From Tamlana sp. 2_MG-2023 (lineage in GTDB: Bacteria > Bacteroidota > Bacteroidia > Flavobacteriales > Flavobacteriaceae), in assembly GCF_030548465.1 (NCBI RefSeq), contig NZ_JAUOSF010000004.1:1-64000 (forward strand): a DNA stretch of 64,000 nt. The letters are read 5' to 3'. Below are positions 1-64,000 of this stretch, in pieces (the first letter of the stretch is position 1; each line of letters begins with the position of its first letter). A program made the translations under genes and the position numbers. The notes beneath the pieces are model-generated. The model worked only from the letters and a program-made list of their open reading frames with translations. It ran no database searches and had not been told where the DNA came from.

Positions 1-225
1 CTTCGTCTCATAATACTGTTCAAATTTAAAAATTATTATTCTACTTTTAAACAGTTCGATTTTAGGGGAAGCTTACAAAATAACGAAAACTGTTTAGCAG
101 ATTTAAACATCATGAAAATTGAGATTGGTATAAATAAAATGCAACAAAGCCAAAAACATAGTGCGCAGCTCATGCAGAGTTGCTTGCGGGAGGTTTTTGA
201 AGATAAAAAAGAGGTATGTGTATAG
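1..225 (+). CDS. 3' end of a CDS cut by the window edge; possibly type I restriction specificity subunit (HsdS-like)
   Basis: The frame is open from base 1 to a TAG at 223-225, so this is the last ~74 codons of a gene that starts outside the window. The last ~35 residues form a charged amphipathic helix (QSQKHSAQLMQSCLREVFE), which resembles the conserved C-terminal helix that closes many HsdS proteins. The preceding part is low in recognisable motifs. The next gene's ATG (216) overlaps the stop, suggesting translational coupling. The HsdS call is an inference from this short tail and from the neighbouring defence genes; it could equally be another coiled-coil protein. Confidence 0.4.
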   Translation, partial: LRLIILFKFKNYYSTFKQFDFRGSLQNNENCLADLNIMKIEIGINKMQQSQKHSAQLMQSCLREVFEDKKEVCV

Positions 226-629
226 TTTCAAATAACATCAAGTTTTGCACCTGTATGGATGCTAACGTAGATTTAGAAACACTTAATCATTACTGGGTGC
301 TACACCGGTATAACAAAGATAAAATGCTAGATGTTATGGGCATGCCAATGCTACCTAGTCATTTAAACTCTAATTTTGAAGGAAATGAAAAGGCAGTACT
401 AGAAGCTTTAAATACGCCAGGCACCTTTGATAAAGACATTGCTTTTAAACAAAAAGACCGGCTGGAAGTGGTCTTGTTTAATCATGAAAACACAACCTCT
501 GAAACCTTGTATTTCAATTTTGAATTCACAGGAAAAACTTGGAAAGCAATAGAAGCCGATTGCTTTGCTATTATGAGTCGCTTTGATGAAGTGCAGCAGG
601 GAGAAATTAAAGAAGATGATACTAAATAA
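216..629 (+). CDS. hypothetical protein, 137 aa
   Basis: I do not recognise this family. The product is soluble-looking and mixed alpha/beta, with two cysteines close together near the N-terminus (FCTC, residues 11-14) and no signal peptide or membrane segment. Its ATG overlaps the stop codon of the upstream partial gene by 10 bases, so the two are probably co-translated. Downstream it converges on the AbiE-type pair with a gap of only 26 bp. The position between a possible restriction specificity gene and a toxin-antitoxin pair makes an accessory or defence-associated role plausible, but nothing in the sequence proves it. Confidence 0.6.
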   Translation: MCIVSNNIKFCTCMDANVDLETLNHYWVLHRYNKDKMLDVMGMPMLPSHLNSNFEGNEKAVLEALNTPGTFDKDIAFKQKDRLEVVLFNHENTTSETLYFNFEFTGKTWKAIEADCFAIMSRFDEVQQGEIKEDDTK

Positions 630-655
630 TAAATTGAATGAAGTTAACCTTTAAC

Positions 656-1687
656 CTAAAAAGAAACTTCAAATTCCCAATTAAGGGCTTGTAAATTCAC
701 CTTTAGAGCTTCTAAATTTTCAATTAAGGCTTGAAATGAGGGTTTCTCTTCTTCGTATATCATGTCCTGCTTCATTTTAGTATAATCATCTTCCCACGCC
801 TTGATAACGGTTGCTATCGGAATAGGGTTCAGCGTTTTAGGATTGTGTAAATTGTAATCTACATGTCCTACTCTTGCATATTTATAACGGTGTGATACAA
901 TGGTTTCATATAACTCCTTATCATTAAAAGCATGATCGGCAACCCCTGCTTGAGATAGTTGGAATATATCATACAAATGTCGGCTTAACCTATCTACTCG
1001 AATTTTTTCTTGAGGACGATGAAATTCCTCATGTAGCAGAAAAAGCTTTTCTAAAAAAGTACGTTCTGGGTTTACCGTTGGCACATTAAAAAGTGGAGCA
1101 ACAAAATCTTTACCTTGATACACTTCATCTACTATAGAACCAAATACTCTTTCAGAAAAAGGCTCTCTTAATGACCTACAACTTATTTCTATTTGTACCC
1201 GAGGTAATATATAATCTGAAGCTAAAGTAATAACGTTAGGATAATATATTTCTAAAACTCTTGGATCCTGATCGCTATCCTGTGCTTCAATAATTTTAAA
1301 ATTCAAATCATGATATCCACGGTTACTAAATTCCTGCTTTAAATCTTCGAAAAACGTGCCAGTGGTATATATACCTGCTTCTTTTCTAAGTTTCTTGATT
1401 TGAGTTTTTGAAATATCCCCATCGTAGCCATCAAAAAATGTTTTATCTATGGCTAAATCAATATCTTCAGAAAAACGATGAATTAACTTCCATGCTTTGC
1501 TTAAAGAAGTTCCGCCTTTAAACACCAAATGCTTGGCTATATCCATTTGAAAAATAATTTCTAAACTCCTGCTCACCCACCAATCTTTTTCAACAGCAAA
1601 AGGTGTCATTCCTTGTTCGGCTGCAATAGCATTAAAAACAGCAACCTTTTCTGTATTCGCTATCGTATAAAATGTGGGCTTAGTCAT
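656..1687 (-). CDS. AbiEii/AbiGii-type nucleotidyltransferase toxin
   Basis: 343 aa. Residues ~55-82 carry the DUF1814/AbiEii nucleotidyltransferase signature: FKGGTSLSKAWKLI (the GS-type motif I) followed by HRFSEDIDLAI, whose acidic residues are expected to bind metal. A conserved PERTFLEKLFLLHEE segment lies near residues 207-221. In characterised type IV AbiE systems this protein is the toxin, a nucleotidyltransferase, and causes abortive infection or growth arrest. Its ATG lies 8 bp inside the upstream antitoxin gene, the usual coupled arrangement. Length and motifs are complete, so it is likely functional. The target here cannot be read from sequence. Confidence 0.85.
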   Translation of the reverse strand: MTKPTFYTIANTEKVAVFNAIAAEQGMTPFAVEKDWWVSRSLEIIFQMDIAKHLVFKGGTSLSKAWKLIHRFSEDIDLAIDKTFFDGYDGDISKTQIKKLRKEAGIYTTGTFFEDLKQEFSNRGYHDLNFKIIEAQDSDQDPRVLEIYYPNVITLASDYILPRVQIEISCRSLREPFSERVFGSIVDEVYQGKDFVAPLFNVPTVNPERTFLEKLFLLHEEFHRPQEKIRVDRLSRHLYDIFQLSQAGVADHAFNDKELYETIVSHRYKYARVGHVDYNLHNPKTLNPIPIATVIKAWEDDYTKMKQDMIYEEEKPSFQALIENLEALKVNLQALNWEFEVSF

Positions 1688-2282
1688 TAATCAATGCTTT
1701 TTTCATTATTTTTTGAATCCAAACAGGAGCTAGAGCAATATCATGCCCTAAATGCGTTTGATTTTCTTCCTTTAGCAAATTTATTATTTTATCTTCTTCT
1801 TTTTGACTTACTTTTTTATTTCCTATTTCCTTTAACGCCTGAATAACTAAACGGCTTATAGCGCCTTTTGCTAATAGATTTTTAGGTGTCGTTTTTTTAA
1901 ATTTAATACTGCGCTTTCCTAATTTTATTTCCCGAGGTGAACCATCGGTTAGCAACACAATATTCATAGGAACTTGAGTACTTAAACCTAAAGCATTTAA
2001 AGCATAGCTTCCAGTAGGTACCGTTCTTATTTTATCGCGTTTAGCAATAGCTTCCGCAATTTCTTCTGCAGTAGGAATTATGGGGCCAATTAAAGCACTA
2101 ATTTTTGGACGCACATATATACCATGCGCTACTCTTGTAATAACTTTTTTATCTTCTAACCTATCTAGCGCTTTACGAACAGCTTCAGCAGTACCATAAT
2201 GCACATAGTCTCCAGGCATTACCAAAACCCCTTTTGGCTTACTCTTTATAGATTTTTCTATTTTATTTTCAACACTTTCCAT
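1680..2282 (-). CDS. AbiEi-type antitoxin / DUF6088 family transcriptional regulator
   Basis: 200 aa, first gene of the leftward pair. The N-terminal ~60 residues look like a winged helix (YGTAEAVRKALDRLEDKKVI followed by GIYVRP), and the remainder matches the AbiEi_4/DUF6088 layout (PTGSYALNALGLST, KFKKTTPKNLL). AbiEi antitoxins bind inverted repeats in their own promoter and neutralise AbiEii without a stable complex. Here a perfect inverted repeat lies 14 bp upstream of the ATG, which fits autoregulation. It overlaps the toxin gene by 8 bp. Family assignment rests on the partner and the shape of the protein more than on a single diagnostic motif. Confidence 0.8.
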   Translation of the reverse strand: MESVENKIEKSIKSKPKGVLVMPGDYVHYGTAEAVRKALDRLEDKKVITRVAHGIYVRPKISALIGPIIPTAEEIAEAIAKRDKIRTVPTGSYALNALGLSTQVPMNIVLLTDGSPREIKLGKRSIKFKKTTPKNLLAKGAISRLVIQALKEIGNKKVSQKEEDKIINLLKEENQTHLGHDIALAPVWIQKIMKKALIND

Positions 2283-2295
2283 GGAACAATAAAAT

Positions 2296-2336
2296 TTATT
2301 ATGTCACAAATTTAGTAAATATTTGTGACATAATAA
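2296..2336 (-). promoter_or_regulatory. Perfect inverted-repeat operator/promoter of the AbiE-type pair
   Basis: TTATTATGTCACAAAT at 2296-2311 is mirrored exactly by ATTTGTGACATAATAA at 2321-2336, with 9 nt between. On the minus strand the left arm includes TAAATTTG, a match to the Bacteroidota -7 box TAnnTTTG, so repressor binding would cover the promoter. It sits directly upstream of the antitoxin start codon (2282). Confidence 0.75.
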
Positions 2337-2562
2337 GCAGTGGTTTATTTAATCTATTAATGGTCAACCACACTAAAAACTTTATTTCGAAAGGCTCTTT
2401 TTGCTAAATTATTTACTTGATGATACTATTTAATGTTTAAATATTAAATAATTTAGAATGTAGTAAGTGTACTAAATGTAGCTCAAAAAAAAAGATTTTT
2501 TTTTTGAGTGGAAATGCTAATTTTAAAAAAGTGTGAATATTGTGTGAATATGAAAAACAAAA

Positions 2563-2588
2563 AAGGGCTTACATTTCTGTAAACCCTT
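2563..2588 (-). terminator. Intrinsic terminator-like hairpin
   Basis: AAGGG-C-TTACA (2563-2573) pairs with TGTAA-A-CCCTT (2578-2588), one mismatch and a 4-nt loop. On the minus strand it is followed by a T-rich run (2550-2564). It lies between the tRNA-Arg region and the AbiE promoter, just outside the 17-bp tRNA duplicate. Confidence 0.55.
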
Positions 2589-2598
2589 ATAAACTCTA

Positions 2599-2615
2599 GT
2601 GACCTCGACTGGATT
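2599..2615. repeat. 17-bp duplicate of the tRNA-Arg 3' end; candidate att scar
   Basis: GTGACCTCGACTGGATT is identical to 2739-2755, the last 16 bases of the tRNA-Arg gene plus one flanking base (T-arm 3' side and acceptor). The identity stops sharply at both ends. A direct copy of a tRNA 3' end beside accessory genes is the classical footprint of tyrosine-recombinase integration. No integrase gene is in this window. The rest of the tRNA is not repeated here. Confidence 0.6.
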
Positions 2616-2684
2616 GACTGTGTCTTTCCAGATAAAGCTCCGCTTTGAAAATCAACAAAAGAAAACACACTGCTCTAAAAAACA

Positions 2685-2713
2685 AAAGCAAGCTATGTTT
2701 TTTAGCTTGCTTT
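2685..2713 (-). terminator. Intrinsic terminator of tRNA-Arg
   Basis: AAAGCAAGCTA (2685-2695) pairs perfectly with TAGCTTGCTTT (2703-2713) around a 7-nt loop, and on the minus strand the stem is followed by TGTTTTTTAG. It is 27 bp beyond the tRNA 3' end. Confidence 0.7.
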
Positions 2714-2739
2714 ATTTTCAACTTGTGTTGATTTATTCG

Positions 2740-2813
2740 TGACCTCGACTGGATTCAAACCAGTAACCTCTTGAGCCGTAATCAAGTGCGCTATTCAGTT
2801 GCGCCACGAGGCC
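2740..2813 (-). tRNA. tRNA-Arg (anticodon ACG)
   Basis: The minus strand folds as a cloverleaf of 74 nt. The acceptor GGCCTCG pairs with CGAGGTC (one G-U). The anticodon stem CTTGA/TCAAG holds the loop TTACGGC, giving anticodon ACG, and the T-arm is ACTGG-TTTGAAT-CCAGT. The discriminator is A (2740) and CCA is not encoded. It has its own promoter at 2828-2860 and its own terminator. Its 3' end is duplicated at 2599-2615. Confidence 0.95.
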
Positions 2814-2827
2814 TTATTTTGTGGGTG

Positions 2828-2860
2828 CAAATATACATTATTATTTAAAACATATGCAAA
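2828..2860 (-). promoter_or_regulatory. Promoter of tRNA-Arg
   Basis: On the minus strand TTTG (2857-2860), 21 nt, then TATATTTG (2828-2835) matches the flavobacterial TTG-N17-23-TAnnTTTG consensus. The predicted start is a few bases upstream of the mature tRNA 5' end. Confidence 0.75.
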
Positions 2861-2986
2861 CTTTTTTTATAAAAATCTAATTGATTATTTTTGAAGCGTC
2901 TAAAAATATTGAGCTTAGCTTCAGTTAAAAATGAAGATCAGTTAAAAAACTTAATATTCAACTTTCAAAACCTACATCCTATTCCT

Positions 2987-3616
2987 ATGGAAACGAATTT
3001 ATTAACAGAAATTTACAAGCACCACTTAGATGAGAACCTCATCAAAGAGATTATTGAAGTAGGCGTGTATAAAACATTTGAGAAAGATGAAATTATTATA
3101 GACATCAATCAAACCCTTAAATATATGCCGCTTTTATTGAGTGGAAATATTAAGATTTTACGGGAAGATCAAGACGGTAATGAACTGCTTATCTATTTTT
3201 TAGAAGCTGGTGAAACCTGTACCATGTCGTTAACCTGTTGTATTGGCACCACAAAAAGTAAAATTAGAGCGGTTGCTGAAAGTGACTCGGCTCTTATTAT
3301 GGTTCCAGTTGCGTACATGGACAAATGGTTTCAAAGTAATGAAAGCTGGCGCCACTTCATTTTAGAGAGTTATCAAAATCGTTTTGACGAAATGCTAGAG
3401 GCTATAGACAATCTGGCTTTTATGAAAATGGACGAGCGTTTATACAAGTACCTAAAAAATAAAACCGTGCTTCATGAGTCGAAAAACATCATCATCAAGC
3501 ATCAAGACATTGCAGAAGATTTACACACCTCTCGCGTGGTAGTTTCGCGCCTCTTAAAACAATTAGAAAACGAGCAAAAAATAAAATTAAGTCGGAATAA
3601 AATCGAGATTTTATAA
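2987..3616 (+). CDS. Crp/Fnr family transcriptional regulator
   Basis: 209 aa from the ATG at 2987. An in-frame TTG at 2891 would add 32 residues, but it lies within a -7-like TATTTTTG box, so I prefer the ATG. Residues ~20-120 form a cyclic-nucleotide-binding-type beta-barrel (FEKDEIIIDINQ, LLSGNIKILREDQDG). The C-terminal ~70 residues form the Crp/Fnr winged helix, with the recognition helix in HTSRVVVSRLLKQLE. Fnr's N-terminal cluster cysteines are absent; the only close pair is in TCC near residue 84. It is encoded 90 bp upstream of the sulfur operon in the same orientation, and that operon has a Crp-like site at 3644-3659, so it probably controls those genes. The effector is unknown. Confidence 0.85.
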   Translation: METNLLTEIYKHHLDENLIKEIIEVGVYKTFEKDEIIIDINQTLKYMPLLLSGNIKILREDQDGNELLIYFLEAGETCTMSLTCCIGTTKSKIRAVAESDSALIMVPVAYMDKWFQSNESWRHFILESYQNRFDEMLEAIDNLAFMKMDERLYKYLKNKTVLHESKNIIIKHQDIAEDLHTSRVVVSRLLKQLENEQKIKLSRNKIEIL

Positions 3617-3643
3617 ACGCTTACCACCTCCCTACCCTGCTTA

Positions 3644-3688
3644 GGTAACATTTATCACAAACCAACCGCTTTCAAGGTTCTACTTTTG
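3644..3688 (+). promoter_or_regulatory. Candidate Crp-like site and promoter of the sulfur operon
   Basis: TACTTTTG at 3681-3688 matches the -7 box TAnnTTTG, and no good -33 box is present. GGTAAcatttaTCACA at 3644-3659 matches the classical Crp consensus TGTGA-N6-TCACA at 8 of 10 positions and is centred about 42 bp before the expected start. That is the spacing of a class II activator, which fits a promoter lacking its -33 element and preceded by a Crp/Fnr gene. Confidence 0.45.
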
Positions 3689-3706
3689 TGGCATAAAACT
3701 AAAAGC

Positions 3707-4264
3707 ATGGAACATATTTTAAACCCGTGGCCTTGGTATATTTCTGGGCCGCTAATTGCCATTGTTATGGCACTACTACTCTATTTCGGAAAAACATTTG
3801 GCATGTCCTCAAACCTCAGAACGCTTTGTGCGATTGGAGGTGCTGGAAAATTTGCCGATTTCTTTAAATTCAACTGGAAAGACCAGCTTTGGAACCTAAC
3901 AGTCGTTCTAGGTACTATTATTGGTGGTTTTATTGCCGTTCATTTTCTCTCGAATGATAGTGGCACCATATTAAATCCTACCACCATTTCAGAACTTCAA
4001 AATATGGGTTTTGAAAACCCCGGAGCGACCTTAGTTCCAGATGAAATGTTCAGTTTTGAAGCGATATCATCAGCAAAAGGATTAATTCTTTTAATTCTAG
4101 GCGGACTCCTTGTAGGCTTCGGAACACGTTACGCTGGTGGTTGTACTTCTGGACACGCCATTACTGGCCTAAGTAGTTTACAAAAACCATCACTTATAGC
4201 TGTTATCGGCTTTTTTATAGGGGGTTTAATTATGGCTAACTTCATATTACCGCTTATTTTTTAA
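3707..4264 (+). CDS. YeeE/YedE-type thiosulfate transporter, N-terminal half
   Basis: 185 aa from the ATG at 3707. The upstream in-frame TTG at 3686 lies inside the predicted -7 box. It has about four or five membrane segments. The family motif GGCTSGH (in RYAGGCTSGHAITGLSSL, ~residues 148-165) contains the conserved cysteine that handles thiosulfate sulfur in YeeE. Full-length YeeE is about 350 aa; here the two halves are separate genes, this one and the gene at 4281, and they presumably work together. The genes are 16 bp apart. Transported substrate (thiosulfate or a related sulfur species) is inferred from the family. Confidence 0.85.
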   Translation: MEHILNPWPWYISGPLIAIVMALLLYFGKTFGMSSNLRTLCAIGGAGKFADFFKFNWKDQLWNLTVVLGTIIGGFIAVHFLSNDSGTILNPTTISELQNMGFENPGATLVPDEMFSFEAISSAKGLILLILGGLLVGFGTRYAGGCTSGHAITGLSSLQKPSLIAVIGFFIGGLIMANFILPLIF

Positions 4265-4280
4265 TTCAAAACCTAATCAA

Positions 4281-4694
4281 ATGAAATTCATAAAATTTTT
4301 ACTCGTTGGTATATTCTTCGGAATTGTATTGGTGAAATCTGAAGCCGTTTCATGGTTTCGTATTTACGAAATGTTCCGCTTTCAATCTTTTCACATGTAT
4401 GGCATCATCGGTTCAGCTATTGCAGTTGGCGTCGCCTTTTTACAAATTTCTAAAACCGGGCGTATTAAAACTATAAAAGGCGCCGATCTTTTTGTTCCAA
4501 AAAAGGACAACGGTGTTACGCGATATATTATTGGAGGTATCATTTTTGGTTTAGGCTGGGCGCTAGTAGGCGCATGCCCTGGACCTATGTACATACTACT
4601 AGGTACTGGTGTTTGGAGCATGTTAATCGTTATTGCTGCAGCTATTGTTGGCACATTTATTTACGGCGTACTTAAAAACAAACTACCTCACTAA
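4281..4694 (+). CDS. YeeE/YedE-type transporter, C-terminal half (DUF6691)
   Basis: 137 aa with about four membrane segments. The motif GACPGPMYILLGTG (~residues 97-110) contains the second conserved cysteine of the YeeE/YedE fold. It follows the partner half by 16 bp and precedes the TauE/SafE gene by 3 bp, so co-transcription is very likely. As a half-size subunit it probably forms a pseudo-dimeric channel with the preceding protein. Confidence 0.85.
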   Translation: MKFIKFLLVGIFFGIVLVKSEAVSWFRIYEMFRFQSFHMYGIIGSAIAVGVAFLQISKTGRIKTIKGADLFVPKKDNGVTRYIIGGIIFGLGWALVGACPGPMYILLGTGVWSMLIVIAAAIVGTFIYGVLKNKLPH

Positions 4695-4697
4695 ACT

Positions 4698-5489
4698 ATG
4701 GACAGTATTCACTTTATTGGATATATTGGCGCATTAATCGTTGGTCTGGTTTTAGGCTTAATTGGTGGTGGCGGATCTATCTTAACGGTACCTCTATTGG
4801 TTTACCTTTTGGCTTATAATCCTATTGTAGCAACAGCCTATTCGCTTTTTGTTGTAGGGATTACGTCGTTGGTGGGCACATACCATAAGTACAAAAAAGG
4901 TTTGGTAGATTTTGAAATTGGCTTAGCCTTTTCATTCCCTTCATTTTTAGCCGTATATCTATCACGCCGATTTTTAGTTCCCAATATTCCTGATACCCTG
5001 ATGACTGTTGGAAGCTTTGAGCTCACCAAAGACATTGCGATCATGGTCTTTTTTGCCTTTATCATGCTTTTTGCTGCCATATCCATGATAAAAAAGAAAA
5101 AAAATTTAACACCATCTACTGGTAAACAAGCCTATTACAAAACCTTCATACAAGGGGTTACTATAGGTGCTATTACAGGTTTAATAGGTGCTGGCGGTGG
5201 TTTTCTCTATGTGCCTGCTTTAGTACTTTGGGCTAATATTCCTATGAAAAAAGCGGTAGGAACCTCATTAATTATAGTCGCTATCAACTCTTTAATTGGT
5301 TTTTTAGGCGATGTGCAAACCTTAGACATTGAATGGGTTTTTCTCTTAACCTTCACAGCCATTTCTGTAATAGGTATCCTAATCGGTAGCTATTTTTCAA
5401 AATTTGTTAGCGCTAGAAAACTTAAAACAAGCTTTGGTTATTTTGTGCTCATAATGGCGGCATACATTATTTACAGAGAGCTTATGTAG
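4698..5489 (+). CDS. Sulfite exporter TauE/SafE family protein
   Basis: 263 aa, about eight membrane segments arranged as two repeats. Each repeat opens with a glycine-rich loop typical of the family (GLVLGLIGGGGSILTVPLL near residue 15, GLIGAGGGFLYVPAL near residue 160). TauE/SafE proteins move sulfite, sulfoacetate or related anions. Between a thiosulfate-type importer and a persulfide dioxygenase, the likely job is export of the sulfite formed. It starts 3 bp after the upstream stop and is followed by the dioxygenase gene. Confidence 0.85.
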   Translation: MDSIHFIGYIGALIVGLVLGLIGGGGSILTVPLLVYLLAYNPIVATAYSLFVVGITSLVGTYHKYKKGLVDFEIGLAFSFPSFLAVYLSRRFLVPNIPDTLMTVGSFELTKDIAIMVFFAFIMLFAAISMIKKKKNLTPSTGKQAYYKTFIQGVTIGAITGLIGAGGGFLYVPALVLWANIPMKKAVGTSLIIVAINSLIGFLGDVQTLDIEWVFLLTFTAISVIGILIGSYFSKFVSARKLKTSFGYFVLIMAAYIIYRELM

Positions 5490-5565
5490 CTCAATGTCAT
5501 ATAAGTTACAAAGTAATCCATTAGAGTTTTCTAATTTTGAAGTAACAAATAAAAAATATAACATT

Positions 5566-6978
5566 ATGAAAATCGAACAAATTTATACAGGATGTTTAGC
5601 ACAAGGTGCTTATTATATAGAATCTAACGGTGAAGTGGCTATTATTGACCCACTTCGTGAAACACAGCAATACGTGGATAAAGCTTCCGCGGAAAATGCC
5701 ACTATCAAATATATTTTTGAAACACATTTTCACGCCGATTTCGTTTCTGGGCATATTGATCTTGCTGAAAAAACAGGAGCCACTATTGTTTATGGTCCTG
5801 GCGCTGATACCGATTATGATATCCACACCGCTAAAGATAACGAAGTTTTTAAACTCGGAAACATTGCCATAAAAGTATTGCATACCCCAGGACACACCTT
5901 AGAATCTTCAACGTTTTTGTTGATTGATGAAAACGGAAAAGAGCATGCTATTTTCTCGGGAGACACTTTGTTTTTAGGTGATGTTGGGCGTCCCGATCTT
6001 GCTATAAAATCAGATTTAACCAAAGAAGATTTAGCAGCCATGCTTTTTGATTCTTTACGTAAAAAAATCATGACACTTCCAGACGACGTTATTGTTTATC
6101 CTGCGCATGGTGCCGGTTCTGCCTGCGGAAAAAATCTAAGTAAAGAAACCGTTGGGGTTTTAGGTGATCAGAAAAAAACAAATTACGCCTTAAGAGCCGA
6201 TATGACTAAGGCTGAATTTGTAAAAGAAGTGCTTGATGGTATTGCACCACCACCACAGTATTTTGCAAAGAATGCCATGATGAACAAATCGGGTTACGAT
6301 ACTTTTGAAACCATTTTAAAACAAGGGAATACCCCTTTAACCCCTGAAGCTTTTGAACATTTAGCAAACGAAGAAGGCGCTCTAGTTTTAGATGTTAGGA
6401 ATGAAAAAGACTTTGTAAAAGCCCACATACCGAATTCTATTTTTATTGGAATTCACGGCGGATTTGCCCCTTGGGTTGGCGCTTTAATTACCGATTTAAA
6501 ACAACCTATCCTTCTAATTACTCCTGAAGGCAAAGAAGAAGAAACCGTGACGCGTTTATCTCGTGTTGGATACGATAATACTTTGGGGTACTTAGAAGGT
6601 GGTATCGAAGCTTGGGAAAAGGCAGGAAAAGATATTGAAACCATTGAATCTATTCCTGTTGAAGCATTTTCTAAACGTTTTAAAGCTGAAAACATTCAGG
6701 TTTTAGATGTTCGTAAAGATGGAGAATACAAATCGGAACATTTAGAAGGTGACTCTGTTAAACATTTTGCTTTAGATTTTATTAATGACAACATGAATGC
6801 CATTGATAAAAATCAAGAATATTATCTGCATTGTGCAGGAGGTTACCGTTCGGTAATTGCAGCTTCTATTTTAAAAGCACGCGGTTTTGATAAATTAGTT
6901 GATATTGCAGGTGGCTTTGCTGCTCTTAAAGATTCTGATTTACCAACAACAGACTTTGTTTGTCCTTCGACATTATAA
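5566..6978 (+). CDS. CstB-like persulfide dioxygenase with two rhodanese domains
   Basis: 470 aa from the ATG at 5566; an in-frame ATG at 5494 is possible but would add an uncharacteristic leader. Residues 1-~240 are a metallo-beta-lactamase fold with the mononuclear iron motif THFHADF, plus GHT and SGDTLF. Phe replaces the last His of the dinuclear HxHxDH, as in ETHE1/CstB-like enzymes that need only one metal. A first rhodanese domain (~265-355) lacks the catalytic Cys (LLITPEGKEE) and is degenerate. The second (~365-465) has YLHCAGGYRS with the active Cys. This three-domain order matches CstB, which oxidises low-molecular-weight persulfides to sulfite or thiosulfate. It is the last gene of the operon. 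Confidence 0.88.
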   Translation: MKIEQIYTGCLAQGAYYIESNGEVAIIDPLRETQQYVDKASAENATIKYIFETHFHADFVSGHIDLAEKTGATIVYGPGADTDYDIHTAKDNEVFKLGNIAIKVLHTPGHTLESSTFLLIDENGKEHAIFSGDTLFLGDVGRPDLAIKSDLTKEDLAAMLFDSLRKKIMTLPDDVIVYPAHGAGSACGKNLSKETVGVLGDQKKTNYALRADMTKAEFVKEVLDGIAPPPQYFAKNAMMNKSGYDTFETILKQGNTPLTPEAFEHLANEEGALVLDVRNEKDFVKAHIPNSIFIGIHGGFAPWVGALITDLKQPILLITPEGKEEETVTRLSRVGYDNTLGYLEGGIEAWEKAGKDIETIESIPVEAFSKRFKAENIQVLDVRKDGEYKSEHLEGDSVKHFALDFINDNMNAIDKNQEYYLHCAGGYRSVIAASILKARGFDKLVDIAGGFAALKDSDLPTTDFVCPSTL

Positions 6979-7027
6979 ATCTAGCACACCTTAATAAGGA
7001 AAAGATTGTTTGAAAGATTTTCTTTTT

Positions 7028-7106
7028 CGTCAACCTGAACTTGATTCAGCTTCTCACAATGATAGGAATCAGCATGATGAGATTCTGAATCAAGTTCAGA
7101 ATGACG
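7028..7106. repeat. Paired palindromic intergenic repeat (GTCATTCTGAACTTGATTCAGAA family)
   Basis: Two inverted units face each other. The left begins CGTCAACCTGAACTTGATTCAG and the right ends CTGAATCAAGTTCAGAATGACG; each is itself a short palindrome around CTTGA/TCAAG. The core is shared with 13407-13486 and 16520-16599, but here the outer TGTCTAAAAAGT arms are missing. It lies between two converging operons. Confidence 0.7.
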
Positions 7107-7199
7107 TAAGTGCGAAACGGTTGAACAGATAAACGATTAAACAAATCAACATCTAAACAGTTAAACGGCTATACAAACAGGTTCTGAATGACAAAAAAA

Positions 7200-7475
7200 T
7201 TATACTATCTCAGCACTTAAACCTGCTTCAAGAAGCATAGAACAACGTGGTTTTAAGTCGTCGTAATCACCAGTTTTCACAGTACATTTTCCGTTATAAT
7301 GAACAATTAACGAGCATTGCTCTGCTTGTTCTGCGGTGTGATCACACACATAAATAAGGGTTTCTATAACATGATCGAAGGTATTCACATCATCGTTATA
7401 TACTACTATTTCATTTTGAGTGGAAACCGCTTCCTCGAGCAGTACCTCTTCGGATGTTTTTTCTTTCGTACTCAT
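7200..7475 (-). CDS. clpS: ATP-dependent Clp protease adaptor ClpS
   Basis: 91 aa, the usual length. It has the ClpS core: VVYNDDVNTFDHVIETL (the N-degron-binding NDD/xNT segment, residues ~24-40) and HYNGKCTVKTGDYDDL. ClpS binds N-terminal destabilising residues and delivers substrates to ClpAP-type unfoldases; in Bacteroidota the partner is ClpC/ClpA. It follows prmA by 11 bp on the same strand and is probably its operon partner, an order common in flavobacteria. Confidence 0.93.
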   Translation of the reverse strand: MSTKEKTSEEVLLEEAVSTQNEIVVYNDDVNTFDHVIETLIYVCDHTAEQAEQCSLIVHYNGKCTVKTGDYDDLKPRCSMLLEAGLSAEIV

Positions 7476-7486
7476 CTTTTTTTATT

Positions 7487-8323
7487 CTAATTTATAAATT
7501 TTAAAGCAACCCAATTATTTCGTTCTAGTTTCTCTTCAAACTTTAACGCCTGTTTTTCACATTCTTCTTGAATAATTGGGATGTCATCATTGTAAAAGCC
7601 GCTTAAGAAAATCGTACCATTGTCATTCAAACAAGACGCGTATGTTTTCAAATCTTGCAACAAGATATTTCGGTTGATATTCGCAATAATCACATCGTAC
7701 TTTTTACCAGCTAAAACGGCAGCGTCTCCTTCAATAACGGTGATATGCTCACAGTTATTACGTTCAACGTTTTCTAAACTGTTTAAATAACACCAATTGT
7801 CATAATCTACAGCGTCTAAGGGTTGTGCGCCTTTCATTTCAGCTAAAATGGCCAAAACACCAGTACCGCAGCCCATATCTAAAACCGATTTACCTTTAAA
7901 ATCATTTTTTAAAATGTGCTGAATCATCATGTGTGTGGTTTCATGATGTCCTGTACCAAAACTCATTTTTGGTTCAATAATAATGTCATATTCGGTATCA
8001 AACTTATCGTGAAATGGTGCACGTACCGCACAAACATCATCAACAACAATCGGATTAAAATTCTTTTCCCATTCGGCATTCCAGTTGGTTTGCTCGATTT
8101 CGCTAAATTCGTAAGTGATCTCGAATTCATCTGATGCTAAAATTTGAATATCAGCAAGAATATCAGCATGCCATTCATCCTTTTGAATGTAAGCTGTTGC
8201 CCCCTGCTCTGTTTCTACAAAGCTCTCAAAACCAGCATAACCTAATTCTGCAATTAAAATCTCAACCGCTGGTTGTAAAGGTGTTACCTTAAATTCGTAA
8301 CCTATATAAATGATATTCGACAT
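7487..8323 (-). CDS. prmA: Ribosomal protein L11 methyltransferase
   Basis: 278 aa. The Rossmann methyltransferase domain occupies the C-terminal ~150 residues, with SAM-binding motif VLDMGCGTGVLAIL and post-I acidic residue AVDYD, then the catalytic-type motif IIANINRN (NxN[RP]-like). The N-terminal ~110 residues form the PrmA substrate-recognition domain, and FGTGHHETT is the conserved loop of the family. A TATCTTTG -7 box lies at 8343-8350 on the minus strand, so this gene probably heads the prmA-clpS transcript. Confidence 0.93.
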   Translation of the reverse strand: MSNIIYIGYEFKVTPLQPAVEILIAELGYAGFESFVETEQGATAYIQKDEWHADILADIQILASDEFEITYEFSEIEQTNWNAEWEKNFNPIVVDDVCAVRAPFHDKFDTEYDIIIEPKMSFGTGHHETTHMMIQHILKNDFKGKSVLDMGCGTGVLAILAEMKGAQPLDAVDYDNWCYLNSLENVERNNCEHITVIEGDAAVLAGKKYDVIIANINRNILLQDLKTYASCLNDNGTIFLSGFYNDDIPIIQEECEKQALKFEEKLERNNWVALKFIN

Positions 8324-8528
8324 AGTTATTTTTTTCGGACTACAAAGATAGAAGTTAAAGTCGAAATTATACGAATTGTTGTCATAAAGAGTTCATAAAC
8401 TTAACATCCTGTTTAAGATGAACAACAAACTAGAAAGTACTAATCATAACCTAAAAGTAGCGAAATTATTCAAAAACTCTTTCCTACTGTACTAATGACG
8501 TCTCGACTTTAATTACATAAACCTTTCA

Positions 8529-9770
8529 TCAAACCTGCTCCATACCATTCAAATAAACCGTTTCTATTTGATTGTTTCCGAAAGAATATGGGATAAACGA
8601 ATACGAATGTATTGGTTTTGTGAGAATCAAGTTTGCCAGCTTTCCTTTTGTGATTGATCCCACCTGTTTTTCTAGACCCATCGCATAGGCGCCATTAATG
8701 GTTGCGGCGTTTATGGCTTCTTCGGGGGTTAATTTCATTTTAACACAGGCCGAGGAAACAGCAAAATTCATATTTCCTGATGGTGAAGACCCTGGGTTAT
8801 AATCGGTTGCTAAAGCTAATGGTAATCCAGCATCAATCATTTTTCGTCCCGGTGTGTATGGGATTCCTAAAAAGAACGAACATCCTGGTAACGCCACTGG
8901 CATGGTTGACGTGTTTTTCAAGGCTTCAATATCTTCATCACGCATTTCTTCTAAATGATCTACCGAAAGGGCTTCATGCTCAATTCCTGCTTGTACACCG
9001 CCAATCGCCGTGAATTGATTGACATGTATTTTAGCTCTTAATCCATGTTTTTTTCCTGCTTCTAAAATTCGATGGGTATCTTCCACCGAAAAATACCCTG
9101 TTTCGCAGAAAACATCTACAAAATCAGCCAACCGCGCTTCAGTCACTAAAGGAATCATTTCCTTAATGAGGTAATCCACATAATGCTCTTTATTGTTTTT
9201 AAAATCCTCAGGAACAGCATGCGCGCCTAAAAATGTGGCTTTAATAGGTAAATCATAATTTTCCTTTAAACGCTTAATCACGCTGAGCATTTTTAATTCC
9301 GATTCTAAAGTTAAGCCGTAGCCGGATTTAATTTCAACAGCTCCTGTTCCTAAAGCTATAATTTCATCGAGGCGATTTTTGGTTTCTTTATATAATTCAC
9401 TTTCTGAAATCGCTTGTACTTTTTTAGCTGAATTTAAAATACCTCCGCCTTTTTCAGCAATTTCTTGGTAGCTTAATCCTTTTATTTTATCTACAAATTC
9501 CCCTTCTCTATTTCCTGCATAAACCAAGTGTGTATGCGAATCGCACCACGTTGGTAACATCATTTTTCCTTTAGCATTAACTACTTGGTTTACATCAACA
9601 TCATTAGGACAATCATGCATTGGTCCGAAATCACGAATGACATCATTTTCAACTAAAAGAAAGGCATTTTTAATGGTTGGTAGTTCTGCCATGGCTTTCC
9701 CTGAAACAAAACGCGTGTGTTCATCTCTAACTTGAAGCAATTCTTTAATATTCTTAAATAAGGTTTTCAT
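8529..9770 (-). CDS. hutI: Imidazolonepropionase
   Basis: 413 aa, amidohydrolase superfamily. The metal-binding HxH is in CDSHTHLVYAGNR (~residues 76-88), with KSGYGLTLE, HVNQFTAIGG and the late Asp in ATDYNPGSSPSGNM. It hydrolyses 4-imidazolone-5-propionate to N-formimino-glutamate, the third step of histidine degradation, in the cytoplasm. Its start codon overlaps the stop of hutU by one base. No hutG or ftcD follows, so the formiminoglutamate step is encoded elsewhere. Confidence 0.95.
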   Translation of the reverse strand: MKTLFKNIKELLQVRDEHTRFVSGKAMAELPTIKNAFLLVENDVIRDFGPMHDCPNDVDVNQVVNAKGKMMLPTWCDSHTHLVYAGNREGEFVDKIKGLSYQEIAEKGGGILNSAKKVQAISESELYKETKNRLDEIIALGTGAVEIKSGYGLTLESELKMLSVIKRLKENYDLPIKATFLGAHAVPEDFKNNKEHYVDYLIKEMIPLVTEARLADFVDVFCETGYFSVEDTHRILEAGKKHGLRAKIHVNQFTAIGGVQAGIEHEALSVDHLEEMRDEDIEALKNTSTMPVALPGCSFFLGIPYTPGRKMIDAGLPLALATDYNPGSSPSGNMNFAVSSACVKMKLTPEEAINAATINGAYAMGLEKQVGSITKGKLANLILTKPIHSYSFIPYSFGNNQIETVYLNGMEQV

Positions 9771-11767
9771 TAAAATAAGTTTTCTAATAATTGATTATCT
9801 ACTAAATTAGGAATGGTCACTTTTAAATTTGGCGTGCGCTCCATTTCACGTTTTATTGCGAACAAAGCTTCATCATTTCTTGCCCAACTGCGGCGTGCAA
9901 TACCATTATTCACATCAAAAAACAGCATACTTTTAAGGCGTTCTTCAGCTTCTTTGGTACCATCTAATAGCATCCCAAAGCCGCCGTTCACCACTTCGCC
10001 CCAGCCTACGCCACCTCCATTATGAATGGACACCCATGTGGCACCTCTAAAACTATCACCAATGACATTATGAATCGCCATATCGGCTGTAAATTTACTA
10101 CCGTCGTAAATATTTGAAGTTTCTCTATACGGCGAATCGGTGCCACTCACATCATGGTGATCACGACCTAAAACTACGGGGCCAATGTCGCCATTTCCTA
10201 CCGCATTATTAAAAGCTGCAGCTATTTTGGCGCGTCCTTCGGCATCAGCATACAAGATACGCGCTTGTGAGCCCACCACCATTTTATTTTTCTTAGCATC
10301 TTTTATCCAAGTGATATTATCCTGCATTTGCAGTTGAATTTCTTCAGGAGCCGTTTTCATGATGTCTTCAAGAACTTGAGCTGCGATAGCGTCAGTTTTA
10401 TCCAAATCTTCCGATTTCCCTGAAGCACACACCCATCGGAAGGGTCCGAAACCATAATCGAAACACATCGGTCCTAAAATATCCTGTACATAAGACGGGT
10501 ATTTAAAATCTATATTATTTTCAGCCATCACATCGGCGCCAGCACGTGAGGCTTCTAACAAAAAGGCATTTCCGTAATCGAAAAAATAAGTACCCTTCGC
10601 GACGTGATTATTTATCGCTTTGGCATGTCGCCTTAATGATTCACGCACTTTGTCTTTAAAAACCTCAGGTGCTTCACGAATTAATCGGTTTGATTCCTCA
10701 TACGATAAACCAGCTGGATAGTAACCGCCTGTCCACGGAATATGCAAAGAGGTTTGGTCGGAACCCACATGAATGAATATGTTTTCTTCATCAAAACGTT
10801 CCCAAATTTCAACCACATTTCCAATAAAAGCTATGGAAACCACTGCTTTCGAATCTTGTGCTTTTTTTACGCTTGCTACTAAATCATCTAAATTATCAAT
10901 CAACACATCAACCCAACCTTGTTCATGACGTTTGGTTGCTGCTTTGGCATTCACTTCAGCACAAATAGTAATACAACCAGCGATATTTCCCGCTTTAGGT
11001 TGTGCGCCACTCATGCCGCCTAAACCAGCTGTTAAAAATATTTTTCCTGCGGAAGTATCTGTTTTTTCTAACACTTTACGGAAGGCATTCATCACGGTAA
11101 TCGTAGTGCCGTGTACGATGCCTTGCGGACCAATATACATGAACGAACCCGCTGTCATTTGTCCGTACTGCGTCACCCCCAAAGCATTAAATTTCTCCCA
11201 ATCGTCAGGTTTGGAATAATTCGGAATCATCATACCATTAGTCACAATAACGCGTGGTGCATTTTTAGACGACGGAAACAAGCCCATGGGATGACCAGAA
11301 TACATGTGTAAAGTCTGCTCATCGCTCATGTTCGCCAAATACTGCATGGTTAAAAGGTATTGTGCCCAATTTTGAAATACCGAGCCATTACCACCATAGG
11401 TAATTAATTCTTCGGGATGTTGTGCCACTGCAGGGTTTAAATTATTCTGAATCATCAACATAAGAGCAGCCGCTTGCGTTGATTTCGCAGGATATTCTGA
11501 AATACCTCTAGCATAAATATCATAATCTGGTTTGAAGCGATACATGTATATTCTACCGTATTCTTTCAGTTCTTGGGCGAATTCTGAAGCTAATTCTTCA
11601 TGCCAATCCTTAGGAAAATAACGCAACGCATTTCTTATCGCCAGTTGTTTTTCTTCAGTAGATAAAATATCTTTTCGTTTTGGAGCGCGGTTGGCATCCT
11701 TCGGATAATTATATTTTGAAGGCATTTTACTTGGAATGCCTTGTAATATCTGTTCTTGAAATGTCAT
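9770..11767 (-). CDS. hutU: Urocanate hydratase
   Basis: 665 aa, longer than the ~560 aa of the proteobacterial enzyme; a long form is usual in Bacteroidota. Landmarks are TYGGNGSVFQNW, GGMSGAQPKAG (NAD+-binding region), HVGSDQTSLH and the active-site region FGPFRWVCASG with its conserved Cys. It converts urocanate to imidazolone propionate with tightly bound NAD+. It sits between hutH and hutI with a 7-bp gap and a 1-bp overlap, so the three are one leftward operon in pathway order H-U-I. Confidence 0.95.
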   Translation of the reverse strand: MTFQEQILQGIPSKMPSKYNYPKDANRAPKRKDILSTEEKQLAIRNALRYFPKDWHEELASEFAQELKEYGRIYMYRFKPDYDIYARGISEYPAKSTQAAALMLMIQNNLNPAVAQHPEELITYGGNGSVFQNWAQYLLTMQYLANMSDEQTLHMYSGHPMGLFPSSKNAPRVIVTNGMMIPNYSKPDDWEKFNALGVTQYGQMTAGSFMYIGPQGIVHGTTITVMNAFRKVLEKTDTSAGKIFLTAGLGGMSGAQPKAGNIAGCITICAEVNAKAATKRHEQGWVDVLIDNLDDLVASVKKAQDSKAVVSIAFIGNVVEIWERFDEENIFIHVGSDQTSLHIPWTGGYYPAGLSYEESNRLIREAPEVFKDKVRESLRRHAKAINNHVAKGTYFFDYGNAFLLEASRAGADVMAENNIDFKYPSYVQDILGPMCFDYGFGPFRWVCASGKSEDLDKTDAIAAQVLEDIMKTAPEEIQLQMQDNITWIKDAKKNKMVVGSQARILYADAEGRAKIAAAFNNAVGNGDIGPVVLGRDHHDVSGTDSPYRETSNIYDGSKFTADMAIHNVIGDSFRGATWVSIHNGGGVGWGEVVNGGFGMLLDGTKEAEERLKSMLFFDVNNGIARRSWARNDEALFAIKREMERTPNLKVTIPNLVDNQLLENLF

Positions 11768-11774
11768 TGCTTTT

Positions 11775-13265
11775 CTACTTTAAATTGAACGCTTGCGTTT
11801 TCACCAAATGCACCATGTTTTGAATATCATCCTTTAAAAGTCTGTCGCTCTCTAATTTAGGAACGATTTCGCGAATAATACGATGATTGTCTTCAATAAT
11901 ATCTGAAAAAGTATTCGGACGCCTAAACTCAAGGGCTTGAGCGCCATACATAAGTTCGATGGCCAGTATTTTTTCTAAATTTCCTAAAATCTGATTGAAT
12001 TTACGACCAGAAATACTGCCCATAGAGACGTGGTCTTCCTGACCCAATGAGGTTGGTATACTATCTGCGGAAGGCGGAAAACACAAGGATTTATTTTCAG
12101 TAACTAAAGCTGCGGTAGTGTATTGCGGAATCATAAATCCGGAATTCAAGCCGCCACCCGTGGTTAATAAACGTGGCAATCCGAACTTACCTTCAATTAA
12201 AAGGTAACAGCGTCGATCTGAAATATTCCCCAATTCCGCGGAAGCGATAGACGCATAATCTAAGGCCATAGCAAGCGGTTGCCCGTGGAAATTACCTCCC
12301 GAAATCGCTTCGGTATCACTTAAAACAATAGGGTTATCGGTCACTGAATTCATTTCAATTTCTGCCAATTCCAACACATGGTAATAGGCGTTTCTTGAGG
12401 CCCCATGCACTTGCGGAATACAACGCATCGAATACGGATCTTGAACACGCTCGCAGTTTTCATGCGAATTCACATTCTGAGAGGAATACAATAACATGGT
12501 CATGCGTTCGGCAACTTCAATACAACCTTTAAACGGACGAATTTTATGTAATTCATCACGAAATGGTTGAGAACTTCCTTGGTAACCCTCAATACTCATG
12601 GCACCGCAAACATCGGCGAGATCTAGCAAATATTCCATTTTTTTTAAGCCTACAATCGCGTGAGCTAAAATAAATTGTGTGCCGTTTATTAAACCCAAAC
12701 CTTCCTTAGCTTGAAGTGCCATAGGTTCTAAGTTATGCTGATTTAAAACTTCTTTTGCATGTTGCATGCTATCGCCAACCCAAAAATCGCCTTCACCTAA
12801 AAGTGGTAAAAATAAGTGTGACAAGGGTGCTAAATCTCCCGAAGCACCCACCGAACCTTGTTCTGGAACGACTGGCAGTAAATCATTTTCTATAAAATAT
12901 AAAATACGTTCAATCAATTCTAAACGTACGCCAGAATATCCACGACTTAAAGCATGTACTTTACAAATCATCATGATTTTAGATAATTCCTTATCAATCG
13001 GGTTTCCCACTCCTACCGCATGTGTAATTAGCAAATTCTCCTGCAGTTTATTGGTTTCTTCAGGCGTAATTTGCACGTCGCATAGCGGTCCGAATCCTGT
13101 ATTTATACCATAAACAGCCTTATCGGAACTTGCCATTTTTTCAACTTTAGCACGACAATTTTCAATTTGGATCACCGCTTCTTCACAAATAGTGGCTTTT
13201 AGCGTGCCTTTTGCAATGGCCAGCACTTTGTTTACAGTTAGGGTGTCTATTCCGTATTTGAACAT
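11775..13265 (-). CDS. hutH: Histidine ammonia-lyase
   Basis: 496 aa, normal length. The Ala-Ser-Gly triad that cyclises into the MIO cofactor is in GSVGASGDLAPLSH (~residues 141-154). YGINTGFGPL and the FHGQPLAMALD segment are also present. It deaminates L-histidine to urocanate and is the first gene of the hutHUI operon. The 330-bp gap upstream separates it from a divergent LysR gene and contains a MITE-like element. I saw no convincing TAnnTTTG promoter immediately in front of it. Confidence 0.96.
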   Translation of the reverse strand: MFKYGIDTLTVNKVLAIAKGTLKATICEEAVIQIENCRAKVEKMASSDKAVYGINTGFGPLCDVQITPEETNKLQENLLITHAVGVGNPIDKELSKIMMICKVHALSRGYSGVRLELIERILYFIENDLLPVVPEQGSVGASGDLAPLSHLFLPLLGEGDFWVGDSMQHAKEVLNQHNLEPMALQAKEGLGLINGTQFILAHAIVGLKKMEYLLDLADVCGAMSIEGYQGSSQPFRDELHKIRPFKGCIEVAERMTMLLYSSQNVNSHENCERVQDPYSMRCIPQVHGASRNAYYHVLELAEIEMNSVTDNPIVLSDTEAISGGNFHGQPLAMALDYASIASAELGNISDRRCYLLIEGKFGLPRLLTTGGGLNSGFMIPQYTTAALVTENKSLCFPPSADSIPTSLGQEDHVSMGSISGRKFNQILGNLEKILAIELMYGAQALEFRRPNTFSDIIEDNHRIIREIVPKLESDRLLKDDIQNMVHLVKTQAFNLK

Positions 13266-13321
13266 GATTTTATGGTGTTAATTTTACTGAAATCCGTTTT
13301 ATTGTCATAATGCTTCTATGT

Positions 13322-13350
13322 CGTCATACCGAACTTGATTCGGTATCTCA
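13322..13350. repeat. Single unit of the intergenic palindromic repeat
   Basis: CGTCATACCGAACTTGATTC followed by GGTATCTCA is one half-unit of the repeat family seen at 7028 and 13407, with the complementary changes ACCGAA/TTCGGT that keep its stem paired. It lies in the hutH leader region. Confidence 0.55.
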
Positions 13351-13380
13351 TAACATTGCAAATCAAAAGCTTAGGATGAA

Positions 13381-13511
13381 GAGGTTGTCTAAAAAGTATT
13401 AAAGCACGTCATTCTGAACTTGATTCAGAATCGCATCATACTGATAACCAATCATTATGAGAACCTGAATCAAGTTCAGGTTGACGGAAACTTGACTTTT
13501 TAGACAGCCTC
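13381..13511. mobile_element. MITE-like nested palindromic element, 131 bp
   Basis: The outer arms GAGGTTGTCTAAAAAGT (13381-13397) and ACTTTTTAGACAGCCTC (13495-13511) are inverted with one mismatch in 17. Inside are two opposed palindromic units (13407-13486) related to those at 7028 and 16520. It has no coding capacity. The same outer plus inner architecture recurs at 16496-16622. This is the structure of a small non-autonomous element, placed between hutH and the LysR promoter. No clear target duplication was identified. Confidence 0.6.
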
Positions 13512-13524
13512 GACAGCTTACTAA

Positions 13525-13557
13525 TTTTGACTACCTACAAAATTATCTATAAATTTG
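13525..13557 (+). promoter_or_regulatory. Promoter of the LysR gene
   Basis: TTTTG (13525-13529), 20 nt, then TAAATTTG (13550-13557) fits TTG-N17-23-TAnnTTTG closely. The expected start is near 13564, 32 bp before the ATG and just upstream of a perfect palindrome. Confidence 0.7.
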
Positions 13558-13572
13558 ATACCAAATAAGACC

Positions 13573-13591
13573 ATTAGTTTAACAAACTAAT
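13573..13591 (+). promoter_or_regulatory. Perfect palindrome, likely LysR-type operator
   Basis: ATTAGTTT-AAC-AAACTAAT is a perfect 8-bp inverted repeat with a 3-nt spacer, and it includes T-N11-A pairings as expected for LysR-type sites. It lies between the predicted transcription start and the ATG (13596), a position suited to autorepression. Confidence 0.55.
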
Positions 13592-13595
13592 AACT

Positions 13596-14492
13596 ATGAG
13601 TTATCAAATAGAATTAAGACATATCAAATATTTTTTAGCTGTTGCTGAAGCACTACACTTTAGAAAAGCTGCGGAAAAACTATTTATTTCACAGCCCGGA
13701 TTAAGTCGGCAGATAAAAGATATGGAAGAAGCTTTGGGCGTTAAGCTTTTCGACAGACATAATCGCCAAGTCCTTCTAACCCCTGCTGGAGTTTATTTAA
13801 AGGAAGAACTTTCGAAGAATTTAAAACATCTCGACATTATTTTAAACCACACCAAACATCTGGAAGAAGGTAAAGATGGTGAACTGAAATTTGGTTATGT
13901 GGGTTCTGCCATGCAACAAATTATCCCCGAATTGCTTATAAAATTCACTAAAAACCACCCTAAAGTTTTATTCAGCTTGAAGGAAATGGGCAACATCAAA
14001 CAAATTGAAGCACTCTTAGCTCAAGACATTGATATAGGTTTTGTGAGACTGGAACGCATCCCAAGAGGTTTGGACAGCACACTTATTTTAAAAGAGCCTT
14101 TTTGCTTGGTTTTACCCGAAAATCACCCCATTAGTGCTTCAAATTTTAAAAATATACTTCAGCTAAAAAACGAATCGTTCATATTATTTGACCCTCAATA
14201 CAGTGCCTCCTATTATGAAAAAGTGATGGGAATTTTTGATGATGGCGGCTTCACACCTATGGTTTCACATAACACCATTCACGCCGATTCTATTTACAAA
14301 TTGGTTGAAAAGGAGTTCGGAATTTCTATTGTTCCAAAATCTTTAACGACTTCAAACAACCCAAAAATAAAATTTATAGAATTGGATATGATACCTCAAC
14401 GCACCTCGCTTTCAGCCATTTGGAAGAAAGACAACAGCAACCCTATTTTAACAAAAGTGCTCACTCTAATTCATAAGGAAATCACAAAGTAG
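13596..14492 (+). CDS. LysR family transcriptional regulator
   Basis: 298 aa. The N-terminal winged helix is clear (FRKAAEKLFISQPGLSRQIKDMEEALGVKLFDR, residues ~23-55, shown here as a span), followed by the periplasmic-binding-type effector domain (GELKFGYVGSAMQ, DIDIGFVRL). It is divergent from hutH, and LysR proteins often control a divergent operon. However, the only palindromic site visible is in its own leader, and a MITE-like insertion separates the two genes, so control of hut is a guess. The effector is unknown. A good promoter lies at 13525-13557. Confidence 0.9.
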   Translation: MSYQIELRHIKYFLAVAEALHFRKAAEKLFISQPGLSRQIKDMEEALGVKLFDRHNRQVLLTPAGVYLKEELSKNLKHLDIILNHTKHLEEGKDGELKFGYVGSAMQQIIPELLIKFTKNHPKVLFSLKEMGNIKQIEALLAQDIDIGFVRLERIPRGLDSTLILKEPFCLVLPENHPISASNFKNILQLKNESFILFDPQYSASYYEKVMGIFDDGGFTPMVSHNTIHADSIYKLVEKEFGISIVPKSLTTSNNPKIKFIELDMIPQRTSLSAIWKKDNSNPILTKVLTLIHKEITK

Positions 14493-14513
14493 TTCGAATC
14501 ACAAATAAAAGAC

Positions 14514-14521
14514 TATCTTTG
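14514..14521 (+). promoter_or_regulatory. -7 box of the DEAD-box helicase gene
   Basis: TATCTTTG matches TAnnTTTG. The -33 region is weak (TTC near 14493-14495). It predicts a start near 14528, exactly at the beginning of the structured leader, giving a 5' UTR of about 125 nt. Confidence 0.5.
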
Positions 14522-14527
14522 CCGCTT

Positions 14528-14652
14528 GAAACTCAGAAAAATGAGTTTAAATTCCTCAGAGTGAGGATGTGTTACTAGGAGTTTAAGGTTAAGTATGTCG
14601 ATTCGCTTCTTATGTAACACCACATAAAACAATCGAATACTTATATTTAAGA
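14528..14652 (+). ncRNA. Structured 5' leader of the helicase gene, possible cis-regulatory RNA
   Basis: Two compact hairpins open the leader: AAACTCA/TGAGTTT (14529-14535/14542-14548) and CCTCA/TGAGG (14554-14558/14562-14566). Two longer-range pairings then compete or interlock: GTGTTAC 14569-14575 with GTAACAC 14614-14620, and GTAT-g-TCGATT 14593-14603 with AATCGAATAC 14631-14640. The second would sequester the region just before the ATG. Crossing helices imply a pseudoknot or a two-state switch. Temperature control is a guess suggested by the cold-shock role of such helicases. Confidence 0.4.
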
Positions 14653-16479
14653 ATGAGCACATTCCAAGAATTAGGTCTTAATGACGACCTATTGCGAGCA
14701 ATTACAGATTTAGGATTTACAGAACCTAGTGAAGTTCAAAACAAAGCCATCCCAATTTTATTAGAATCTGAAACCGATTTAGTGGCATTAGCCCAAACCG
14801 GAACAGGAAAAACTGCAGCATTCGGATTTCCAATGTTAGAAAAAATTGATGTGGATAGTAGAACCACTCAAGGTTTAATCTTATCTCCAACTAGAGAACT
14901 TTGTTTGCAAATTGCTAACGAAATGAAAGCCTATGGTAAATATTGCAAAGGCCTTAATGTCGTTGCTGTTTACGGTGGATCTAGTATTTCCGATCAAGCC
15001 AGAGATATTAAACGTGGCGCACAAATTATTGTAGCGACGCCTGGTAGAATGAAAGATATGATTAACCGTAGAATGGTTGATATTTCTAAAATTCAATATT
15101 CTGTTTTAGATGAAGCCGATGAAATGTTAAACATGGGTTTCAAAGAAGATATCACAGATATTTTATCACACACACCAGAAGATAAAAACACTTGGTTGTT
15201 TTCTGCAACCATGCCTCGTGAAGTAGCATCTATTGCTAAAAAATTCATGAACAATCCACAGGAAATTACTGTTGGAAATAAAAACGAAAGTACAAGTAAC
15301 GTATCTCACGAATACTATTTAGTAAACGCTAGAGATCGTTATAACGCGTTAAAACGTTTAGCAGATGCAAACCCAGATATCTTTTCGGTAGTTTTCTGTA
15401 GAACAAAACGTGATACTCAAAAAGTGGCCGAACAACTTATTGAAGATGGTTACAATGCAGGGGCTTTACACGGTGATTTGAGTCAGAACCAACGTGATTT
15501 GGTGATGAACGCTTTCCGTAAAAATCAAATTCAAATGCTTGTAGCGACCGATGTTGCTGCTCGTGGAATTGATGTAGACGATATTACACACGTTATTAAC
15601 TACCAATTGCCAGATGAAATTGAAACTTATACTCACCGTTCTGGACGTACAGGACGTGCTGGTAAAACAGGGGTTTCTATGGTGATTGTTTCTAAAAGTG
15701 AAGTTCGTAAAATTAAAAGTATCGAACGTATTATTAAACGTCAGTTTGATAAGAAAGAGATTCCAGATGGTATGGAAATCTGCGAGGTACAATTAATGTC
15801 GTTAGCAAACAAAATTCATACGACTGAGGTTAATGATGAAATTGAAAAATACCTTACCAGCATTAATGAAATGTTTGAAGACACTTCAAAAGATGAATTG
15901 ATTAAAAAATTCTTCTCTGTTGAGTTTACGCGTTTCTTTAATTACTACCAAAAATCTAAAAACTTAAATGTTGCTGAAGGTTCTCAAGATAGAGAAGGCG
16001 GACGTGATTTTAACCGTGGTGGAAACGATTCAACCCGTTATTTCATTAACGTAGGTTCTAAAGATGGTTTTGATTGGATGAAATTGAAAGATTTCTTAAA
16101 AGAACAACTAGAATTAGGTAGAGATGATGTCTTTAAGGTTGAAGTAAAAGACAGTTTTTCATTCTTTAATACTGAAAACGAAACGAAAGAAAAGGTTTTA
16201 GCATTCTTTACAGATTTTAAACATGAAGGTCGTTTTGTAAATGTTGAAGTTTCTGAAAATCGCGGTGGCGGAAGACGTAACGACAGACGTGGCGGTGGCG
16301 GCGGAAAACGTCGTGACGGTGGAAATCGTGGTGGCGGAAGACGTGACGACAGAAAAGGGGCTTCTGGAAACAGAGGTGACAGACGTCGTAGCGAAGGGTC
16401 TTCTAAACCAAGACGTTCAGATTCTGGAGGTGATTCTGGAGGCGGAAACTTCTCTAGACCAAGACGTTCAAGAAGATAA
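14653..16479 (+). CDS. DEAD-box ATP-dependent RNA helicase (DeaD/CsdA-like)
   Basis: 608 aa. All core motifs are present: Q motif FTEPSEVQNKAIP, Walker A AQTGTGKT, PTRELCLQ, DEAD (~residues 154-157), SAT, and HRSGRTGRAG. Residues ~460-540 look like a DbpA/CsdA-type RNA-binding domain (RYFINVGSKDGFDWMKLKDF). The last ~65 residues are a Gly/Arg-rich RGG tail that binds RNA nonspecifically. Such enzymes unwind rRNA and mRNA structure in ribosome assembly, especially in the cold. The long structured leader suggests post-transcriptional control. The low-complexity tail creates long false reading frames on the opposite strand. Confidence 0.93.
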   Translation: MSTFQELGLNDDLLRAITDLGFTEPSEVQNKAIPILLESETDLVALAQTGTGKTAAFGFPMLEKIDVDSRTTQGLILSPTRELCLQIANEMKAYGKYCKGLNVVAVYGGSSISDQARDIKRGAQIIVATPGRMKDMINRRMVDISKIQYSVLDEADEMLNMGFKEDITDILSHTPEDKNTWLFSATMPREVASIAKKFMNNPQEITVGNKNESTSNVSHEYYLVNARDRYNALKRLADANPDIFSVVFCRTKRDTQKVAEQLIEDGYNAGALHGDLSQNQRDLVMNAFRKNQIQMLVATDVAARGIDVDDITHVINYQLPDEIETYTHRSGRTGRAGKTGVSMVIVSKSEVRKIKSIERIIKRQFDKKEIPDGMEICEVQLMSLANKIHTTEVNDEIEKYLTSINEMFEDTSKDELIKKFFSVEFTRFFNYYQKSKNLNVAEGSQDREGGRDFNRGGNDSTRYFINVGSKDGFDWMKLKDFLKEQLELGRDDVFKVEVKDSFSFFNTENETKEKVLAFFTDFKHEGRFVNVEVSENRGGGRRNDRRGGGGGKRRDGGNRGGGRRDDRKGASGNRGDRRRSEGSSKPRRSDSGGDSGGGNFSRPRRSRR

Positions 16480-16493
16480 TAATTTATAAACAA

Positions 16494-16622
16494 GGGGCTA
16501 CCTAAAAAGTATTGAAATTCGTCATTCTGAATTTATTTCAGAATCTCATCATACTAGTTACTAAGTATTATGAGAACCTGAATCAAGTTCAGGTTGACGG
16601 TAAATTTACTCTTTAGTTAGCC
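16494..16622. mobile_element. Second MITE-like nested palindromic element
   Basis: The outer arms are GGCTACCTAAAAAGT (16496-16510) and ACTCTTTAGTTAGCC (16608-16622), inverted with two mismatches in 15. The inner opposed palindromes (16520-16599) are nearly the same as in the element at 13381-13511, including a GAACCTGAATCAAGTTCAGG half. It lies 15 bp after the helicase stop codon and may also act as its transcript end. Confidence 0.55.
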
Positions 16623-16756
16623 TTTTTGCTTTAAACACCGCTATTTCGTACCTTTATTGTAATACCTTTTTGTTAATTTTTAGTCAAAATAAAACTATAA
16701 ATATTTTTCAAACATTTAGTTTATTACTTTTACCCCCTAATCAACGTTAAGCTTTT

Positions 16757-17536
16757 ATGAAACGCTATCTCTTTTTATTAACCGTACTATTTATTTCTGC
16801 TGTGGGTTTCTCACAAGAAGAAGCAGATAAAGTATTAGGTGTGGTTATAAATGCATCAAACGATGCAAAATTAGAAAGCGTAAATATTGTGAACTTAAAT
16901 CAGGTAATTGGTACAACTACCAATGCTGATGGTGAGTTTTCCATTTCAGCAAAAGTTAATGATACCCTTCACTTATCCTATCTAGGATTTAAATCGATTA
17001 AAGTTCGTGTTACGAATGACTGGTTAAAGTTTGGTAGTGCTGAAATTGAATTAACCGAATTGGCACTAGCTCTTGAAGAAGTTGTAGTGAATCAACTAAG
17101 ACTTACGGGCTATTTAGAAGTAGATATCAAACAAGTTCCCGTTATAAACGACAATTACCGTTATCAGATTTCTGGACTTGAAGGTACAGGTTACGAAGCC
17201 AGTAAAGAATCTGGTTTAAACAAAGTGATTGGATCTCTTTTTAATCCTGCCGATTTCTTACACCGCATGTTTGGAAATAAACCAAACGAGCTTAAAAAGC
17301 TTAAAAAAATGAAGGAAGACGATGAGATTAGAAACCTTTTAGCCTCTCGTTTTGATAGAGAAATGCTTACCGTTTTACTGCAAGTTGACCGCGTAGATTT
17401 AGACGAAATTGTGAGTCAGTGCAACTATTCTAAAGGTTTCATTCAATCGGCTAACGATCTTCAAATTCTTGATGCCATTAGCGAATGTTATGAAGAATAC
17501 AAAGTATTAAGTCGCGGCAGAAATCGTAAGATTTAA
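16757..17536 (+). CDS. Secreted protein with carboxypeptidase-regulatory-like domain
   Basis: 259 aa. A signal peptide (MKRYLFLLTVLFISAVGFSQ) is followed by one CarboxypepD_reg-like/CNA-B type beta-sandwich (residues ~27-105: LGVVINASNDAKLESVNIVN, GTTTNADGEFSI, LHLSYLGFKSIKV). In Bacteroidota this domain usually precedes TonB receptors or occurs alone in envelope proteins. The C-terminal ~150 residues are mostly helical and charged (KLKKMKEDDEIRNLLASRFD) and unrecognised. Export to the periplasm or outer membrane is likely; the function is unknown. It appears monocistronic. Confidence 0.75.
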   Translation: MKRYLFLLTVLFISAVGFSQEEADKVLGVVINASNDAKLESVNIVNLNQVIGTTTNADGEFSISAKVNDTLHLSYLGFKSIKVRVTNDWLKFGSAEIELTELALALEEVVVNQLRLTGYLEVDIKQVPVINDNYRYQISGLEGTGYEASKESGLNKVIGSLFNPADFLHRMFGNKPNELKKLKKMKEDDEIRNLLASRFDREMLTVLLQVDRVDLDEIVSQCNYSKGFIQSANDLQILDAISECYEEYKVLSRGRNRKI

Positions 17537-17641
17537 TACTCATTTAAATTTCCGGCATAAAAGCACCCCTATAATCCCCTCAAGGGGATAATTTAATACT
17601 CAATAATTTTAAGATATTAAACGTATTGAAAATTAAGCCCC

Positions 17642-18298
17642 TTATTCCTTTGAATAAAAACGACTCACCACATCCTCATAGCTCTTAATCGTTTTTTTAC
17701 ACCAATCAAGGCGCTTTTCGTTAATTTCATCTTCAGTAAGTTGCCAAGAAATATTGCTTTGTCTCAACTTGGTCGTGACATGCTGTAAAATAATCGCGGC
17801 AGAAACTGAAATATTTAAACTTTCTGTAAAGCCTACCATAGGAATCTTCAAAAAGCAATCGGCTTCATCTAAAACGGCTTGCGACAAACCTTCTGTTTCT
17901 CTTCCGAAGAAAAAACAAGATTTTTTACTGATATCAAAATCATGCAACTCGCAGTCATTGGCATGAGGCGTAGTGGCAACAATTTGATAGCCTTTTTGTT
18001 TTAAATCAGATATACAGGTTTTTACATTTTGATAACGATTTAAATCTACCCACTTCTGGGCTCCCATAGCAATTTCGCGATCTATAGTTTTAGAATTTTG
18101 TTCCTCTATAATATTCACTTCCTGAATACCAAACACATCACAACTACGCATCACCGCACTGGTATTATGCAGTTGATACACGTCTTCGGTAGCGACTGTA
18201 AAATGCTTAGTACGTTGGGGCAAAACCGTATCAATACGCTGCTTTCTATTTTCGGTTAAGTAAGTTTCTAAATGTTCTAGGAGTTTTAAATCAATCAT
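17642..18298 (-). CDS. TrmH/SpoU family tRNA/rRNA 2'-O-methyltransferase
   Basis: 218 aa. SPOUT methyltransferase landmarks are HNTSAVMRSCDVFGI (motif 1, ~residues 43-57), FFFGRETEGLS (motif 2) and IPMVGFTESLNISVSAAI (motif 3, knot). The length and N-terminal segment (VLPQRTKHFTVATEDVYQLHN) resemble TrmH, the tRNA Gm18 methyltransferase, so that is the most likely activity. It stands alone on the minus strand between two rightward genes; its 3' flank has a small hairpin (ATCCCC/GGGGAT, 17571-17590). Confidence 0.85.
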   Translation of the reverse strand: MIDLKLLEHLETYLTENRKQRIDTVLPQRTKHFTVATEDVYQLHNTSAVMRSCDVFGIQEVNIIEEQNSKTIDREIAMGAQKWVDLNRYQNVKTCISDLKQKGYQIVATTPHANDCELHDFDISKKSCFFFGRETEGLSQAVLDEADCFLKIPMVGFTESLNISVSAAIILQHVTTKLRQSNISWQLTEDEINEKRLDWCKKTIKSYEDVVSRFYSKE

Positions 18299-18471
18299 GG
18301 TTCAAAAATACGTAATGTGAATAGGAAGCGCAACGTGAGTTCGTTTTCTTTAATTAGAAATTCTATTTACAAAATTAACTCATCACACAAAAATGCAAGT
18401 CGTATTGACGCTAAAGTTATTATATTTGAAGGGATTCCCGCCTTCGCGGGGATGGTAAATAGTTTTTAAAC

Positions 18472-19143
18472 ATGAAACACATCGTTGTACTTACAGGAGC
18501 GGGCATGAGTGCCGAAAGTGGCATCAATACCTTTAGAGACGCCGATGGTTTATGGGAAGGCCATGATGTTATGGAAGTCGCCACTCCTGAAGGGTTTACG
18601 GCTAATCCGGAATTGGTTTTAAACTTTTACAACCAACGCCGCAAACAACTTTTTGAAGTTGAACCCAATCAAGCACATTTTGATTTAGCTGAACTGGAAA
18701 ACACATTCAAAGTCAGCATCATTACACAAAATGTTGACGATTTACATGAACGTGCTGGCAGTACCAATGTAATTCACTTACATGGCGAATTACGCAAAGT
18801 AAAAAGCACTTTTGATGAAAATGATGTCTTACCTTGGGATAAAGATTTAGTTTTAGGTGATTTGTGCAAAAAAGGACATCAATTACGACCGCATATCGTT
18901 TGGTTTGGCGAAGCGGTTCCAATGATTGAAAAAGCCATAGAAATTTGTGAAACTGCCGATATTTTAATGATTATAGGCACTTCCATGCAAGTTTATCCCG
19001 CTGCGGGCTTAAAAGATTATGTTCCCGAAAACACACCAACCTATTTTATAGACCCCAAACCTAATATTAGTAGTAGAAAGAACTTAACTGTGATTTCAGA
19101 ACCTGCAACTTTAGGACTTCGAAAAGTAATTAGCCGTTTATAA
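18472..19143 (+). CDS. SIR2-family NAD-dependent protein deacylase
   Basis: 223 aa. NAD-binding motifs LTGAGMSAESGINTFRDADG and TQNVDDLHERAG, catalytic His in HLHGEL, and RPHIVWFGE are all present. Tyr and Arg in FYNQRRKQL (Y-x-x-R) are the residues that in CobB/SIRT5 recognise succinyl and malonyl groups, so desuccinylase/demalonylase activity is likely. The zinc tetrad is missing: between HLHGEL and RPH there is a single Cys (DLCKKG). A TATATTTG -7 box lies at 18421-18428. A short similar C-terminal fragment occurs at 20105-20209. Confidence 0.9.
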   Translation: MKHIVVLTGAGMSAESGINTFRDADGLWEGHDVMEVATPEGFTANPELVLNFYNQRRKQLFEVEPNQAHFDLAELENTFKVSIITQNVDDLHERAGSTNVIHLHGELRKVKSTFDENDVLPWDKDLVLGDLCKKGHQLRPHIVWFGEAVPMIEKAIEICETADILMIIGTSMQVYPAAGLKDYVPENTPTYFIDPKPNISSRKNLTVISEPATLGLRKVISRL

Positions 19144-19279
19144 TTACTTTTCGTATTTCAATAACTGCTTAAAAACGGTCCGAAGTTCTAGTTAACTATT
19201 TTTAGCTAAAAAAGAAATGGCAATCAAAGAAGAAAACACTGCAGAAATTTAAAATTATAGACCACTAAACTAAACGACC

Positions 19280-20098
19280 ATGAAAAGAGATGAAATAGCT
19301 AAACATATCTTGAACCGATTAAATCAAGACAAAGAATCGCTTAAGCAACAATATGATGACTCCAAAAGCAAAATAGGCTACTTCTACATAGATAACCTTT
19401 TACCTTCGGAAATTGTTAATGAAATAAATAATCAGTTTCCAAGTCAAAGCAAAATGTCTCTCAAAAAAAGTTTAAGAGAAAACAAGTATGTTGCAGCTCA
19501 AATGAATAATTACGATCCCATTTTGGAGGAGGCTATATACGCTTTTCAAAACCCAGAGGTCGTTAATTGCATTAAATATATTTGTAGTATAGATGATCTT
19601 CAACCCGATGAATACTTATATGCCGGCGGACTTTCTTCCATGAAAAAAGACCAGTTTTTAAATCCGCATTTAGACAATTCACATGATAAAGACAGAAACA
19701 GCTGGCGTGTTCTAAATTTACTTTTTTATGTGACTCCAAACTGGAATGATGAAAACGGCGGAAACTTAGAGTTATGGCCAAACGGTTTAAAGGAAAAACA
19801 AACAACTATACCTTCTAAATTTAACAGATTAATTGTAATGGCTACTCACCAATCGTCATGGCATTCCGTAAGTCCTGTAATTGTTGATTCTTCCAGAAAT
19901 TGTGTGTCTAATTATTACTTTTCAGATAATCCCTTACAACCTGATGATAAGTTCCATGTTACCACTTTTAGGGGGAGACCAGAACAAGTTATCATAAATC
20001 AAGTTTTAAAAATTGATTCCTTTTTAAGAATGAATATTCGTAAGCTATTTAAAAAAGGAATTAAAGAAAACCCACATGTTTACAAGAAGGATAATTAA
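19280..20098 (+). CDS. 2OG-Fe(II) oxygenase superfamily protein (prolyl-hydroxylase-like)
   Basis: 272 aa, cytosolic. The iron triad is visible as H-x-D in NPHLDNSHDKD (~residues 132-142) and the distal His in QSSWHSVSPV (~192-201). The cupin-like strand between them (RVLNLLFYVTPNWNDENGG, LELWPNG) fits the P4H/SM-20-like subgroup. Such enzymes hydroxylate proline in proteins or act in polysaccharide clusters. The substrate is not predictable here. It lies between an intact sirtuin gene and a possible sirtuin 3' remnant, so it may have been inserted. Confidence 0.8.
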   Translation: MKRDEIAKHILNRLNQDKESLKQQYDDSKSKIGYFYIDNLLPSEIVNEINNQFPSQSKMSLKKSLRENKYVAAQMNNYDPILEEAIYAFQNPEVVNCIKYICSIDDLQPDEYLYAGGLSSMKKDQFLNPHLDNSHDKDRNSWRVLNLLFYVTPNWNDENGGNLELWPNGLKEKQTTIPSKFNRLIVMATHQSSWHSVSPVIVDSSRNCVSNYYFSDNPLQPDDKFHVTTFRGRPEQVIINQVLKIDSFLRMNIRKLFKKGIKENPHVYKKDN

Positions 20099-20104
20099 AA
20101 AATA

Positions 20105-20209
20105 ATGTTGACGCGTTTTAAAATAACATTACAATTTATTCTTAGCGGGAATCCCGATACGGCTACAGCGGGGCTTAGAAAAGTGATGACTGATTTAGAA
20201 ACGTATTAA
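20105..20209 (+). pseudogene. Possible remnant of a second sirtuin C-terminus
   Basis: A 34-codon frame ends in NPDTATAGLRKVMTDLETY. The ATAGLRKV segment resembles ATLGLRKV at the C-terminus of the intact sirtuin (end 19143). No upstream NAD-binding motifs remain. It may be the scar of a duplication spanning the oxygenase gene, or chance similarity over a short stretch. Confidence 0.3.
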
Positions 20210-20236
20210 GAACAACTAAACACTAACGATCAACCA

Positions 20237-20485
20237 ATGACAAAAAGAAAATTAGAACAACTATCTGATGAAGAACTATTAAATAAAAAGAAATCTCTAA
20301 AACGTTCTAAACTGATTAAGGCTGCACTTATCGGTTTTTGTATTGGAATTATAGTTTACAGTGTTGCTGAAAATACGTGGGGACTTGTAACGCTTATTCC
20401 TGTTTTTTTTGTTTATAAACTAGTTAATAATTCTAAAAAAGATAAAGAACTAGAAACCATTTTAAAGAAACGAAATTTAGATTAA
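20237..20485 (+). CDS. Small membrane protein, 82 aa, unknown function
   Basis: I do not recognise a characterised family. A charged N-terminal helix (KRKLEQLSDEELLNKKKSLK) is followed by two adjacent membrane segments (ALIGFCIGIIVYSVA and GLVTLIPVFFVYKLV, residues ~31-62) and a basic tail ending KKRNLD. Small two-TM proteins of this layout are common and uncharacterised in flavobacteria. Its last 17 bases and the following REP hairpin are duplicated at 22855-22928, where a diverged remnant of a second 3' end is visible. Confidence 0.65.
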   Translation: MTKRKLEQLSDEELLNKKKSLKRSKLIKAALIGFCIGIIVYSVAENTWGLVTLIPVFFVYKLVNNSKKDKELETILKKRNLD

Positions 20486-20541
20486 AACACGTATTTAAAA
20501 TACTATTAAACTGTGTGCTAGCGCTCGTTTGTAACGAGTGC
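20468..20541. repeat. 74-bp direct repeat, left copy, containing REP hairpin 1
   Basis: Matches 22855-22928 at 72 of 74 positions, the two differences being adjacent to each other in the middle. It begins in the 3' end of the 82-aa gene and ends with the hairpin GCGCTCGTT-TGT-AACGAGTGC (20521-20541). The two copies bracket rayT and the IS3 element. Confidence 0.85.
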
Positions 20542-20632
20542 CCATAACAAAAGAATAATATCATGGTGTTTTTTTTATAACACAGACATAAAAAGCACCA
20601 TAATTAATTATACCTTCCTGTATTTTAGATTT

Positions 20633-21190
20633 ATGAGTAGAAAATATAAGTTTCATAATAAATCAGGCTTGTATGTTGTTTCCTTTGCCACTGTTTACTG
20701 GTTAGATATTTTCACAAGACAAGTATATTTTGATGTTTTGTCAGAAAGTATAAACTATTGCAGAGCGGAAAAGGGAATGGAAGTATACGCCTATTGTTTT
20801 ATGCCTAGTCATGTGCATTTAATTTTTAGGTCAAGCACAGATAAACCGACAGAACTATTAAGAGACTTTAAGAAGTACACTGCTAAAAAACTAATTAAAA
20901 CCATTAAAGACAACCCACAAGAAAGCCGAAAAGATTGGTTGTTATGGATGTTAGAACGAGCAGGTCAAAAACAAGGGAATATTAGTAAATATCAATTTTG
21001 GCAACATCATAATAAACCATTAGAATTATGGAGCGATACCGTAATCAAACAAAAAATAGATTATATACATAATAACCCTGTTGAAAGTGGTTTTGTTTCT
21101 GAAGCTATAGATTGGAAGTATTCTAGCGCTAGAAATTTTCAAGACGACCATACTATTTTAAAAATAGATGAATCTGGTTTTCTAGGATAA
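20633..21190 (+). CDS. REP-associated tyrosine transposase (RayT / TnpA-REP)
   Basis: 185 aa, Y1_Tnp family. The HUH-type metal motif is in MPSHVHLIF (~residues 56-64) and the nucleophilic tyrosine in KIDYIHNNPVESGFV (~143-157). RayT proteins are domesticated single-strand transposases that recognise REP hairpins. Here REP-like hairpins lie 92 bp upstream (20521-20541) and, inverted, beyond the IS insertion (22682-22702), so enzyme and cognate sites form one unit. The gene is intact. Confidence 0.9.
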   Translation: MSRKYKFHNKSGLYVVSFATVYWLDIFTRQVYFDVLSESINYCRAEKGMEVYAYCFMPSHVHLIFRSSTDKPTELLRDFKKYTAKKLIKTIKDNPQESRKDWLLWMLERAGQKQGNISKYQFWQHHNKPLELWSDTVIKQKIDYIHNNPVESGFVSEAIDWKYSSARNFQDDHTILKIDESGFLG

Positions 21191-21301
21191 CCTTAAATTA
21201 TTTAGCAGTTGTTGCAAACGTAGCTCTAGACATAAAATACTATGATTTTTTTAATAATGCTGTCTTGTCCTGAAATAGGTTTACACAAAAAGTGTAAAAG
21301 T

Positions 21302-21679
21302 ATGGAAAGATATTCAAAAGAGCATTCCTCAAAATTTCAAAACAGGTATAGTGAAGAGTTCAAAGCATTTATTTGTAAAGAATTTTTAACAGGGACGTTA
21401 AAACGCCGCCAAATAGAAGATAAATATAATATTGGTCATGGCTCATTAACAACATGGTTAAAGGACAAAGGTTATGATTATTCAAAACCAAGTATTGTAT
21501 CTTTACCAGCCATGGCAAATCAATCAAATGAAGCACCTAAAAAAAGCAAAGAATCCTTATCTCAATTAAAGAAAGAACTTCAGGAAGCTAAATTATTAGC
21601 AGAAACTTATAGAAAAATGATTGAGATAGCAGAACAAGAATTTAAAATTAAGATTGTAAAAAAGTCCAATACCAAGTAA
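21302..21679 (+). CDS. IS3-family OrfA (helix-turn-helix subunit)
   Basis: 125 aa from the ATG at 21302, which is inside the IS; an in-frame ATG at 21242 lies outside the left end and is rejected. The N-terminal HTH_Tnp domain reads through YSEEFKAFICKEFLTG and RRQIEDKYNIGHGSLTTWLK. A C-terminal leucine-rich coiled coil (SLSQLKKELQEAKLLAET) would allow multimerisation. The 3' end contains A AAA AAG at 21658-21664, so part of the product should be an OrfAB fusion by -1 slippage. Confidence 0.9.
   Translation: MERYSKEHSSKFQNRYSEEFKAFICKEFLTGTLKRRQIEDKYNIGHGSLTTWLKDKGYDYSKPSIVSLPAMANQSNEAPKKSKESLSQLKKELQEAKLLAETYRKMIEIAEQEFKIKIVKKSNTK
21658..21664 (+). promoter_or_regulatory. Programmed -1 frameshift heptamer
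   Basis: A AAA AAG is in the correct phase for orfA (codons AAA AAG at 21659-21664). The -1 frame is open from 21652 and continues without a stop into orfB, giving the junction ...KKVQYQVIQEMKNLYP. OrfA alone stops at 21677-21679. Canonical for IS3 transposase production. Confidence 0.8.
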
Positions 21680-21687
21680 TCCAAGAG

Positions 21688-22596
21688 ATGAAAAACCTTT
21701 ATCCAAAGGTAAGTTTAGGCAGGTTCTGCCGATTACTTGGTATTACACGTCAAGCATACTATCAACATTTTTGGTATCGAGAACAATTATCTTTTGAAGA
21801 GGATTTAATTGTGTCTGAAGTACATAAAATTAGAAAGAACCATCGTCATATGGGTGGTAGGAAATTGTATGAACTCCTACAGCCCTTTTTATTAGCTCAT
21901 CAGATAAAAATGGGTAGGGATAGATTATTTGATGTTTTATCAGCTCACCATCTTCTGGTTAGACGACAAAAGAAACAAACGATCACGACAAATTCTTTTC
22001 ATAGGTTTAAGAAGTATTCAAACCTAATCAGGGATTTTGTTCCTGTTAAACCAAACCAATTATGGGTAAGCGATATTACATATTGGAAACTAGAAACTGG
22101 GTTTGTCTATATTAGTATTATTACTGACGCTTATTCTCGAAAAATTGTTGGGTACCATTTAGCAGACAGCTTACAAACTTCTGAAACAATTCAAGCATTA
22201 CTATTGGCTATTGATAGTTTGCCTAAAGACCGTGAAGGTAAAAGTGCACCGATACATCATTCGGATAGAGGAACACAATATTGCAGTAATGAATATGTAA
22301 AACTATTACAAGCCATTAATATCGAGATTAGTATGACAGAAAACGGAGATCCATTAGAAAATGCAATAGCGGAAAGAGTAAATGGAATAATAAAAGAAGA
22401 ATACTTGAATGATTACGCTATAGGAAATATAAAAGAAGCTAGAGGACTATTAGCAACTGTCGTAAATCTATACAATCAAGAAAGACCTCATATGAGTATT
22501 GGAAACCTGACTCCGGATCACGTTCATCAAAACGATATAAAAACAGAAAAATTATGGAAGAATTATTATACAAAAAGTCCTATCATTGTAAATTAA
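21688..22596 (+). CDS. IS3-family OrfB (DDE integrase-type transposase)
   Basis: 302 aa. The HTH_21 region (HRHMGGRKLYELLQPFL, ~residues 52-68) is followed by the rve catalytic core with the three acidic residues: D in WVSDITYWKL, D in HHSDRGTQYCS, and E in ENAIAERVNGIIKEEY. It ends with NLTPDHVH. It catalyses strand transfer of the element, most likely as the OrfAB fusion made by -1 frameshifting. The ATG at 21688 may serve only for OrfB alone. Confidence 0.92.
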   Translation: MKNLYPKVSLGRFCRLLGITRQAYYQHFWYREQLSFEEDLIVSEVHKIRKNHRHMGGRKLYELLQPFLLAHQIKMGRDRLFDVLSAHHLLVRRQKKQTITTNSFHRFKKYSNLIRDFVPVKPNQLWVSDITYWKLETGFVYISIITDAYSRKIVGYHLADSLQTSETIQALLLAIDSLPKDREGKSAPIHHSDRGTQYCSNEYVKLLQAINIEISMTENGDPLENAIAERVNGIIKEEYLNDYAIGNIKEARGLLATVVNLYNQERPHMSIGNLTPDHVHQNDIKTEKLWKNYYTKSPIIVN

Positions 22597-22681
22597 TAAT
22601 AGGACTAAGGATAAGTTGTAAACCTATTTTAGGATTAATGTAAAATATGTAAACTTTTTTTAGGACGAGACATGCTCATCG

Positions 22682-22708
22682 GCACTCGTTCCAAACGAGC
22701 GCTAGCAC
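22682..22708 (-). repeat. REP hairpin 2, inverted, right border of the RayT unit
   Basis: GCACTCGTT-CCA-AACGAGCGC (22682-22702) followed by TAGCAC is the reverse complement of REP 1 apart from the loop. It lies 10 bp past the IS right end. Without the IS, rayT would be flanked by inverted REPs about 0.75 kb apart. Confidence 0.75.
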
Positions 22709-22854
22709 AGCTAGAACCAATAAATAGAATTGAACTTGGAATTTTGATTTTCTTGACAAATGGTAATCAGCACTAGTTATAAACTATCGTCATCCGCACT
22801 TAAGCTAAAATTCAGTTATCAACTGAAAAAAATAAAGATATCTAAGCTCTTAAA

Positions 22855-22928
22855 AAACGAAATTTAGATTAAAACACGTATTTACAGTACTATTAAACTG
22901 TGTGCTAGCGCTCGTTTGTAACGAGTGC
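22855..22928. repeat. 74-bp direct repeat, right copy, with REP hairpin 3
   Basis: 72/74 identical to 20468-20541. The bases before it (22828-22854) still resemble the 3' part of the 82-aa gene but carry an in-frame stop, so this is the decayed end of a second copy of that gene plus its REP (hairpin 22908-22928). Confidence 0.8.
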
Positions 22929-22959
22929 TTTTAATGAAAAAAGAAAAAATGCAAAACCA

Positions 22960-24195
22960 CTAAACTCTATTCTTTTCTTCAATCCACTTACTCATAAACT
23001 TAGTACTTTGCATGCTATGATGCTGCAACATTTGTCCGGTGAAATTATTTAAACGTCTTTCTTCGAGATTCAAAAAAGTATCATTTAACAAATTTAAAAA
23101 CGTTTTCTGAAACTCTACTTTACTAAAACGCTCATTTATAACAGGGAATCCGTTTTGTTGCTTTTCAGTCCAAAGTGATTGATTTTGATAGATTTCAACC
23201 GCTTTATTTGCAAATTCCTGCGGATCATCTTCTATAAATCCGTTAGGTTCAAAATCACCAAACATGCCTTCCGAAGCTATGCTAGACATGATGCTTGGTG
23301 TACCGTTTTGCATGGCGTCAACGAGCTTCCCTTTTAAACCTGCTCCAAAACGTACGGGTACCAAACAGGCTTTTGCTTGTTTCATCACAGTATTCACATC
23401 TTCCGCAAATCCTTTTATAAAAAAACCTTGTTTTTCATTATGCAGTTGCGTGACTTTTTGTGTCGCATAAGCCCCATAAATATGTAATTCTGCTTTTGGT
23501 AATTGTTTTTTTATGAGTGGCCAGATGGTTTCCTTTAAATATAAAACGCCATTATAATTGGGTTCATGCAAAAAATTTCCGATGGTGATAAAATGTTCCC
23601 GTGCTTCAAATATTGGTAAGGTTTTTATTGCTTCCGCGGAAATAGACTCCAACATAAAAGGCAAATACACCAATAAAGACGTATCAACCATAAACTGATT
23701 TTTAAGCAAATCCATTTCAGCTTCTGAAATCATTAAACTCAAATCACATCTATAAATACTTGCTATTTCACGTTTGGCTACCTCATTAAACAGATAACTT
23801 TTATCAAATGGTTTCCCTTCTTTAAAAGCTTGTTGCCTGCCCTTTCGTAAACAATGTAAATCTTCAGTATCTAGAATTTTGATGGCATTTGGGCATTGTT
23901 CTGAAACCCGCCAACCAAATTGTTCTTCCATCATAAAACGGTCAAACAGCACCACACTGGGGTTTAATTCTGAAATAAATTTATCAAAACTTTCATTATT
24001 GAGATCGATAGCCACTTGTGAAACTCCAATAGTTTCTAAATCAAAAGCATTATCACTTTTAGCACAAGGACTCGCAAAAGTGATCTTGTAGCCATCAGAT
24101 TGAAAGGTTTCAATAAGTTGCATCATGCGACTACCAGCTGCAGAACTCTTTGGTTCTGGCCATACAAAACCAATAATGAGCAAATTCTTGTTCAT
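22960..24195 (-). CDS. Glycosyltransferase, GT-B fold (family 1/4-like)
   Basis: 411 aa. The N-terminal Rossmann domain begins LLIIGFVWPEPKSSAAGSRM, a layout of GT4-type enzymes where the loop binds the acceptor. The C-terminal domain has FITIGNFLHEPNYNGVLYL and the donor-binding region KACLVPVRFGAGLKGKLVDAMQNGTPSIMSS with its conserved Gly-Lys-rich turn. No membrane segment is obvious. It probably adds a sugar to a cell-surface glycan or glycoprotein. No other glycan genes are adjacent, so donor and acceptor are unknown. Confidence 0.8.
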   Translation of the reverse strand: MNKNLLIIGFVWPEPKSSAAGSRMMQLIETFQSDGYKITFASPCAKSDNAFDLETIGVSQVAIDLNNESFDKFISELNPSVVLFDRFMMEEQFGWRVSEQCPNAIKILDTEDLHCLRKGRQQAFKEGKPFDKSYLFNEVAKREIASIYRCDLSLMISEAEMDLLKNQFMVDTSLLVYLPFMLESISAEAIKTLPIFEAREHFITIGNFLHEPNYNGVLYLKETIWPLIKKQLPKAELHIYGAYATQKVTQLHNEKQGFFIKGFAEDVNTVMKQAKACLVPVRFGAGLKGKLVDAMQNGTPSIMSSIASEGMFGDFEPNGFIEDDPQEFANKAVEIYQNQSLWTEKQQNGFPVINERFSKVEFQKTFLNLLNDTFLNLEERRLNNFTGQMLQHHSMQSTKFMSKWIEEKNRV

Positions 24196-24237
24196 CCTAA
24201 CAAACTAAGTGACTTAAATAAGAAAAGAAAAATTGAA

Positions 24238-24702
24238 TTATTCAACAGGTAATTGCAAAGCATAACCAGCACGCACTACCTTCGCCCACTCTACAACGGA
24301 CTGAATTTGTTCAGCGCTAAGATTCGCTTCAGTGTGTGTCCACGTGTAAGAATTTAATGGCATCTCTTTTTCTTCAACCATTTCGATAAGTTCATCAAAT
24401 TTATGGTCTTTTCTTTTTACTGAATTGTCTACCCAATCAGAAAAATTTAAATGCTTCTTTCCGTCCTTAACATGCCCAGCTAACCAATAATTTACAGGCG
24501 TAATCTTATCATACCATGGGTAACGCGTCACATCACTATGGCAATCATAACAGGTTTCTTCTAAAATACGTTTTACATCTTCTGGCGGATTGGTTTCTGC
24601 AACGAAAGGTTCAACAGACTTTAAATCGCCTTCATTTCTTTCTGGCCCGAAAAACTGAGCAACTACAAATAACACGAGTAATGCCAAAAACACTTTTTTC
24701 AT
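24238..24702 (-). CDS. Haem-binding domain-containing protein
   Basis: 154 aa from the ATG at 24702, which gives a clean N-terminal membrane anchor or signal (MKKVFLALLVLFVVAQFFG). The c-type-like haem attachment motif CYDCH sits near residue 52 in EETCYDCHSDVTRYPWYDKI, and NYWLAGHVKDGKKHLNFSDW follows. These features match the 'haem_bd' family of Bacteroidota, where the protein faces the periplasm. Its redox or sensing role is unknown. It is divergent from the gene at 24749 with ~46 bp between starts. Confidence 0.82.
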   Translation of the reverse strand: MKKVFLALLVLFVVAQFFGPERNEGDLKSVEPFVAETNPPEDVKRILEETCYDCHSDVTRYPWYDKITPVNYWLAGHVKDGKKHLNFSDWVDNSVKRKDHKFDELIEMVEEKEMPLNSYTWTHTEANLSAEQIQSVVEWAKVVRAGYALQLPVE

Positions 24703-24748
24703 TATCTTCAATTTTTTAATTTTAAAAAAATAAAAATAAGAAATCCTT

Positions 24749-25321
24749 TTGACTACCAATCAACTTTACGAAGAATTAAATAAGGTAAACCACTCCAAAG
24801 AAAAGCGGCTGCTTTACGCTAATTTAATATTGGCAAACCCTGATTTACTACCCAAAATATTAGATATTCTATTTATGGTAGATGATAAAATGTCTCCCAG
24901 AGCCGGATGGGTACTGGAATTTATGTGTAGCGAAAACGTAGAGCCACTACTTCCCTATTTAGATATTTTTACAGCAAACATTCATAAAGTGCATTTAGAT
25001 TCTGCCGTTCGTCCTGTGGCCAAAATATGTGAATTGCTTGCAACACACTATTCTTCAAAAGAAGATAAATCCGTGAAAACGGTTTTAACAGAAACACATA
25101 AAGAACGTATTATTGAAACTTGTTTTGACTATATGATTAACGATGAAAAGGTTGCTGCAAAAGCCTATGGCATGACCACACTTTTTATGCTCGGCCATGA
25201 ATACGACTGGGTGCACCCTGAATTAGAAATCATACTAAATCGTGATTTCGCAATACAAAGTGCCGCTTTTAAAGCAAGAGCACGTCATATTCTAAAAAAG
25301 TTAAAAAAACGAAAAACCTAA
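24749..25321 (+). CDS. Helical-repeat (HEAT-like) protein of unknown function
   Basis: 190 aa starting at a TTG; there is no earlier ATG, and the next Met is at residue 43. The sequence is almost entirely amphipathic helices in pairs (KRLLYANLILANPDLLPKIL, MSPRAGWVLEFMCSENVEPL, KAYGMTTLFMLGHEYDWVHP), suggesting HEAT/ARM-type repeats and protein-protein interaction. It precedes purB by 78 bp, and homologues next to purB are sometimes labelled adenylosuccinate lyase in error; no lyase motif is present. Cytoplasmic. Confidence 0.65.
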   Translation: MTTNQLYEELNKVNHSKEKRLLYANLILANPDLLPKILDILFMVDDKMSPRAGWVLEFMCSENVEPLLPYLDIFTANIHKVHLDSAVRPVAKICELLATHYSSKEDKSVKTVLTETHKERIIETCFDYMINDEKVAAKAYGMTTLFMLGHEYDWVHPELEIILNRDFAIQSAAFKARARHILKKLKKRKT

Positions 25322-25399
25322 AACCAAAATCTTAAGCTTTTAGCATTCAGTCTTCCGTTGAAAAAACCTATATTTGCAACTTCTTAAAATCTAAAATTT

Positions 25400-26743
25400 A
25401 TGTCATTATCAGCATTAAATGCCATCTCTCCAATTGATGGTCGTTATAGAAGTAAAGTTAGCGAATTGGCTCCTTATTTTTCTGAGGAAGCTTTAATAAA
25501 ATACCGCGTTTTAGTTGAAATAGAATATTTTATTGCGCTTTGCGAAATTCCATTACCTCAATTAGAATCGGTTGATGCTTCTGTATTTGACAGTTTAAGA
25601 GCGATATACAAAGATTTTTCTACGGAAGATGCCCTAGCCATTAAAAAAATTGAAAGCGTAACAAACCACGATGTTAAGGCTGTGGAATATTTCATCAAAG
25701 AAAAATTTGATGCTTTAGGATTAGCTGAATACAAAGAGTTTATCCACTTCGGATTAACCTCTCAAGACATTAACAACACCGCCATTCCTTTAAGTATCAA
25801 GGAAGCTATAACCGATGTTTACATTCCAGAATACACGATTATTCTAAATAAATTAAAAGATTTATCTAAAGACTGGGCGGCTGTTTCTATGTTGGCAAGA
25901 ACACACGGGCAACCAGCTTCCCCTACACGTTTAGGAAAAGAAATTGAAGTTTTTGTGGTGCGTTTAGAAGCACAATTCAATATCTTAAAAGACATTCCTA
26001 ATGCTGCTAAATTTGGTGGTGCAACAGGAAACTTTAATGCACACCATGTGGCTTACCCAAATAACGACTGGAAAGCTTTTGGAAGCCATTTTGTTGAAGA
26101 AAAACTAGGTTTACACCACTCTTTTCCAACAACTCAAATTGAGCACTACGATTTTATGGCGGCTTTATTTGATGCTTTAAAACGTATTAACACCATCATT
26201 ATCGATTTAGATAGAGACATCTGGACTTACGTGTCTACAGATTATTTCAAACAAAAAATTAAAGCTGGTGAGGTAGGAAGTTCTGCGATGCCACATAAAG
26301 TAAACCCTATTGATTTTGAAAATTCTGAAGGAAACTTAGGTATTGCTAATGCGATTTTCGAACACCTTTCGGCTAAATTACCTATCTCTAGATTACAACG
26401 TGATTTAACAGATAGCACCGTTTTACGTAACGTTGGTGTACCATTAGGACACACATTAATTGGTTTTAAATCGACTTTAAAAGGTTTAAATAAATTACTT
26501 TTAAACGAAGCTAAATTTGCTGAAGATTTGGAAAACAACTGGGCTGTAGTTGCTGAAGCGATTCAAACGATTTTACGTCGTGAGGCCTACCCGAACCCTT
26601 ATGAAGCTTTAAAAGGTTTAACTCGTACAAATTCGAAAATAAACCAAGAGTCTATTTCAAATTTTATTGACACTTTAGAAGTTTCTAATACAATAAAAGA
26701 CGAATTAAAACGTATTACACCTAGTAACTATACAGGAATTTAA
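25400..26743 (+). CDS. purB: Adenylosuccinate lyase
   Basis: 447 aa. Fumarase/aspartase superfamily signature SSAMPHKVNPIDFEN is at ~residues 294-308, the flexible loop that carries the catalytic serine. TSQDINNTA and ARTHGQPASPTRLGKE are the other active-site segments. It acts twice in purine synthesis, on SAICAR and on adenylosuccinate. A TATATTTG -7 box lies at 25369-25376, giving its own promoter. It is followed after 6 bp by a small membrane-protein gene and then a strong terminator. Confidence 0.96.
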   Translation: MSLSALNAISPIDGRYRSKVSELAPYFSEEALIKYRVLVEIEYFIALCEIPLPQLESVDASVFDSLRAIYKDFSTEDALAIKKIESVTNHDVKAVEYFIKEKFDALGLAEYKEFIHFGLTSQDINNTAIPLSIKEAITDVYIPEYTIILNKLKDLSKDWAAVSMLARTHGQPASPTRLGKEIEVFVVRLEAQFNILKDIPNAAKFGGATGNFNAHHVAYPNNDWKAFGSHFVEEKLGLHHSFPTTQIEHYDFMAALFDALKRINTIIIDLDRDIWTYVSTDYFKQKIKAGEVGSSAMPHKVNPIDFENSEGNLGIANAIFEHLSAKLPISRLQRDLTDSTVLRNVGVPLGHTLIGFKSTLKGLNKLLLNEAKFAEDLENNWAVVAEAIQTILRREAYPNPYEALKGLTRTNSKINQESISNFIDTLEVSNTIKDELKRITPSNYTGI

Positions 26744-26749
26744 TAATAT

Positions 26750-26932
26750 ATGCTAAGCGATAAACAATCTTTGATTCTTACCATAGTGATGGTTGCTGGA
26801 ATTTTCACTTTCGGAATTCTAGAAATCTTAGATAATTTTATTGTTTTAACTATTTTAACGCTTATTTTTTCTACGGTGGTTATTAATTTGATTTTGGTTC
26901 AGAAAAAATCACGTCGAAACCCAGAGGAATAA
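26750..26932 (+). CDS. Small membrane protein, 60 aa
   Basis: Two predicted membrane segments (LILTIVMVAGIFTFGILEI and FIVLTILTLIFSTVVINLIL) and a short basic tail (KKSRRNPEE). It starts 6 bp after the purB stop and ends ~22 bp before the terminator, so it is the second gene of the purB transcript. No characterised homologue comes to mind; the position and clean membrane topology argue that it is real. Confidence 0.6.
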   Translation: MLSDKQSLILTIVMVAGIFTFGILEILDNFIVLTILTLIFSTVVINLILVQKKSRRNPEE

Positions 26933-26954
26933 TATAAACGTTTTATAACATAAA

Positions 26955-26992
26955 AAAACGGGCCATTTGAAATTTTCAAATAGCCCGTTTTT
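26955..26992. terminator. Bidirectional intrinsic terminator between purB unit and DUF4252 genes
   Basis: AAAACGGGC-C-ATTTGAA pairs with TTCAAAT-A-GCCCGTTTT with one mismatch, flanked by A-run and T-run, so it can end transcripts from both sides (stop at 26932 rightward, stop at 27003 leftward). Confidence 0.85.
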
Positions 26993-27002
26993 AGTTTATA
27001 GC

Positions 27003-27545
27003 TTACTTAAAGAAATTCACAATGTTTTCAACCTTGTCTTTATCGAAATCTGCTTTTTGCATGGCTTCCATTAAAGTTGCTAATTTTTCTGGATTCATAT
27101 CGCTTCCTAATACACGTATAATTCCGAAGCCTTTTTCTTGAGAGCTTCCAAAAATAATAAGCTCATCGGCCACATCATCGGTTCCTAAATATTTCACCGT
27201 AATGTAATCCCCTTTAATATTAAACGCCATTAAATCGTTATACTTTGAATCGTTTAAAATGTTTTTTACTTTGGCAACTTCCGCTTTGTAAGTATCCAAA
27301 TTATCGGCGTTTACCTTAAACCCAATAAAATTTAATTTATCAACGGAATGATAGGCTTCCATTTGCTTCTCAGTAAAATTCGATTTATCAACTTCGATCA
27401 TAGACAACGGAAAATCTTGAGAAATAAAATCTTTAGTTTCTTGATGCTCTACAAAATAACGTTGCAAACTGGCCTTATCACCACAACTCGTAAAACATAG
27501 CGCTAAACTAATTGTTAAGAAAAAATACTTGATTGATTGTTTCAT
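27003..27545 (-). CDS. DUF4252 domain lipoprotein
   Basis: 180 aa. An N-terminal lipoprotein signal (FLTISLALCFTSCGDKAS) gives a lipidated Cys near residue 21. The remainder is the DUF4252 layout: short beta/alpha units with EVDKSNFTEKQMEAYHSVDK and MAFNIKGDYITVKYLGTDD, ending in VENIVNFFK. It follows the second DUF4252 gene by 12 bp and is last in an ECF sigma cassette. Function unknown; presumably an envelope output of that sigma factor. Confidence 0.75.
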   Translation of the reverse strand: MKQSIKYFFLTISLALCFTSCGDKASLQRYFVEHQETKDFISQDFPLSMIEVDKSNFTEKQMEAYHSVDKLNFIGFKVNADNLDTYKAEVAKVKNILNDSKYNDLMAFNIKGDYITVKYLGTDDVADELIIFGSSQEKGFGIIRVLGSDMNPEKLATLMEAMQKADFDKDKVENIVNFFK

Positions 27546-27557
27546 ATCTAGTTTGTT

Positions 27558-28121
27558 TTATTGCTTCTTTTCAAGGTGTTCCCCTCCAGGGATATTCATC
27601 TTATCGGTAAGTTTCGAAATCTGTTTTAAATCGATATCACCAGTAAGTGAAACCACTACAGTTTCAATCTCTCGCTTTTCTCCATTAACCTCAACACCTT
27701 GATCTTTCAGTATTTTATCGACACCATTTACAAAAATTAAAAGCTCTTTAACGTGATCGACATCCTTTCCTTCTTTAACATAAAATTTTACATCGGTGCC
27801 ATCGTCCCTAACCTCCATCAATTCTTCTAAACTATTTGAACGCGAAGACACCCACTTCGAAATATCGCCAGCAATCGATTTGTTAGCCGTTACAATGGTT
27901 TTAAAACTGGTAATACTCTTTACCATATCCATATAAGCTTCAGCTTCAGGATCGTCTACATTGATCCCCATTTTTGCAATCATTTGAAACATTTTTGGCT
28001 TTATCGAAACGTAAGTCACATCGGTATTATCGCTATATTTTTCGAATATATCGCTTTGGGTCCATCCTGCCATTGGAGAAAGCAAGACAGCCAATATTAG
28101 TATTAAAAATTTATTTTTCAT
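27558..28121 (-). CDS. DUF4252 domain secreted protein
   Basis: 187 aa from the ATG at 28121; longer in-frame starts overlap the upstream gene and would spoil the signal peptide. The signal peptide (MKNKFLILILAVLLSPMAGW) is followed by FEKYSDNTDVTYVSIKPKMF, then VKFYVKEGKDVDHVKELLIF, the DUF4252 pattern. It is paralogous in layout to the next gene downstream but not lipidated. Both probably sit in the periplasm or outer membrane under control of the upstream sigma factor. Confidence 0.75.
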   Translation of the reverse strand: MKNKFLILILAVLLSPMAGWTQSDIFEKYSDNTDVTYVSIKPKMFQMIAKMGINVDDPEAEAYMDMVKSITSFKTIVTANKSIAGDISKWVSSRSNSLEELMEVRDDGTDVKFYVKEGKDVDHVKELLIFVNGVDKILKDQGVEVNGEKREIETVVVSLTGDIDLKQISKLTDKMNIPGGEHLEKKQ

Positions 28122-28158
28122 GGTCTTTGTTTTTATGTGATTTGAAATTTTCATAGTT

Positions 28159-28641
28159 CTATTGTTTTTGTTTTTTAAATATAATTTGGGTTGCATTTTC
28201 TAATTCATTTAGGTAATTTAAAGTTGCAGTACCTTTGTTTACTTCATCTAGATAGCCTACAGTTGCCGTGCCTTGATTGAGTTTCTCCGAAATCATTTCT
28301 AAAGATTTAGTAACCTCAAGATAAGCCAATTCAGGGTCATCAAAAGTTCCTAAATCCTGACTTTCGTTGGAACGGCTAAAATAAAACCCCAACAGTAAAA
28401 CAACTGCTGCCGCCGCAGAAATCCATTTTAAAACATACTTTTGTTCTGTTTTTAAAGGAAGTTTTTTTGTAAAAACCTCTTCTTCATTTGCTTTAAAATA
28501 AGCAAACATAGGCTTATACACGTCTAGGTGCGCTGGTACATCCGCTTCGGCAAAATAACGTTTTAACTCCCGCTCTTCGGCTAAGGTCGTTTCTGCATGA
28601 TCGTACTTTTCTAGTAACGCTTCTATTTTATTTGATTCCAT
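28159..28641 (-). CDS. Anti-sigma-factor-like single-pass membrane protein
   Basis: 160 aa. The N-terminal ~65 residues are a cytoplasmic helical region (IEALLEKYDHAETTLAEERE, LKRYFA), followed by one membrane span (WISAAAAVVLLLGFYF, ~residues 73-88) and a short periplasmic tail with two similar segments (GTATVGYLDEVN, GTATLNYLNEL). It overlaps the sigma gene by 14 bp. Position, topology and size fit a membrane anti-sigma factor, although no zinc ZAS motif (HxxxCxxC) is present. The role is inferred from context. Confidence 0.65.
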   Translation of the reverse strand: MESNKIEALLEKYDHAETTLAEERELKRYFAEADVPAHLDVYKPMFAYFKANEEEVFTKKLPLKTEQKYVLKWISAAAAVVLLLGFYFSRSNESQDLGTFDDPELAYLEVTKSLEMISEKLNQGTATVGYLDEVNKGTATLNYLNELENATQIIFKKQKQ

Positions 28642-29137
28642 AATTATGTGTATGAGTCAATTTTTCTCTAATCGTTTTCCTTGCTCTTGATAAGGCCACA
28701 CGAACTGCTGTTTGGTTCATATCTAGCATTTTGGCAATCTCATCAAAATCATACGCTTCAATATCTCTTAACTGAATAATTAACCGTTGTTGTTCTGGCA
28801 AATTTTCAATAATTTTTTCAACCCAAGTCAGACTATCATTCAGCTCAACTTGCTTTTGCAATGCCGTTTGCTTGTCTTCGTAATTGCTATGAACAATTTT
28901 CAGATTCTGAGATTGCTTCGACTTCAGCTTATCAAAACAATAATTCTTTGTCATCGTCATAGAAAAAGCTTCCACATTTTTATACGCTTTTATTTTCGCT
29001 TTATTCTTCCAAAGCTTAATGAGTACTTCTTGGGTGGCGTCTTCGGCTTCTTCTGTGGAAACCAATAAACGCTTAGCCAAACGAAACACTTTGTCTTTAA
29101 AAGGTGTTACAATATGTAAAAACTCTGTTTGAGTCAT
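28628..29137 (-). CDS. ECF RNA polymerase sigma-70 factor
   Basis: 169 aa, sigma2 and sigma4 only. Region 2 includes RLLVSTEEAEDATQEVLIKLW, with the -10 recognition helix YKNVEAFSMTMTKNYCFDKL. Region 4 reads LPEQQRLIIQLRDIEAYDFD then EIAKMLDMNQTAVRVALSRARKTIRE, a classical helix-turn-helix. It heads a leftward set: sigma, membrane anti-sigma-like protein, two DUF4252 proteins. This cassette order recurs in flavobacteria and probably responds to an envelope signal. Confidence 0.92.
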   Translation of the reverse strand: MTQTEFLHIVTPFKDKVFRLAKRLLVSTEEAEDATQEVLIKLWKNKAKIKAYKNVEAFSMTMTKNYCFDKLKSKQSQNLKIVHSNYEDKQTALQKQVELNDSLTWVEKIIENLPEQQRLIIQLRDIEAYDFDEIAKMLDMNQTAVRVALSRARKTIREKLTHTHNYGIK

Positions 29138-29314
29138 TTTTGGGTTTAGTTAAAAAATAGCTTTCTAGGTCTATTTGTTATTACGACGAACACATGCCTT
29201 TTTTGTTACAAATAAATTACTAAAGAGAGGCATTATTTTTTTAGTACGCAATAATCTCTGTAAATTTAGAGTTTATTTGACGACGAACTTAAAACCTATA
29301 AATTCTTATCATAC

Positions 29315-30832
29315 ATGAAGAAACTTAAAATCTTTACGTCCCTCACACTATTATTCTGCCTATTCAATTTAACACTGAGTTGCTCTAAATCTGATGATGA
29401 TATAACACCAGATGAAAAAGAAACTGATGAACCTATAGTTTTGAATAATGAAGTTAATGATTTTGTATGGTTAGGTTTGAATGAAATTTATTTATGGCAA
29501 GATGAAGTTCCTAATCTAGCTGACGATAAGTTTTCTAATACCGATGATTATTTTAAATTCCTAAACACTTATGATACGCCAGAAAGTCTATTTGATGATT
29601 TGTTGTATCAGCGTGGTGATGTCGATAAATTCAGTTTTATTGTAGATGACTATAGAACTTTAAATAATGCCTTTCAGGGAATTTCTAAAAGTAATGGATT
29701 AGACATTGGCTTGGTGAGAATTAGCAACACCAATGATATTTTTGGATATGTTTCATACGTCGCAAATAATTCTGATGCCGCTACAAAAGACATTAAAAGG
29801 GGTGACTTTTTCATGTTTGTTGATAACGAACAACTAACGGTTGATAATTATGGAGAATTATTATTTGGAACCAATGATTCTTACACATTAGGAATGGCAA
29901 CGATCACCAATACTACGATAGAACCCAATGGTAAAAATGTAACATTAACCAAAACAGAATTTACCGAAACTCCAATACACATAAGTAAAGTAATAGAAGC
30001 TCAAGGCATAAAAGTAGGCTACTTAATGTACAACAGTTTTATAGCTAATTTCGATAACGAACTCAATACAACTATTGCAGATTTAAAAGCGCAAGGGATT
30101 ACAGAGCTAGTTTTAGACTTAAGGTACAACCCAGGAGGTCGTGTTAGTTCTGCTTTAGCTTTATGTAGTATGATTACGGGGCAATTTCATGATGATGTTT
30201 TAATTAAAGAGCAGTGGAATTCTAAATATCAAAATTATTTCGAACAAGAAGACCCTGAATTCTTAATCAACCGATTCCCTAACGTACTTTTAGATGGGAC
30301 ATCAATTTCTTCGTTAAACTTGAGTAAAGTTTATATTCTAACCACAAACGGAACAGCATCTGCAAGCGAATTAATTATTAATGGCTTAGACCCTTATATC
30401 GATGTGGTTCAAATTGGCACAAATACAACAGGAAAATACACTGCTTCTGTAACTTTATATGATTCTGAAGATTTTGGACAAACAAATGCCAACCCAAATC
30501 ACACCTATGCCTTACAACCTTTGGTTTATAAGTCCACCAATGCAAATGGTGTTTCAGATTATTCTAATGGTTTAGTACCAGATTACTTAATGACTTACCA
30601 AACCAGTAACGGGAGCACCACTGAAGGAGAAAACCTTGTTAACATGGGTGCTTTAGGTGATGAAAATGAGCCTTTTTTAGCAACGGCCTTATCTCTAATT
30701 TCTGGTACAACCACAAAAGCAAATCAAACAAACAAAGCTATTATAGGTTTAGAAGTAGAACATATTGCAGAGTCTAATGATTTTAAACCCTTGAAAAAAG
30801 GCATGTTTACAACTTTTAAACAACCAAATTAA
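29315..30832 (+). CDS. S41 family peptidase lipoprotein (first of tandem pair)
   Basis: 505 aa. A lipoprotein signal ends LTLSCSKSDDD; the acidic residues right after Cys resemble the surface-export signal of Bacteroidota lipoproteins. Residues ~45-110 are an N-terminal helical domain, ~120-215 PDZ-like (NDIFGYVSYVANNSDAATKD), and ~235-420 the S41 core with LVLDLRYNPGG, catalytic Ser region TNGTASASELI and Lys in GTNTTGKYTA. C-terminal processing peptidases use this Ser-Lys dyad. The neighbouring gene encodes a clear paralogue. Substrate unknown; secreted or surface proteolysis is likely. Confidence 0.85.
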   Translation: MKKLKIFTSLTLLFCLFNLTLSCSKSDDDITPDEKETDEPIVLNNEVNDFVWLGLNEIYLWQDEVPNLADDKFSNTDDYFKFLNTYDTPESLFDDLLYQRGDVDKFSFIVDDYRTLNNAFQGISKSNGLDIGLVRISNTNDIFGYVSYVANNSDAATKDIKRGDFFMFVDNEQLTVDNYGELLFGTNDSYTLGMATITNTTIEPNGKNVTLTKTEFTETPIHISKVIEAQGIKVGYLMYNSFIANFDNELNTTIADLKAQGITELVLDLRYNPGGRVSSALALCSMITGQFHDDVLIKEQWNSKYQNYFEQEDPEFLINRFPNVLLDGTSISSLNLSKVYILTTNGTASASELIINGLDPYIDVVQIGTNTTGKYTASVTLYDSEDFGQTNANPNHTYALQPLVYKSTNANGVSDYSNGLVPDYLMTYQTSNGSTTEGENLVNMGALGDENEPFLATALSLISGTTTKANQTNKAIIGLEVEHIAESNDFKPLKKGMFTTFKQPN

Positions 30833-30845
30833 ATCCTACTTTTAA

Positions 30846-32324
30846 ATGAATCGAATAAAAATTTCCATACTTATATTATGTGCTTTCCTAGCGGTAAGTT
30901 GTTTTGAAGACCTAGACGATCACGGCACTACAACTAATGAAATTAATGATTTCGTATGGAGTGGTATGAATCTATTTTATCTGTATAAAGATGATGTTCC
31001 CGATCTTGCCAACAACCGCTTTACAAATACTGGTGATTATAGAAATTATTTAGATGGTTTTTCCAACCCTGAAGATTTATTTGAAAGTTTAATTTACAAC
31101 AGACAAACGGTAGACCGCTTTAGTTGGATTGTAGATGATTATATTGCCTTAGAAGAATCTTTCAAGGGCATTAGTATGACCAACGGTATGGAATTTCAAC
31201 TGTATCGCTTTTCTTCTACAGACTCTGGTGTTTTCGGGGTGATTACCCATATATTACCAGACACTAATGCTAGTAGCCAAGGGTTAACTCGTGGCGATGT
31301 ATTTTATGCTGTTGATGGTACCGCGTTAAACATTAGTAACTATTCACAACTTTTAAGTCAGAACAGTTATAGCATTGAACTAGGCCTATACGACGATAAT
31401 GATACCGATGAAAGAGATGACGATTCGATCACGCCTTTAGGCCAAAATATAGCTTTAACTAAGTTTGAATATTCTGAAAACCCTATTTATATTCACGAGG
31501 TTTTATCTGTTGATAATAGAAAAATTGGTTATTTAATGTACAACGGTTTCACTGGTACCGAAGCCTACAACAACCAATTGAATAATGTTTTTGCAGATTT
31601 TAAAGCCGAAACCGTAAATGATTTGGTTTTAGATTTACGCTACAACTCAGGAGGTTCGGTAAATACCGCTATTTTACTGTCTAGCATGATTACTGGACAA
31701 TTTAAAGGTGATATATTTTGCACCGAACAATGGAACTCTGAGTTTCAAGCAGCTTTTGAAGAAGACAACCCCGAACAACTTATTAATCGGTTTGTAGACA
31801 ATAATAACGGTGCTGCATTACATAGTTTAAATCTTTCAAAGGTCTATATCCTTACTACAGAGAGAAGTGCTTCCGCAAGCGAATTGGTTATAAACGCTTT
31901 AATCCCATACATTCAAGTGGTGCAAATAGGAACCACAACAGCTGGAAAATATCAGGCCTCTACCACAATATATGATTCTCCCGATTTTGGGCGCCAAGGT
32001 GCCAATCCAGGACATACCTATGCCATGCAACCTTTAATTTATAAATCACTTAATGTTGATGGTGTAACCGATTATTTCAACGGTCTTCCCCCATCAATTG
32101 AAATAGCCGAAAACATTCTTAATCTTGGAATTTTAGGAGACGTTAACGAACCGCTTCTAGCAGCGGCGATTTCAGACATAAATGGCACCGCTAAACAAGC
32201 TAGCAGTAAAAGCTATCCTATGGAAATTTTAAAAAGTAGCAACGATTTTAAAACCATGCAACCTGGTATGCACGTGGACAAAATATTACCTTCACATTTA
32301 AAAAATCAGCTTAATTTTGAATAA
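30846..32324 (+). CDS. S41 family peptidase lipoprotein (second of tandem pair)
   Basis: 492 aa, same architecture and clear similarity to the gene 13 bp upstream: lipobox LAVSCFEDLDD, shared EINDFVWSGMNLFYLYKDDV, LVLDLRYNSGG, Ser region TERSASASELV, and GTTTAGKYQAS with the Lys. The two arose by tandem duplication and have since diverged well beyond recent-duplicate levels. One insertion rich in Asp (YDDNDTDERDDDS, ~residues 178-190) is absent from the first copy and could bind calcium or be a disordered loop. It overlaps the next gene by 8 bp. Confidence 0.85.
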   Translation: MNRIKISILILCAFLAVSCFEDLDDHGTTTNEINDFVWSGMNLFYLYKDDVPDLANNRFTNTGDYRNYLDGFSNPEDLFESLIYNRQTVDRFSWIVDDYIALEESFKGISMTNGMEFQLYRFSSTDSGVFGVITHILPDTNASSQGLTRGDVFYAVDGTALNISNYSQLLSQNSYSIELGLYDDNDTDERDDDSITPLGQNIALTKFEYSENPIYIHEVLSVDNRKIGYLMYNGFTGTEAYNNQLNNVFADFKAETVNDLVLDLRYNSGGSVNTAILLSSMITGQFKGDIFCTEQWNSEFQAAFEEDNPEQLINRFVDNNNGAALHSLNLSKVYILTTERSASASELVINALIPYIQVVQIGTTTAGKYQASTTIYDSPDFGRQGANPGHTYAMQPLIYKSLNVDGVTDYFNGLPPSIEIAENILNLGILGDVNEPLLAAAISDINGTAKQASSKSYPMEILKSSNDFKTMQPGMHVDKILPSHLKNQLNFE

Positions 32325-33042
32325 AAACAAAACCTACTTCAATTGGAGTTCAGGAAAGGATTCGGCCTTAGCTTTATACCATCTTTTACAGGATGAAAAT
32401 TATCAAGTTGATGAATTAATAACCACTGTAAATAGTCATTACAACCGGGTGTCCATGCACGGACTTAGAAAAGAACTGCTTACCGCTCAAACCGATGCCA
32501 TTAACATTCCGGCGCGACTTATTGAACTACCTGAAATGCCAAGTATGGAAGTCTATGAGGAGAAAATGCTAGACATGGTGACGCGCCTAAAAAACGAAGG
32601 CTTTACACACAGTGCCTTTGGTGATATTTTCCTTGAAGATTTACGTGTTTACAGAGAGAAACAATTAGCCAAACAAGGCTTTACCGCGGTTTTCCCCATT
32701 TGGAAACGTGATACCAAAACCCTTTTAAATGAGTTTTTAGATTTAGGTTTTAAAACCATTATCGTTTGTGCCAATTCTAAATATTTTGGAGAAGATTTTG
32801 TGGGCACAGTCATAGATAAAAACTTCATTGAAAACCTACCTAAAGGCGTTGACCCCTGTGGTGAAAATGGTGAATTTCACACTTTTTGTTTTGATGGGCC
32901 TATTTTTAAAAATCCCATAGAGTTTACGATTGGCGAAAAAGTACTACGCGAATATAAAAAACCAAAAACCGAAGACGACGATTCGATTTGTAAAAGTGAT
33001 GCCGAAACCTACGGGGTTTGGTATTGTGATTTAATGCCTTAA
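32317..33042 (+). CDS. DUF71 / Dph6-type ATP-pyrophosphatase, B12-associated candidate
   Basis: 241 aa, starting with TTG at 32317 inside the upstream stop region. The PP-loop SSGKDSALALY (residues ~11-21) adenylates a carboxylate. The conserved C-terminal signature VDPCGENGEFHTF is diagnostic for COG2102/DUF71. Eukaryotic members are diphthamide synthetases, which bacteria do not need; a bacterial branch has been predicted to function in cobalamin salvage. This gene lies just before the riboswitch-controlled receptor, converging on it. A second DUF71 gene is at 38508. Confidence 0.82.
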   Translation: MNKNKTYFNWSSGKDSALALYHLLQDENYQVDELITTVNSHYNRVSMHGLRKELLTAQTDAINIPARLIELPEMPSMEVYEEKMLDMVTRLKNEGFTHSAFGDIFLEDLRVYREKQLAKQGFTAVFPIWKRDTKTLLNEFLDLGFKTIIVCANSKYFGEDFVGTVIDKNFIENLPKGVDPCGENGEFHTFCFDGPIFKNPIEFTIGEKVLREYKKPKTEDDDSICKSDAETYGVWYCDLMP

Positions 33043-33046
33043 AAAA

Positions 33047-33090
33047 AGCGATTTAAAGTGTTGAATTTAGATTCAGCACTTTAAATCGCT
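33047..33090 (-). terminator. Long hairpin terminator of the TonB receptor gene
   Basis: AGCGATTTAAAGTG (33047-33060) pairs perfectly with CACTTTAAATCGCT (33077-33090), and the inner TGAAT/ATTCA extends the stem. On the minus strand it is followed by the complement of the A-run 33041-33047. It separates two convergent genes. Confidence 0.8.
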
Positions 33091-33118
33091 CCTAAAAAGC
33101 TATATCAGGGTAAAACGC

Positions 33119-34981
33119 TTACAACGTTAACTGCAGCCCTACTCTAACATTTCTTCCTTTTGTAGTGTACTGTGATATTTCTAAATAATCTTCATTTAAT
33201 ATATTGTCTATACCTGCGAAAAATTTAATCTTATTTTCAAGCACTGTATGACTGATATAAAAATTAACCAAACTAAAACTATCCAAAGTAACATCGCCAT
33301 TATCTAATCTATCACCTGTATACTGGTAAGATAAAGATGCAAATGTTTTAGGACAAAAGTCGTAGCCTACAAGTAAGTTTCCTTTATGCTCTGGAATCCT
33401 TACAGGCTGACCTTCTTTATTTTCAGCAAACATATAATTCGCTGTAACAGTTAAGTTTTTAATAGGTGTGGCATTCACTTCAAATTCTACACCATGAAAA
33501 CGGACTAAATCGGCAGAATTTAAGTACCCCAGCGTATTATCATAAATGAAAAAGTTCTCTTCTTCCCTGTTAAAATAAAGTCCGCTAACTCTAAAATTGT
33601 TAGAAAATTTAAACTCCAAACCGCCTTCAATCGTTTTGTTTTCCTCAGGTTTTAAATCAGGGTTTGCACCAAAATAGCCATGTAATTGAGATAATGACGG
33701 TGCTATAAATGAGGTGCTATAAGAAGCAAAAACCTTACTATAAGAATCGTTATCCTTTTTGAAAACAAAAGAAGGATTTACATTATAGGTAAAATGCGTC
33801 CCATATTCACTGTGATTATTTAATCGCCCACCCATGTTCACGTTCAATCCAAACTTAGAAACATAAACAACATTAGCATAAGGATCTACTATGGTAAACT
33901 TTTTTTCCTCATCAAACAAGGCTTCATTTTCAAGAACATTTACACCTACAATAGTATAAAATGATTCATCAAAAACGTACTTATTATAAAGGTCGAATAT
34001 GTAATTCTTAGATTCGAAAACTGAAGGATAATCGGAAATAAATTCACGATTATATTCTGAATATGCGCCATTAAAATTCACACTTCCGTTTTTATAAGTG
34101 TATTTCGCGGTCATACCTACACGCGATTGATCACTGTTAAACTGATCATCAGTATCGGCTAAACTAAAACTAGCATCGTAACCATCAATTCCTGATTCAA
34201 TATCTGTAAAATTCCCAAACACGCCTATTGAAAAGGCATCACTAAAATTGTAACCCAAATTAACATCTACACCCAATTTTGAAAACGGATCTTTTTCATT
34301 AGCATCAGTAATAACTGCAGACATACCGTCTGTGTATTGCTGACTAAAAGCTGCCCGGTAGGTAAACTTATCTAAGGTTCCGCCCAGAGTCACACTGTTA
34401 TTAAAATCACTTAAATCGTAGTCCTGATCGTCTTGTGATTGATTTGTTCCAATACTAGAGCCAACAACTGCACTTATTTTTTTAGAGCTTGCTTTTTTTG
34501 TTGTAATATTTATAACAGCCGTAGCTGCACCACTTCCGTATAAAGTACTGGCTGCACCTTTTATAATTTCAATGGATTCTATCTGACTTAAGTTTAACAA
34601 CCTAAAATCGTACTCACCATTAATTTGCGAAGGATCTCCAATTTGTACACCATCAACAATAACTAAAACTTGACGGTTACGGCCACCACGAACATAAACA
34701 CCTAAATTTTGTCCAGCATTACTTCTGCTTCCGTTAATTTCAACACCAGATTGGGCGTTAATCAATTCAGCTACTGTTCTTCCCTGATTTTTCTCTATAT
34801 CTTCCGAGGAAATTTTAATAACTGTTTTTCCTGAATTTTCACGTTTTAATTCAAATCGTGAATCTGAAATTACAACTTCATCGAGTTGTTCCAATTTAGC
34901 TGAATCTTCTTGCTCTTGAGCAAAACCAACTAGTGACATCCCTAAACATAGGATGCCAAAAACATGTGTTTTTTTGTGCAT
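33119..34981 (-). CDS. TonB-dependent outer-membrane receptor, cobalamin/corrinoid (BtuB-like)
   Basis: 620 aa from the ATG at 34981, which gives a standard signal peptide (KKTHVFGILCLGMSLVGFAQ); an in-frame ATG at 35008 is possible. The TonB-box/plug region follows (LDEVVISDSRFE, ~residues 30-41; plug ~50-160 with VYVRGGRNRQVLVIVDGVQI and IEIIKGAASTLYGSGAATAV). The rest is a 22-strand-type barrel ending in an aromatic/hydrophobic terminal strand (RVGLQLTL). The gene lies directly behind a cobalamin riboswitch and among cob and btu genes, so corrinoid uptake is the likely role. It is monocistronic leftward. Confidence 0.9.
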   Translation of the reverse strand: MHKKTHVFGILCLGMSLVGFAQEQEDSAKLEQLDEVVISDSRFELKRENSGKTVIKISSEDIEKNQGRTVAELINAQSGVEINGSRSNAGQNLGVYVRGGRNRQVLVIVDGVQIGDPSQINGEYDFRLLNLSQIESIEIIKGAASTLYGSGAATAVINITTKKASSKKISAVVGSSIGTNQSQDDQDYDLSDFNNSVTLGGTLDKFTYRAAFSQQYTDGMSAVITDANEKDPFSKLGVDVNLGYNFSDAFSIGVFGNFTDIESGIDGYDASFSLADTDDQFNSDQSRVGMTAKYTYKNGSVNFNGAYSEYNREFISDYPSVFESKNYIFDLYNKYVFDESFYTIVGVNVLENEALFDEEKKFTIVDPYANVVYVSKFGLNVNMGGRLNNHSEYGTHFTYNVNPSFVFKKDNDSYSKVFASYSTSFIAPSLSQLHGYFGANPDLKPEENKTIEGGLEFKFSNNFRVSGLYFNREEENFFIYDNTLGYLNSADLVRFHGVEFEVNATPIKNLTVTANYMFAENKEGQPVRIPEHKGNLLVGYDFCPKTFASLSYQYTGDRLDNGDVTLDSFSLVNFYISHTVLENKIKFFAGIDNILNEDYLEISQYTTKGRNVRVGLQLTL

Positions 34982-35061
34982 TTTAATACTATTAATCGAG
35001 AATCGCATGGAAATACATACGCAAACTTTTATCCCGAAAGTTTAACTTATTTTGTTTGAAT

Positions 35062-35258
35062 GTGGCAGGTCTCCTGACTTGTTTTATGTTATTTCACCTT
35101 CCCAGCTAAAGGCCAGTGGTATTGAAGTTAATAACATCCTTTTAAAAGGTGCTGAACATCCCGATAGCAATCGGAACAGCATAAACTTACAGTTGCGGGA
35201 ACAGTTCTGGAATTAATTAAAAATTGCACCAGATTCCCTTTTAATCCGTTTAACTTCA
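35062..35258 (-). ncRNA. Cobalamin riboswitch
   Basis: On the minus strand, in order: GGGAATCTGGTGCAA, CCCGCAACTGTAAG, CCACTGGCC, GGGAAGGTGA, then GTCAGGAGACCTGCC (B12 box). These are the conserved blocks of the AdoCbl riboswitch in the right order and spacing. It lies 80 bp upstream of the receptor start (34981) and downstream of a matching promoter, so it should switch off receptor synthesis when cobalamin is abundant. No similar element is seen before cobU or the ABC importer. Confidence 0.95.
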
Positions 35259-35284
35259 AAATTAAACAGAACCAAAATTCGCTG

Positions 35285-35314
35285 CAAATGTACTATCTAT
35301 TTTTAGAATCAAAA
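35285..35314 (-). promoter_or_regulatory. Promoter of the riboswitch-receptor transcript
   Basis: Minus strand TTTTG (35310-35314), 17 nt, TACATTTG (35285-35292): fits TTG-N17-23-TAnnTTTG. The start near 35278 places the whole riboswitch in the transcript. Confidence 0.7.
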
Positions 35315-35381
35315 TCTTTTTTAGAGGTTATTTCTTAAAAAAAGATTAATATTTGTAATTCTATTTAAGCACTAAAAAGTT

Positions 35382-35885
35382 ATGATTTATTACATCACAG
35401 GAGGAGAACGCTCAGGGAAAAGTAGTTACGCCCAAAACTTAGCTTTGTCGTTTTCCAACAGTCCGAAATACATTGCCACCTCAAGAATTTGGGACGATAA
35501 CCACAGAGCACGTATTGAACGCCATATTGCTGATCGTGATGAATGTTGGACTTCCATTGAAGAAGAAAAAGTGCTTTCAAAGCACATTAGTTCTAATGAA
35601 GTCGTGGTTATTGATTGTGTCACCTTATGGCTCACAAACTTTTTTATAGACACTAAAAACAACATTGAAGAATCACTAGAGTTAGCGAAGATAGAGTTCA
35701 ACAAACTCCTCAATCTGGACGCCACAATTATTATCATTTCCAATGAAATTGGTATGGGGGTACACGCTCAAACTGAAGTAGGTAGAAAATTCACTGAGCT
35801 TCAAGGTTGGATGAATCAACACATTGCCAAAAATGCCAATAAAGCCACGATGATGGTATCAGGAATTCCCTTAAATTTAAAATAA
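35382..35885 (+). CDS. cobU: Adenosylcobinamide kinase / adenosylcobinamide-phosphate guanylyltransferase
   Basis: 167 aa, standard length. The P-loop GGERSGKSSYAQ is at residues ~7-18, the guanylylation-site histidine is in ERHIADRDECW, VIDCVTLWLTN is the Walker B-type strand, and ISNEIGMGVHAQTEVGR is a CobU signature. It activates cobinamide to GDP-cobinamide. First gene of cobU-cobT-cobS-cobC, divergent from the riboswitch-controlled receptor; gaps downstream are 6, 10 and -16 bp. Confidence 0.95.
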   Translation: MIYYITGGERSGKSSYAQNLALSFSNSPKYIATSRIWDDNHRARIERHIADRDECWTSIEEEKVLSKHISSNEVVVIDCVTLWLTNFFIDTKNNIEESLELAKIEFNKLLNLDATIIIISNEIGMGVHAQTEVGRKFTELQGWMNQHIAKNANKATMMVSGIPLNLK

Positions 35886-35891
35886 CCCCTC

Positions 35892-36908
35892 ATGATTAAA
35901 ACCGACTTAAAACAAGCGCTTCAACACAAAATTGACACAAAAACCAAACCACTTGGTGCCCTTGGTAAACTGGAAGATTTAGCTTTTAAAATAGGTTGTA
36001 TTCAAAACACTGAAACGCCTAAAATTTCAAAACCAGTGATTGTTGTTTTTGCTGCCGATCATGGTATTGCAGCTAAAGGTGAAGTAAATCCGTTTCCTCA
36101 GGAAGTTACCGCTCAAATGGTTTATAACTTCGTGAATGGGGGTGCTGCGATAAACGTATTTAGTAAAACAAACGACATCGAATTAAAAGTCGTTGATGCT
36201 GGCGTGAATCATACTTTTGATGCTGAATTAAATATTATTGATGCTAAAATTGATTTTGGTACAAAAAACTACCAATTAGAGCCAGCTATGACCCAAGCAC
36301 AATGTACTGAAGCTTTTACTAAAGCAGGAGCTATTGTTGAAGAGCTTCAAAAAAAAGGTTGTAACACCATTGGTTTTGGTGAAATGGGGATTGGCAACAC
36401 CTCTTCAGCAGCTTTATTAATGAGCTATTTCACAATAACGCCTATTGAAGACTGCGTGGGTTCTGGCACGGGATTAGATCCTGAAGGCATTTCGAAAAAA
36501 GCCAAAATTCTATCTGAAGTTTATAACAAATACGCTCCAAAATCAGCACAAGAGGCCTTAGCTACTTTTGGCGGATTTGAAGTTGCCATGCTATGTGGAG
36601 CAATTCTTAAAGCATCCGAATTAAACATGGTGATCGTTATTGATGGTTTTATTGTCACTGCTGCACTTTTAGCCGCTACGGAGATTAAATCTGAGGTTAT
36701 TGAAAACTGTGTTTTTGCACACAGCTCAGACGAGCAAGGACACCAAAGAATGTTAGCGTTTTTAGAAGCTGAACCGCTTTTATCTCTAGGCTTACGTCTT
36801 GGTGAAGGTACCGGTGCAGCTTTGGCGATTCCTCTTTTAAGGGCATCTGTAGATTTTTTAAGCGATATGGCTAGTTTTGAAAGTGCTGGTGTAAGTAACG
36901 AATCTTAA
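35892..36908 (+). CDS. cobT: Nicotinate-nucleotide-dimethylbenzimidazole phosphoribosyltransferase
   Basis: 338 aa. Landmarks are KTKPLGALGKLEDLA at the N-terminus, FAADHGIAAKGEVNPFPQEV, FGEMGIGNTSSAALL, GSGTGLD, and the catalytic Glu in LGLRLGEGTGAALA near residue 305. It makes alpha-ribazole phosphate from nicotinate mononucleotide and DMB or an alternative base. It lies 6 bp after cobU in the nucleotide-loop assembly operon. The genes for DMB synthesis (bluB) are not in this window. Confidence 0.95.
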   Translation: MIKTDLKQALQHKIDTKTKPLGALGKLEDLAFKIGCIQNTETPKISKPVIVVFAADHGIAAKGEVNPFPQEVTAQMVYNFVNGGAAINVFSKTNDIELKVVDAGVNHTFDAELNIIDAKIDFGTKNYQLEPAMTQAQCTEAFTKAGAIVEELQKKGCNTIGFGEMGIGNTSSAALLMSYFTITPIEDCVGSGTGLDPEGISKKAKILSEVYNKYAPKSAQEALATFGGFEVAMLCGAILKASELNMVIVIDGFIVTAALLAATEIKSEVIENCVFAHSSDEQGHQRMLAFLEAEPLLSLGLRLGEGTGAALAIPLLRASVDFLSDMASFESAGVSNES

Positions 36909-36918
36909 TACAAAATTA

Positions 36919-37680
36919 ATGAAACGAGAGCTCCAAATTTTCCTCACTGCCATGATGTTTTTTACCCGTATTCCTTGTCCGAAATGGGTAAATCATGAAC
37001 CTGAGTTTTTAACAAAAAGTTCTAAATATTTCTCTTTAATAGGCATTATCGTAGGAAGCATTGGAGCCCTGGTTTATTATGGCGCTTCATTTATTTTTTC
37101 TACGGAAATTTCTATTGCCCTAAGCATGGTAGCCACTATTTATACGACAGGCGCTTTTCACGAAGATGGTTTTGCTGATGTTTGCGACGGCCTTGGCGGT
37201 GGATGGACCAAAGAGAAAATCCTACTCATTATGAAGGATTCGCGATTGGGCACCTATGGCGCTGCGGGGTTGGGCTTAATTCTAGGTATAAAGTTTCTAG
37301 CGCTTACAGACACACCGGTGTTATTAATTCCGTTAACCATCATTTCCGGTCACAGTTTAAGCCGTTTTATTGCTACAACTTTAATTTACACCCATCCTTA
37401 CGTTCGCGACACCGACGACAGTAAAGCTAAACCTGCTGCAAAAAGCATGAGTTTCTTCATGTTAGTGAGCTCGGCAGTTTTTGGAATTCTACCACTTTTC
37501 TTTTTTAAAACACCACTTATTTTTCTATGCATCATACCGTGTTACTTAGCCAAAATGTACTTAGCGGCGAAGTTTAAAAAATGGATTGGCGGACAAACGG
37601 GCGACTGTGCTGGTGCGGTGCAACAATTTTCAGAAGTTATCTTTTATTTAAGTGCTTTGGCTTTATGGAAATTTATTTAA
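36919..37680 (+). CDS. cobS: Adenosylcobinamide-GDP ribazoletransferase (cobalamin synthase)
   Basis: 253 aa integral membrane protein with about six or seven segments. The conserved cytoplasmic acidic motif is in HEDGFADVCDGLGGGWTKEK (~residues 76-95), with DSRLGTYGAAGLGLIL and GGQTGDCAGAVQQ near the C-terminus. It joins GDP-cobinamide to alpha-ribazole (phosphate) at the membrane, the last assembly step. The cobC start lies within its final codons. Confidence 0.95.
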   Translation: MKRELQIFLTAMMFFTRIPCPKWVNHEPEFLTKSSKYFSLIGIIVGSIGALVYYGASFIFSTEISIALSMVATIYTTGAFHEDGFADVCDGLGGGWTKEKILLIMKDSRLGTYGAAGLGLILGIKFLALTDTPVLLIPLTIISGHSLSRFIATTLIYTHPYVRDTDDSKAKPAAKSMSFFMLVSSAVFGILPLFFFKTPLIFLCIIPCYLAKMYLAAKFKKWIGGQTGDCAGAVQQFSEVIFYLSALALWKFI

Positions 37681-38231
37681 TCAGACACACCACTCCTGCG
37701 GTGGAAAAAGGGATTTGTTACGGACAAACAGATTTAGACCTCGTTGAAAATCACGAAGAAGAATTTAAAGCCATTTTATCAAAACTTCCGAAAAAAAAAG
37801 AATTTTGTGTGATTTCTAGTCCGTTGAAACGCTGTACAAGCTTAGCCGAAACATTCAGTGAAACCGTAGTTTTAGAACCGCGTTTGAAAGAACTTAACTT
37901 TGGTGATTGGGAAATGCAAGCTTGGAACGACATCCCAGAAGAAGCAATGATGCCTTGGATGACAGACTTTGTAAACGTGGCCGTTCCAAACGGAGAATCT
38001 TACGTGCAACTGGCTTCACGGGTGCAAGCTTATTTTGAAGATTTAGCGCATTCTAACACCCCAAAAGACCACATCATTGTTTGCCACGCTGGCCCGATGC
38101 GTGCTTTCTTGGCTCATGTTTTAGATATTCCGCTTAAAGATTCCTTCAAAATTAAAATACAATACGGCGATGTGTTTCATTTGAAATTAGAAAACGGAAA
38201 TTTTCAGTTGATAACACCAATAGATTTATAA
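37665..38231 (+). CDS. cobC: Alpha-ribazole phosphatase / histidine phosphatase family protein
   Basis: 188 aa from the ATG at 37665 (a longer in-frame start inside cobS is rejected because the phosphatase motif begins at once). The catalytic RHTT is in MEIYLIRHTTPAVEKGICYG. The second Arg is in SPLKRCTSLAETF, Glu in LNFGDWEMQAW, and the second His in VCHAGPMRAF. CobC removes phosphate from alpha-ribazole-P or adenosylcobalamin-P. It overlaps cobS by 16 bp, a sign of translational coupling. Confidence 0.9.
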   Translation: MEIYLIRHTTPAVEKGICYGQTDLDLVENHEEEFKAILSKLPKKKEFCVISSPLKRCTSLAETFSETVVLEPRLKELNFGDWEMQAWNDIPEEAMMPWMTDFVNVAVPNGESYVQLASRVQAYFEDLAHSNTPKDHIIVCHAGPMRAFLAHVLDIPLKDSFKIKIQYGDVFHLKLENGNFQLITPIDL

Positions 38232-38329
38232 CAAGTCACAAACTAATAATTTCATCTTTTTGGCACCACGAGTGGAAGCCGGATTTTTGACATAGCAACG
38301 CTCTTGACTGCACTGTCATAAAAATAATA

Positions 38330-38362
38330 AGACCCTTCAGGTTTTAAAAACCTGAAGGGTCT
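38330..38362 (-). terminator. Perfect 16-bp inverted repeat, probable terminator of the DUF71 gene
   Basis: AGACCCTTCAGGTTTT (38330-38345) and AAAACCTGAAGGGTCT (38347-38362) are exact inverses with a 1-nt centre. A T-rich stretch follows only on the minus strand (38318-38329), so it best serves the leftward gene ending at 38508. The sequence is also of a type repeated in Bacteroidota intergenic regions. Confidence 0.55.
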
Positions 38363-38507
38363 GCAAGGCTTAAACCAAAAAAACGATAATATCATCATTT
38401 TTCAAACTCATTATAACGGGCCTCGAACTGGCTGCAACTACATATTTAACACATTGATTTACAGACAAACAATAAAAAACTAATATAGATGCTTATTTTC
38501 GACCTAT

Positions 38508-39158
38508 CTATTTTTTAAGCTCCAAAACCGCGAAATTATAATTACTAGACACAGCTTTTTCTGTAATTTCAACATCAACTTTATGCTTAAAAAAAGGTGC
38601 GTTAATCACCAAGGTATGGAATTCACCATTTTCACCACAGGCATCAACCCCTTTGTTTTCAAGTTCCTCTACTAGTTCGGCTGTAATGGTTCTTCCCAAA
38701 TAATCGGGACCTAATTCTTGATTGCAAGACACAATAACGGCTTCGATACCTGCTTCAATCATTTCTAAAACCAATTGTTTTCTGTTGCCCTGCCACAAAG
38801 GTAAAACGGCTTCCAAATTCGCTGCTGCGGAAACCTTTTCTTCCCAAGCACGATGCGATTCAATATCAATATCACCAAAAACGGCATGTGAAATCGGGTA
38901 ATCTTTCACAATTCTTTGTAAATTCTCTATGTATTTGACTTCGTAATCCGTCCATGTACTGCTAAAAAAGTGGATAGGTAATTGTAAAGCTTCAGCCTGG
39001 GCTTCTAAAACAAGTTTAGGTATGCCATGTGACCGTGATCGATCTCCAAATTCGTTCATTACATTTAAAAGTACAGCTGGCTTAAACCCTAATTTTGTTG
39101 CCTTATAAAACGCATAACAACTGTCTTTTCCACCACTCCAAGAACACAAAAAATTCAT
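38508..39158 (-). CDS. DUF71 / Dph6-type ATP-pyrophosphatase, second copy
   Basis: 216 aa. The PP-loop SWSGGKDSCYAFYKA is at residues ~6-20 and the family signature VDACGENGEFHTLVINAP at ~180-197. It belongs to the same COG2102 family as the gene at 32317 but is clearly diverged, so the two are probably not functionally identical. It is divergent from the BtuF-type gene with 86 bp between. Context places both copies at the edges of the B12 genes, supporting a part in corrinoid salvage or amide chemistry. No experimental role is known to me. Confidence 0.82.
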   Translation of the reverse strand: MNFLCSWSGGKDSCYAFYKATKLGFKPAVLLNVMNEFGDRSRSHGIPKLVLEAQAEALQLPIHFFSSTWTDYEVKYIENLQRIVKDYPISHAVFGDIDIESHRAWEEKVSAAANLEAVLPLWQGNRKQLVLEMIEAGIEAVIVSCNQELGPDYLGRTITAELVEELENKGVDACGENGEFHTLVINAPFFKHKVDVEITEKAVSSNYNFAVLELKK

Positions 39159-39244
39159 CTATTTTTATTTAATTTGCTCAAAAGTAACTTTAAGTCTGTC
39201 GTAATACAAAAAAATTATTGACCTTTGAACTTCAATTTTAGTCC

Positions 39245-40384
39245 ATGCGTTTTTTAATTTTACTCTCCCTTAGCTTCCTTTTTTTGACTTCCTGTAAGGA
39301 TGAAAAAAAAGAAAACCATGCCGTTCCTGCAGCTGAAGCATTCCCTGAAAACATTAAATATGCCAAAGGGTTTACAATTATAAACCACAATAATTACACT
39401 GAATTAATCGTAACTTCTCCATGGCCAGGTAGTCAGGATGCCTTTCGTTATATTTTGGTAAAGGATGACAAACACATTCCTGATTTTCGTGAATCTGCTG
39501 TAGTTATTAAACTTCCTGTAGCCAAAGTAGTTGCTATGTCTACCACCAATATTCCCGCTTTAGAATATTTAAATGTAGAAAATCGCTTGGTTGGTTTTCC
39601 GGCTACAAAATACATTTCTTCTGAAAAAACGAGAGCTCTTATTGATAATGGGCAAATCAAAGATTTGAACAACGATTTAGAAATTAACATGGAATTATTT
39701 CTAGAATTGCAGCCCGATTTAGTGATTGCGTTTACCGTAAACGGAAAAAATAAATCTTTAAAACAAATTGAAAAATTTGGTTTCCCTGTCGTTTTAGATG
39801 GTTCTTGGACAGAAGAACATCCTCTTGGCCGCGCCGAATGGATTAAATTCATGGGGGCGCTTTTTAACAAACAAGAAGAGGCTAACAGTATTTTTGAGAA
39901 AATTGAAGCCGATTATTTAGAAGCCAAACAACTCGCATTGCAAGTGAATGAAAAACCGGTGACCTTTTCGGGCTCTATGTTTAACGATGTTTGGAATGTA
40001 CCAGGAGGAAAAAGTTTTATTGCAAAATATTTTGAGGATGCAAACACCAATTATTTGTGGAAAGACGACTCTTCAAACGGTAGTATTCAACTCAATTTTG
40101 AAAATGTTTTAGAACGTGCCAACCAAGCAGAATTATGGATTGGAGCTGGCGCTTTTCAAACGCTTGACGCCATGAAAAATAGCCATAAAGGTTATAGCTA
40201 TTTTGATGCATTCAAAAATAAAAACATATATACGTACACGAAAAAAATAGGTCCAAAAGGCGGCTTACTTTTTTACGAATTAGGGCCTTTACGTCCAGAT
40301 CTTATTTTAAAAGATATCATCAATATTTCACACCCTGGATTATTAGATGGCTATGAAAATTACTTTTTTAAACGTTTAGATTAG
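39245..40384 (+). CDS. ABC transporter substrate-binding lipoprotein (BtuF-like)
   Basis: 379 aa. Lipoprotein signal MRFLILLSLSFLFLTSCKDE is followed by the two-lobed metal-chelate/B12 binding fold (PF01497): VVAMSTTNIPALEYLNVENR, LVGFPATKYISSE, MELFLELQPDLVIAFTVNGK, and a C-terminal GPLRPDLILKDIINISHP. It is the first gene of a three-gene importer set (39245-42207), overlapping or abutting the others. Cobalamin is the likely ligand by neighbourhood; the fold is also used for iron siderophores. No riboswitch precedes it. Confidence 0.85.
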   Translation: MRFLILLSLSFLFLTSCKDEKKENHAVPAAEAFPENIKYAKGFTIINHNNYTELIVTSPWPGSQDAFRYILVKDDKHIPDFRESAVVIKLPVAKVVAMSTTNIPALEYLNVENRLVGFPATKYISSEKTRALIDNGQIKDLNNDLEINMELFLELQPDLVIAFTVNGKNKSLKQIEKFGFPVVLDGSWTEEHPLGRAEWIKFMGALFNKQEEANSIFEKIEADYLEAKQLALQVNEKPVTFSGSMFNDVWNVPGGKSFIAKYFEDANTNYLWKDDSSNGSIQLNFENVLERANQAELWIGAGAFQTLDAMKNSHKGYSYFDAFKNKNIYTYTKKIGPKGGLLFYELGPLRPDLILKDIINISHPGLLDGYENYFFKRLD

Positions 40385-41413
40385 TTGCAAAATACCAAAA
40401 AATACCAACTGATATTTTTAGCATTAATTCTGCTACTACTCCTCTGTTTTTTTATAAACATTAGCTTGGGGTCTATTTCTATTCCTAATGTTGAAATTTT
40501 CAAAACAATATTCGGAAAATCAGCCCATATGTCTTGGCATCATATCATTATGGACTACCGCTTACCAAAAGCCTTTACCGCTATTATCGTAGGGTCAGGC
40601 TTAGGTATTTCTGGATTGATGATGCAAACACTTTTTAGAAACCCTTTAGCAGGACCTTTTGTTCTGGGGATTACTTCTGGCGCCAGTTTAGGGGTTGCTA
40701 TAGTCACAATGGGCACTTCGCTTTTTGGAGGTTTGCTTTTAGGCGTTTTAGCTTCAAAATGGACCTTAGTTATGGCAGCTACTTTAGGTAGTTTTCTAGT
40801 GCTTCTAACCGTTTTAATAGTATCTACGAAAGTTAGAGATGCTATGGCGATATTAATCATCGGGCTCATGTTTGGAAGTATTTCTGGAGCCGTGGTCAAT
40901 GTACTTTCTTATTTTAGTTCAGCTGAAGAATTACAGCAATATTTCTTCTGGGGTTTTGGTAGTTTAGGAAACCTATCATGGAACGAATTGCTCATTCTCT
41001 TTATACTTTATGCCGCCGGAATCCTCTTAAGTTTAGCAGCGATAAAAAGTTTAAACTCTTTATTATTAGGTGAAAACTACGCAAAAAGTTTAGGTCTAGA
41101 CATCAAAAAAAGCAGATTACTTATTATTACTTCAACCAGTTTATTAGCCGGTACTATTACCGCATTTGCTGGACCAATAGCTTTTATAGGTTTAGCCATT
41201 CCGCATATAACTAGGCAAGTTTTTAGCACATCCAACCATAAAATATTATTGCCAGCTGTATTTTTATTTGGAGCCATAATCATGCTGATTTGTGACAGTA
41301 TTGCACAATTACCATCAAGCGATTATACCCTACCCATTAATGCCATAACCTCTTTAATTGGTGCGCCTGTAGTGATTTGGTTATTGGTAAGAAAACGTAA
41401 AATGATGTTTTAA
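40385..41413 (+). CDS. FecCD/BtuC-type ABC transporter permease
   Basis: 342 aa, nine to ten membrane segments. It starts at a TTG immediately after the upstream stop codon. Family landmarks are RLPKAFTAIIVGSGLGISGL, NPLAGPFVLGITSGASLG, and FVGLAIPHITRQ-type sequence FIGLAIPHITRQVF at ~residues 280-293. It forms the inner-membrane channel of the BtuFCD-type importer. Its stop overlaps the ATG of the ATPase gene by one base. Confidence 0.9.
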   Translation: MQNTKKYQLIFLALILLLLLCFFINISLGSISIPNVEIFKTIFGKSAHMSWHHIIMDYRLPKAFTAIIVGSGLGISGLMMQTLFRNPLAGPFVLGITSGASLGVAIVTMGTSLFGGLLLGVLASKWTLVMAATLGSFLVLLTVLIVSTKVRDAMAILIIGLMFGSISGAVVNVLSYFSSAEELQQYFFWGFGSLGNLSWNELLILFILYAAGILLSLAAIKSLNSLLLGENYAKSLGLDIKKSRLLIITSTSLLAGTITAFAGPIAFIGLAIPHITRQVFSTSNHKILLPAVFLFGAIIMLICDSIAQLPSSDYTLPINAITSLIGAPVVIWLLVRKRKMMF

Positions 41414-42207
41414 TGAGAGATTTAAACACACATATCGTTTTAAAAACTGAAGATTTATCGATAGGTTACAACTCGAAAAAAGAATCTACTGTTATTGCAT
41501 CCCATATTAATATTGCCTTGCAAAAAGGTGAATTAGTAGGTTTAATAGGTGCCAACGGTATTGGAAAATCAACACTTTTACGCTCATTAACAAACGTCCA
41601 ACCTAAATTAAGTGGCGGTATTTTTATAAATGATACCCCCTTAGAATCACATTCAAATTTAGAATTGGCTAAGGTTTTAAGCTTAGTACTTACCGAAAAG
41701 TTAGCATCTAAAAACCTTACTGTTTTTGAATTGGTAGCCTTAGGAAGACAGCCTTACACCAATTGGATTGGAAATTTTTCAGCAGAAGATATTCAAATCA
41801 TAAACCGTTCGCTCTCACAAATTAAAATTGAAAACTTAAAGGACAAAAAGTGTTTTGAATTGAGCGACGGACAACTTCAAAAGGTCATGATTGCTCGTGC
41901 TTTAGCTCAAGACACCGATATAATTATTCTAGATGAACCTACCACGCATTTGGACATGTATCACAAAGCATACATTTTAAAACTACTTCAAAAATTAGCT
42001 AGAGAAACACAAAAGACAATTTTATTTTCGTCTCATGAAATCGATTTGGCCATTCAACTTTGTGATAAATTAATTGTAATGACTAATGAAACGGTGGTTT
42101 CAGATGCGCCTTGTAACCTGATTTCAAAAGGCACATTCGACTCCTTATTCCCAGAAGATTTAATTGTTTTTGATGCGAATACAGGAACTTTTAAGGTGAA
42201 AAAGTAA
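41413..42207 (+). CDS. FecE/BtuD-type ABC transporter ATP-binding protein
   Basis: 264 aa. Walker A GANGIGKST is at ~residues 43-51, Q-loop VLTEKLASKN, signature LSDGQLQK (LSDGQ instead of LSGGQ, frequent in this subfamily), Walker B DIIILDEPTTHLD, and switch His in LFSSHEID. It powers uptake through the preceding permease. Last gene of the importer set, with rmuC following after ~96 bp under its own promoter. Confidence 0.92.
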   Translation: MRDLNTHIVLKTEDLSIGYNSKKESTVIASHINIALQKGELVGLIGANGIGKSTLLRSLTNVQPKLSGGIFINDTPLESHSNLELAKVLSLVLTEKLASKNLTVFELVALGRQPYTNWIGNFSAEDIQIINRSLSQIKIENLKDKKCFELSDGQLQKVMIARALAQDTDIIILDEPTTHLDMYHKAYILKLLQKLARETQKTILFSSHEIDLAIQLCDKLIVMTNETVVSDAPCNLISKGTFDSLFPEDLIVFDANTGTFKVKK

Positions 42208-42303
42208 GAATCTATAAAATCAAATTCTAAACTTTAAATCTTATAGCGGGCAACTTCTAACTTCAAGCTAAAAAATTTATCTTTGATAATATTTTCTTTA
42301 TAA

Positions 42304-43695
42304 ATGAACGACAATATCATTCTAATTATCGCCATCCTAATTGCTGCTGCCATTGGCGTATATATAGGCAGACTTATCACACAACTAAAAAGCAAGAGTG
42401 AAAAAAGTACTTTAGAAGAACGCAACACCAATTTGTTGCAACAGCTTTCTGAAATCAAATTGCAAACCGAAAATGAAAAACAGAAAGAAAAGGAATACTT
42501 CAGCAATCAGTTGGAAGATTTAAAAGTAACCATATCTAAGGTAGAAATCGAACGCGAAGCAATTCGTCGTGAAAAAGATTTTTTAAATACGGAATTAACC
42601 CGAAAAAACGCTGAATTTGAAAGTCTGCAACTTAAAAATGATGAACAAAAAGCTGAAGTAGAACAGCTTCAGGAGAAATTCACGAAAGAATTTGAAAATC
42701 TTGCCAATAAAATTCTAGATGAAAAATCGGAGAAGTTCACCCTTCAGAATAAAGAAAACATCAAGAATATATTAAGTCCGTTACAAGATAAAATTAAAAC
42801 TTTTGAAGAAAAAGTAGATACCTCTCAAAAGGAAAGTATCATGATGCATTCCGCATTAAAAGAACAGTTGTTAGGTTTGAAAGACTTAAACCTACAAATG
42901 ACCAAAGAAACCACCAACCTCACGCGTGCCTTAAAAGGTGATAGTAAAATGCAAGGCAACTGGGGCGAATTGGTTTTAGAACGCGTTTTAGAAAAATCTG
43001 GATTAGAAAAGGATAGAGAGTATTTTGTACAGCAAAGTTTTACCAGAGCCGATGGTTCTAGAGTTTTACCTGATGTCGTTTTAAGTTTGCCAGACGGTAA
43101 AAAAATGATTATTGACAGTAAAGTGTCTCTAACAGATTATGAGCGTTTGGTAAATGCCGAAGATGAAGACAAACCGATGTACTTAAAAGCGCATGTGAAT
43201 TCTATAAAACGTCACGTAGACCAGCTTTCAGAGAAAAACTATCAAGATTTATATGATATGGAGTCGCCAGATTTTGTACTCATGTTTATTCCTATAGAAC
43301 CGGCATTTGCCGTTGTTGTACATGAAGATAACTCAATTTACAACAAAGCCTTTGAAAAGAACATTGTCATTGTAACCCCTTCTACCTTATTGGCCACGTT
43401 ACGTACGATTGACACGATGTGGAACAATGAAAAACAACAGCGTAATGCTCTTGAAATTGCAAGACAAGCAGGCGCGCTTTACGATAAGTTTGAAGGTTTA
43501 GTAACCGATTTAACAGGCGTTGGAAAAAAGATTGATGCTGCAAAAAGTGATTATTCATCTGCTATGAACAAACTAGTTGACGGAAGAGGAAACATCGTTA
43601 CCAGCATTGAAAAGCTTAAAAAAATGGGTGCTAAAGCTAAAAAAGCACTACCTGAAGCCATTATTAAACGTGCACAAGAAGACGACAACATCTAA
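42304..43695 (+). CDS. rmuC: DNA recombination protein RmuC
   Basis: 463 aa. An N-terminal membrane anchor (IILIIAILIAAAIGVYIGRL) is followed by a long coiled coil (~residues 25-170). The RmuC nuclease-like domain (~205-440) includes MQGNWGELVLERVLEKSGL and the PD-(D/E)xK-type LPDVVLSLPDGKKMIIDSKV. RmuC limits inversions between short inverted repeats. A TATCTTTG -7 box is at 42278-42285. The gene downstream begins 14 bp later. Confidence 0.93.
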   Translation: MNDNIILIIAILIAAAIGVYIGRLITQLKSKSEKSTLEERNTNLLQQLSEIKLQTENEKQKEKEYFSNQLEDLKVTISKVEIEREAIRREKDFLNTELTRKNAEFESLQLKNDEQKAEVEQLQEKFTKEFENLANKILDEKSEKFTLQNKENIKNILSPLQDKIKTFEEKVDTSQKESIMMHSALKEQLLGLKDLNLQMTKETTNLTRALKGDSKMQGNWGELVLERVLEKSGLEKDREYFVQQSFTRADGSRVLPDVVLSLPDGKKMIIDSKVSLTDYERLVNAEDEDKPMYLKAHVNSIKRHVDQLSEKNYQDLYDMESPDFVLMFIPIEPAFAVVVHEDNSIYNKAFEKNIVIVTPSTLLATLRTIDTMWNNEKQQRNALEIARQAGALYDKFEGLVTDLTGVGKKIDAAKSDYSSAMNKLVDGRGNIVTSIEKLKKMGAKAKKALPEAIIKRAQEDDNI

Positions 43696-43709
43696 TACAT
43701 GATATCAAA

Positions 43710-44084
43710 ATGAAAATTATTATTAAAATTATTATCGCCCTTATTATCCTTGCTACTGGGTTTTTATGCTTTTTATATTTTGCTAAATATAGTGAAGGTG
43801 TTCGTGCCGGGGAATTAGTGAAATTCACAAAAAAAGGTTTGATAATTAAAACTTGGGAAGGCCAAATAAGTCAAGGGGTTTCCGAATCTCAGTTTTTTGA
43901 ATTCTCGGTTGAAAAAAGCAATCAAACCGTTATAGACGACCTTAATAATTTTCAAGGAGAATATGTGAAACTTCATTATTTCGAGCGTTACAGAGACCTA
44001 TTTTGGCTAGGACACACCAAATACTTTGTAACTAAAGTTGAAAAAATAAAAAGAAACGAAAAGATTAACCAAACCAACGAATAA
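43710..44084 (+). CDS. Membrane-anchored protein of unknown function, 124 aa
   Basis: One N-terminal membrane segment (IIKIIIALIILATGFLCFLY) and a small beta-rich domain with SEGVRAGELVKFTKKGLIIK, TWEGQISQG and YVKLHYFERYRDLFWLG. Homologues in flavobacteria are often mislabelled 6-phosphogluconate dehydrogenase, but no NAD-binding or dehydrogenase motif is present. It lies between rmuC (14 bp) and a thioesterase gene (11 bp) and is probably co-transcribed with them. Confidence 0.7.
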   Translation: MKIIIKIIIALIILATGFLCFLYFAKYSEGVRAGELVKFTKKGLIIKTWEGQISQGVSESQFFEFSVEKSNQTVIDDLNNFQGEYVKLHYFERYRDLFWLGHTKYFVTKVEKIKRNEKINQTNE

Positions 44085-44095
44085 ATAGTAACTAT

Positions 44096-44632
44096 ATGTT
44101 TAAACACGCAACAGAATCTCAGGTTTCTATAACCCAGCTCATGCTACCTTCCCACTCTAATTTTAGTGGTAAAATTCATGGTGGGCATATTTTAAGTTTA
44201 ATGGATCAAATTGCTTTTGCTTGCGCTTCAAAGCATTCAAGACACTACTGTGTCACAGCATCAGTAAACCGTGTAGACTTTCTAAATCCTATTGAAGTAG
44301 GCGAATTAGTAACATTAAAAGCATCGGTTAATTACACTGGAAAAACATCTATGGTTGTTGGACTACGTGTAGAATCTCAAAACATTCAAACCGGAGAAAT
44401 AAAACATTGTAACTCTTCTTATTTTACCATGGTGGCGAAAGATGAAAATGGTAACAATGTAAAAGTCCCTGGCTTAATTTTAGATAATGTACAAAGCATA
44501 AGACGCTTCGCAAGAAGTATTGCCAGGCAAGAACAAGCAAAAACTAGGAACTCACAATTTAAATCTTCAGAGTTTAAATTTGAAGATCATCTCGAGTTTT
44601 TAGAATCACAAAATGCTCAAGTAGAGTTATAA
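44096..44632 (+). CDS. Acyl-CoA thioesterase (hotdog fold)
   Basis: 178 aa. The single hotdog domain has the BFIT/YciA-type start NFSGKIHGGHILSLMDQIAF with the active-site Asp, and the second strand set VDFLNPIEVGELVTLKASV, typical of cytosolic acyl-CoA hydrolases. The C-terminal ~45 residues (SIRRFARSIARQEQAKTR onward) form a charged helical extension also seen in relatives. It ends in a strong terminator 5 bp after the stop. Chain-length preference cannot be read. Confidence 0.9.
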   Translation: MFKHATESQVSITQLMLPSHSNFSGKIHGGHILSLMDQIAFACASKHSRHYCVTASVNRVDFLNPIEVGELVTLKASVNYTGKTSMVVGLRVESQNIQTGEIKHCNSSYFTMVAKDENGNNVKVPGLILDNVQSIRRFARSIARQEQAKTRNSQFKSSEFKFEDHLEFLESQNAQVEL

Positions 44633-44659
44633 AAAAAGCCGCTAAAAGCGGCTTTTTTT
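44631..44659 (+). terminator. Intrinsic terminator after the thioesterase gene
   Basis: AGCCGCT (44637-44643) pairs with AGCGGCT (44647-44653), with A-run before and seven Ts after; it can also stop leftward carB transcripts. Confidence 0.88.
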
Positions 44660-44692
44660 GTATTACACTATACTATTATTTAGTATATTTTA

Positions 44693-47545
44693 TTATTTAC
44701 TTAAGTACATTTTACGTCTTGCATACAATTCGTAAAAAGCATCATCTTTCAAGCTATCAATAAATAAAATACTTTCTCCAGTACTCTTCATTTCAGGCCC
44801 TAACCTCTTATTTACATTATGGAATTTATCGAAAGAGAACACAGGTTGCTTGATTGCGAAACCATCTAATTTAGGTTGGAAATCAAAATCCTTAACTTTC
44901 TTATCCCCTAACATGATTTTAGTGGCATAATTCACATAAGGTTCACCATAAGCTTTAGCGATAAACGGTACCGTTCTAGAAGCTCTAGGATTCGCTTCGA
45001 TGATATAAACCACATCATCTTTAATTGCGAACTGAATATTTATTAAACCAACGGTATTTAAAGCTAATGCAATTTTCTTAGTATGGTCTTTTATTTGTTG
45101 CATTACCAATTCACCGAGGTTAAACGGAGGTAATAAAGAGTTACTATCTCCAGAGTGTACACCACAAGGTTCGATATGCTCCATAATTCCTATGATATAC
45201 ACATCTTCACCATCACAAATGGCATCAGCTTCAGCTTCAATGGCACCATCTAAATAATGGTCTAACAACAATTGGTTGCCTGGCATTCTTCCTAATAAAT
45301 CAACAACGTGTTTTTCTAATTCTTCCTTGTTGATTACAATTTTCATACCCTGACCACCTAATACATACGAAGGACGTACTAATATTGGGAAATCTAATAC
45401 ATCTGCAATCGCTGCAGCTTCATCGGCTGTTGTAGCGATATCAAATTTAGGGTAAGGAATATCATTTTCCTTTAATAAGTTAGAGAACAATCCGCGATCT
45501 TCAGCTAAATCAAGTGCTTCAAAGCTTGTTCCTAAAATTTTAATACCATATTTGGTTAACTTTTCAGCAAGTTTTAAAGCTGTTTGCCCACCAAGTTGTA
45601 CGATGACACCTTCTGGTTTTTCATGCTTAATAATATCGTAAATATGTTCCCAGAATACCGGCTCAAAGTATAATTTATCGGCCGTATCAAAATCGGTAGA
45701 AACCGTTTCAGGGTTACAGTTAATCATGATGGTTTCGTAACCAGCTTCCGCGGCAGCTAAAACACCATGAACACAACAGTAATCAAACTCGATACCTTGT
45801 CCGATTCTATTCGGTCCAGATCCTAGAACAATCACTTTTTTCTTATCTGAAACCACACTTTCATTGTGAGAGTATGGCTTACCACCCGCAGTTTCCATCT
45901 CACCTTCAAAAGTTGAGTAGTAGTAAGGTGTTTTTGCTTCAAACTCTGCAGCACATGTATCTACTAATTTGTAAACACGGTTGATACCTAATTCCTCTCG
46001 TTTATTATAAACTTGACTCTCTAAACAGTTAAGCATATGCGCGATTTGACGGTCGCCATATCCTTTTTGCTTCGCTTCTAATAACAATTCTCTGTTGATA
46101 GAATCGATAGTAAACGTTGAGATTTCATTGTTTAAGAAATGTAATTCTTCGTATTGTTTAAGGAACCACATGTCGATTTTAGTAATCTCATGGATTCTAC
46201 TTAATGGAATCCCCATACGAATCGCATCATAAATAATGAATACACGATCCCAAGATGCGTAAGTTAATTTCTCAATAACTTGCTCGTAGTTGGTATTTTC
46301 TTTACCATCTGCACCTAAACCATTACGTTTAATTTCTAGAGATTGGGTGGCCTTGTGCAAAGCTTCTTGGAACGAACGTCCAATTCCCATAACCTCTCCT
46401 ACAGATTTCATTTGAAGACCTAAAGTTCTATCAGATCCTTCAAATTTATCGAAATTCCAACGTGGTATTTTTACGATTACGTAATCTAAAGTTGGCTCAA
46501 ATAAAGCTGAAGTAGATTTTGTAATTTGATTATTTAATTCATCTAAATGGTACCCTAACGCTAATTTAGCTGCAATTTTCGCAATTGGATATCCTGTTGC
46601 TTTACTTGCTAATGCTGAAGAACGTGATACACGAGGGTTAATTTCAATGGCGATGATATCTTCTTTTTCATCTGGAGAAACTGCAAACTGTACGTTACAT
46701 CCTCCGGCGAAATCACCAATACTACGCATCATATGAATAGCCATATCACGCATTTTTTGGAACGTTCTATCGCTTAAGGTCATCGCTGGAGCTACTGTGA
46801 TAGAATCACCAGTATGAATTCCAATCGGGTCCATATTTTCAATAGAACAGATGATAACTACATTATCATTTGAATCTCTAAGTAACTCTAACTCATATTC
46901 TTTCCAGCCTATTAAAGCCTTATCGATCATGACTTCATGGATTGGAGAAATCTCTAAACCACGTCTTAATAACTCGTCAAAATCTTCTTCTTTATATACA
47001 AAAGATGCTCCTGCTCCTCCAAGAGTAAATGAGGCTCTAATGATTAAAGGGAAACCAAATTCTTGAGCAATTTCTTTACCTTTTAAGAAAGAAGTCGCTG
47101 TTGCTTGAGGCGCCATAGGAACCCCAATTTTAAGCATCAACTCTCTAAACTTCTCACGATCTTCAGTAATATTAATCGCATCAATATCAACACCAATAAT
47201 TTCTACATCAAAATCTTTCCAAATACCTTTTTCATCAGCCTCAATACATAAGTTTAATGCGGTTTGTCCACCCATTGTAGGTAAAACAGCATCAATTTGA
47301 GGGTGTTCTTTTAGAATTTGAACAATTGATTTTGTTGTTAACGGTAGCAAGTAAACATGATCGGCCATAGTAGGATCTGTCATGATAGTTGCTGGATTAG
47401 AGTTGATTAAAACTGTTTCAATCCCATCTTCTCTAAGCGAACGTAATGCTTGAGTTCCTGAATAATCAAATTCACATGCTTGCCCAATTACAATCGGACC
47501 TGACCCAATAATAAGTATTGATTTAAGTTTTGGATTTTTCGGCAT
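44693..47545 (-). CDS. carB: Carbamoyl-phosphate synthase large subunit
   Basis: 950 aa. Two ATP-grasp synthetase halves are complete (first half: GSGPIVIGQACEFDYSGTQA, FTLGGAGASFV, IEINPRVSRSSALASKATGY; second half: LGSGPNRIGQGIEFDYCCVH, PSYVLGGQGM, IEANPRASRTVPFIAKA). The protein ends at LYARRKMYLSK, about where the E. coli enzyme (~1073 aa) begins its ~140-residue allosteric MGS domain. Control by UMP or ornithine through that domain is therefore not expected. No carA is adjacent. A TACTTTTG -7 box lies at 47580-47587. Confidence 0.95.
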   Translation of the reverse strand: MPKNPKLKSILIIGSGPIVIGQACEFDYSGTQALRSLREDGIETVLINSNPATIMTDPTMADHVYLLPLTTKSIVQILKEHPQIDAVLPTMGGQTALNLCIEADEKGIWKDFDVEIIGVDIDAINITEDREKFRELMLKIGVPMAPQATATSFLKGKEIAQEFGFPLIIRASFTLGGAGASFVYKEEDFDELLRRGLEISPIHEVMIDKALIGWKEYELELLRDSNDNVVIICSIENMDPIGIHTGDSITVAPAMTLSDRTFQKMRDMAIHMMRSIGDFAGGCNVQFAVSPDEKEDIIAIEINPRVSRSSALASKATGYPIAKIAAKLALGYHLDELNNQITKSTSALFEPTLDYVIVKIPRWNFDKFEGSDRTLGLQMKSVGEVMGIGRSFQEALHKATQSLEIKRNGLGADGKENTNYEQVIEKLTYASWDRVFIIYDAIRMGIPLSRIHEITKIDMWFLKQYEELHFLNNEISTFTIDSINRELLLEAKQKGYGDRQIAHMLNCLESQVYNKREELGINRVYKLVDTCAAEFEAKTPYYYSTFEGEMETAGGKPYSHNESVVSDKKKVIVLGSGPNRIGQGIEFDYCCVHGVLAAAEAGYETIMINCNPETVSTDFDTADKLYFEPVFWEHIYDIIKHEKPEGVIVQLGGQTALKLAEKLTKYGIKILGTSFEALDLAEDRGLFSNLLKENDIPYPKFDIATTADEAAAIADVLDFPILVRPSYVLGGQGMKIVINKEELEKHVVDLLGRMPGNQLLLDHYLDGAIEAEADAICDGEDVYIIGIMEHIEPCGVHSGDSNSLLPPFNLGELVMQQIKDHTKKIALALNTVGLINIQFAIKDDVVYIIEANPRASRTVPFIAKAYGEPYVNYATKIMLGDKKVKDFDFQPKLDGFAIKQPVFSFDKFHNVNKRLGPEMKSTGESILFIDSLKDDAFYELYARRKMYLSK

Positions 47546-47605
47546 TTTACTAGTTATTATGTTGTATTATAATATTTTACAAAAGTAACAATAAGAAGAT
47601 ATAAA

Positions 47606-47635
47606 AAAAGGCGTTACACTTAAGTAACACCTTTT
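47606..47635 (-). terminator. Intrinsic terminator of rpmH
   Basis: AAAAGG-C-GTTAC (47606-47617) pairs with GTAAC-A-CCTTTT (47624-47635), one mismatch, and a T-run follows on the minus strand. It lies 24 bp past the rpmH stop and upstream of the carB promoter. Confidence 0.8.
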
Positions 47636-47658
47636 ATATTATAAACAATTGTTCATTA

Positions 47659-47820
47659 TTATTTTTTATGTCTAGTTTCAGTAGATACAGACAATTTTTT
47701 TCTCCCTTTAGCTCTTCTACGTGCTAATACCTTTCTACCGTTAGCAGAAGCCATTCTTTCTCTGAAACCATGTTTGTTTCTTCTCTTTCTTTTAGAAGGC
47801 TGAAATGTTCTTTTACTCAT
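47659..47820 (-). CDS. rpmH: 50S ribosomal protein L34
   Basis: 53 aa: [20 protein letters not shown] then [20 protein letters not shown] and a short basic tail [13 protein letters not shown]. It is a full-length L34 and would be missed by a length filter. In many bacteria rpmH neighbours rnpA or dnaA; neither is here, which is usual for flavobacteria. It has its own promoter (47888-47918) and terminator. Confidence 0.97.
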
Positions 47821-47887
47821 TGTCTTATATCTTTAATTCTGAAAATGTAATTTTTTTATACCCTTGGTCTTTCTTCAAAACCGAGGG

Positions 47888-47918
47888 CAAATATACAAAG
47901 ACTTTTAACTTTCACAAA
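47888..47918 (-). promoter_or_regulatory. Promoter of rpmH
   Basis: Minus strand TTTG (47915-47918), 19 nt, TATATTTG (47888-47895): an excellent match to the flavobacterial consensus. The start near 47882 gives a leader of ~60 nt. The remaining 47919-48121 holds no recognisable feature. Confidence 0.8.
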
Positions 47919-48121
47919 CCATATTTAAAAAAAATTTCAATAAATTTTATTTTCTAACCAAAAGCATGTAAGACCTTTATATATTAAGGATAAGCCCATC
48001 CTTTTGTTATACAACTTTATATTAAATTTGATAAAAATTTAGTTTCTTTGCAGTCTTAAACCAACAAAAAAGTGTCAAATTTAAGAAATACGCACTTCAA
48101 AGTTAATCGAAACAAGACAAT

Positions 48122-48697
48122 ATGTTCAATAAAATTATAAAACTTATTATCGCCGCTGGCATTTTGGCTTATGCCGTTTATCAATTTACAGAAAGTAATA
48201 TAGGGAATGGCATCATGCTTATCCTATTAGCTGGTATTTTTATCTTCCTGTATTTTAAGAATGAATTTATCTTATTAGCTTTTTTAAAGTTACGTAAGCA
48301 AGATTTTGAAGGCGCTAAAAGGTGGTTAGACAAGATTAAAAACCCAGAGGGCGCTCTAGTAAAAAAGCAACAAGGCTATTACAATTACCTTCATGGTATC
48401 ATGGTATCGCAAACTAACATGAATGAATCTGAGAGATATTTCAAAAAAGCCATTGATTTAGGCTTGTCTATGGATCATGATTTAGCGATGGCAAAGTTAA
48501 ATTTAGCAGGTATTGCTTTTTCTAAACGTAGAAAGCAAGAAGCGACAAAGTTATTAAGCGAAGCTTCAAAACTTGACAAACAAGGCATGTTAACCGATCA
48601 AATAAAAATGATGAAGGATAATATGAAGCGTGCACAAATGCCAAACCAACATTATGGTGCTGGTGGATCTATAAGGGCTCAAAAGCGTAGAGGATAA
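48122..48697 (+). CDS. Membrane protein with TPR-like domain
   Basis: 191 aa. Two N-terminal membrane segments form a hairpin (IIKLIIAAGILAYAVYQF and GIMLILLAGIFIFLYF). A cytoplasmic helical region follows with TPR-like spacing (AKRWLDKIKNPEGALVKKQQ, YFKKAIDLGLSMDHDLAMAK, LNLAGIAFSKRRKQEATKLL) and a basic tail. It probably scaffolds other proteins at the membrane; no partner is indicated by neighbours. It ends before a 59-bp palindrome that can act as terminator. Confidence 0.7.
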   Translation: MFNKIIKLIIAAGILAYAVYQFTESNIGNGIMLILLAGIFIFLYFKNEFILLAFLKLRKQDFEGAKRWLDKIKNPEGALVKKQQGYYNYLHGIMVSQTNMNESERYFKKAIDLGLSMDHDLAMAKLNLAGIAFSKRRKQEATKLLSEASKLDKQGMLTDQIKMMKDNMKRAQMPNQHYGAGGSIRAQKRRG

Positions 48698-48709
48698 AAA
48701 AGTGATACT

Positions 48710-48768
48710 ACTTAAAAACATAAAAAAGCTCAAAACTTAAAGTTTTGAGCTTTTTTATGTTTTTAAGT
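48710..48768. terminator. Perfect 29-bp inverted repeat, bidirectional terminator
   Basis: 48710-48738 is mirrored exactly by 48740-48768 around one base; the core is AAAAAAGCTCAAAACTT / AAGTTTTGAGCTTTTTT. Both strands have T-runs, so it ends both the rightward gene (stop 48697) and the leftward one (stop 48801). Confidence 0.85.
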
Positions 48769-48800
48769 TATCTCAAATAAAGTGACTTTCTACGCCGATC

Positions 48801-49724
48801 TTATTGCGGATAAGAACCTTTCACTGGAATTTCGATGTGATACAGCTTTCTACTCGCATTATTAAGCTTTGGTTCACGCAACCAAGGGTTATGAATTTTT
48901 AATATCTTATAATTAATATCAAAATCTTTGGCAAATCTGGCAAAATCAGTGACTACTGTATCCACTTCTACTTTAAAAGTAGGCACTTCAGTATATAAAT
49001 CTTTCTCTCTAAAATTAAATCCATACTTAAGTGGGTTAGATAATATTTCTTTTAAGGCCACAATTCTAAATACGTAGCGCCCCGTTTCTTCTCCTAACAA
49101 CAAATCGTAGTAGTCTGTTACCATTTGTTCATTTAATCGTCTTGATATACCTGTATTTCCTGCATTATAAGCAGCCGCTGCAAGCGTCCATGTTCCTAGT
49201 AGTTTTTTAGACTCTAAAAGGTATTGACAAGCAGCTTCGGTGGATTTCTCAAGGTTATAACGTTCATCAACATTATCGTTGACTTCTAATCCATATTCCC
49301 GAGCTGTTGCTGGCATAATTTGCCAAACACCACGAGCTCCAGCCGGAGATACGACGTTAACCAAACCACTTTCTATAACCGCTAAATACTTAAAATCATC
49401 TGGAACACCATATTTTTTCAAAATAGGTTCAATTACAGGAAAATATTTATGCGCACGTTTAAACATTAATAAACCGTTAGATTGCCAGTAGGTATTCACC
49501 AGTAGCTCTCTATCCATACGTTCATAAATATCTGGATTTTTTAATGGCAGGGGTTCGCCAGCTAAGTTTAAATCGTCTGGCACCTGTAAAGCATAAACGT
49601 TATATCCATTAACGCTTTGTTTCTCAAAATTTTCATCGGTTGGCGCATCTTGCATGGCATAAATAAACACGCCACATAAACTTAGCAAGCCAATAAATAT
49701 CAATCCTTTTTGTATCATTTTCAT
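48801..49724 (-). CDS. Lytic transglycosylase (SLT domain)
   Basis: 307 aa. An N-terminal signal or anchor (GLIFIGLLSLCGVFIYAM) leads to a goose-lysozyme-type SLT domain (~residues 90-215): catalytic Glu in LAVIESGLVNVVSPAGARGV, then WQIMPATAREYGLEVND and AAAYNAGNTGISR. The C-terminal ~80 residues are MltD-like without clear LysM repeats. It cleaves peptidoglycan glycan strands to 1,6-anhydro products in the periplasm. It is 37 bp downstream of the hydrolase gene on the same strand. Confidence 0.9.
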   Translation of the reverse strand: MKMIQKGLIFIGLLSLCGVFIYAMQDAPTDENFEKQSVNGYNVYALQVPDDLNLAGEPLPLKNPDIYERMDRELLVNTYWQSNGLLMFKRAHKYFPVIEPILKKYGVPDDFKYLAVIESGLVNVVSPAGARGVWQIMPATAREYGLEVNDNVDERYNLEKSTEAACQYLLESKKLLGTWTLAAAAYNAGNTGISRRLNEQMVTDYYDLLLGEETGRYVFRIVALKEILSNPLKYGFNFREKDLYTEVPTFKVEVDTVVTDFARFAKDFDINYKILKIHNPWLREPKLNNASRKLYHIEIPVKGSYPQ

Positions 49725-49760
49725 TTCTTGAATTTTCCATTAAAGGTAAAGAAAATTCAA

Positions 49761-50426
49761 TTATTCTGCTAATATAATTCTAGGTAAGTTAGCGTTGAAC
49801 CACCTGTATTTATTAATAATCATAATATGTACCCCGTCAGGAATCGTAATACAATTAGAAATATACTGTATAGGAAAAACAGGATCTTTATCGCCGTGAA
49901 TATGAATAATATCGGATTCATGGGCTTCTTGATCCCAACAGACCATTTCTTTAATAGCCCAACTTAAATACTTAGGATCATTTACAGAAAGATACTTTTT
50001 ATAAAGTTCTAAACGCTTGACCAATACTTTTCCGAAAGCGTATTTTTCAAAAACATCAATTTTACTTGCTAGTTGCGTTGGAACTATTTTATAAGCCCCT
50101 GTAACTCTAGCCAATTGCATTTTTTTAGGTAATTCAAACTTTGTTTTAACGCTGGATACAATAATAAGTTTACGAACTGAAATGTGTTTATTGATTTCCT
50201 GAACCAAGACCCCTCCAAAGGAAACCCCTAATAAAACAGGGTTCTCATGTTTAATGTGCTTAGTCATTCGCAAAGCATAATTGGAAATAGACTCGTCATT
50301 TAAAGGCAGCATCCACTCTAAAAAGTGCAGCTGAAACCTATCCTCCGGTAAGTCTATATATTCAAAAATATTTGGGCCAGCAGCCATCCCCGGCATGAGG
50401 TAAATATGTATTATCTCTTGACTCAT
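49761..50426 (-). CDS. Alpha/beta hydrolase superfamily protein
   Basis: 221 aa. The oxyanion region YLMPGMAAGPNIFEYI is near the N-terminus, the nucleophile elbow GVSFGG at ~residues 67-72, and the late acid/His segment IHGDKDPVFPIQYI with VHIMIINKYRWFN at the end. The final His position (DGVHIMI) fits the catalytic triad. No lid domain of known specificity is recognisable. It probably precedes the transglycosylase gene in one transcript. Substrate unknown. Confidence 0.75.
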   Translation of the reverse strand: MSQEIIHIYLMPGMAAGPNIFEYIDLPEDRFQLHFLEWMLPLNDESISNYALRMTKHIKHENPVLLGVSFGGVLVQEINKHISVRKLIIVSSVKTKFELPKKMQLARVTGAYKIVPTQLASKIDVFEKYAFGKVLVKRLELYKKYLSVNDPKYLSWAIKEMVCWDQEAHESDIIHIHGDKDPVFPIQYISNCITIPDGVHIMIINKYRWFNANLPRIILAE

Positions 50427-50541
50427 AAGGCATTAACTATAAATTTACTTTTTCTTAACGATTTTTTTTCGTACTTTTGCGCAAAGTTTGAATAAATAGC
50501 CCTCACTATTTAAGATTCCTATAGAACTAAAATAAGACAAA

Positions 50542-50838
50542 ATGGTTGAAGCTGCAGAATTAATTGACAATGATTTTTTACGTCAATATGAGATTAAGAT
50601 AGATAATCATTTAGCAATAATCGAATACTCTTTACAAGAACGAAAAATATTTCTAACAAAGATGATTGTCCCTGAGGAGATCACAGATGAAAACTTTTCA
50701 AAAGATTTCTTAACCTTAGTTTTCGAACAAATACAAGAACGCAATCTGAGCGTTGTTCCAACAAGCCCTGAAATCGCTAAATTTGTAAGAAGCAATAGAA
50801 AGTACAAACGTATGCTTCCTGTTGGAGTAAGAATATAA
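50542..50838 (+). CDS. Small GNAT-like N-acetyltransferase (YjdJ family)
   Basis: 98 aa, single short domain: IDNHLAIIEYSLQERKIFLT, MIVPEEITDENFSKDFLTLV, then LSVVPTSPEIAKFVRSNRKY. This matches the compact Acetyltransf_CG type, in which the acetyl-CoA loop is reduced. Such proteins are small cytoplasmic enzymes of unknown substrate. A TACTTTTG -7 box is at 50472-50479. It ends at a bidirectional terminator (50865-50893). Confidence 0.8.
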   Translation: MVEAAELIDNDFLRQYEIKIDNHLAIIEYSLQERKIFLTKMIVPEEITDENFSKDFLTLVFEQIQERNLSVVPTSPEIAKFVRSNRKYKRMLPVGVRI

Positions 50839-50864
50839 TCGCTAAATCGATTTATGATAGTATT

Positions 50865-50893
50865 AAAATCTGAAGTTTATCGCTTCAGATTTT
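50865..50893. terminator. Bidirectional intrinsic terminator
   Basis: AAAATCTGAAG (50865-50875) pairs with CTTCAGATTTT (50883-50893) around 7 nt, with T-run on the plus strand. Lies between convergent genes ending at 50838 and 50901. Confidence 0.85.
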
Positions 50894-50900
50894 TTTTGTT

Positions 50901-52226
50901 TTAAGCTGTAAGCGCATCTACAAAATCGAAACGCACTAAACCATCATCATCAATTTCGGTAAGCGCCACATCATGTAAAGTATTCACTAATTCTGGATTC
51001 CATGGTGTTTTAACTTTTACGTAGTTTTCGGTAAATCCGTGGATATAGCCTTCTTTATTTTCACTTTCAAACAACACCGTTCTACTTGTTCCTAGCTGAC
51101 TTTCATAAAAGGCACGACGCTTCTTAACCGATAAGCCTCTAAGCATTTTACTTCGTTTAGACCTTACATTTCCAGGAACAACACCTTCCATACCTACAGC
51201 TTCAGTATTATCACGTTCTGAATAAGTAAACACATGCAAATAAGAAATATCTAGTTCGGCCAAAAAATTATATGTTTCTAAGAAATGTTCATCTGTCTCC
51301 CCAGGAAACCCAACAATAACGTCCACACCAATACAGGCGTGCGGCATCACTTCTTTTATTTTTGAAACACGATCCACATACAATTCTCGCATGTAACGAC
51401 GTTTCATTTTTTTAAGAATTTCGTTTGTTCCAGACTGTAACGGAATATGAAAATGTGGTACAAAAGCTCTCGATTTAGCCACTAAATCAATAGTTTCATT
51501 CTTTAGTAAATTAGGTTCGATAGAAGAAATTCTTAAACGCTCAATACCTTCTACTTTATCTAATTCTGTAACCAAATCTAAAAAAGTATGTTCGTGTTTT
51601 TTATTCCCGAACTCCCCTTTTCCGTAATCACCAATATTCACTCCAGTTAAAACAATTTCTTTAATGTTCTGTTCAGAAATTTCCTTGGCGTTTTTTAAAA
51701 CGTTATCCATAGTATCACTTCTTGATATGCCTCGCGCTAGCGGAATCGTGCAATAGGTACATTTATAATCGCAACCATCTTGAACTTTTAAAAAGGCACG
51801 TGTTCTATCGCCAATGGAATATGAACCCACGTAAAAATCGGCATCCTCAATTTCACATGAATGCACTTCACCAAAATCATTTTTAGTTAAATCATTAAGG
51901 TAATCGGTAATTTTAAATTTTTCGGTCGCTCCAAGCACCAAATCCACACCATTAACATCGGCTAACTCTTGAGGTTTCAATTGCGCATAACACCCTACAG
52001 CTGCAACAAAGGCATCTTCATTCGATTTTTGAGCTTGTTTAACTATGGTTTTAAAACGCTTATCGGCATTCTCGGTTACCGAACAGGTGTTAATCACATA
52101 AATATCTGCTTTTTCAGAAAAATCAACCCTATCAAATCCTTCCTTACTAAAATCTCTTGCTATGGTAGAAGTTTCTGAAAAATTTAATTTACAACCTAAA
52201 GTATAAAATGCGACTTTCTTATTCAT
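50901..52226 (-). CDS. mtaB: tRNA t6A37 methylthiotransferase MtaB
   Basis: 441 aa. The N-terminal UPF0004 domain carries three cluster cysteines (YTLGCKLNFSE, NTCSVTENAD, AVGCYAQLK). The radical SAM motif is CDYKCTYCTIP (~residues 152-162), and a TRAM domain closes the protein (~380-440). The set matches MtaB, which adds a methylthio group to t6A37 in tRNAs reading ANN codons, more than MiaB or RimO. Monocistronic leftward, divergent from the peptide-binding lipoprotein gene. Confidence 0.93.
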   Translation of the reverse strand: MNKKVAFYTLGCKLNFSETSTIARDFSKEGFDRVDFSEKADIYVINTCSVTENADKRFKTIVKQAQKSNEDAFVAAVGCYAQLKPQELADVNGVDLVLGATEKFKITDYLNDLTKNDFGEVHSCEIEDADFYVGSYSIGDRTRAFLKVQDGCDYKCTYCTIPLARGISRSDTMDNVLKNAKEISEQNIKEIVLTGVNIGDYGKGEFGNKKHEHTFLDLVTELDKVEGIERLRISSIEPNLLKNETIDLVAKSRAFVPHFHIPLQSGTNEILKKMKRRYMRELYVDRVSKIKEVMPHACIGVDVIVGFPGETDEHFLETYNFLAELDISYLHVFTYSERDNTEAVGMEGVVPGNVRSKRSKMLRGLSVKKRRAFYESQLGTSRTVLFESENKEGYIHGFTENYVKVKTPWNPELVNTLHDVALTEIDDDGLVRFDFVDALTA

Positions 52227-52377
52227 GGTATTTTGTTATCCTGAATTTGCTTCAAGATCTTTTAAAAATTATCTTTACCTTTTCTCATTTATGAACCAAA
52301 AGAAGAATTTCTTTCAGGAAATTAGGACACTTTGTTCATCTCGATATGAGCGTGCAAATTTACAACTAATTAGTTAT

Positions 52378-54000
52378 ATGATAAAACCTAAGTTAAAACA
52401 AATAATCAACTATTTATCAATTAGTTATATTGCCCTTTTATTTTTTTCTTGCAAGTCTGACCTTGACATAAATAGAGATCATTTAGTTTTTAGGTATAAC
52501 GAGTATGCCAACATAAACACTTTGGACCCTGCTTTCTCAAGAACACTTCAAGACAACTCGGTATGTAATCAAATTTTTAACGGATTAGTACAATTGGATG
52601 ATGAATTGAATATTCTACCTTGTATTGCTAAAAATTGGACAGTCTCTGAAGACGGTATCACCTACCGTTTTAACCTTCGTAACGACGTCTATTTTCATAA
52701 TCATAAATTATTCGGAAAAGACTCCACCAGAACGGTTGTCGCTAATGATTTTAAATACAGTTTAAACCGCTTAAGAGATGAAAAAATAGCCTCTCCAGGC
52801 AGCTGGGTTTTAAATAAAGTAGATGACTTTAGCGCCATAAACGATACTATTTTTGAAATAAAACTGAAGCAACCATTCCCCGCTTTTATCGGACTCTTAA
52901 CCATGAAGTATTGCTCGGTTATCCCTAAAGAAGTTGCTGATTTTTATGGTGCCGATTTTAGAAGCCACCCCATAGGTACGGGCCCTTTTAAGTTTAAACG
53001 CTGGGAAGAAAACATTAAATTAGTTTTTAGAAAAAACCCTAATTATTTTGAAAAAGATAAAAAAGGAAACAAACTTCCCTATTTAGAAGCTGTTTCTATT
53101 ACTTTTTTACCCGATAAACAAAGTGAGTTTTTACAGTTTGCCCAAGGGAATATCGATTATATTTCAGGACTTGATGCTTCCTATAAAGATGAATTATTAA
53201 CCGCCAGCGGAAAACTGCAAAAGCGCTACTCTGAAACGGTAAACATGATTCGTGGCCCCTATCTAAACACAGAATATTTAGGGTTTTACTTAGATTCTGA
53301 AACTCCAGAAATACAATCTGTACTACTTAGACAAGCCATAAACTATGGTTTTGATCGCAAGAAAATGATTGTATATTTAAGAAACGGTATTGGTAACCCT
53401 GCTAACGGTGGTTTTATACCCATCGGACTTCCTGGATATGACGCATCTATTGGTTACACCTATCAACCACAAAAAGCCAAAGAACTTGTTGCTCAATTTA
53501 TTAATGAAACTGGTATTTCCAATCCTCAAATCACTTTAGTTACCACTAGTAATTATCTTAGTTTTTGTGAATTTATACAACGGGAACTTGAAAAAACAGG
53601 ACTAAATATTCAGGTTGATGTCATGCCTGAAGCTTCGTTACGCTCGGCACGATCTAATGGTAAGGTAGACATGTTTAGAAGTTCTTGGATTGCCGATTAT
53701 TTAGACGCCGAAAATTACCTATCCATATTTTACAGCAAAAACTTTGCGCCCAACGGATCAAACTACTTTCATTATAAAGATGAAAAGTTTGATAGTTTAT
53801 ACAACACGGCGTTTACGGTAACCGATATCGAAAAAAGAAAAAAAATATACACGACCATGGATTCTTTAGCCATGCAAAAAGCACTCATGGTGCCTTTATA
53901 TTATGATGAAGTCATTCGTTTTACGCGAAAAAACATTAAAGGCTTGGGCGTAAACCCTATAAACCTCTTAGAACTAAAACACGTTAAAAAGGATTTTTAG
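52378..54000 (+). CDS. ABC-type peptide-binding lipoprotein (SBP_bac_5)
   Basis: 540 aa from the ATG at 52378; an in-frame ATG at 52225 would add 51 untypical residues before the signal. The lipoprotein signal ends IALLFFSCKSDLD. The OppA/DppA-type fold is recognisable from NEYANINTLDPAFSRTLQDN, NGLVQLDDELNILPCIAKNW, GTGPFKFKRWEENIKLVFRK and FRSSWIADYLDAENYLSIFY. No permease or ATPase genes are adjacent, so it either works with a distant transporter or has another role. Its 3' end overlaps the converging gene by 17 bp. Confidence 0.88.
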   Translation: MIKPKLKQIINYLSISYIALLFFSCKSDLDINRDHLVFRYNEYANINTLDPAFSRTLQDNSVCNQIFNGLVQLDDELNILPCIAKNWTVSEDGITYRFNLRNDVYFHNHKLFGKDSTRTVVANDFKYSLNRLRDEKIASPGSWVLNKVDDFSAINDTIFEIKLKQPFPAFIGLLTMKYCSVIPKEVADFYGADFRSHPIGTGPFKFKRWEENIKLVFRKNPNYFEKDKKGNKLPYLEAVSITFLPDKQSEFLQFAQGNIDYISGLDASYKDELLTASGKLQKRYSETVNMIRGPYLNTEYLGFYLDSETPEIQSVLLRQAINYGFDRKKMIVYLRNGIGNPANGGFIPIGLPGYDASIGYTYQPQKAKELVAQFINETGISNPQITLVTTSNYLSFCEFIQRELEKTGLNIQVDVMPEASLRSARSNGKVDMFRSSWIADYLDAENYLSIFYSKNFAPNGSNYFHYKDEKFDSLYNTAFTVTDIEKRKKIYTTMDSLAMQKALMVPLYYDEVIRFTRKNIKGLGVNPINLLELKHVKKDF

Positions 54001-54682
54001 ACTCAGTAATTTTTTCTGTTATAATACCATGCACAATTAAGTAAATACCTGTCGCGTAAAAGAACATGATACTAAAGTCCTGATAGGGTACATTAGTTTT
54101 AAAGGTCTTTATTACCATTATCCCTTCTGAAAGCATATAGCACAACACACCTACAAACACAAAAAGATAGCTCTTTTCATCTACCACGCCTTTTCTTAAA
54201 TAAGCAAATTGACACAGTAAAAGTGATATAAAATAACTGATTATTGTTGGTAGAAAGAAGTGACCTAAATCATCAAACATATAACTTACTAGACCTACGG
54301 TATAGATAAATATTACTATTGAAAACGGAATTAATCGGCGTACTTTAAAATCGGATCTATGTGAAAACCGAAAACACAAAAATAATTTTGCAACCGAATA
54401 TATAAATAGACTAAAAACCAAAAGGTAAATATTTTCATGATCTATAATTAAAAAATCACTAACAAAAAAGCAAGCCAAAGCAAGCATAGTCCAAGAATAA
54501 TCACTGTTTTTAGATGCTGTATTATTATAATAAAAGTATAAAATCAACAATCCCATTACCGGTGGTTTTGAAATATAGCGATATGGCCAAATTGGCAAAT
54601 TGATTTTAACAATAGTATCTATAAATAGAACAATATAAAAAACGATGAAAAAAAATTTCTTATCTTTTAAAATGTTCAACAT
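53984..54682 (-). CDS. YhhN-like (lysoplasmalogenase-type) membrane protein, copy 1
   Basis: 232 aa with about seven or eight membrane segments. The pattern KPPVMGLLILYFYYN after the first helix, then CFFVSDFLII, and later EKSYLFVFVGVLCYMLSEGI resembles the YhhN family, whose mammalian member TMEM86 hydrolyses lysoplasmalogen. The similarity I can judge by eye is limited. The neighbouring gene at 54774 encodes a close paralogue with the same MLNILKDK start. The 3' end overlaps the converging gene. Confidence 0.6.
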   Translation of the reverse strand: MLNILKDKKFFFIVFYIVLFIDTIVKINLPIWPYRYISKPPVMGLLILYFYYNNTASKNSDYSWTMLALACFFVSDFLIIDHENIYLLVFSLFIYSVAKLFLCFRFSHRSDFKVRRLIPFSIVIFIYTVGLVSYMFDDLGHFFLPTIISYFISLLLCQFAYLRKGVVDEKSYLFVFVGVLCYMLSEGIMVIKTFKTNVPYQDFSIMFFYATGIYLIVHGIITEKITESKNPF

Positions 54683-54773
54683 GCTAAGGGATCCAAAATG
54701 TGAGGTTAAATTGTAGTGAATTTATCATCTACCTTCTTAAAGGTAATAAAAATCTGAATAATTCCCTTTCAAA

Positions 54774-55469
54774 TCAAAAAAGATATTTCGGTTCAATTCT
54801 TTTTTCTATGATAATACCATGAACAATTAAATAAATACCAGTCGCATAAAAGAACATGATACAAAAATCTTGATAAGGTAAATCGGTTTTAAAGGTGTTC
54901 ACAATTGTAAAACCTTCTGAAACCATATAACATAAAACCCCTATCAATACATAAAGATAACTTTTTTTATCTACCGCTTCTTTTCTTAAATAAGCAAATT
55001 GACACAGTAATAGAGAAATAAAATAACTAACTAATGCAAACAAAAAGTAATTACCAAGACCTTCATAGATATATACTATTAATCCTACCGTATAGATAAA
55101 AATAACAATTGAAAAGGGAATTAACCGACTCACCTTAAAATCAAATTTATGCGAAAAACGGAAGCATAAGAAAACTTTTGCTAAGGTATAGACCACAAAA
55201 CTTGAAACTAATAAAGTAATATTCTCCCTGTTTATAATTAACAAATCTGCCACAAAAAAACAGGCTAATGCCGACATTACCCAGATAAAATTCCTTGTTT
55301 TTGAAGCCGTATAATTAAAATAGTAATATAGAACGACAAGCAATATAACCGGAGGCTTAGAAAGGAAACGATAAGGCCACGGATAGTTAGACTTAACTAC
55401 CGTATCTATAATTAGGAAAACAAAAAAAAGTATTGCAAACTTTCTTTTATCCTTTAAAATGTTCAACAT
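54774..55469 (-). CDS. YhhN-like membrane protein, copy 2
   Basis: 231 aa from the ATG at 55469, chosen because the sister gene starts with the same MLNILKDK; a start six codons earlier is possible. Multi-pass throughout, with KPPVILLVVLYYYFNYTASK, CFFVADLLII and KKSYLYVLIGVLCYMVSEGF matching copy 1 at most positions. A tandem duplication with 91 bp between the genes. Intervening DNA 54683-54773 has nothing recognisable. Confidence 0.6.
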   Translation of the reverse strand: MLNILKDKRKFAILFFVFLIIDTVVKSNYPWPYRFLSKPPVILLVVLYYYFNYTASKTRNFIWVMSALACFFVADLLIINRENITLLVSSFVVYTLAKVFLCFRFSHKFDFKVSRLIPFSIVIFIYTVGLIVYIYEGLGNYFLFALVSYFISLLLCQFAYLRKEAVDKKSYLYVLIGVLCYMVSEGFTIVNTFKTDLPYQDFCIMFFYATGIYLIVHGIIIEKRIEPKYLF

Positions 55470-55654
55470 ACCATTCAATTTGGGCATAATGGATTGCTAG
55501 TTTAAAGTATAAACATCAATTACATTCTCGGGGAATTTACAAAAAAAAATAACACCCTAACTAAAGCCGCTGTATTTGAAATAAATATCCTTAAGACACT
55601 AACTTAATTTAACAACGGATTAAGTCCAAATTTTAGGTAGTCATGAAACTCATA

Positions 55655-56830
55655 TTAATCACGTCTAAACTTCTTAGACTCCTCAAAAACATGCTCTAAA
55701 ATAGCTTTGTCTTGATTAGAAAGATCAAACCCACGTCTTGACATAACCACATCAGCCACCTCAAAAGCTTTTTTCGTTAAATACGTTGTGAAGCCACTAC
55801 TACCTCCCCAACTAAAGCTAGGTACAAAATTACGAGGAAAACCACTTCCAAAAATATTAGCACTTACACCTATTACAGTTCCTGTATTAAACATGGTATT
55901 AATACCACACTTACTGTGATCGCCCATCATGAGTCCGCAAAACTGCAGGCCGGTTTTGGCGAAACCTTCAGTTTGATAATCCCATAAACGAACTTCAGCG
56001 TAGTTGTTTTTTAGGTTAGAATTATTAGTATCTGCTCCCAAATTACACCATTCGCCCAATACCGAATTTCCTAAAAAGCCGTCATGTCCTTTATTAGAAT
56101 AACCAAACAACACAGAATTATTTATTTCGCCACCAACTTTACTATAAGGTCCCACAGTAGTGGGGCCGTAAATTTTGGCTCCCATTTTAACAACAGCTCC
56201 ATCACACAACGCAAAAGGCCCACGAATGATCGATCCTTCCATAATTTCGGTGTTTTTACCAATATAAATAGGACCCTTTGAAGCATTTAATGTTACAAAT
56301 TCCAACTTAGCGCCTTCTTCTATAAATATGTTTTCGGCAGCAATTACGTTGTTACTTGCTGGGATGGGTTTAGATTTTCGGTCTTCTGTGATTAAATCGA
56401 AATCTTCCTGAATGGCTTCTCCATTTTTTGAAAAAATATCCCAAGTATTATTTATCTGAATAGTATCAGCATCAAACTCAATAGCTTCGTAAGCATCAAA
56501 ATCGATATCTTCTTGCTCTTCTTTAGCAAAAAAAGCAATCACATCTTCTCCGTTAAAAATGGCTTGATTTTCCTGGAGCTCTTTAATCATTTCCGCCAAT
56601 TCCATATTAGGAAGGTAAGATGCGTTTATCATCACATTATCTTCCATTTCTACCATAGGGAATTTATCGGACAAGTAATCTTCGGTTACTGTTGTGCTTG
56701 TACAATCTAAAAAAGACTCCCACTTTTCTCTAATGGTTAAAATACCAACACGAATATCGGCTACGGGTCTTGTATAAGTAAAAGGTAACAAATTGTTACG
56801 CGAAGGACCATCAAAAAGAATGTAGTTCAT
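55655..56830 (-). CDS. Alternative GlmU: sugar-1-P nucleotidylyltransferase with left-handed beta-helix
   Basis: 391 aa. N-terminal MNYILFDGPSRNNLLPFTYT RPVADIRVG replaces the usual GlmU pyrophosphorylase opening, and the C-terminal ~200 residues are hexapeptide repeats (IYIGKNTEIMEGSIIRGPFA, DHSKCGINTMFNTGTVIG). This matches the Bacteroidota-specific 'alternative GlmU' family, expected to make UDP-GlcNAc from GlcN-1-P, for peptidoglycan and lipid A. The gene is monocistronic; the 185 bp downstream of it (55470-55654) hold nothing obvious. Confidence 0.85.
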   Translation of the reverse strand: MNYILFDGPSRNNLLPFTYTRPVADIRVGILTIREKWESFLDCTSTTVTEDYLSDKFPMVEMEDNVMINASYLPNMELAEMIKELQENQAIFNGEDVIAFFAKEEQEDIDFDAYEAIEFDADTIQINNTWDIFSKNGEAIQEDFDLITEDRKSKPIPASNNVIAAENIFIEEGAKLEFVTLNASKGPIYIGKNTEIMEGSIIRGPFALCDGAVVKMGAKIYGPTTVGPYSKVGGEINNSVLFGYSNKGHDGFLGNSVLGEWCNLGADTNNSNLKNNYAEVRLWDYQTEGFAKTGLQFCGLMMGDHSKCGINTMFNTGTVIGVSANIFGSGFPRNFVPSFSWGGSSGFTTYLTKKAFEVADVVMSRRGFDLSNQDKAILEHVFEESKKFRRD

Positions 56831-56930
56831 TTTTAGATATAAAATTAAAAGTTAGGTTGTCGAGAATATTTTCTCAAAAACACCTAACTTAAGTTTTGCA
56901 AACCAAAAATAGCTTAATTAACTAAATAAA

Positions 56931-56959
56931 AAAAGCCTCTCTACAATAGAAAGGCTTTT
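56931..56959 (-). terminator. Intrinsic terminator of the L31 gene
   Basis: AAAAGCCT (56931-56938) pairs with AGGCTTTT (56952-56959); on the minus strand it runs into the complement of an A-run. Lies 23 bp past the L31 stop. Confidence 0.75.
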
Positions 56960-56981
56960 AAAAATATATTTTTTGCTAAAA

Positions 56982-57233
56982 TTATTTCTTAAACTTAGCA
57001 TATTTAGTTTTGAACTTGTCAATTCTACCAGCTGTATCTACTAATTTAGATTTTCCTGTGTAGAAAGGATGCGATGTTCTAGAAATCTCCATTTTTACTA
57101 ATGGGTATTCAACGCCATCAACTTCAAGAGTTTCGTTAGTATCTGCTGTAGACTTAGTTAAGAATACATCGTCGTTAGACATATCTTTAAATGCTACAAT
57201 TCTATAATTTTCTGGATGTATACCTTTTCTCAT
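56982..57233 (-). CDS. rpmE2: 50S ribosomal protein L31 type B
   Basis: 83 aa from the ATG at 57233; a start nine codons earlier would lie at or before the predicted transcription start. [20 protein letters not shown] then [35 protein letters not shown] is type B L31. The zinc-binding CxxC/CxxC of type A is absent, so this is the C-minus paralogue that does not need zinc. Confidence 0.96.
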
Positions 57234-57270
57234 CGCTAAATGCTTTATTGTTACTTTCAATTTTGGAGTG

Positions 57271-57300
57271 CAAATTTAGTTATTTTTTACAACTACGCAA
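57271..57300 (-). promoter_or_regulatory. Promoter of rpmE2
   Basis: Minus strand TTG (57298-57300), 19 nt, TAAATTTG (57271-57278): a clear match to TTG-N17-23-TAnnTTTG, starting about 30 nt before the ATG at 57233. Confidence 0.75.
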
Positions 57301-57392
57301 CACTTTTTTTGTTTTTATTTCAAAAAAACAAAGATAAGGTTTTACTATATTTGAAATCTAATTATTACAACTTAATTAATTATCAAATTATT

Positions 57393-57923
57393 ATGGAAAA
57401 TTCTTTAAAGTCGATCGCAACTCATTACGGCTTATATTTAGGTGCTTTACTTGCATTAATCACGGTTCTATGCTATGCCATAGATTTAGAATTACTTACA
57501 AATATGTGGGTTGGTATTTTTATAATGATTGCCATAATTGTTCTTGGTATCATTGCCGTGGCTAAAGTGAAACAAGCACAATTAGGATTTGTTTCCTTTA
57601 AACAGGCTTTTACTTCTTATTTCATTACCGTTTTAATTGGTTTATTAATTAGCACTTTTGTCTCATACTTGTTATTCAATTTTATTGATACCGACGCTGC
57701 TGAAGTTTTAAAACAAAAAACGATTGAAAAAACTGTTGAAATGTTAGAAGGCTTTAACTCACCTACTGAAGCTATTGATGAAGCCGTAACACAAATTGAA
57801 TCTCAAAACCAATATTCTCTTGGCAACATTGCTAAAGGCTTAGCTGGTTATCTTGTGTTTTTTAGTGTTATCGGACTCATAGTTGCTGCAGCAATGAAAA
57901 AAAGTAACCCAGAGGCGGAATAA
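57393..57923 (+). CDS. DUF4199 family membrane protein
   Basis: 176 aa from the ATG at 57393; longer in-frame starts run through the divergent promoter region. Four membrane segments: YLGALLALITVLCYA, MWVGIFIMIAIIVLGIIAVA, FITVLIGLLISTFVSYLLF and GYLVFFSVIGLIVAAAM, with an amphipathic insert (KTIEKTVEMLEGFNSPTEAI). This is the DUF4199 layout. A TATATTTG -7 box lies at 57346-57353. It sits just upstream of a glycosyltransferase gene, a pairing common in flavobacteria; function unknown. Confidence 0.82.
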   Translation: MENSLKSIATHYGLYLGALLALITVLCYAIDLELLTNMWVGIFIMIAIIVLGIIAVAKVKQAQLGFVSFKQAFTSYFITVLIGLLISTFVSYLLFNFIDTDAAEVLKQKTIEKTVEMLEGFNSPTEAIDEAVTQIESQNQYSLGNIAKGLAGYLVFFSVIGLIVAAAMKKSNPEAE

Positions 57924-57961
57924 ATTCAGTATTTTTGAATATTATTTTCGAAAATATTCAA

Positions 57962-58912
57962 ATGAACATATCTGTAGTTATTCCACTACTTAACGAACAA
58001 GAATCTTTAACCGAATTACACGATTGGATCGTAAGAGTGATGCTTTCCAATCAGTTTTCCTATGAAATCATTTTTATAGATGATGGCAGCACCGATGACT
58101 CTTGGGAGATTATTTCAACATTGGCTTCGCAAGATGTTCATGTTAAAGGGATTCAATTTTTAAAAAACTTTGGAAAATCTCAAGCCTTACATGCTGGTTT
58201 TGAAAAAGCCCAAGGCGAGGTGGTTATTACCATGGATGCCGATTTACAAGATAACCCTGATGAAATTCCTGAGCTCTACCGCATGATTACAAACGAAGGT
58301 TTTGATCTAGTTTCGGGCTGGAAAAAGAAACGCTACGATTCGGTTATCTCTAAAAACTTACCTTCAAAATTATTTAATTGGGCAGCTAGAAAAACATCTG
58401 GAGTGAAATTAAATGACTTTAATTGTGGTTTAAAAGCATACAAACTTGAAGTTGTAAAAAGCATAGATGTTAACGGTGAAATGCACCGCTATATCCCTGT
58501 GCTTTCTAAAAATGCAGGTTTTGGCAACATAGGTGAAAAGGTGGTGCAGCACCAAGCTCGAAAATATGGGGTCACTAAATTTGGTATGGATAGATTCGTT
58601 CATGGTTTTCTCGATCTAATCACGATTTGGTTTTTATCACGTTTTGGTAAACGTCCTATGCACTTATTTGGTGCACTAGGCTTTATTATGATTACCATTG
58701 GTTTCATTTTTGCTTTTTATCTTGGCATTGACAAACTCTTTTTGAACCAGCAAGGGAGATTGATAACCGAACGTCCACAATTTTATATTTCATTAACCAC
58801 TATGATTATGGGAACCCAGTTTTTTGTTGCTGGTTTTTTAGGTGAAATTATTTTAAGAATGAAGCAAGACAAAAAACGATATGCCATAAAAGGCGCACTA
58901 AATATAAATTAA
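57962..58912 (+). CDS. Family 2 glycosyltransferase (polyprenyl-phosphate sugar transferase-like)
   Basis: 316 aa from the ATG at 57962. The GT-A core has FIDDGSTDDSWEII, the DxD-type MDADLQDNPDEIPELY (~residues 92-107), DFNCGLKAYK and a basic RKYGVTKFGMDRF segment. Two C-terminal membrane segments (LFGALGFIMITIGFIFAFYL and MGTQFFVAGFLGEIIL) complete the DPM1/GtrB-like arrangement. It probably transfers a hexose to undecaprenyl phosphate at the inner membrane for surface glycan synthesis. Confidence 0.88.
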   Translation: MNISVVIPLLNEQESLTELHDWIVRVMLSNQFSYEIIFIDDGSTDDSWEIISTLASQDVHVKGIQFLKNFGKSQALHAGFEKAQGEVVITMDADLQDNPDEIPELYRMITNEGFDLVSGWKKKRYDSVISKNLPSKLFNWAARKTSGVKLNDFNCGLKAYKLEVVKSIDVNGEMHRYIPVLSKNAGFGNIGEKVVQHQARKYGVTKFGMDRFVHGFLDLITIWFLSRFGKRPMHLFGALGFIMITIGFIFAFYLGIDKLFLNQQGRLITERPQFYISLTTMIMGTQFFVAGFLGEIILRMKQDKKRYAIKGALNIN

Positions 58913-59013
58913 CTTTATAAAATACAGTATTACCATTTGTATATGTTTTCTGTATTAACAACTAAATAAAAAGAGGAATTGCTTATTTTTGTAACTCTTT
59001 ATTTCACAACATT

Positions 59014-60744
59014 ATGATACACATTGAACCTAACATCTTAGAAAGAATAAACAGCTGGTTAACACCTGCTTTTGACGAAGAAACGCAAAACACAATTAAG
59101 GAAAGTATTGCGCACAACCCCAAAGACATCCAAGAAAGTTTTTATAAAGACTTAGAATTCGGTACTGGTGGTATGCGTGGTATTATGGGAGTTGGAACCA
59201 ATAGAATTAATAAATATACCCTTGGAAAAAGCACGCAAGGCTTAAGTGATTATTTACACCAACAATTCCCAAACGAAACTCCCAAAGCAGTTATCGCATA
59301 CGATTGTAGACACAACAGCAAATCATTAGCAAAAGTAGTTGCAGATGTGTTTTCAGCAAATGGAGTTGAAGTTTATTTATTTGAAGATTTGCGTGCCACA
59401 CCAGAATTATCCTTCGCTGTAAAACACTTAAACTGTCACTGCGGAATCGTTTTAACAGCCTCACACAACCCACCAGAATACAACGGTTACAAAGTGTACT
59501 GGCAGGATGGCGGACAACTAGTACCACCTCATGATAACGGTGTTATTGATGTTATTAATACTGTTGAATACGCAAACATTAAATTTGAAGCTAACGATAG
59601 CTTAATTCATTATATAGGTAAAGATGTTGATGATGTTTTCATCGATGCTTCTGTTGAAAACGGTAGCGTTGGCGCAACACAAGCCGCTAAAGATGATTTA
59701 ACGATTGTTTTCACATCTTTACACGGTACATCAATTACTGCTGTTCCAGAAACCTTAAAACGTGCTGGTTACAAGAATGTACATATTGTAAAAGAACAAG
59801 AAGTTCCAGATGGTGGCTTCCCAACCGTAAAATCGCCAAATCCAGAGGAACCTGCGGCCTTAAAAATGGCTTTAGAATTAGCTGAAGAAGTTAATGCCGA
59901 TATTGTTATTGGTACCGATCCAGACTGTGATCGTTTAGGTGTTGCCGTTCGTAATTCTGAGAATGAATTGCAACTGCTTAACGGAAATCAAACCATGTTA
60001 ATGATGACCGATTTCTTATTAAAACAATGGAAAGCAGAGAATAAAATTAAAGGTAAGGAGTTTATTGCTTCAACCATAGTTTCAACTCCTATGTTGAGCA
60101 AATTAGCTGAATCTTATAATGTTGAAAGTAAAATTGTTTTAACTGGTTTTAAATGGATTGCTAAGTTAATTCACGATTTCCCTGAACTAGATTTTATTGG
60201 TGGTGGTGAAGAAAGTTTCGGATTTATGGTTGGTGATTTTGTTCGCGATAAAGATGCTGTAACCTCTACCCTTTTGGCTTGTGAAATTGCTGCAATTTCA
60301 AAATCAAATAACAGTTCTTTCTTCAAGGAATTAATCAACTTATATACAGAACACGGCTTTTACAAAGAAAAACTGGTTTCACTGACTAAAAAAGGTATTG
60401 AAGGCGCCGAAGAAATCAAACAAATGATGATCGATGCTAGAGAAAATCCACTTAAAGTCATTAATGGTTCTAAAGTGGTAAAAATTGAAGATTACGATTT
60501 ATCGGTTGCAAAAAACATGATTACTGGTGAAACTAGTACTATCGATATTCCTAAATCGAATGTTATCATTTATTATACAGAAGATGGTAGCCAAGTGGCT
60601 CTAAGACCAAGTGGTACAGAACCTAAAATTAAATTCTACGTAAGTGTGAATGATACTTTAAAGAATGCTAGTGATTTTAAATCTGCTGAAGCCCAACTTG
60701 ACGCCAAGGCTGAAGCCATCTTAAAAGACATGAATCTTATTTAA
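59014..60744 (+). CDS. Phosphoglucomutase/phosphomannomutase-type phosphohexomutase
   Basis: 576 aa, full length. The phosphoserine loop is in [18 protein letters not shown] (~residues 146-163), metal-binding [13 protein letters not shown], sugar-binding [10 protein letters not shown], and phosphate-binding [13 protein letters not shown] near the C-terminus. It interconverts hexose 1- and 6-phosphates for glycan and glycogen precursors. A TATTTTTG -7 box lies at 58984-58991. The stop codon overlaps the ATG of the next gene by one base. Confidence 0.92.
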
Positions 60745-62570
60745 TGGAATATTTTAAAAAACTTTCTCAATTTATAAAACCGTACAAAAAGTACGGTTTT
60801 TTAAATATATTCTTTAACATCTTATACGCCTTGTTTAGCACTTTGGCCATGGTCGCTTTAATGCCGATGATAAGCGTGCTCTTTGGAGAAACTGAAAGAT
60901 TAACGATTAAACCAGAGTACCAAGGCTTTAAACACCTCAAAGACTACGGCCAAGATTACCTAAATTATTTTGTAACAACAACAAATGCTAACGAAGGTCC
61001 AGAACGCACCTTGTTATACATGATTGTTTTAATTATAAGCTTATTTCTTCTTAAAAACATATTTAACTACTTAGCACTTTTTTCTATTACTTTCCTTCGG
61101 AATGGTGTTCTGCAAGACATGCGAAATGCCATCTATGATAAGGTCATCACCTTACCTATTTCGTATTATTCCGAAAAGAAAAAAGGTGATATTATTGCCC
61201 GTATTTCGGGTGATGTTAACGAGGTTAAAAATTCGTTGTTGGCTATTTTAGAACTTATCATAAAAGAGCCTTTAACCATTGTTTTTGCAATTGTCACTAT
61301 GTTCACGCTTTCAGCAAAACTTACCATTTTTGTATTTATTTTTATTCCTGTTGCTGGGCTTATCATCTCTAGAATAGGAAAAAGTTTAAAACAGAAATCA
61401 GGTCAAGTACAAGCCGAACAAGGGGTTTTTATTTCAACTTTAGAAGAAACTTTAAGCGGACTAAAAGTAATTAAAGGGTTTAATGCTGAAGGTAAATTCA
61501 ATAAGCGGTTTCAAGAATCTACGAATCGTTTTTATCACTATTCGAACACACTTTTAAACCGACAAAATTTAGCTTCTCCTACCAGTGAATTTCTAGGTAT
61601 TGTGACCATAGCGGCCTTACTTTGGTACGGCGGAAGCATGGTTTTAATTGAAAAGACACTTACAGGAGGTGCCTTTATCACCTATATGGCTTTAGCTTAT
61701 CAAATATTAACACCTGCCAAAGCAATTAGCAAGGCTAGCTACAAAGTGAAAGCTGGAAATGCTGCGGCCGATCGTGTTTTGGAAGTTTTACATACCGAAT
61801 CTCCACTGCAAGATAAACCAAACGCTATCGTTAAAAAAGATTTTACAACTAGTATTGACATTAACAACGTTTCTTTTAAATATGAAGACGATCTGGTTTT
61901 AAAAAACTTTTCTATACAAGTTCCTAAAGGAAAAACTGTGGCCCTTGTTGGTCAATCTGGTAGTGGAAAAAGTACCATTGCCAATTTAGTAACACGCTTC
62001 TACGATGTAAATTCAGGAAACATTACTATCGATGGCACTGATATACGCGATTTAACTAAACATTCGCTTCGCGATTTAATGGGCCTTGTAACTCAAGACT
62101 CCATCTTATTTAACGAGTCTATAAAAAACAATTTATTAATAGGAAGAGACTCAGCTACGGAAGCTGAAATCATTGATGCTCTAAAAATTGCTAATGCTTG
62201 GGAATTTGTAAAAGATTTACCTAAAGGTATTGAAACCAATATTGGTGATTCTGGAAACAAACTTTCTGGCGGACAAAAACAACGTTTAAGTATTGCGCGT
62301 GCAGTACTTAAAAACCCACCTATTATGATTTTAGATGAGGCAACATCAGCATTAGATACAGAAAGCGAACGCCTGGTGCAAGATGCTCTGGATAACATGA
62401 TGAAAAACAGAACATCTATTGTTATTGCTCACAGACTTTCAACCATACAAAAGGCAGATGAAATTATCGTTTTAAGTAAAGGTGAAATTGTAGAGCAAGG
62501 AAAACACAGTGAGCTTTTAGCTAAAAATGGCGTGTACCAAAAGCTTGTAGCTATGCAAACTTTAGAATAA
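60744..62570 (+). CDS. ABC exporter, MsbA/lipid-flippase-like (fused permease and ATPase)
   Basis: 608 aa half-transporter. About six membrane segments (residues ~20-330) include the intracellular loop YDKVITLPISYYSEKKKGDI typical of MsbA-type exporters. The ATPase follows with Walker A GQSGSGKST (~residues 408-416), Q-loop VTQDSILF, signature LSGGQKQR, Walker B IMILDEATSALD and switch His in IAHRLS. Likely a homodimer that flips lipid A, another glycolipid or a similar substrate. It is translationally coupled to the mutase gene (ATGA-type overlap). Confidence 0.9.
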   Translation: MEYFKKLSQFIKPYKKYGFLNIFFNILYALFSTLAMVALMPMISVLFGETERLTIKPEYQGFKHLKDYGQDYLNYFVTTTNANEGPERTLLYMIVLIISLFLLKNIFNYLALFSITFLRNGVLQDMRNAIYDKVITLPISYYSEKKKGDIIARISGDVNEVKNSLLAILELIIKEPLTIVFAIVTMFTLSAKLTIFVFIFIPVAGLIISRIGKSLKQKSGQVQAEQGVFISTLEETLSGLKVIKGFNAEGKFNKRFQESTNRFYHYSNTLLNRQNLASPTSEFLGIVTIAALLWYGGSMVLIEKTLTGGAFITYMALAYQILTPAKAISKASYKVKAGNAAADRVLEVLHTESPLQDKPNAIVKKDFTTSIDINNVSFKYEDDLVLKNFSIQVPKGKTVALVGQSGSGKSTIANLVTRFYDVNSGNITIDGTDIRDLTKHSLRDLMGLVTQDSILFNESIKNNLLIGRDSATEAEIIDALKIANAWEFVKDLPKGIETNIGDSGNKLSGGQKQRLSIARAVLKNPPIMILDEATSALDTESERLVQDALDNMMKNRTSIVIAHRLSTIQKADEIIVLSKGEIVEQGKHSELLAKNGVYQKLVAMQTLE

Positions 62571-62590
62571 AAACCTAGTTATATAAAATT

Positions 62591-62627
62591 AAAAAAGGAT
62601 AGAGATTTGGGTTTCTATCCTTTTTTT
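62591..62627 (+). terminator. Intrinsic terminator after the ABC exporter gene
   Basis: AAAAAAGGATAGA (62591-62603) pairs with TCTATCCTTTTTT (62614-62626) around a 10-nt loop, with a T-run. Confidence 0.88.
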
Positions 62628-62984
62628 GATTCATTGTTAGATATGGGGACATCTAACAACGTTAGTTAGGTTCTGCAGTAAAAGTAAATCACAAATCATA
62701 TTTTTACAAGAAAAAACACATTTAATCGTGTTTTAGAAACACTTTGTCGATAAAAAAGATCCCTAGAACCTGATTAACAACCCCTTACACAATACTTCCT
62801 CAAGAAATCACAAACAAAAGCTTAAACCCACCTTAAAGGTTTCAATATTTATCATTAACAAACCATAAAACTAAATACTGTAATCATTTTAGATTCAAAC
62901 CACAAACATTAAAACAAGCTGCTAAAAAGTATAAATCTTTTATTAAATTGCTCTGTTATAATAATTAATAGATTAAAATTTAAA
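62628..62984. other. 357-bp intergenic region, no recognised feature
   Basis: AT-rich and without a long frame, tRNA-like fold or repeat shared with the rest of the window. No good TTG/TAnnTTTG promoter is visible before the SDR gene. It might hold a non-canonical promoter for that gene. Confidence 0.5.
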
Positions 62985-63839
62985 ATGGATATTAAAGAAA
63001 AAGTGTGGTTTATCACTGGTGTTTCATCGGGTTTAGGAAAACAATTAGCAAAAGAAGTATTAGCACAAGGTCAAATTGTCGTTGGTACCTTTAGAAAACA
63101 AGATCAAGTTGAAACCTTTAACAGTGAAGTTCCAGGAAAATCTTTTGGTGTCCTAATTGATGTGGCTTCAAACGATATGATTATTGAAGGCGTAAAATCA
63201 ATTTTAGATAAATTTGGTAAGGTTGACGTTCTTGTAAATAATGCTGGTTACGGCATTATGGGAAGTATTGAAGAGGTTTCAGATGAAGAAGTTAGAAGAC
63301 AGTTTGACGTTAATGTTTTTGGTGTTTTAACCACCATTCGTGAATTGCTACCATCTATGCGCGCCCGTAAATCTGGTCATATTATTAATATCACTTCTAT
63401 TGCTGGCCGTGTTGGTTCACAAGGATTAGGCATTTATAATGGTTCAAAATTTGCTTTAGAAGGTATTGGTGAAGCGCTTGCTGCTGAATTAAAACCTTTA
63501 AATATTAAAGTGACTAACGTAGAGCCAGGGCCATTCCGTACAGAATGGGCGGGAAGTTCTGCTGATTACGAAAACACAAAAATTAAAGATTACGAAAGTA
63601 CTGTAGGCGAGCGTATCGCTTCACTTCAAAAATTAAGCGGTAACCAACCTGGTGACCCTGAGAAAGCTGCTGAAGCTATTTATAAATTAGCACAGCTGGA
63701 AGAAGCGCCTATACATTTACCATTGGGTAAAATTGCTTATGAAGTTTTTGATAAAGTCAATAACGGACTCATTGAAGAACTTGCCAAGTTTGAGGACTTA
63801 GGAAAACCTTGTGACTTTGATAATAATTATTACGTTTAA
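62985..63839 (+). CDS. Short-chain dehydrogenase/reductase (SDR) family protein
   Basis: 284 aa. Cofactor-binding TGVSSGLGKQLAK is at ~residues 12-24, with NNAGYG, Ser in NITSIAGRVGS and the YxxxK of the active site in IYNGSKFALEG (Tyr-x-x-x-Lys) near residues 149-159. The Arg/Lys positions after the second strand (FRKQDQ) suggest NADP(H). It is a classical SDR; substrate unknown. The gene stands alone with a strong terminator after it. Confidence 0.9.
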   Translation: MDIKEKVWFITGVSSGLGKQLAKEVLAQGQIVVGTFRKQDQVETFNSEVPGKSFGVLIDVASNDMIIEGVKSILDKFGKVDVLVNNAGYGIMGSIEEVSDEEVRRQFDVNVFGVLTTIRELLPSMRARKSGHIINITSIAGRVGSQGLGIYNGSKFALEGIGEALAAELKPLNIKVTNVEPGPFRTEWAGSSADYENTKIKDYESTVGERIASLQKLSGNQPGDPEKAAEAIYKLAQLEEAPIHLPLGKIAYEVFDKVNNGLIEELAKFEDLGKPCDFDNNYYV

Positions 63840-63867
63840 TTGATTTATCAATCAACACTATAATTTC

Positions 63868-63895
63868 AAAAAACCGTCTTTTAGACGGTTTTTTT
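63868..63895 (+). terminator. Intrinsic terminator after the SDR gene
   Basis: CCGTCT (63874-63879) pairs with AGACGG (63883-63888), with A-run before and T-run after. The remaining 63896-64000 shows nothing recognisable. Confidence 0.85.
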
Positions 63896-64000
63896 ACACC
63901 TAATTTTCTTATTACTCCAATAGTTTTAAAGTAGAAAACTAAGTTTTTAATCAAAAAGCATCAACTCCATTAAACTTTCTGTAATTTTAAAAGTCTAAGC

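Follow-up and report, generated by a model that had tools for sequence, protein, structure and literature searches.

The 140 bp directly behind tRNA-Arg(ACG) in the window (the whole 64 000 bp stretch of DNA analysed here) are probably one copy of a non-autonomous, non-coding mini-element, designated E1, that inserts at the 3′ ends of tRNA genes, mainly tRNA-Arg, and carries its own terminator. The evidence lies in the anatomy of the unit, its covariation, its tRNA specificity, its precise presence or absence in sister genomes, the similarity of copies at different genes and their stacking, and from these we infer that E1 moves. tRNA genes are classic landing sites for mobile DNA, and the scars found there are usually taken as leftovers. 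Here, the 'scar' is a strongly covarying unit, present in many genera, that includes a terminator and often a repeat of the T-stem. A mobile E1 would be a tRNA-directed element of very small size, in which one could test how a recombinase recognizes a unit that has no gene; an immobile E1 would be a previously undescribed, structured trailer of tRNA-Arg in bacteria. In either case, island boundaries at these tRNAs should be called with care, as an island cannot be deduced from a core copy close to tRNA-Arg.

Structure of the unit and its target

Features in this section are on the minus strand. The target gene, tRNA-Arg(ACG) (2739..2813; found by ARAGORN and, with 57.8 bits, by the Rfam tRNA model), is left whole, and a direct repeat of its 3′ end flanks the unit on both sides. 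The proximal core (2739..2755) begins with the AAT of the T-loop and comprises the 17 nt that end the tRNA; the distal copy is at 2599..2615. Both are GTGACCTCGACTGGATT, and the identity covers exactly 17 bp, with none further on either side, confirming the exact duplication noted in the preliminary description. The composition probability of GTGACCTCGACTGGATT is 1.7e-11 per site, and these are the only two copies (≤1 mismatch) in the 4.0 Mb, 45-contig assembly of this genome, where the reversed pattern had 0 matches. A duplicated tRNA 3′ end is of the kind made by site-specific integration, as had been proposed.

The segment between the two copies had been described as empty, but is occupied by a structured unit. 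Unit E1 (2599..2738) consists of a 123 bp insert and the distal 17 bp copy; the insert contains no gene and thus encodes no site-specific recombinase. A long hairpin, H1, is closed by base arms at 2726..2734 (5′ arm) and 2649..2657 (3′ arm, followed by TTTTC), which pair in both the RNA and the DNA folds and covary across relatives. Within H1, there is an intrinsic-terminator-like hairpin (2685..2713), now the nearest terminator to the tRNA. The second hairpin, H2 (2634..2646, AAAGC-GGA-GCTTT), is a DNA fold with compensatory variants in relatives; in the RNA minimum-energy fold this stretch pairs otherwise. It is the sole match to H2 in its own genome (≤2 mismatches). The third, H3 (2609..2631), is found in both the RNA and the DNA folds and continues into the distal 17 bp copy, and its outer stem, CTGGA/TCCAG, copies the local T-stem (see the permutation test below). 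The unit sits between tRNA-Arg(ACG) and the older terminator of that gene (2563..2588), which it has displaced. Two terminator-like sites were found against 0.3 expected, and a terminator of the older kind is directly 3′ of the tRNA in sister genome G002, in G003 (same genus) and in G019.

Presence or absence in sister genomes

G002 lacks exactly the 140 bp of the unit, and its empty site is precise at the repeat, as the match to the tRNA and the match to 2519-2615 overlap by exactly 17 bp. A second sister, G005, has the same unit at tRNA-Arg(ACG), with one mismatch in the distal core copy. We infer that this difference arose by insertion rather than by loss, though a loss between the repeats in G002 could produce it.

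Insertion of E1 would copy the last ~17 bp of the tRNA, with the near copy keeping the tRNA whole and the far copy closing the element, and the terminator in H1 would take over from the displaced older one. H2, H3 and the core copy most likely form the recombination site. The inverted repeat used by tRNA-targeting integrases is that of the tRNA T-stem, and H3 would present an identical one. As the unit is geneless and a recombinase is rarely nearby, E1 would have to rely on a recombinase supplied in trans, most likely a tyrosine recombinase belonging to the host or to another element.

Distribution and stacking of E1 units

A set of 98 units was examined, most of them found via the H2 motif in the matches listed from a contig scan, and conservation of the H2 sequence is therefore partly circular; the tests on H1, H3 and the tRNA are free of this circularity. 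Classes E1-E4 and the by-eye Flavobacterium counts were assigned in this analysis, and L224, which has a tRNA-Ser neighbour but not the architecture, was removed before counting.

The E1 family is found behind tRNA-Arg, and also behind tRNA-Leu(GAG) and tRNA-Tyr, in many genera of the Flavobacteriaceae. Its architecture is a long H1 of variable sequence with a terminator, a tight-loop H2, and H3, the outer stem of which copies the local T-stem in about half of the units and sometimes runs into a full tRNA 3′ end. Among the matches listed, the H2 motif has at least 162 instances in at least 120 loci. A tRNA gene is found on the same strand within 3 kb upstream of 120 of the 162 listed, and is tRNA-Arg in 119 of the 120; the other instances listed have <200 bp of room (16) or no tRNA (26). 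Outside the family, there were five motif matches in four genomes, none a recognisable unit.

Copies of E1 resemble each other across target genes. H1 and H2 of the unit in the window are 93 % identical to those of a unit behind tRNA-Arg(TCT) in bacterium R38, the nearest relative (≥80 % in H1) is at a different isoacceptor or tRNA for 26 of the 98 units, and closely similar units occur at different tRNA genes in different genera. A core copy is within 300 nt in 28/98 units, and in 17 of these another recognised unit comes next. Stacked units, including those of other families, are separated by core copies of the tRNA 3′ end, and one array (L104) has 10 copies. The remaining 70/98 units have no 17 bp copy (≤2 mismatches) within 300 nt, so either the repeat has been eroded or tandem duplication has spread many of the units.

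Covariation and match to the local T-stem

At the base of H1, 7.27 of 8 pairs are Watson-Crick over 77 distinct arm pairs; permuting the partners 2000 times gave 3.53, with a maximum of 4.13. In an alignment of 29 of the 98 units, 96.1 % of cells are paired versus 74.2 % when shuffled, and 18 pairs have changed on both sides (0/500 shuffles). Five of the six H2 pairs are invariant in this alignment and add nothing to the covariation. H2 was assessed with its stem left free in 60 instances from 44 loci (instances within one array are not independent), of which 24 loci were new by search (six of 30 were already in the set and were omitted) and 20 were places picked by eye to span complementary and non-complementary stems. 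Compensatory stem variants were found in relatives. Nine complementary instances have no whole tRNA within 700 bp; five of these (L325 and L348) are at contig ends, and the remaining four (L338, L352 twice and L358) are preceded only by the 3′ core of a tRNA.

H3 matches the 5′ strand of its own T-stem in 46/98 units (16.3 permuted, maximum 28), the 3′ strand in 48/98 (16.0 permuted, maximum 27) and both strands in 27/98 (9.1 permuted, maximum 17). The full tail of the local tRNA is present in 16/98 units, compared with 25 of 1,960 shuffled comparisons, and because of this an IS200-like insertion after TCAC, without target duplication, is disfavoured. By the test used, about half of the units have no match to the local T-stem, an observation that counts against a mini-element.

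Recombinases, larger insertions and known families

In retrieved stretches of up to 8 kb, a recombinase was found at 2/71 E1 loci by a search based on homology to the eight integrases of the window's own genome alone, which could miss distant ones. This rarity also counts against a mini-element, as does the lack of a match between the unit in the window and phage and plasmid records. Two viral contigs, L211 and L212, contain the H2 motif. L212 has a tRNA-Arg-type core at its end, and a unit follows this core; in L211 there is no H1-like context around the motif, which we read as a chance match. Among the loci read, no parent element with E1 ends was found.

In Rfam 15 (E≤1), positions 1-4000 of the window matched tRNA only, and searches of six E1 loci returned eight tRNAs and a single cobalamin riboswitch, located outside the unit, the unit itself being unmatched. 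A keyword search of titles and abstract starts in an open-access literature subset found no description of such a unit.

Alternative explanations and related systems

It is doubtful that the unit is the attachment scar of a larger element, either the CIME-like att pair left by an island at tRNA-Arg that has shrunk, or the AbiE island's own end. A CIME is an att-flanked element without an integrase, derived from an ICE or IME with the same att sites and mobilized by it. A defence island does lie immediately beyond the unit, and bigger elements occur at tRNA-Arg in relatives, with an integrase 0.2 kb past the gene in G001 and 1.6 kb past it in G004, and a two-gene insertion of ~2.3 kb between tRNA and unit in L180. 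The ssrA islands of Dehalococcoides also have tandem direct repeats of a stable-RNA gene 3′ end (PMC3146451), and such CIMEs and tandem tRNA-tmRNA islands resemble E1 in their 3′-end repeats, T-loop insertion and downstream stacking, with some units having no integration genes. In contrast to these, the E1 units that have a core copy are non-coding, measure 111-235 bp and share one hairpin architecture; they carry a terminator and often repeat the T-stem. Remnants of unrelated islands would not keep a single architecture and a conserved H2 in many genera. Moreover, H2 was missing from the right ends shown (110-450 bp) of the larger insertions in L180, L212 and L358, and G005 has no third core copy in 12 kb.

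We consider it unlikely that E1 is a resident structured RNA or trailer of tRNA-Arg, acting in termination or maturation, mostly inherited and sometimes lost, with the 17 bp copy as part of a T-arm mimic. The covariation of the hairpins would fit such an RNA, and at the base of H1 non-Watson-Crick pairs are G.T rather than A.C (27 versus 9, in cells of related units that are not independent), as if one strand folds. In Flavobacterium, units at tRNA-Leu have shared flanks and are seemingly orthologous in several species, which is expected of a resident element and goes against a mini-element. However, the distribution is patchy, with units at only 13 of 98 tRNA-Arg(ACG) loci surveyed by a strict rule (99 loci, one of them tRNA-Arg(TCG), were examined from 108 genomes with a match, and some contig-end or lower-identity places were left out). 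Nor would a resident RNA be expected to have closely similar copies at different tRNAs in different genera, to stack with other families with core copies between, or to have H2 and H3 positioned past the terminator.

Quite improbable is a further reading, in which E1 is an addressed single-strand recombination module and tRNA-Arg loci are cassette-like arrays growing next to the tRNA. As H3 rebuilds the local T-arm stem and H2 is a near-invariant tight-loop hairpin, the recombinase would act at the T-arm on single strands in folded form and join them, much as an integron integrase does with attC. Integron attC sites have RYYYAAC/GTTRRRY boxes and belong to gene cassettes moved by IntI. E1 resembles them in keeping structure while sequence varies and in forming arrays of recombination-like sites, but the arrays read contain no gene cassettes and the site is built on the tRNA T-arm.

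Simple slippage that duplicated the tRNA 3′ end and its terminator locally in tandem is very unlikely. The 123 bp between the copies are unlike the flank beyond; their matches are units behind other tRNA genes in other genera. The older terminator is located past the second copy. Partial units do, however, form tandem arrays, and array lengths differ between the relatives L373 and L376.

E1 shares features with other small elements. Like REP/BIME and RAYT-moved elements, it is a short non-coding hairpin repeat that forms tandem arrays and is probably moved in trans. However, REP elements are dispersed intergenic palindromes with many copies per genome, whereas E1 is tied to the 3′ ends of tRNA genes, has a duplicated tRNA core and is present in few copies per genome; the window's own genome has one H2 copy, and 119 of the 120 tRNA-linked instances listed are at tRNA-Arg. 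MITEs, which share terminal inverted repeats with a transposase-bearing element, are likewise small, non-coding and non-autonomous, but E1 is targeted to tRNA 3′ ends, with a core of 17 bp. The arms of H1 are inverted repeats that differ freely between units.

The adjoining defence island

The preliminary description took the 17 bp copy as the end of an AbiE island, but it closes the separate 140 bp unit. Beyond it are an AbiEi-type antitoxin gene (1680..2282, minus strand; PADLOC 2e-68, filed in Pfam as DUF6088) and an AbiEii toxin gene (656..1687, minus strand; Pfam 1e-40, PADLOC 1e-97). The AbiEii nucleotidyltransferase adjoins AbiEi, as in AbiE type IV toxin-antitoxin systems, and the AbiE-type pair recognized earlier is thus confirmed. 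An island bounded by the 17-mer was rejected. In G005, there is no third core copy (18-mer, ≤3 mismatches) in 12.1 kb and no homologue of the eight integrases of the window's own genome in that stretch. Relatives carrying the copy without any island had been named in advance as evidence against such a boundary, and this was found in part: G010 and G017 have the unit and core copy and no AbiE homologue in ~13 kb downstream.

An accessory defence island beyond the tRNA copy is nevertheless supported, as its genes are in G005 and missing from G002. In G005, it encodes AbiEi, the first 17 residues of AbiEii, HsdM, HsdS, a GIY-YIG protein, a Fic protein and HsdR; it starts past both the second core copy and the older terminator, and the flank shared with G002 resumes ~11.2 kb from the start of the tRNA. 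In the window, the AbiE pair and an hsdS 3′ end (78..225, plus strand; start approximate) belong to this separate island just past the unit. A 137 aa ORF (216..629, plus strand) had 0 matches at E≤1 in Pfam, PADLOC and NCBIfam. The suggested HsdS tail is supported by 93 % identity of positions 142-200 to the 3′ end of a 573 aa ORF on contig C15 that carries a Methylase_S domain. It is cut by a multi-copy repeat (1-77) that is also found at seven other contig ends, which accounts for the contig break at this position.

The tRNA 3′ end repeat and the E1 unit

The exact 17-bp duplicate of the tRNA-Arg(ACG) 3′ end (2599-2615 versus 2739-2755) is present in the sequence, as the preliminary description stated. 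It spans the AAT of the T-loop to the final base of the tRNA gene, and the identity ends exactly there. The 123 bp between the copies, previously taken to be empty, is a structured hairpin unit. With the distal 17-bp core copy, it makes up a 140-bp unit (2599-2738, minus strand) belonging to a family of small non-coding units behind tRNA genes, referred to as E1.

Read on the tRNA strand (minus), the unit starts with GAATAAATC, followed by a long hairpin, H1, which contains a terminator-like site (2713-2685). Next are TTTTC, hairpin H2 (AAAGC-GGA-GCTTT) and hairpin H3 (CTGGA...TCCAG), which continues into the distal 17-bp copy. Past that copy comes another terminator-like site (2588-2563, minus strand), and a terminator of this older kind directly follows the tRNA in three of the compared genomes (G002, G003 and G019). 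H1 and H3 are formed in both RNA and DNA folds (z -3.6 and -3.9); H2 is formed by the DNA fold only, as the RNA minimum-energy fold pairs this stretch differently.

Distribution and association with tRNA genes

Sixteen of 60 genomes of the bacterial family (60 genera) contain the H2 motif TTTTCAAAGCGGAGCTTTG (≤1 mismatch), and the reversed pattern gave no matches. Among the 30 H2 loci returned, some of which belong to one array, 29 are preceded by a tRNA on the same strand (28 Arg, one Tyr) and the thirtieth is 2.4 kb downstream of a tRNA-Arg. A wider exact scan found at least 162 instances in at least 120 loci. Among the 162 matches listed, 120 have a tRNA on the same strand at most 3 kb upstream (119 tRNA-Arg and one tRNA-Leu), with an H2-to-tRNA distance most often of 60-65 nt, 16 are too near an end and 26 are without a tRNA. 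Six of these 26, in other phyla, look like chance matches; others are units preceded by only a tRNA-like core, e.g. GGGTCAC.

When tRNA genes, and not the motif, served as the starting point of the survey, an E1 unit was present at 13 of 98 tRNA-Arg(ACG) loci by a strict rule, and at least two further units (L063 and L299) were recognized by eye. A core copy was found within 520 nt at 11 of the 98 loci, compared with 0/98 for the reversed core.

At Flavobacterium tRNA-Leu(GAG) (L369-L398), E1-type units were seen by eye in 21 of 29 inspected loci, which were best matches and so biased; their H1 sequences diverge widely yet stay self-complementary. At five loci (L107, L181, L101, L163 and L179), no tRNA was present in the fetched stretch around the E1 units; in each, the unit follows a shared sequence containing GTYCGAAC...GGGTCAC (once GGGTAAC). 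In L107 and L181, the shared upstream sequence looks like a further type of mini-element.

Structural constraint

The structure of E1 is constrained. For H1, with 77 distinct arm pairs compared, 7.27 of 8 positions pair, versus 3.53 with permuted partners. In units of equal length (n=29), 96.1 % of cells are paired, compared with 74.2 % after shuffling, and 18 pairs in the alignment of these 29 are changed on both sides; 0/500 shuffles were as high. H2 is variable when the search leaves one base of the loop and three positions of the stem free, and the complementary stems found were AAA/TTT, AAC/GTT, ACA/TGT, AGA/TCT, AAG/CTT and AGC/GCT. Complementary stems had a tRNA no more than 700 bp upstream in 28/37 cases versus 2/23 for non-complementary stems (Fisher, 5e-7), with array members counted repeatedly and 20 of the 44 loci hand-chosen. 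The outer stem of H3 follows the local tRNA. Its 5′ strand matches the T-stem of that tRNA in 46 of the 98 units and its 3′ strand does so in 48; with tRNAs permuted, these counts are 16.3 (mean) and 16.0. The inner loop is always GNA in the 32 of 98 units where a GC-flanked inner loop was recognized.

Signs of mobility

Similarity of H1 across different tRNA genes and the stacking of units are apparent signs of mobility. The H1 sequence does not track the tRNA: the nearest relative (≥80 % identity) is at another isoacceptor or tRNA in 26 of 98 units, and in the listed H1 pairs with ≥85 % identity, the 100 bp preceding the tRNA share 9-64 %. Our unit shares 93 % identity with a unit that follows tRNA-Arg(TCT) in bacterium R38 and 90-91 % with two that follow tRNA-Arg(TCG), and units behind TCG in Euzebyella and Flagellimonas are 93 % identical to an Arenibacter unit behind ACG. 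A core copy (≤2 mismatches) lies within 300 nt in 28 of 98 units, and in 17 of these another unit, E1 or a member of families E3 or E4 (classes assigned by our own simple patterns), is immediately next. One locus (L104) has ten tandem copies, and L373 and L376, with flanks 94 % identical, differ in array length.

E3 (L284, L301, L303, L308 and L312) and E4 (L274 and L310) are other sequence families behind tRNA-Arg with an E1-like plan, namely a terminator enclosed by inverted arms, followed by GAGYTTnnTCAGGA...AATCC and, in many cases, a copy of the tRNA 3′ end. Stacks of these with E1 are seen in both orders (L160 and L161).

E1 contains no gene, and a tyrosine recombinase was found within the fetched stretch at 2 of 71 loci; if mobile, the unit would be moved in trans. 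The T-loop is a usual core start for tRNA-targeting integrases, and the E1 core copy begins there. H3 would present the same inverted repeat as the tRNA T-stem, and insertion would keep the tRNA whole and give it a new terminator. One tyrosine recombinase (L113, 6377-7414), a few hundred bp downstream of an E1 unit that follows tRNA-Arg(TCT), is 70 % identical to one in our own genome (contig C16).

No description of the E1 unit was found in Rfam, phage and plasmid collections or the keyword-searched open-access literature, as judged mostly by title and abstract. The stacked ssrA islands of Dehalococcoides, which bear genes, are the closest known picture (PMC3146451). We rate E1 as a type of tRNA-targeted element reduced to a structured, gene-free unit.

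Presence in related genomes

The sister genome G005 carries the unit, with H1 and H2 98 % identical to ours. The other sister, G002, is without it, and the two flanking matches overlap by exactly 17 bp; G003 is likewise without it, and G001 and G004 hold other sequence at that place. Loss from the other relatives is the less simple reading of this distribution; the simpler is insertion in the common ancestor of our strain and G005. G002 has an E1 unit elsewhere (L358, about 620; G002:C56:78591). Because this unit follows a tRNA-Arg-type 3′ core with no whole tRNA, it was probably displaced from its tRNA by an island.

Neighbouring islands

The 17-bp copy had been thought to mark the end of an AbiE-bearing accessory island, with the main element running leftward. 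The AbiEi and AbiEii pair is real, as is the hsdS tail, the hsdS 3′ end lying at the contig edge in our strain. The corresponding stretch of G005 carries AbiEi and the beginning of AbiEii together with a type I restriction system, a Fic protein and a GIY-YIG protein; about 11.2 kb away from the tRNA start, the sequence matches the G002 flank again. The Abi and restriction genes are a defence island beside tRNA-Arg. An accessory island does adjoin the tRNA, but it begins past the E1 unit and the older terminator.

Further core copies were absent from our assembly at ≤1 mismatch. Contig C33 begins at position 1 of the window, which covers its first 64 kb, so sequence farther left is beyond reach. 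The contig breaks there because positions 1-77 are a repeat of about 77 bp common to seven other contig ends in the assembly (C1, C2, C4, C7, C9 and both ends of C17). The repeat is probably one end of an insertion sequence present in multiple copies, which here cuts hsdS.

Larger insertions were seen at other loci. At L180 (4290-6490), two genes (152 and 463 aa), with no Pfam family above the cut-off and no integrase, lie between tRNA-Arg and the E1 unit, flanked by a tRNA 3′-end repeat; this is a candidate integrase-less island. Partial tRNA-Arg copies of 47-48 bp, starting from the anticodon loop, occur in two genomes (G479:C3:73298-94906 and G071:C6:51611-51658). One copy in G479 is 21.5 kb behind the tRNA and likely marks an integrated element with a longer core.
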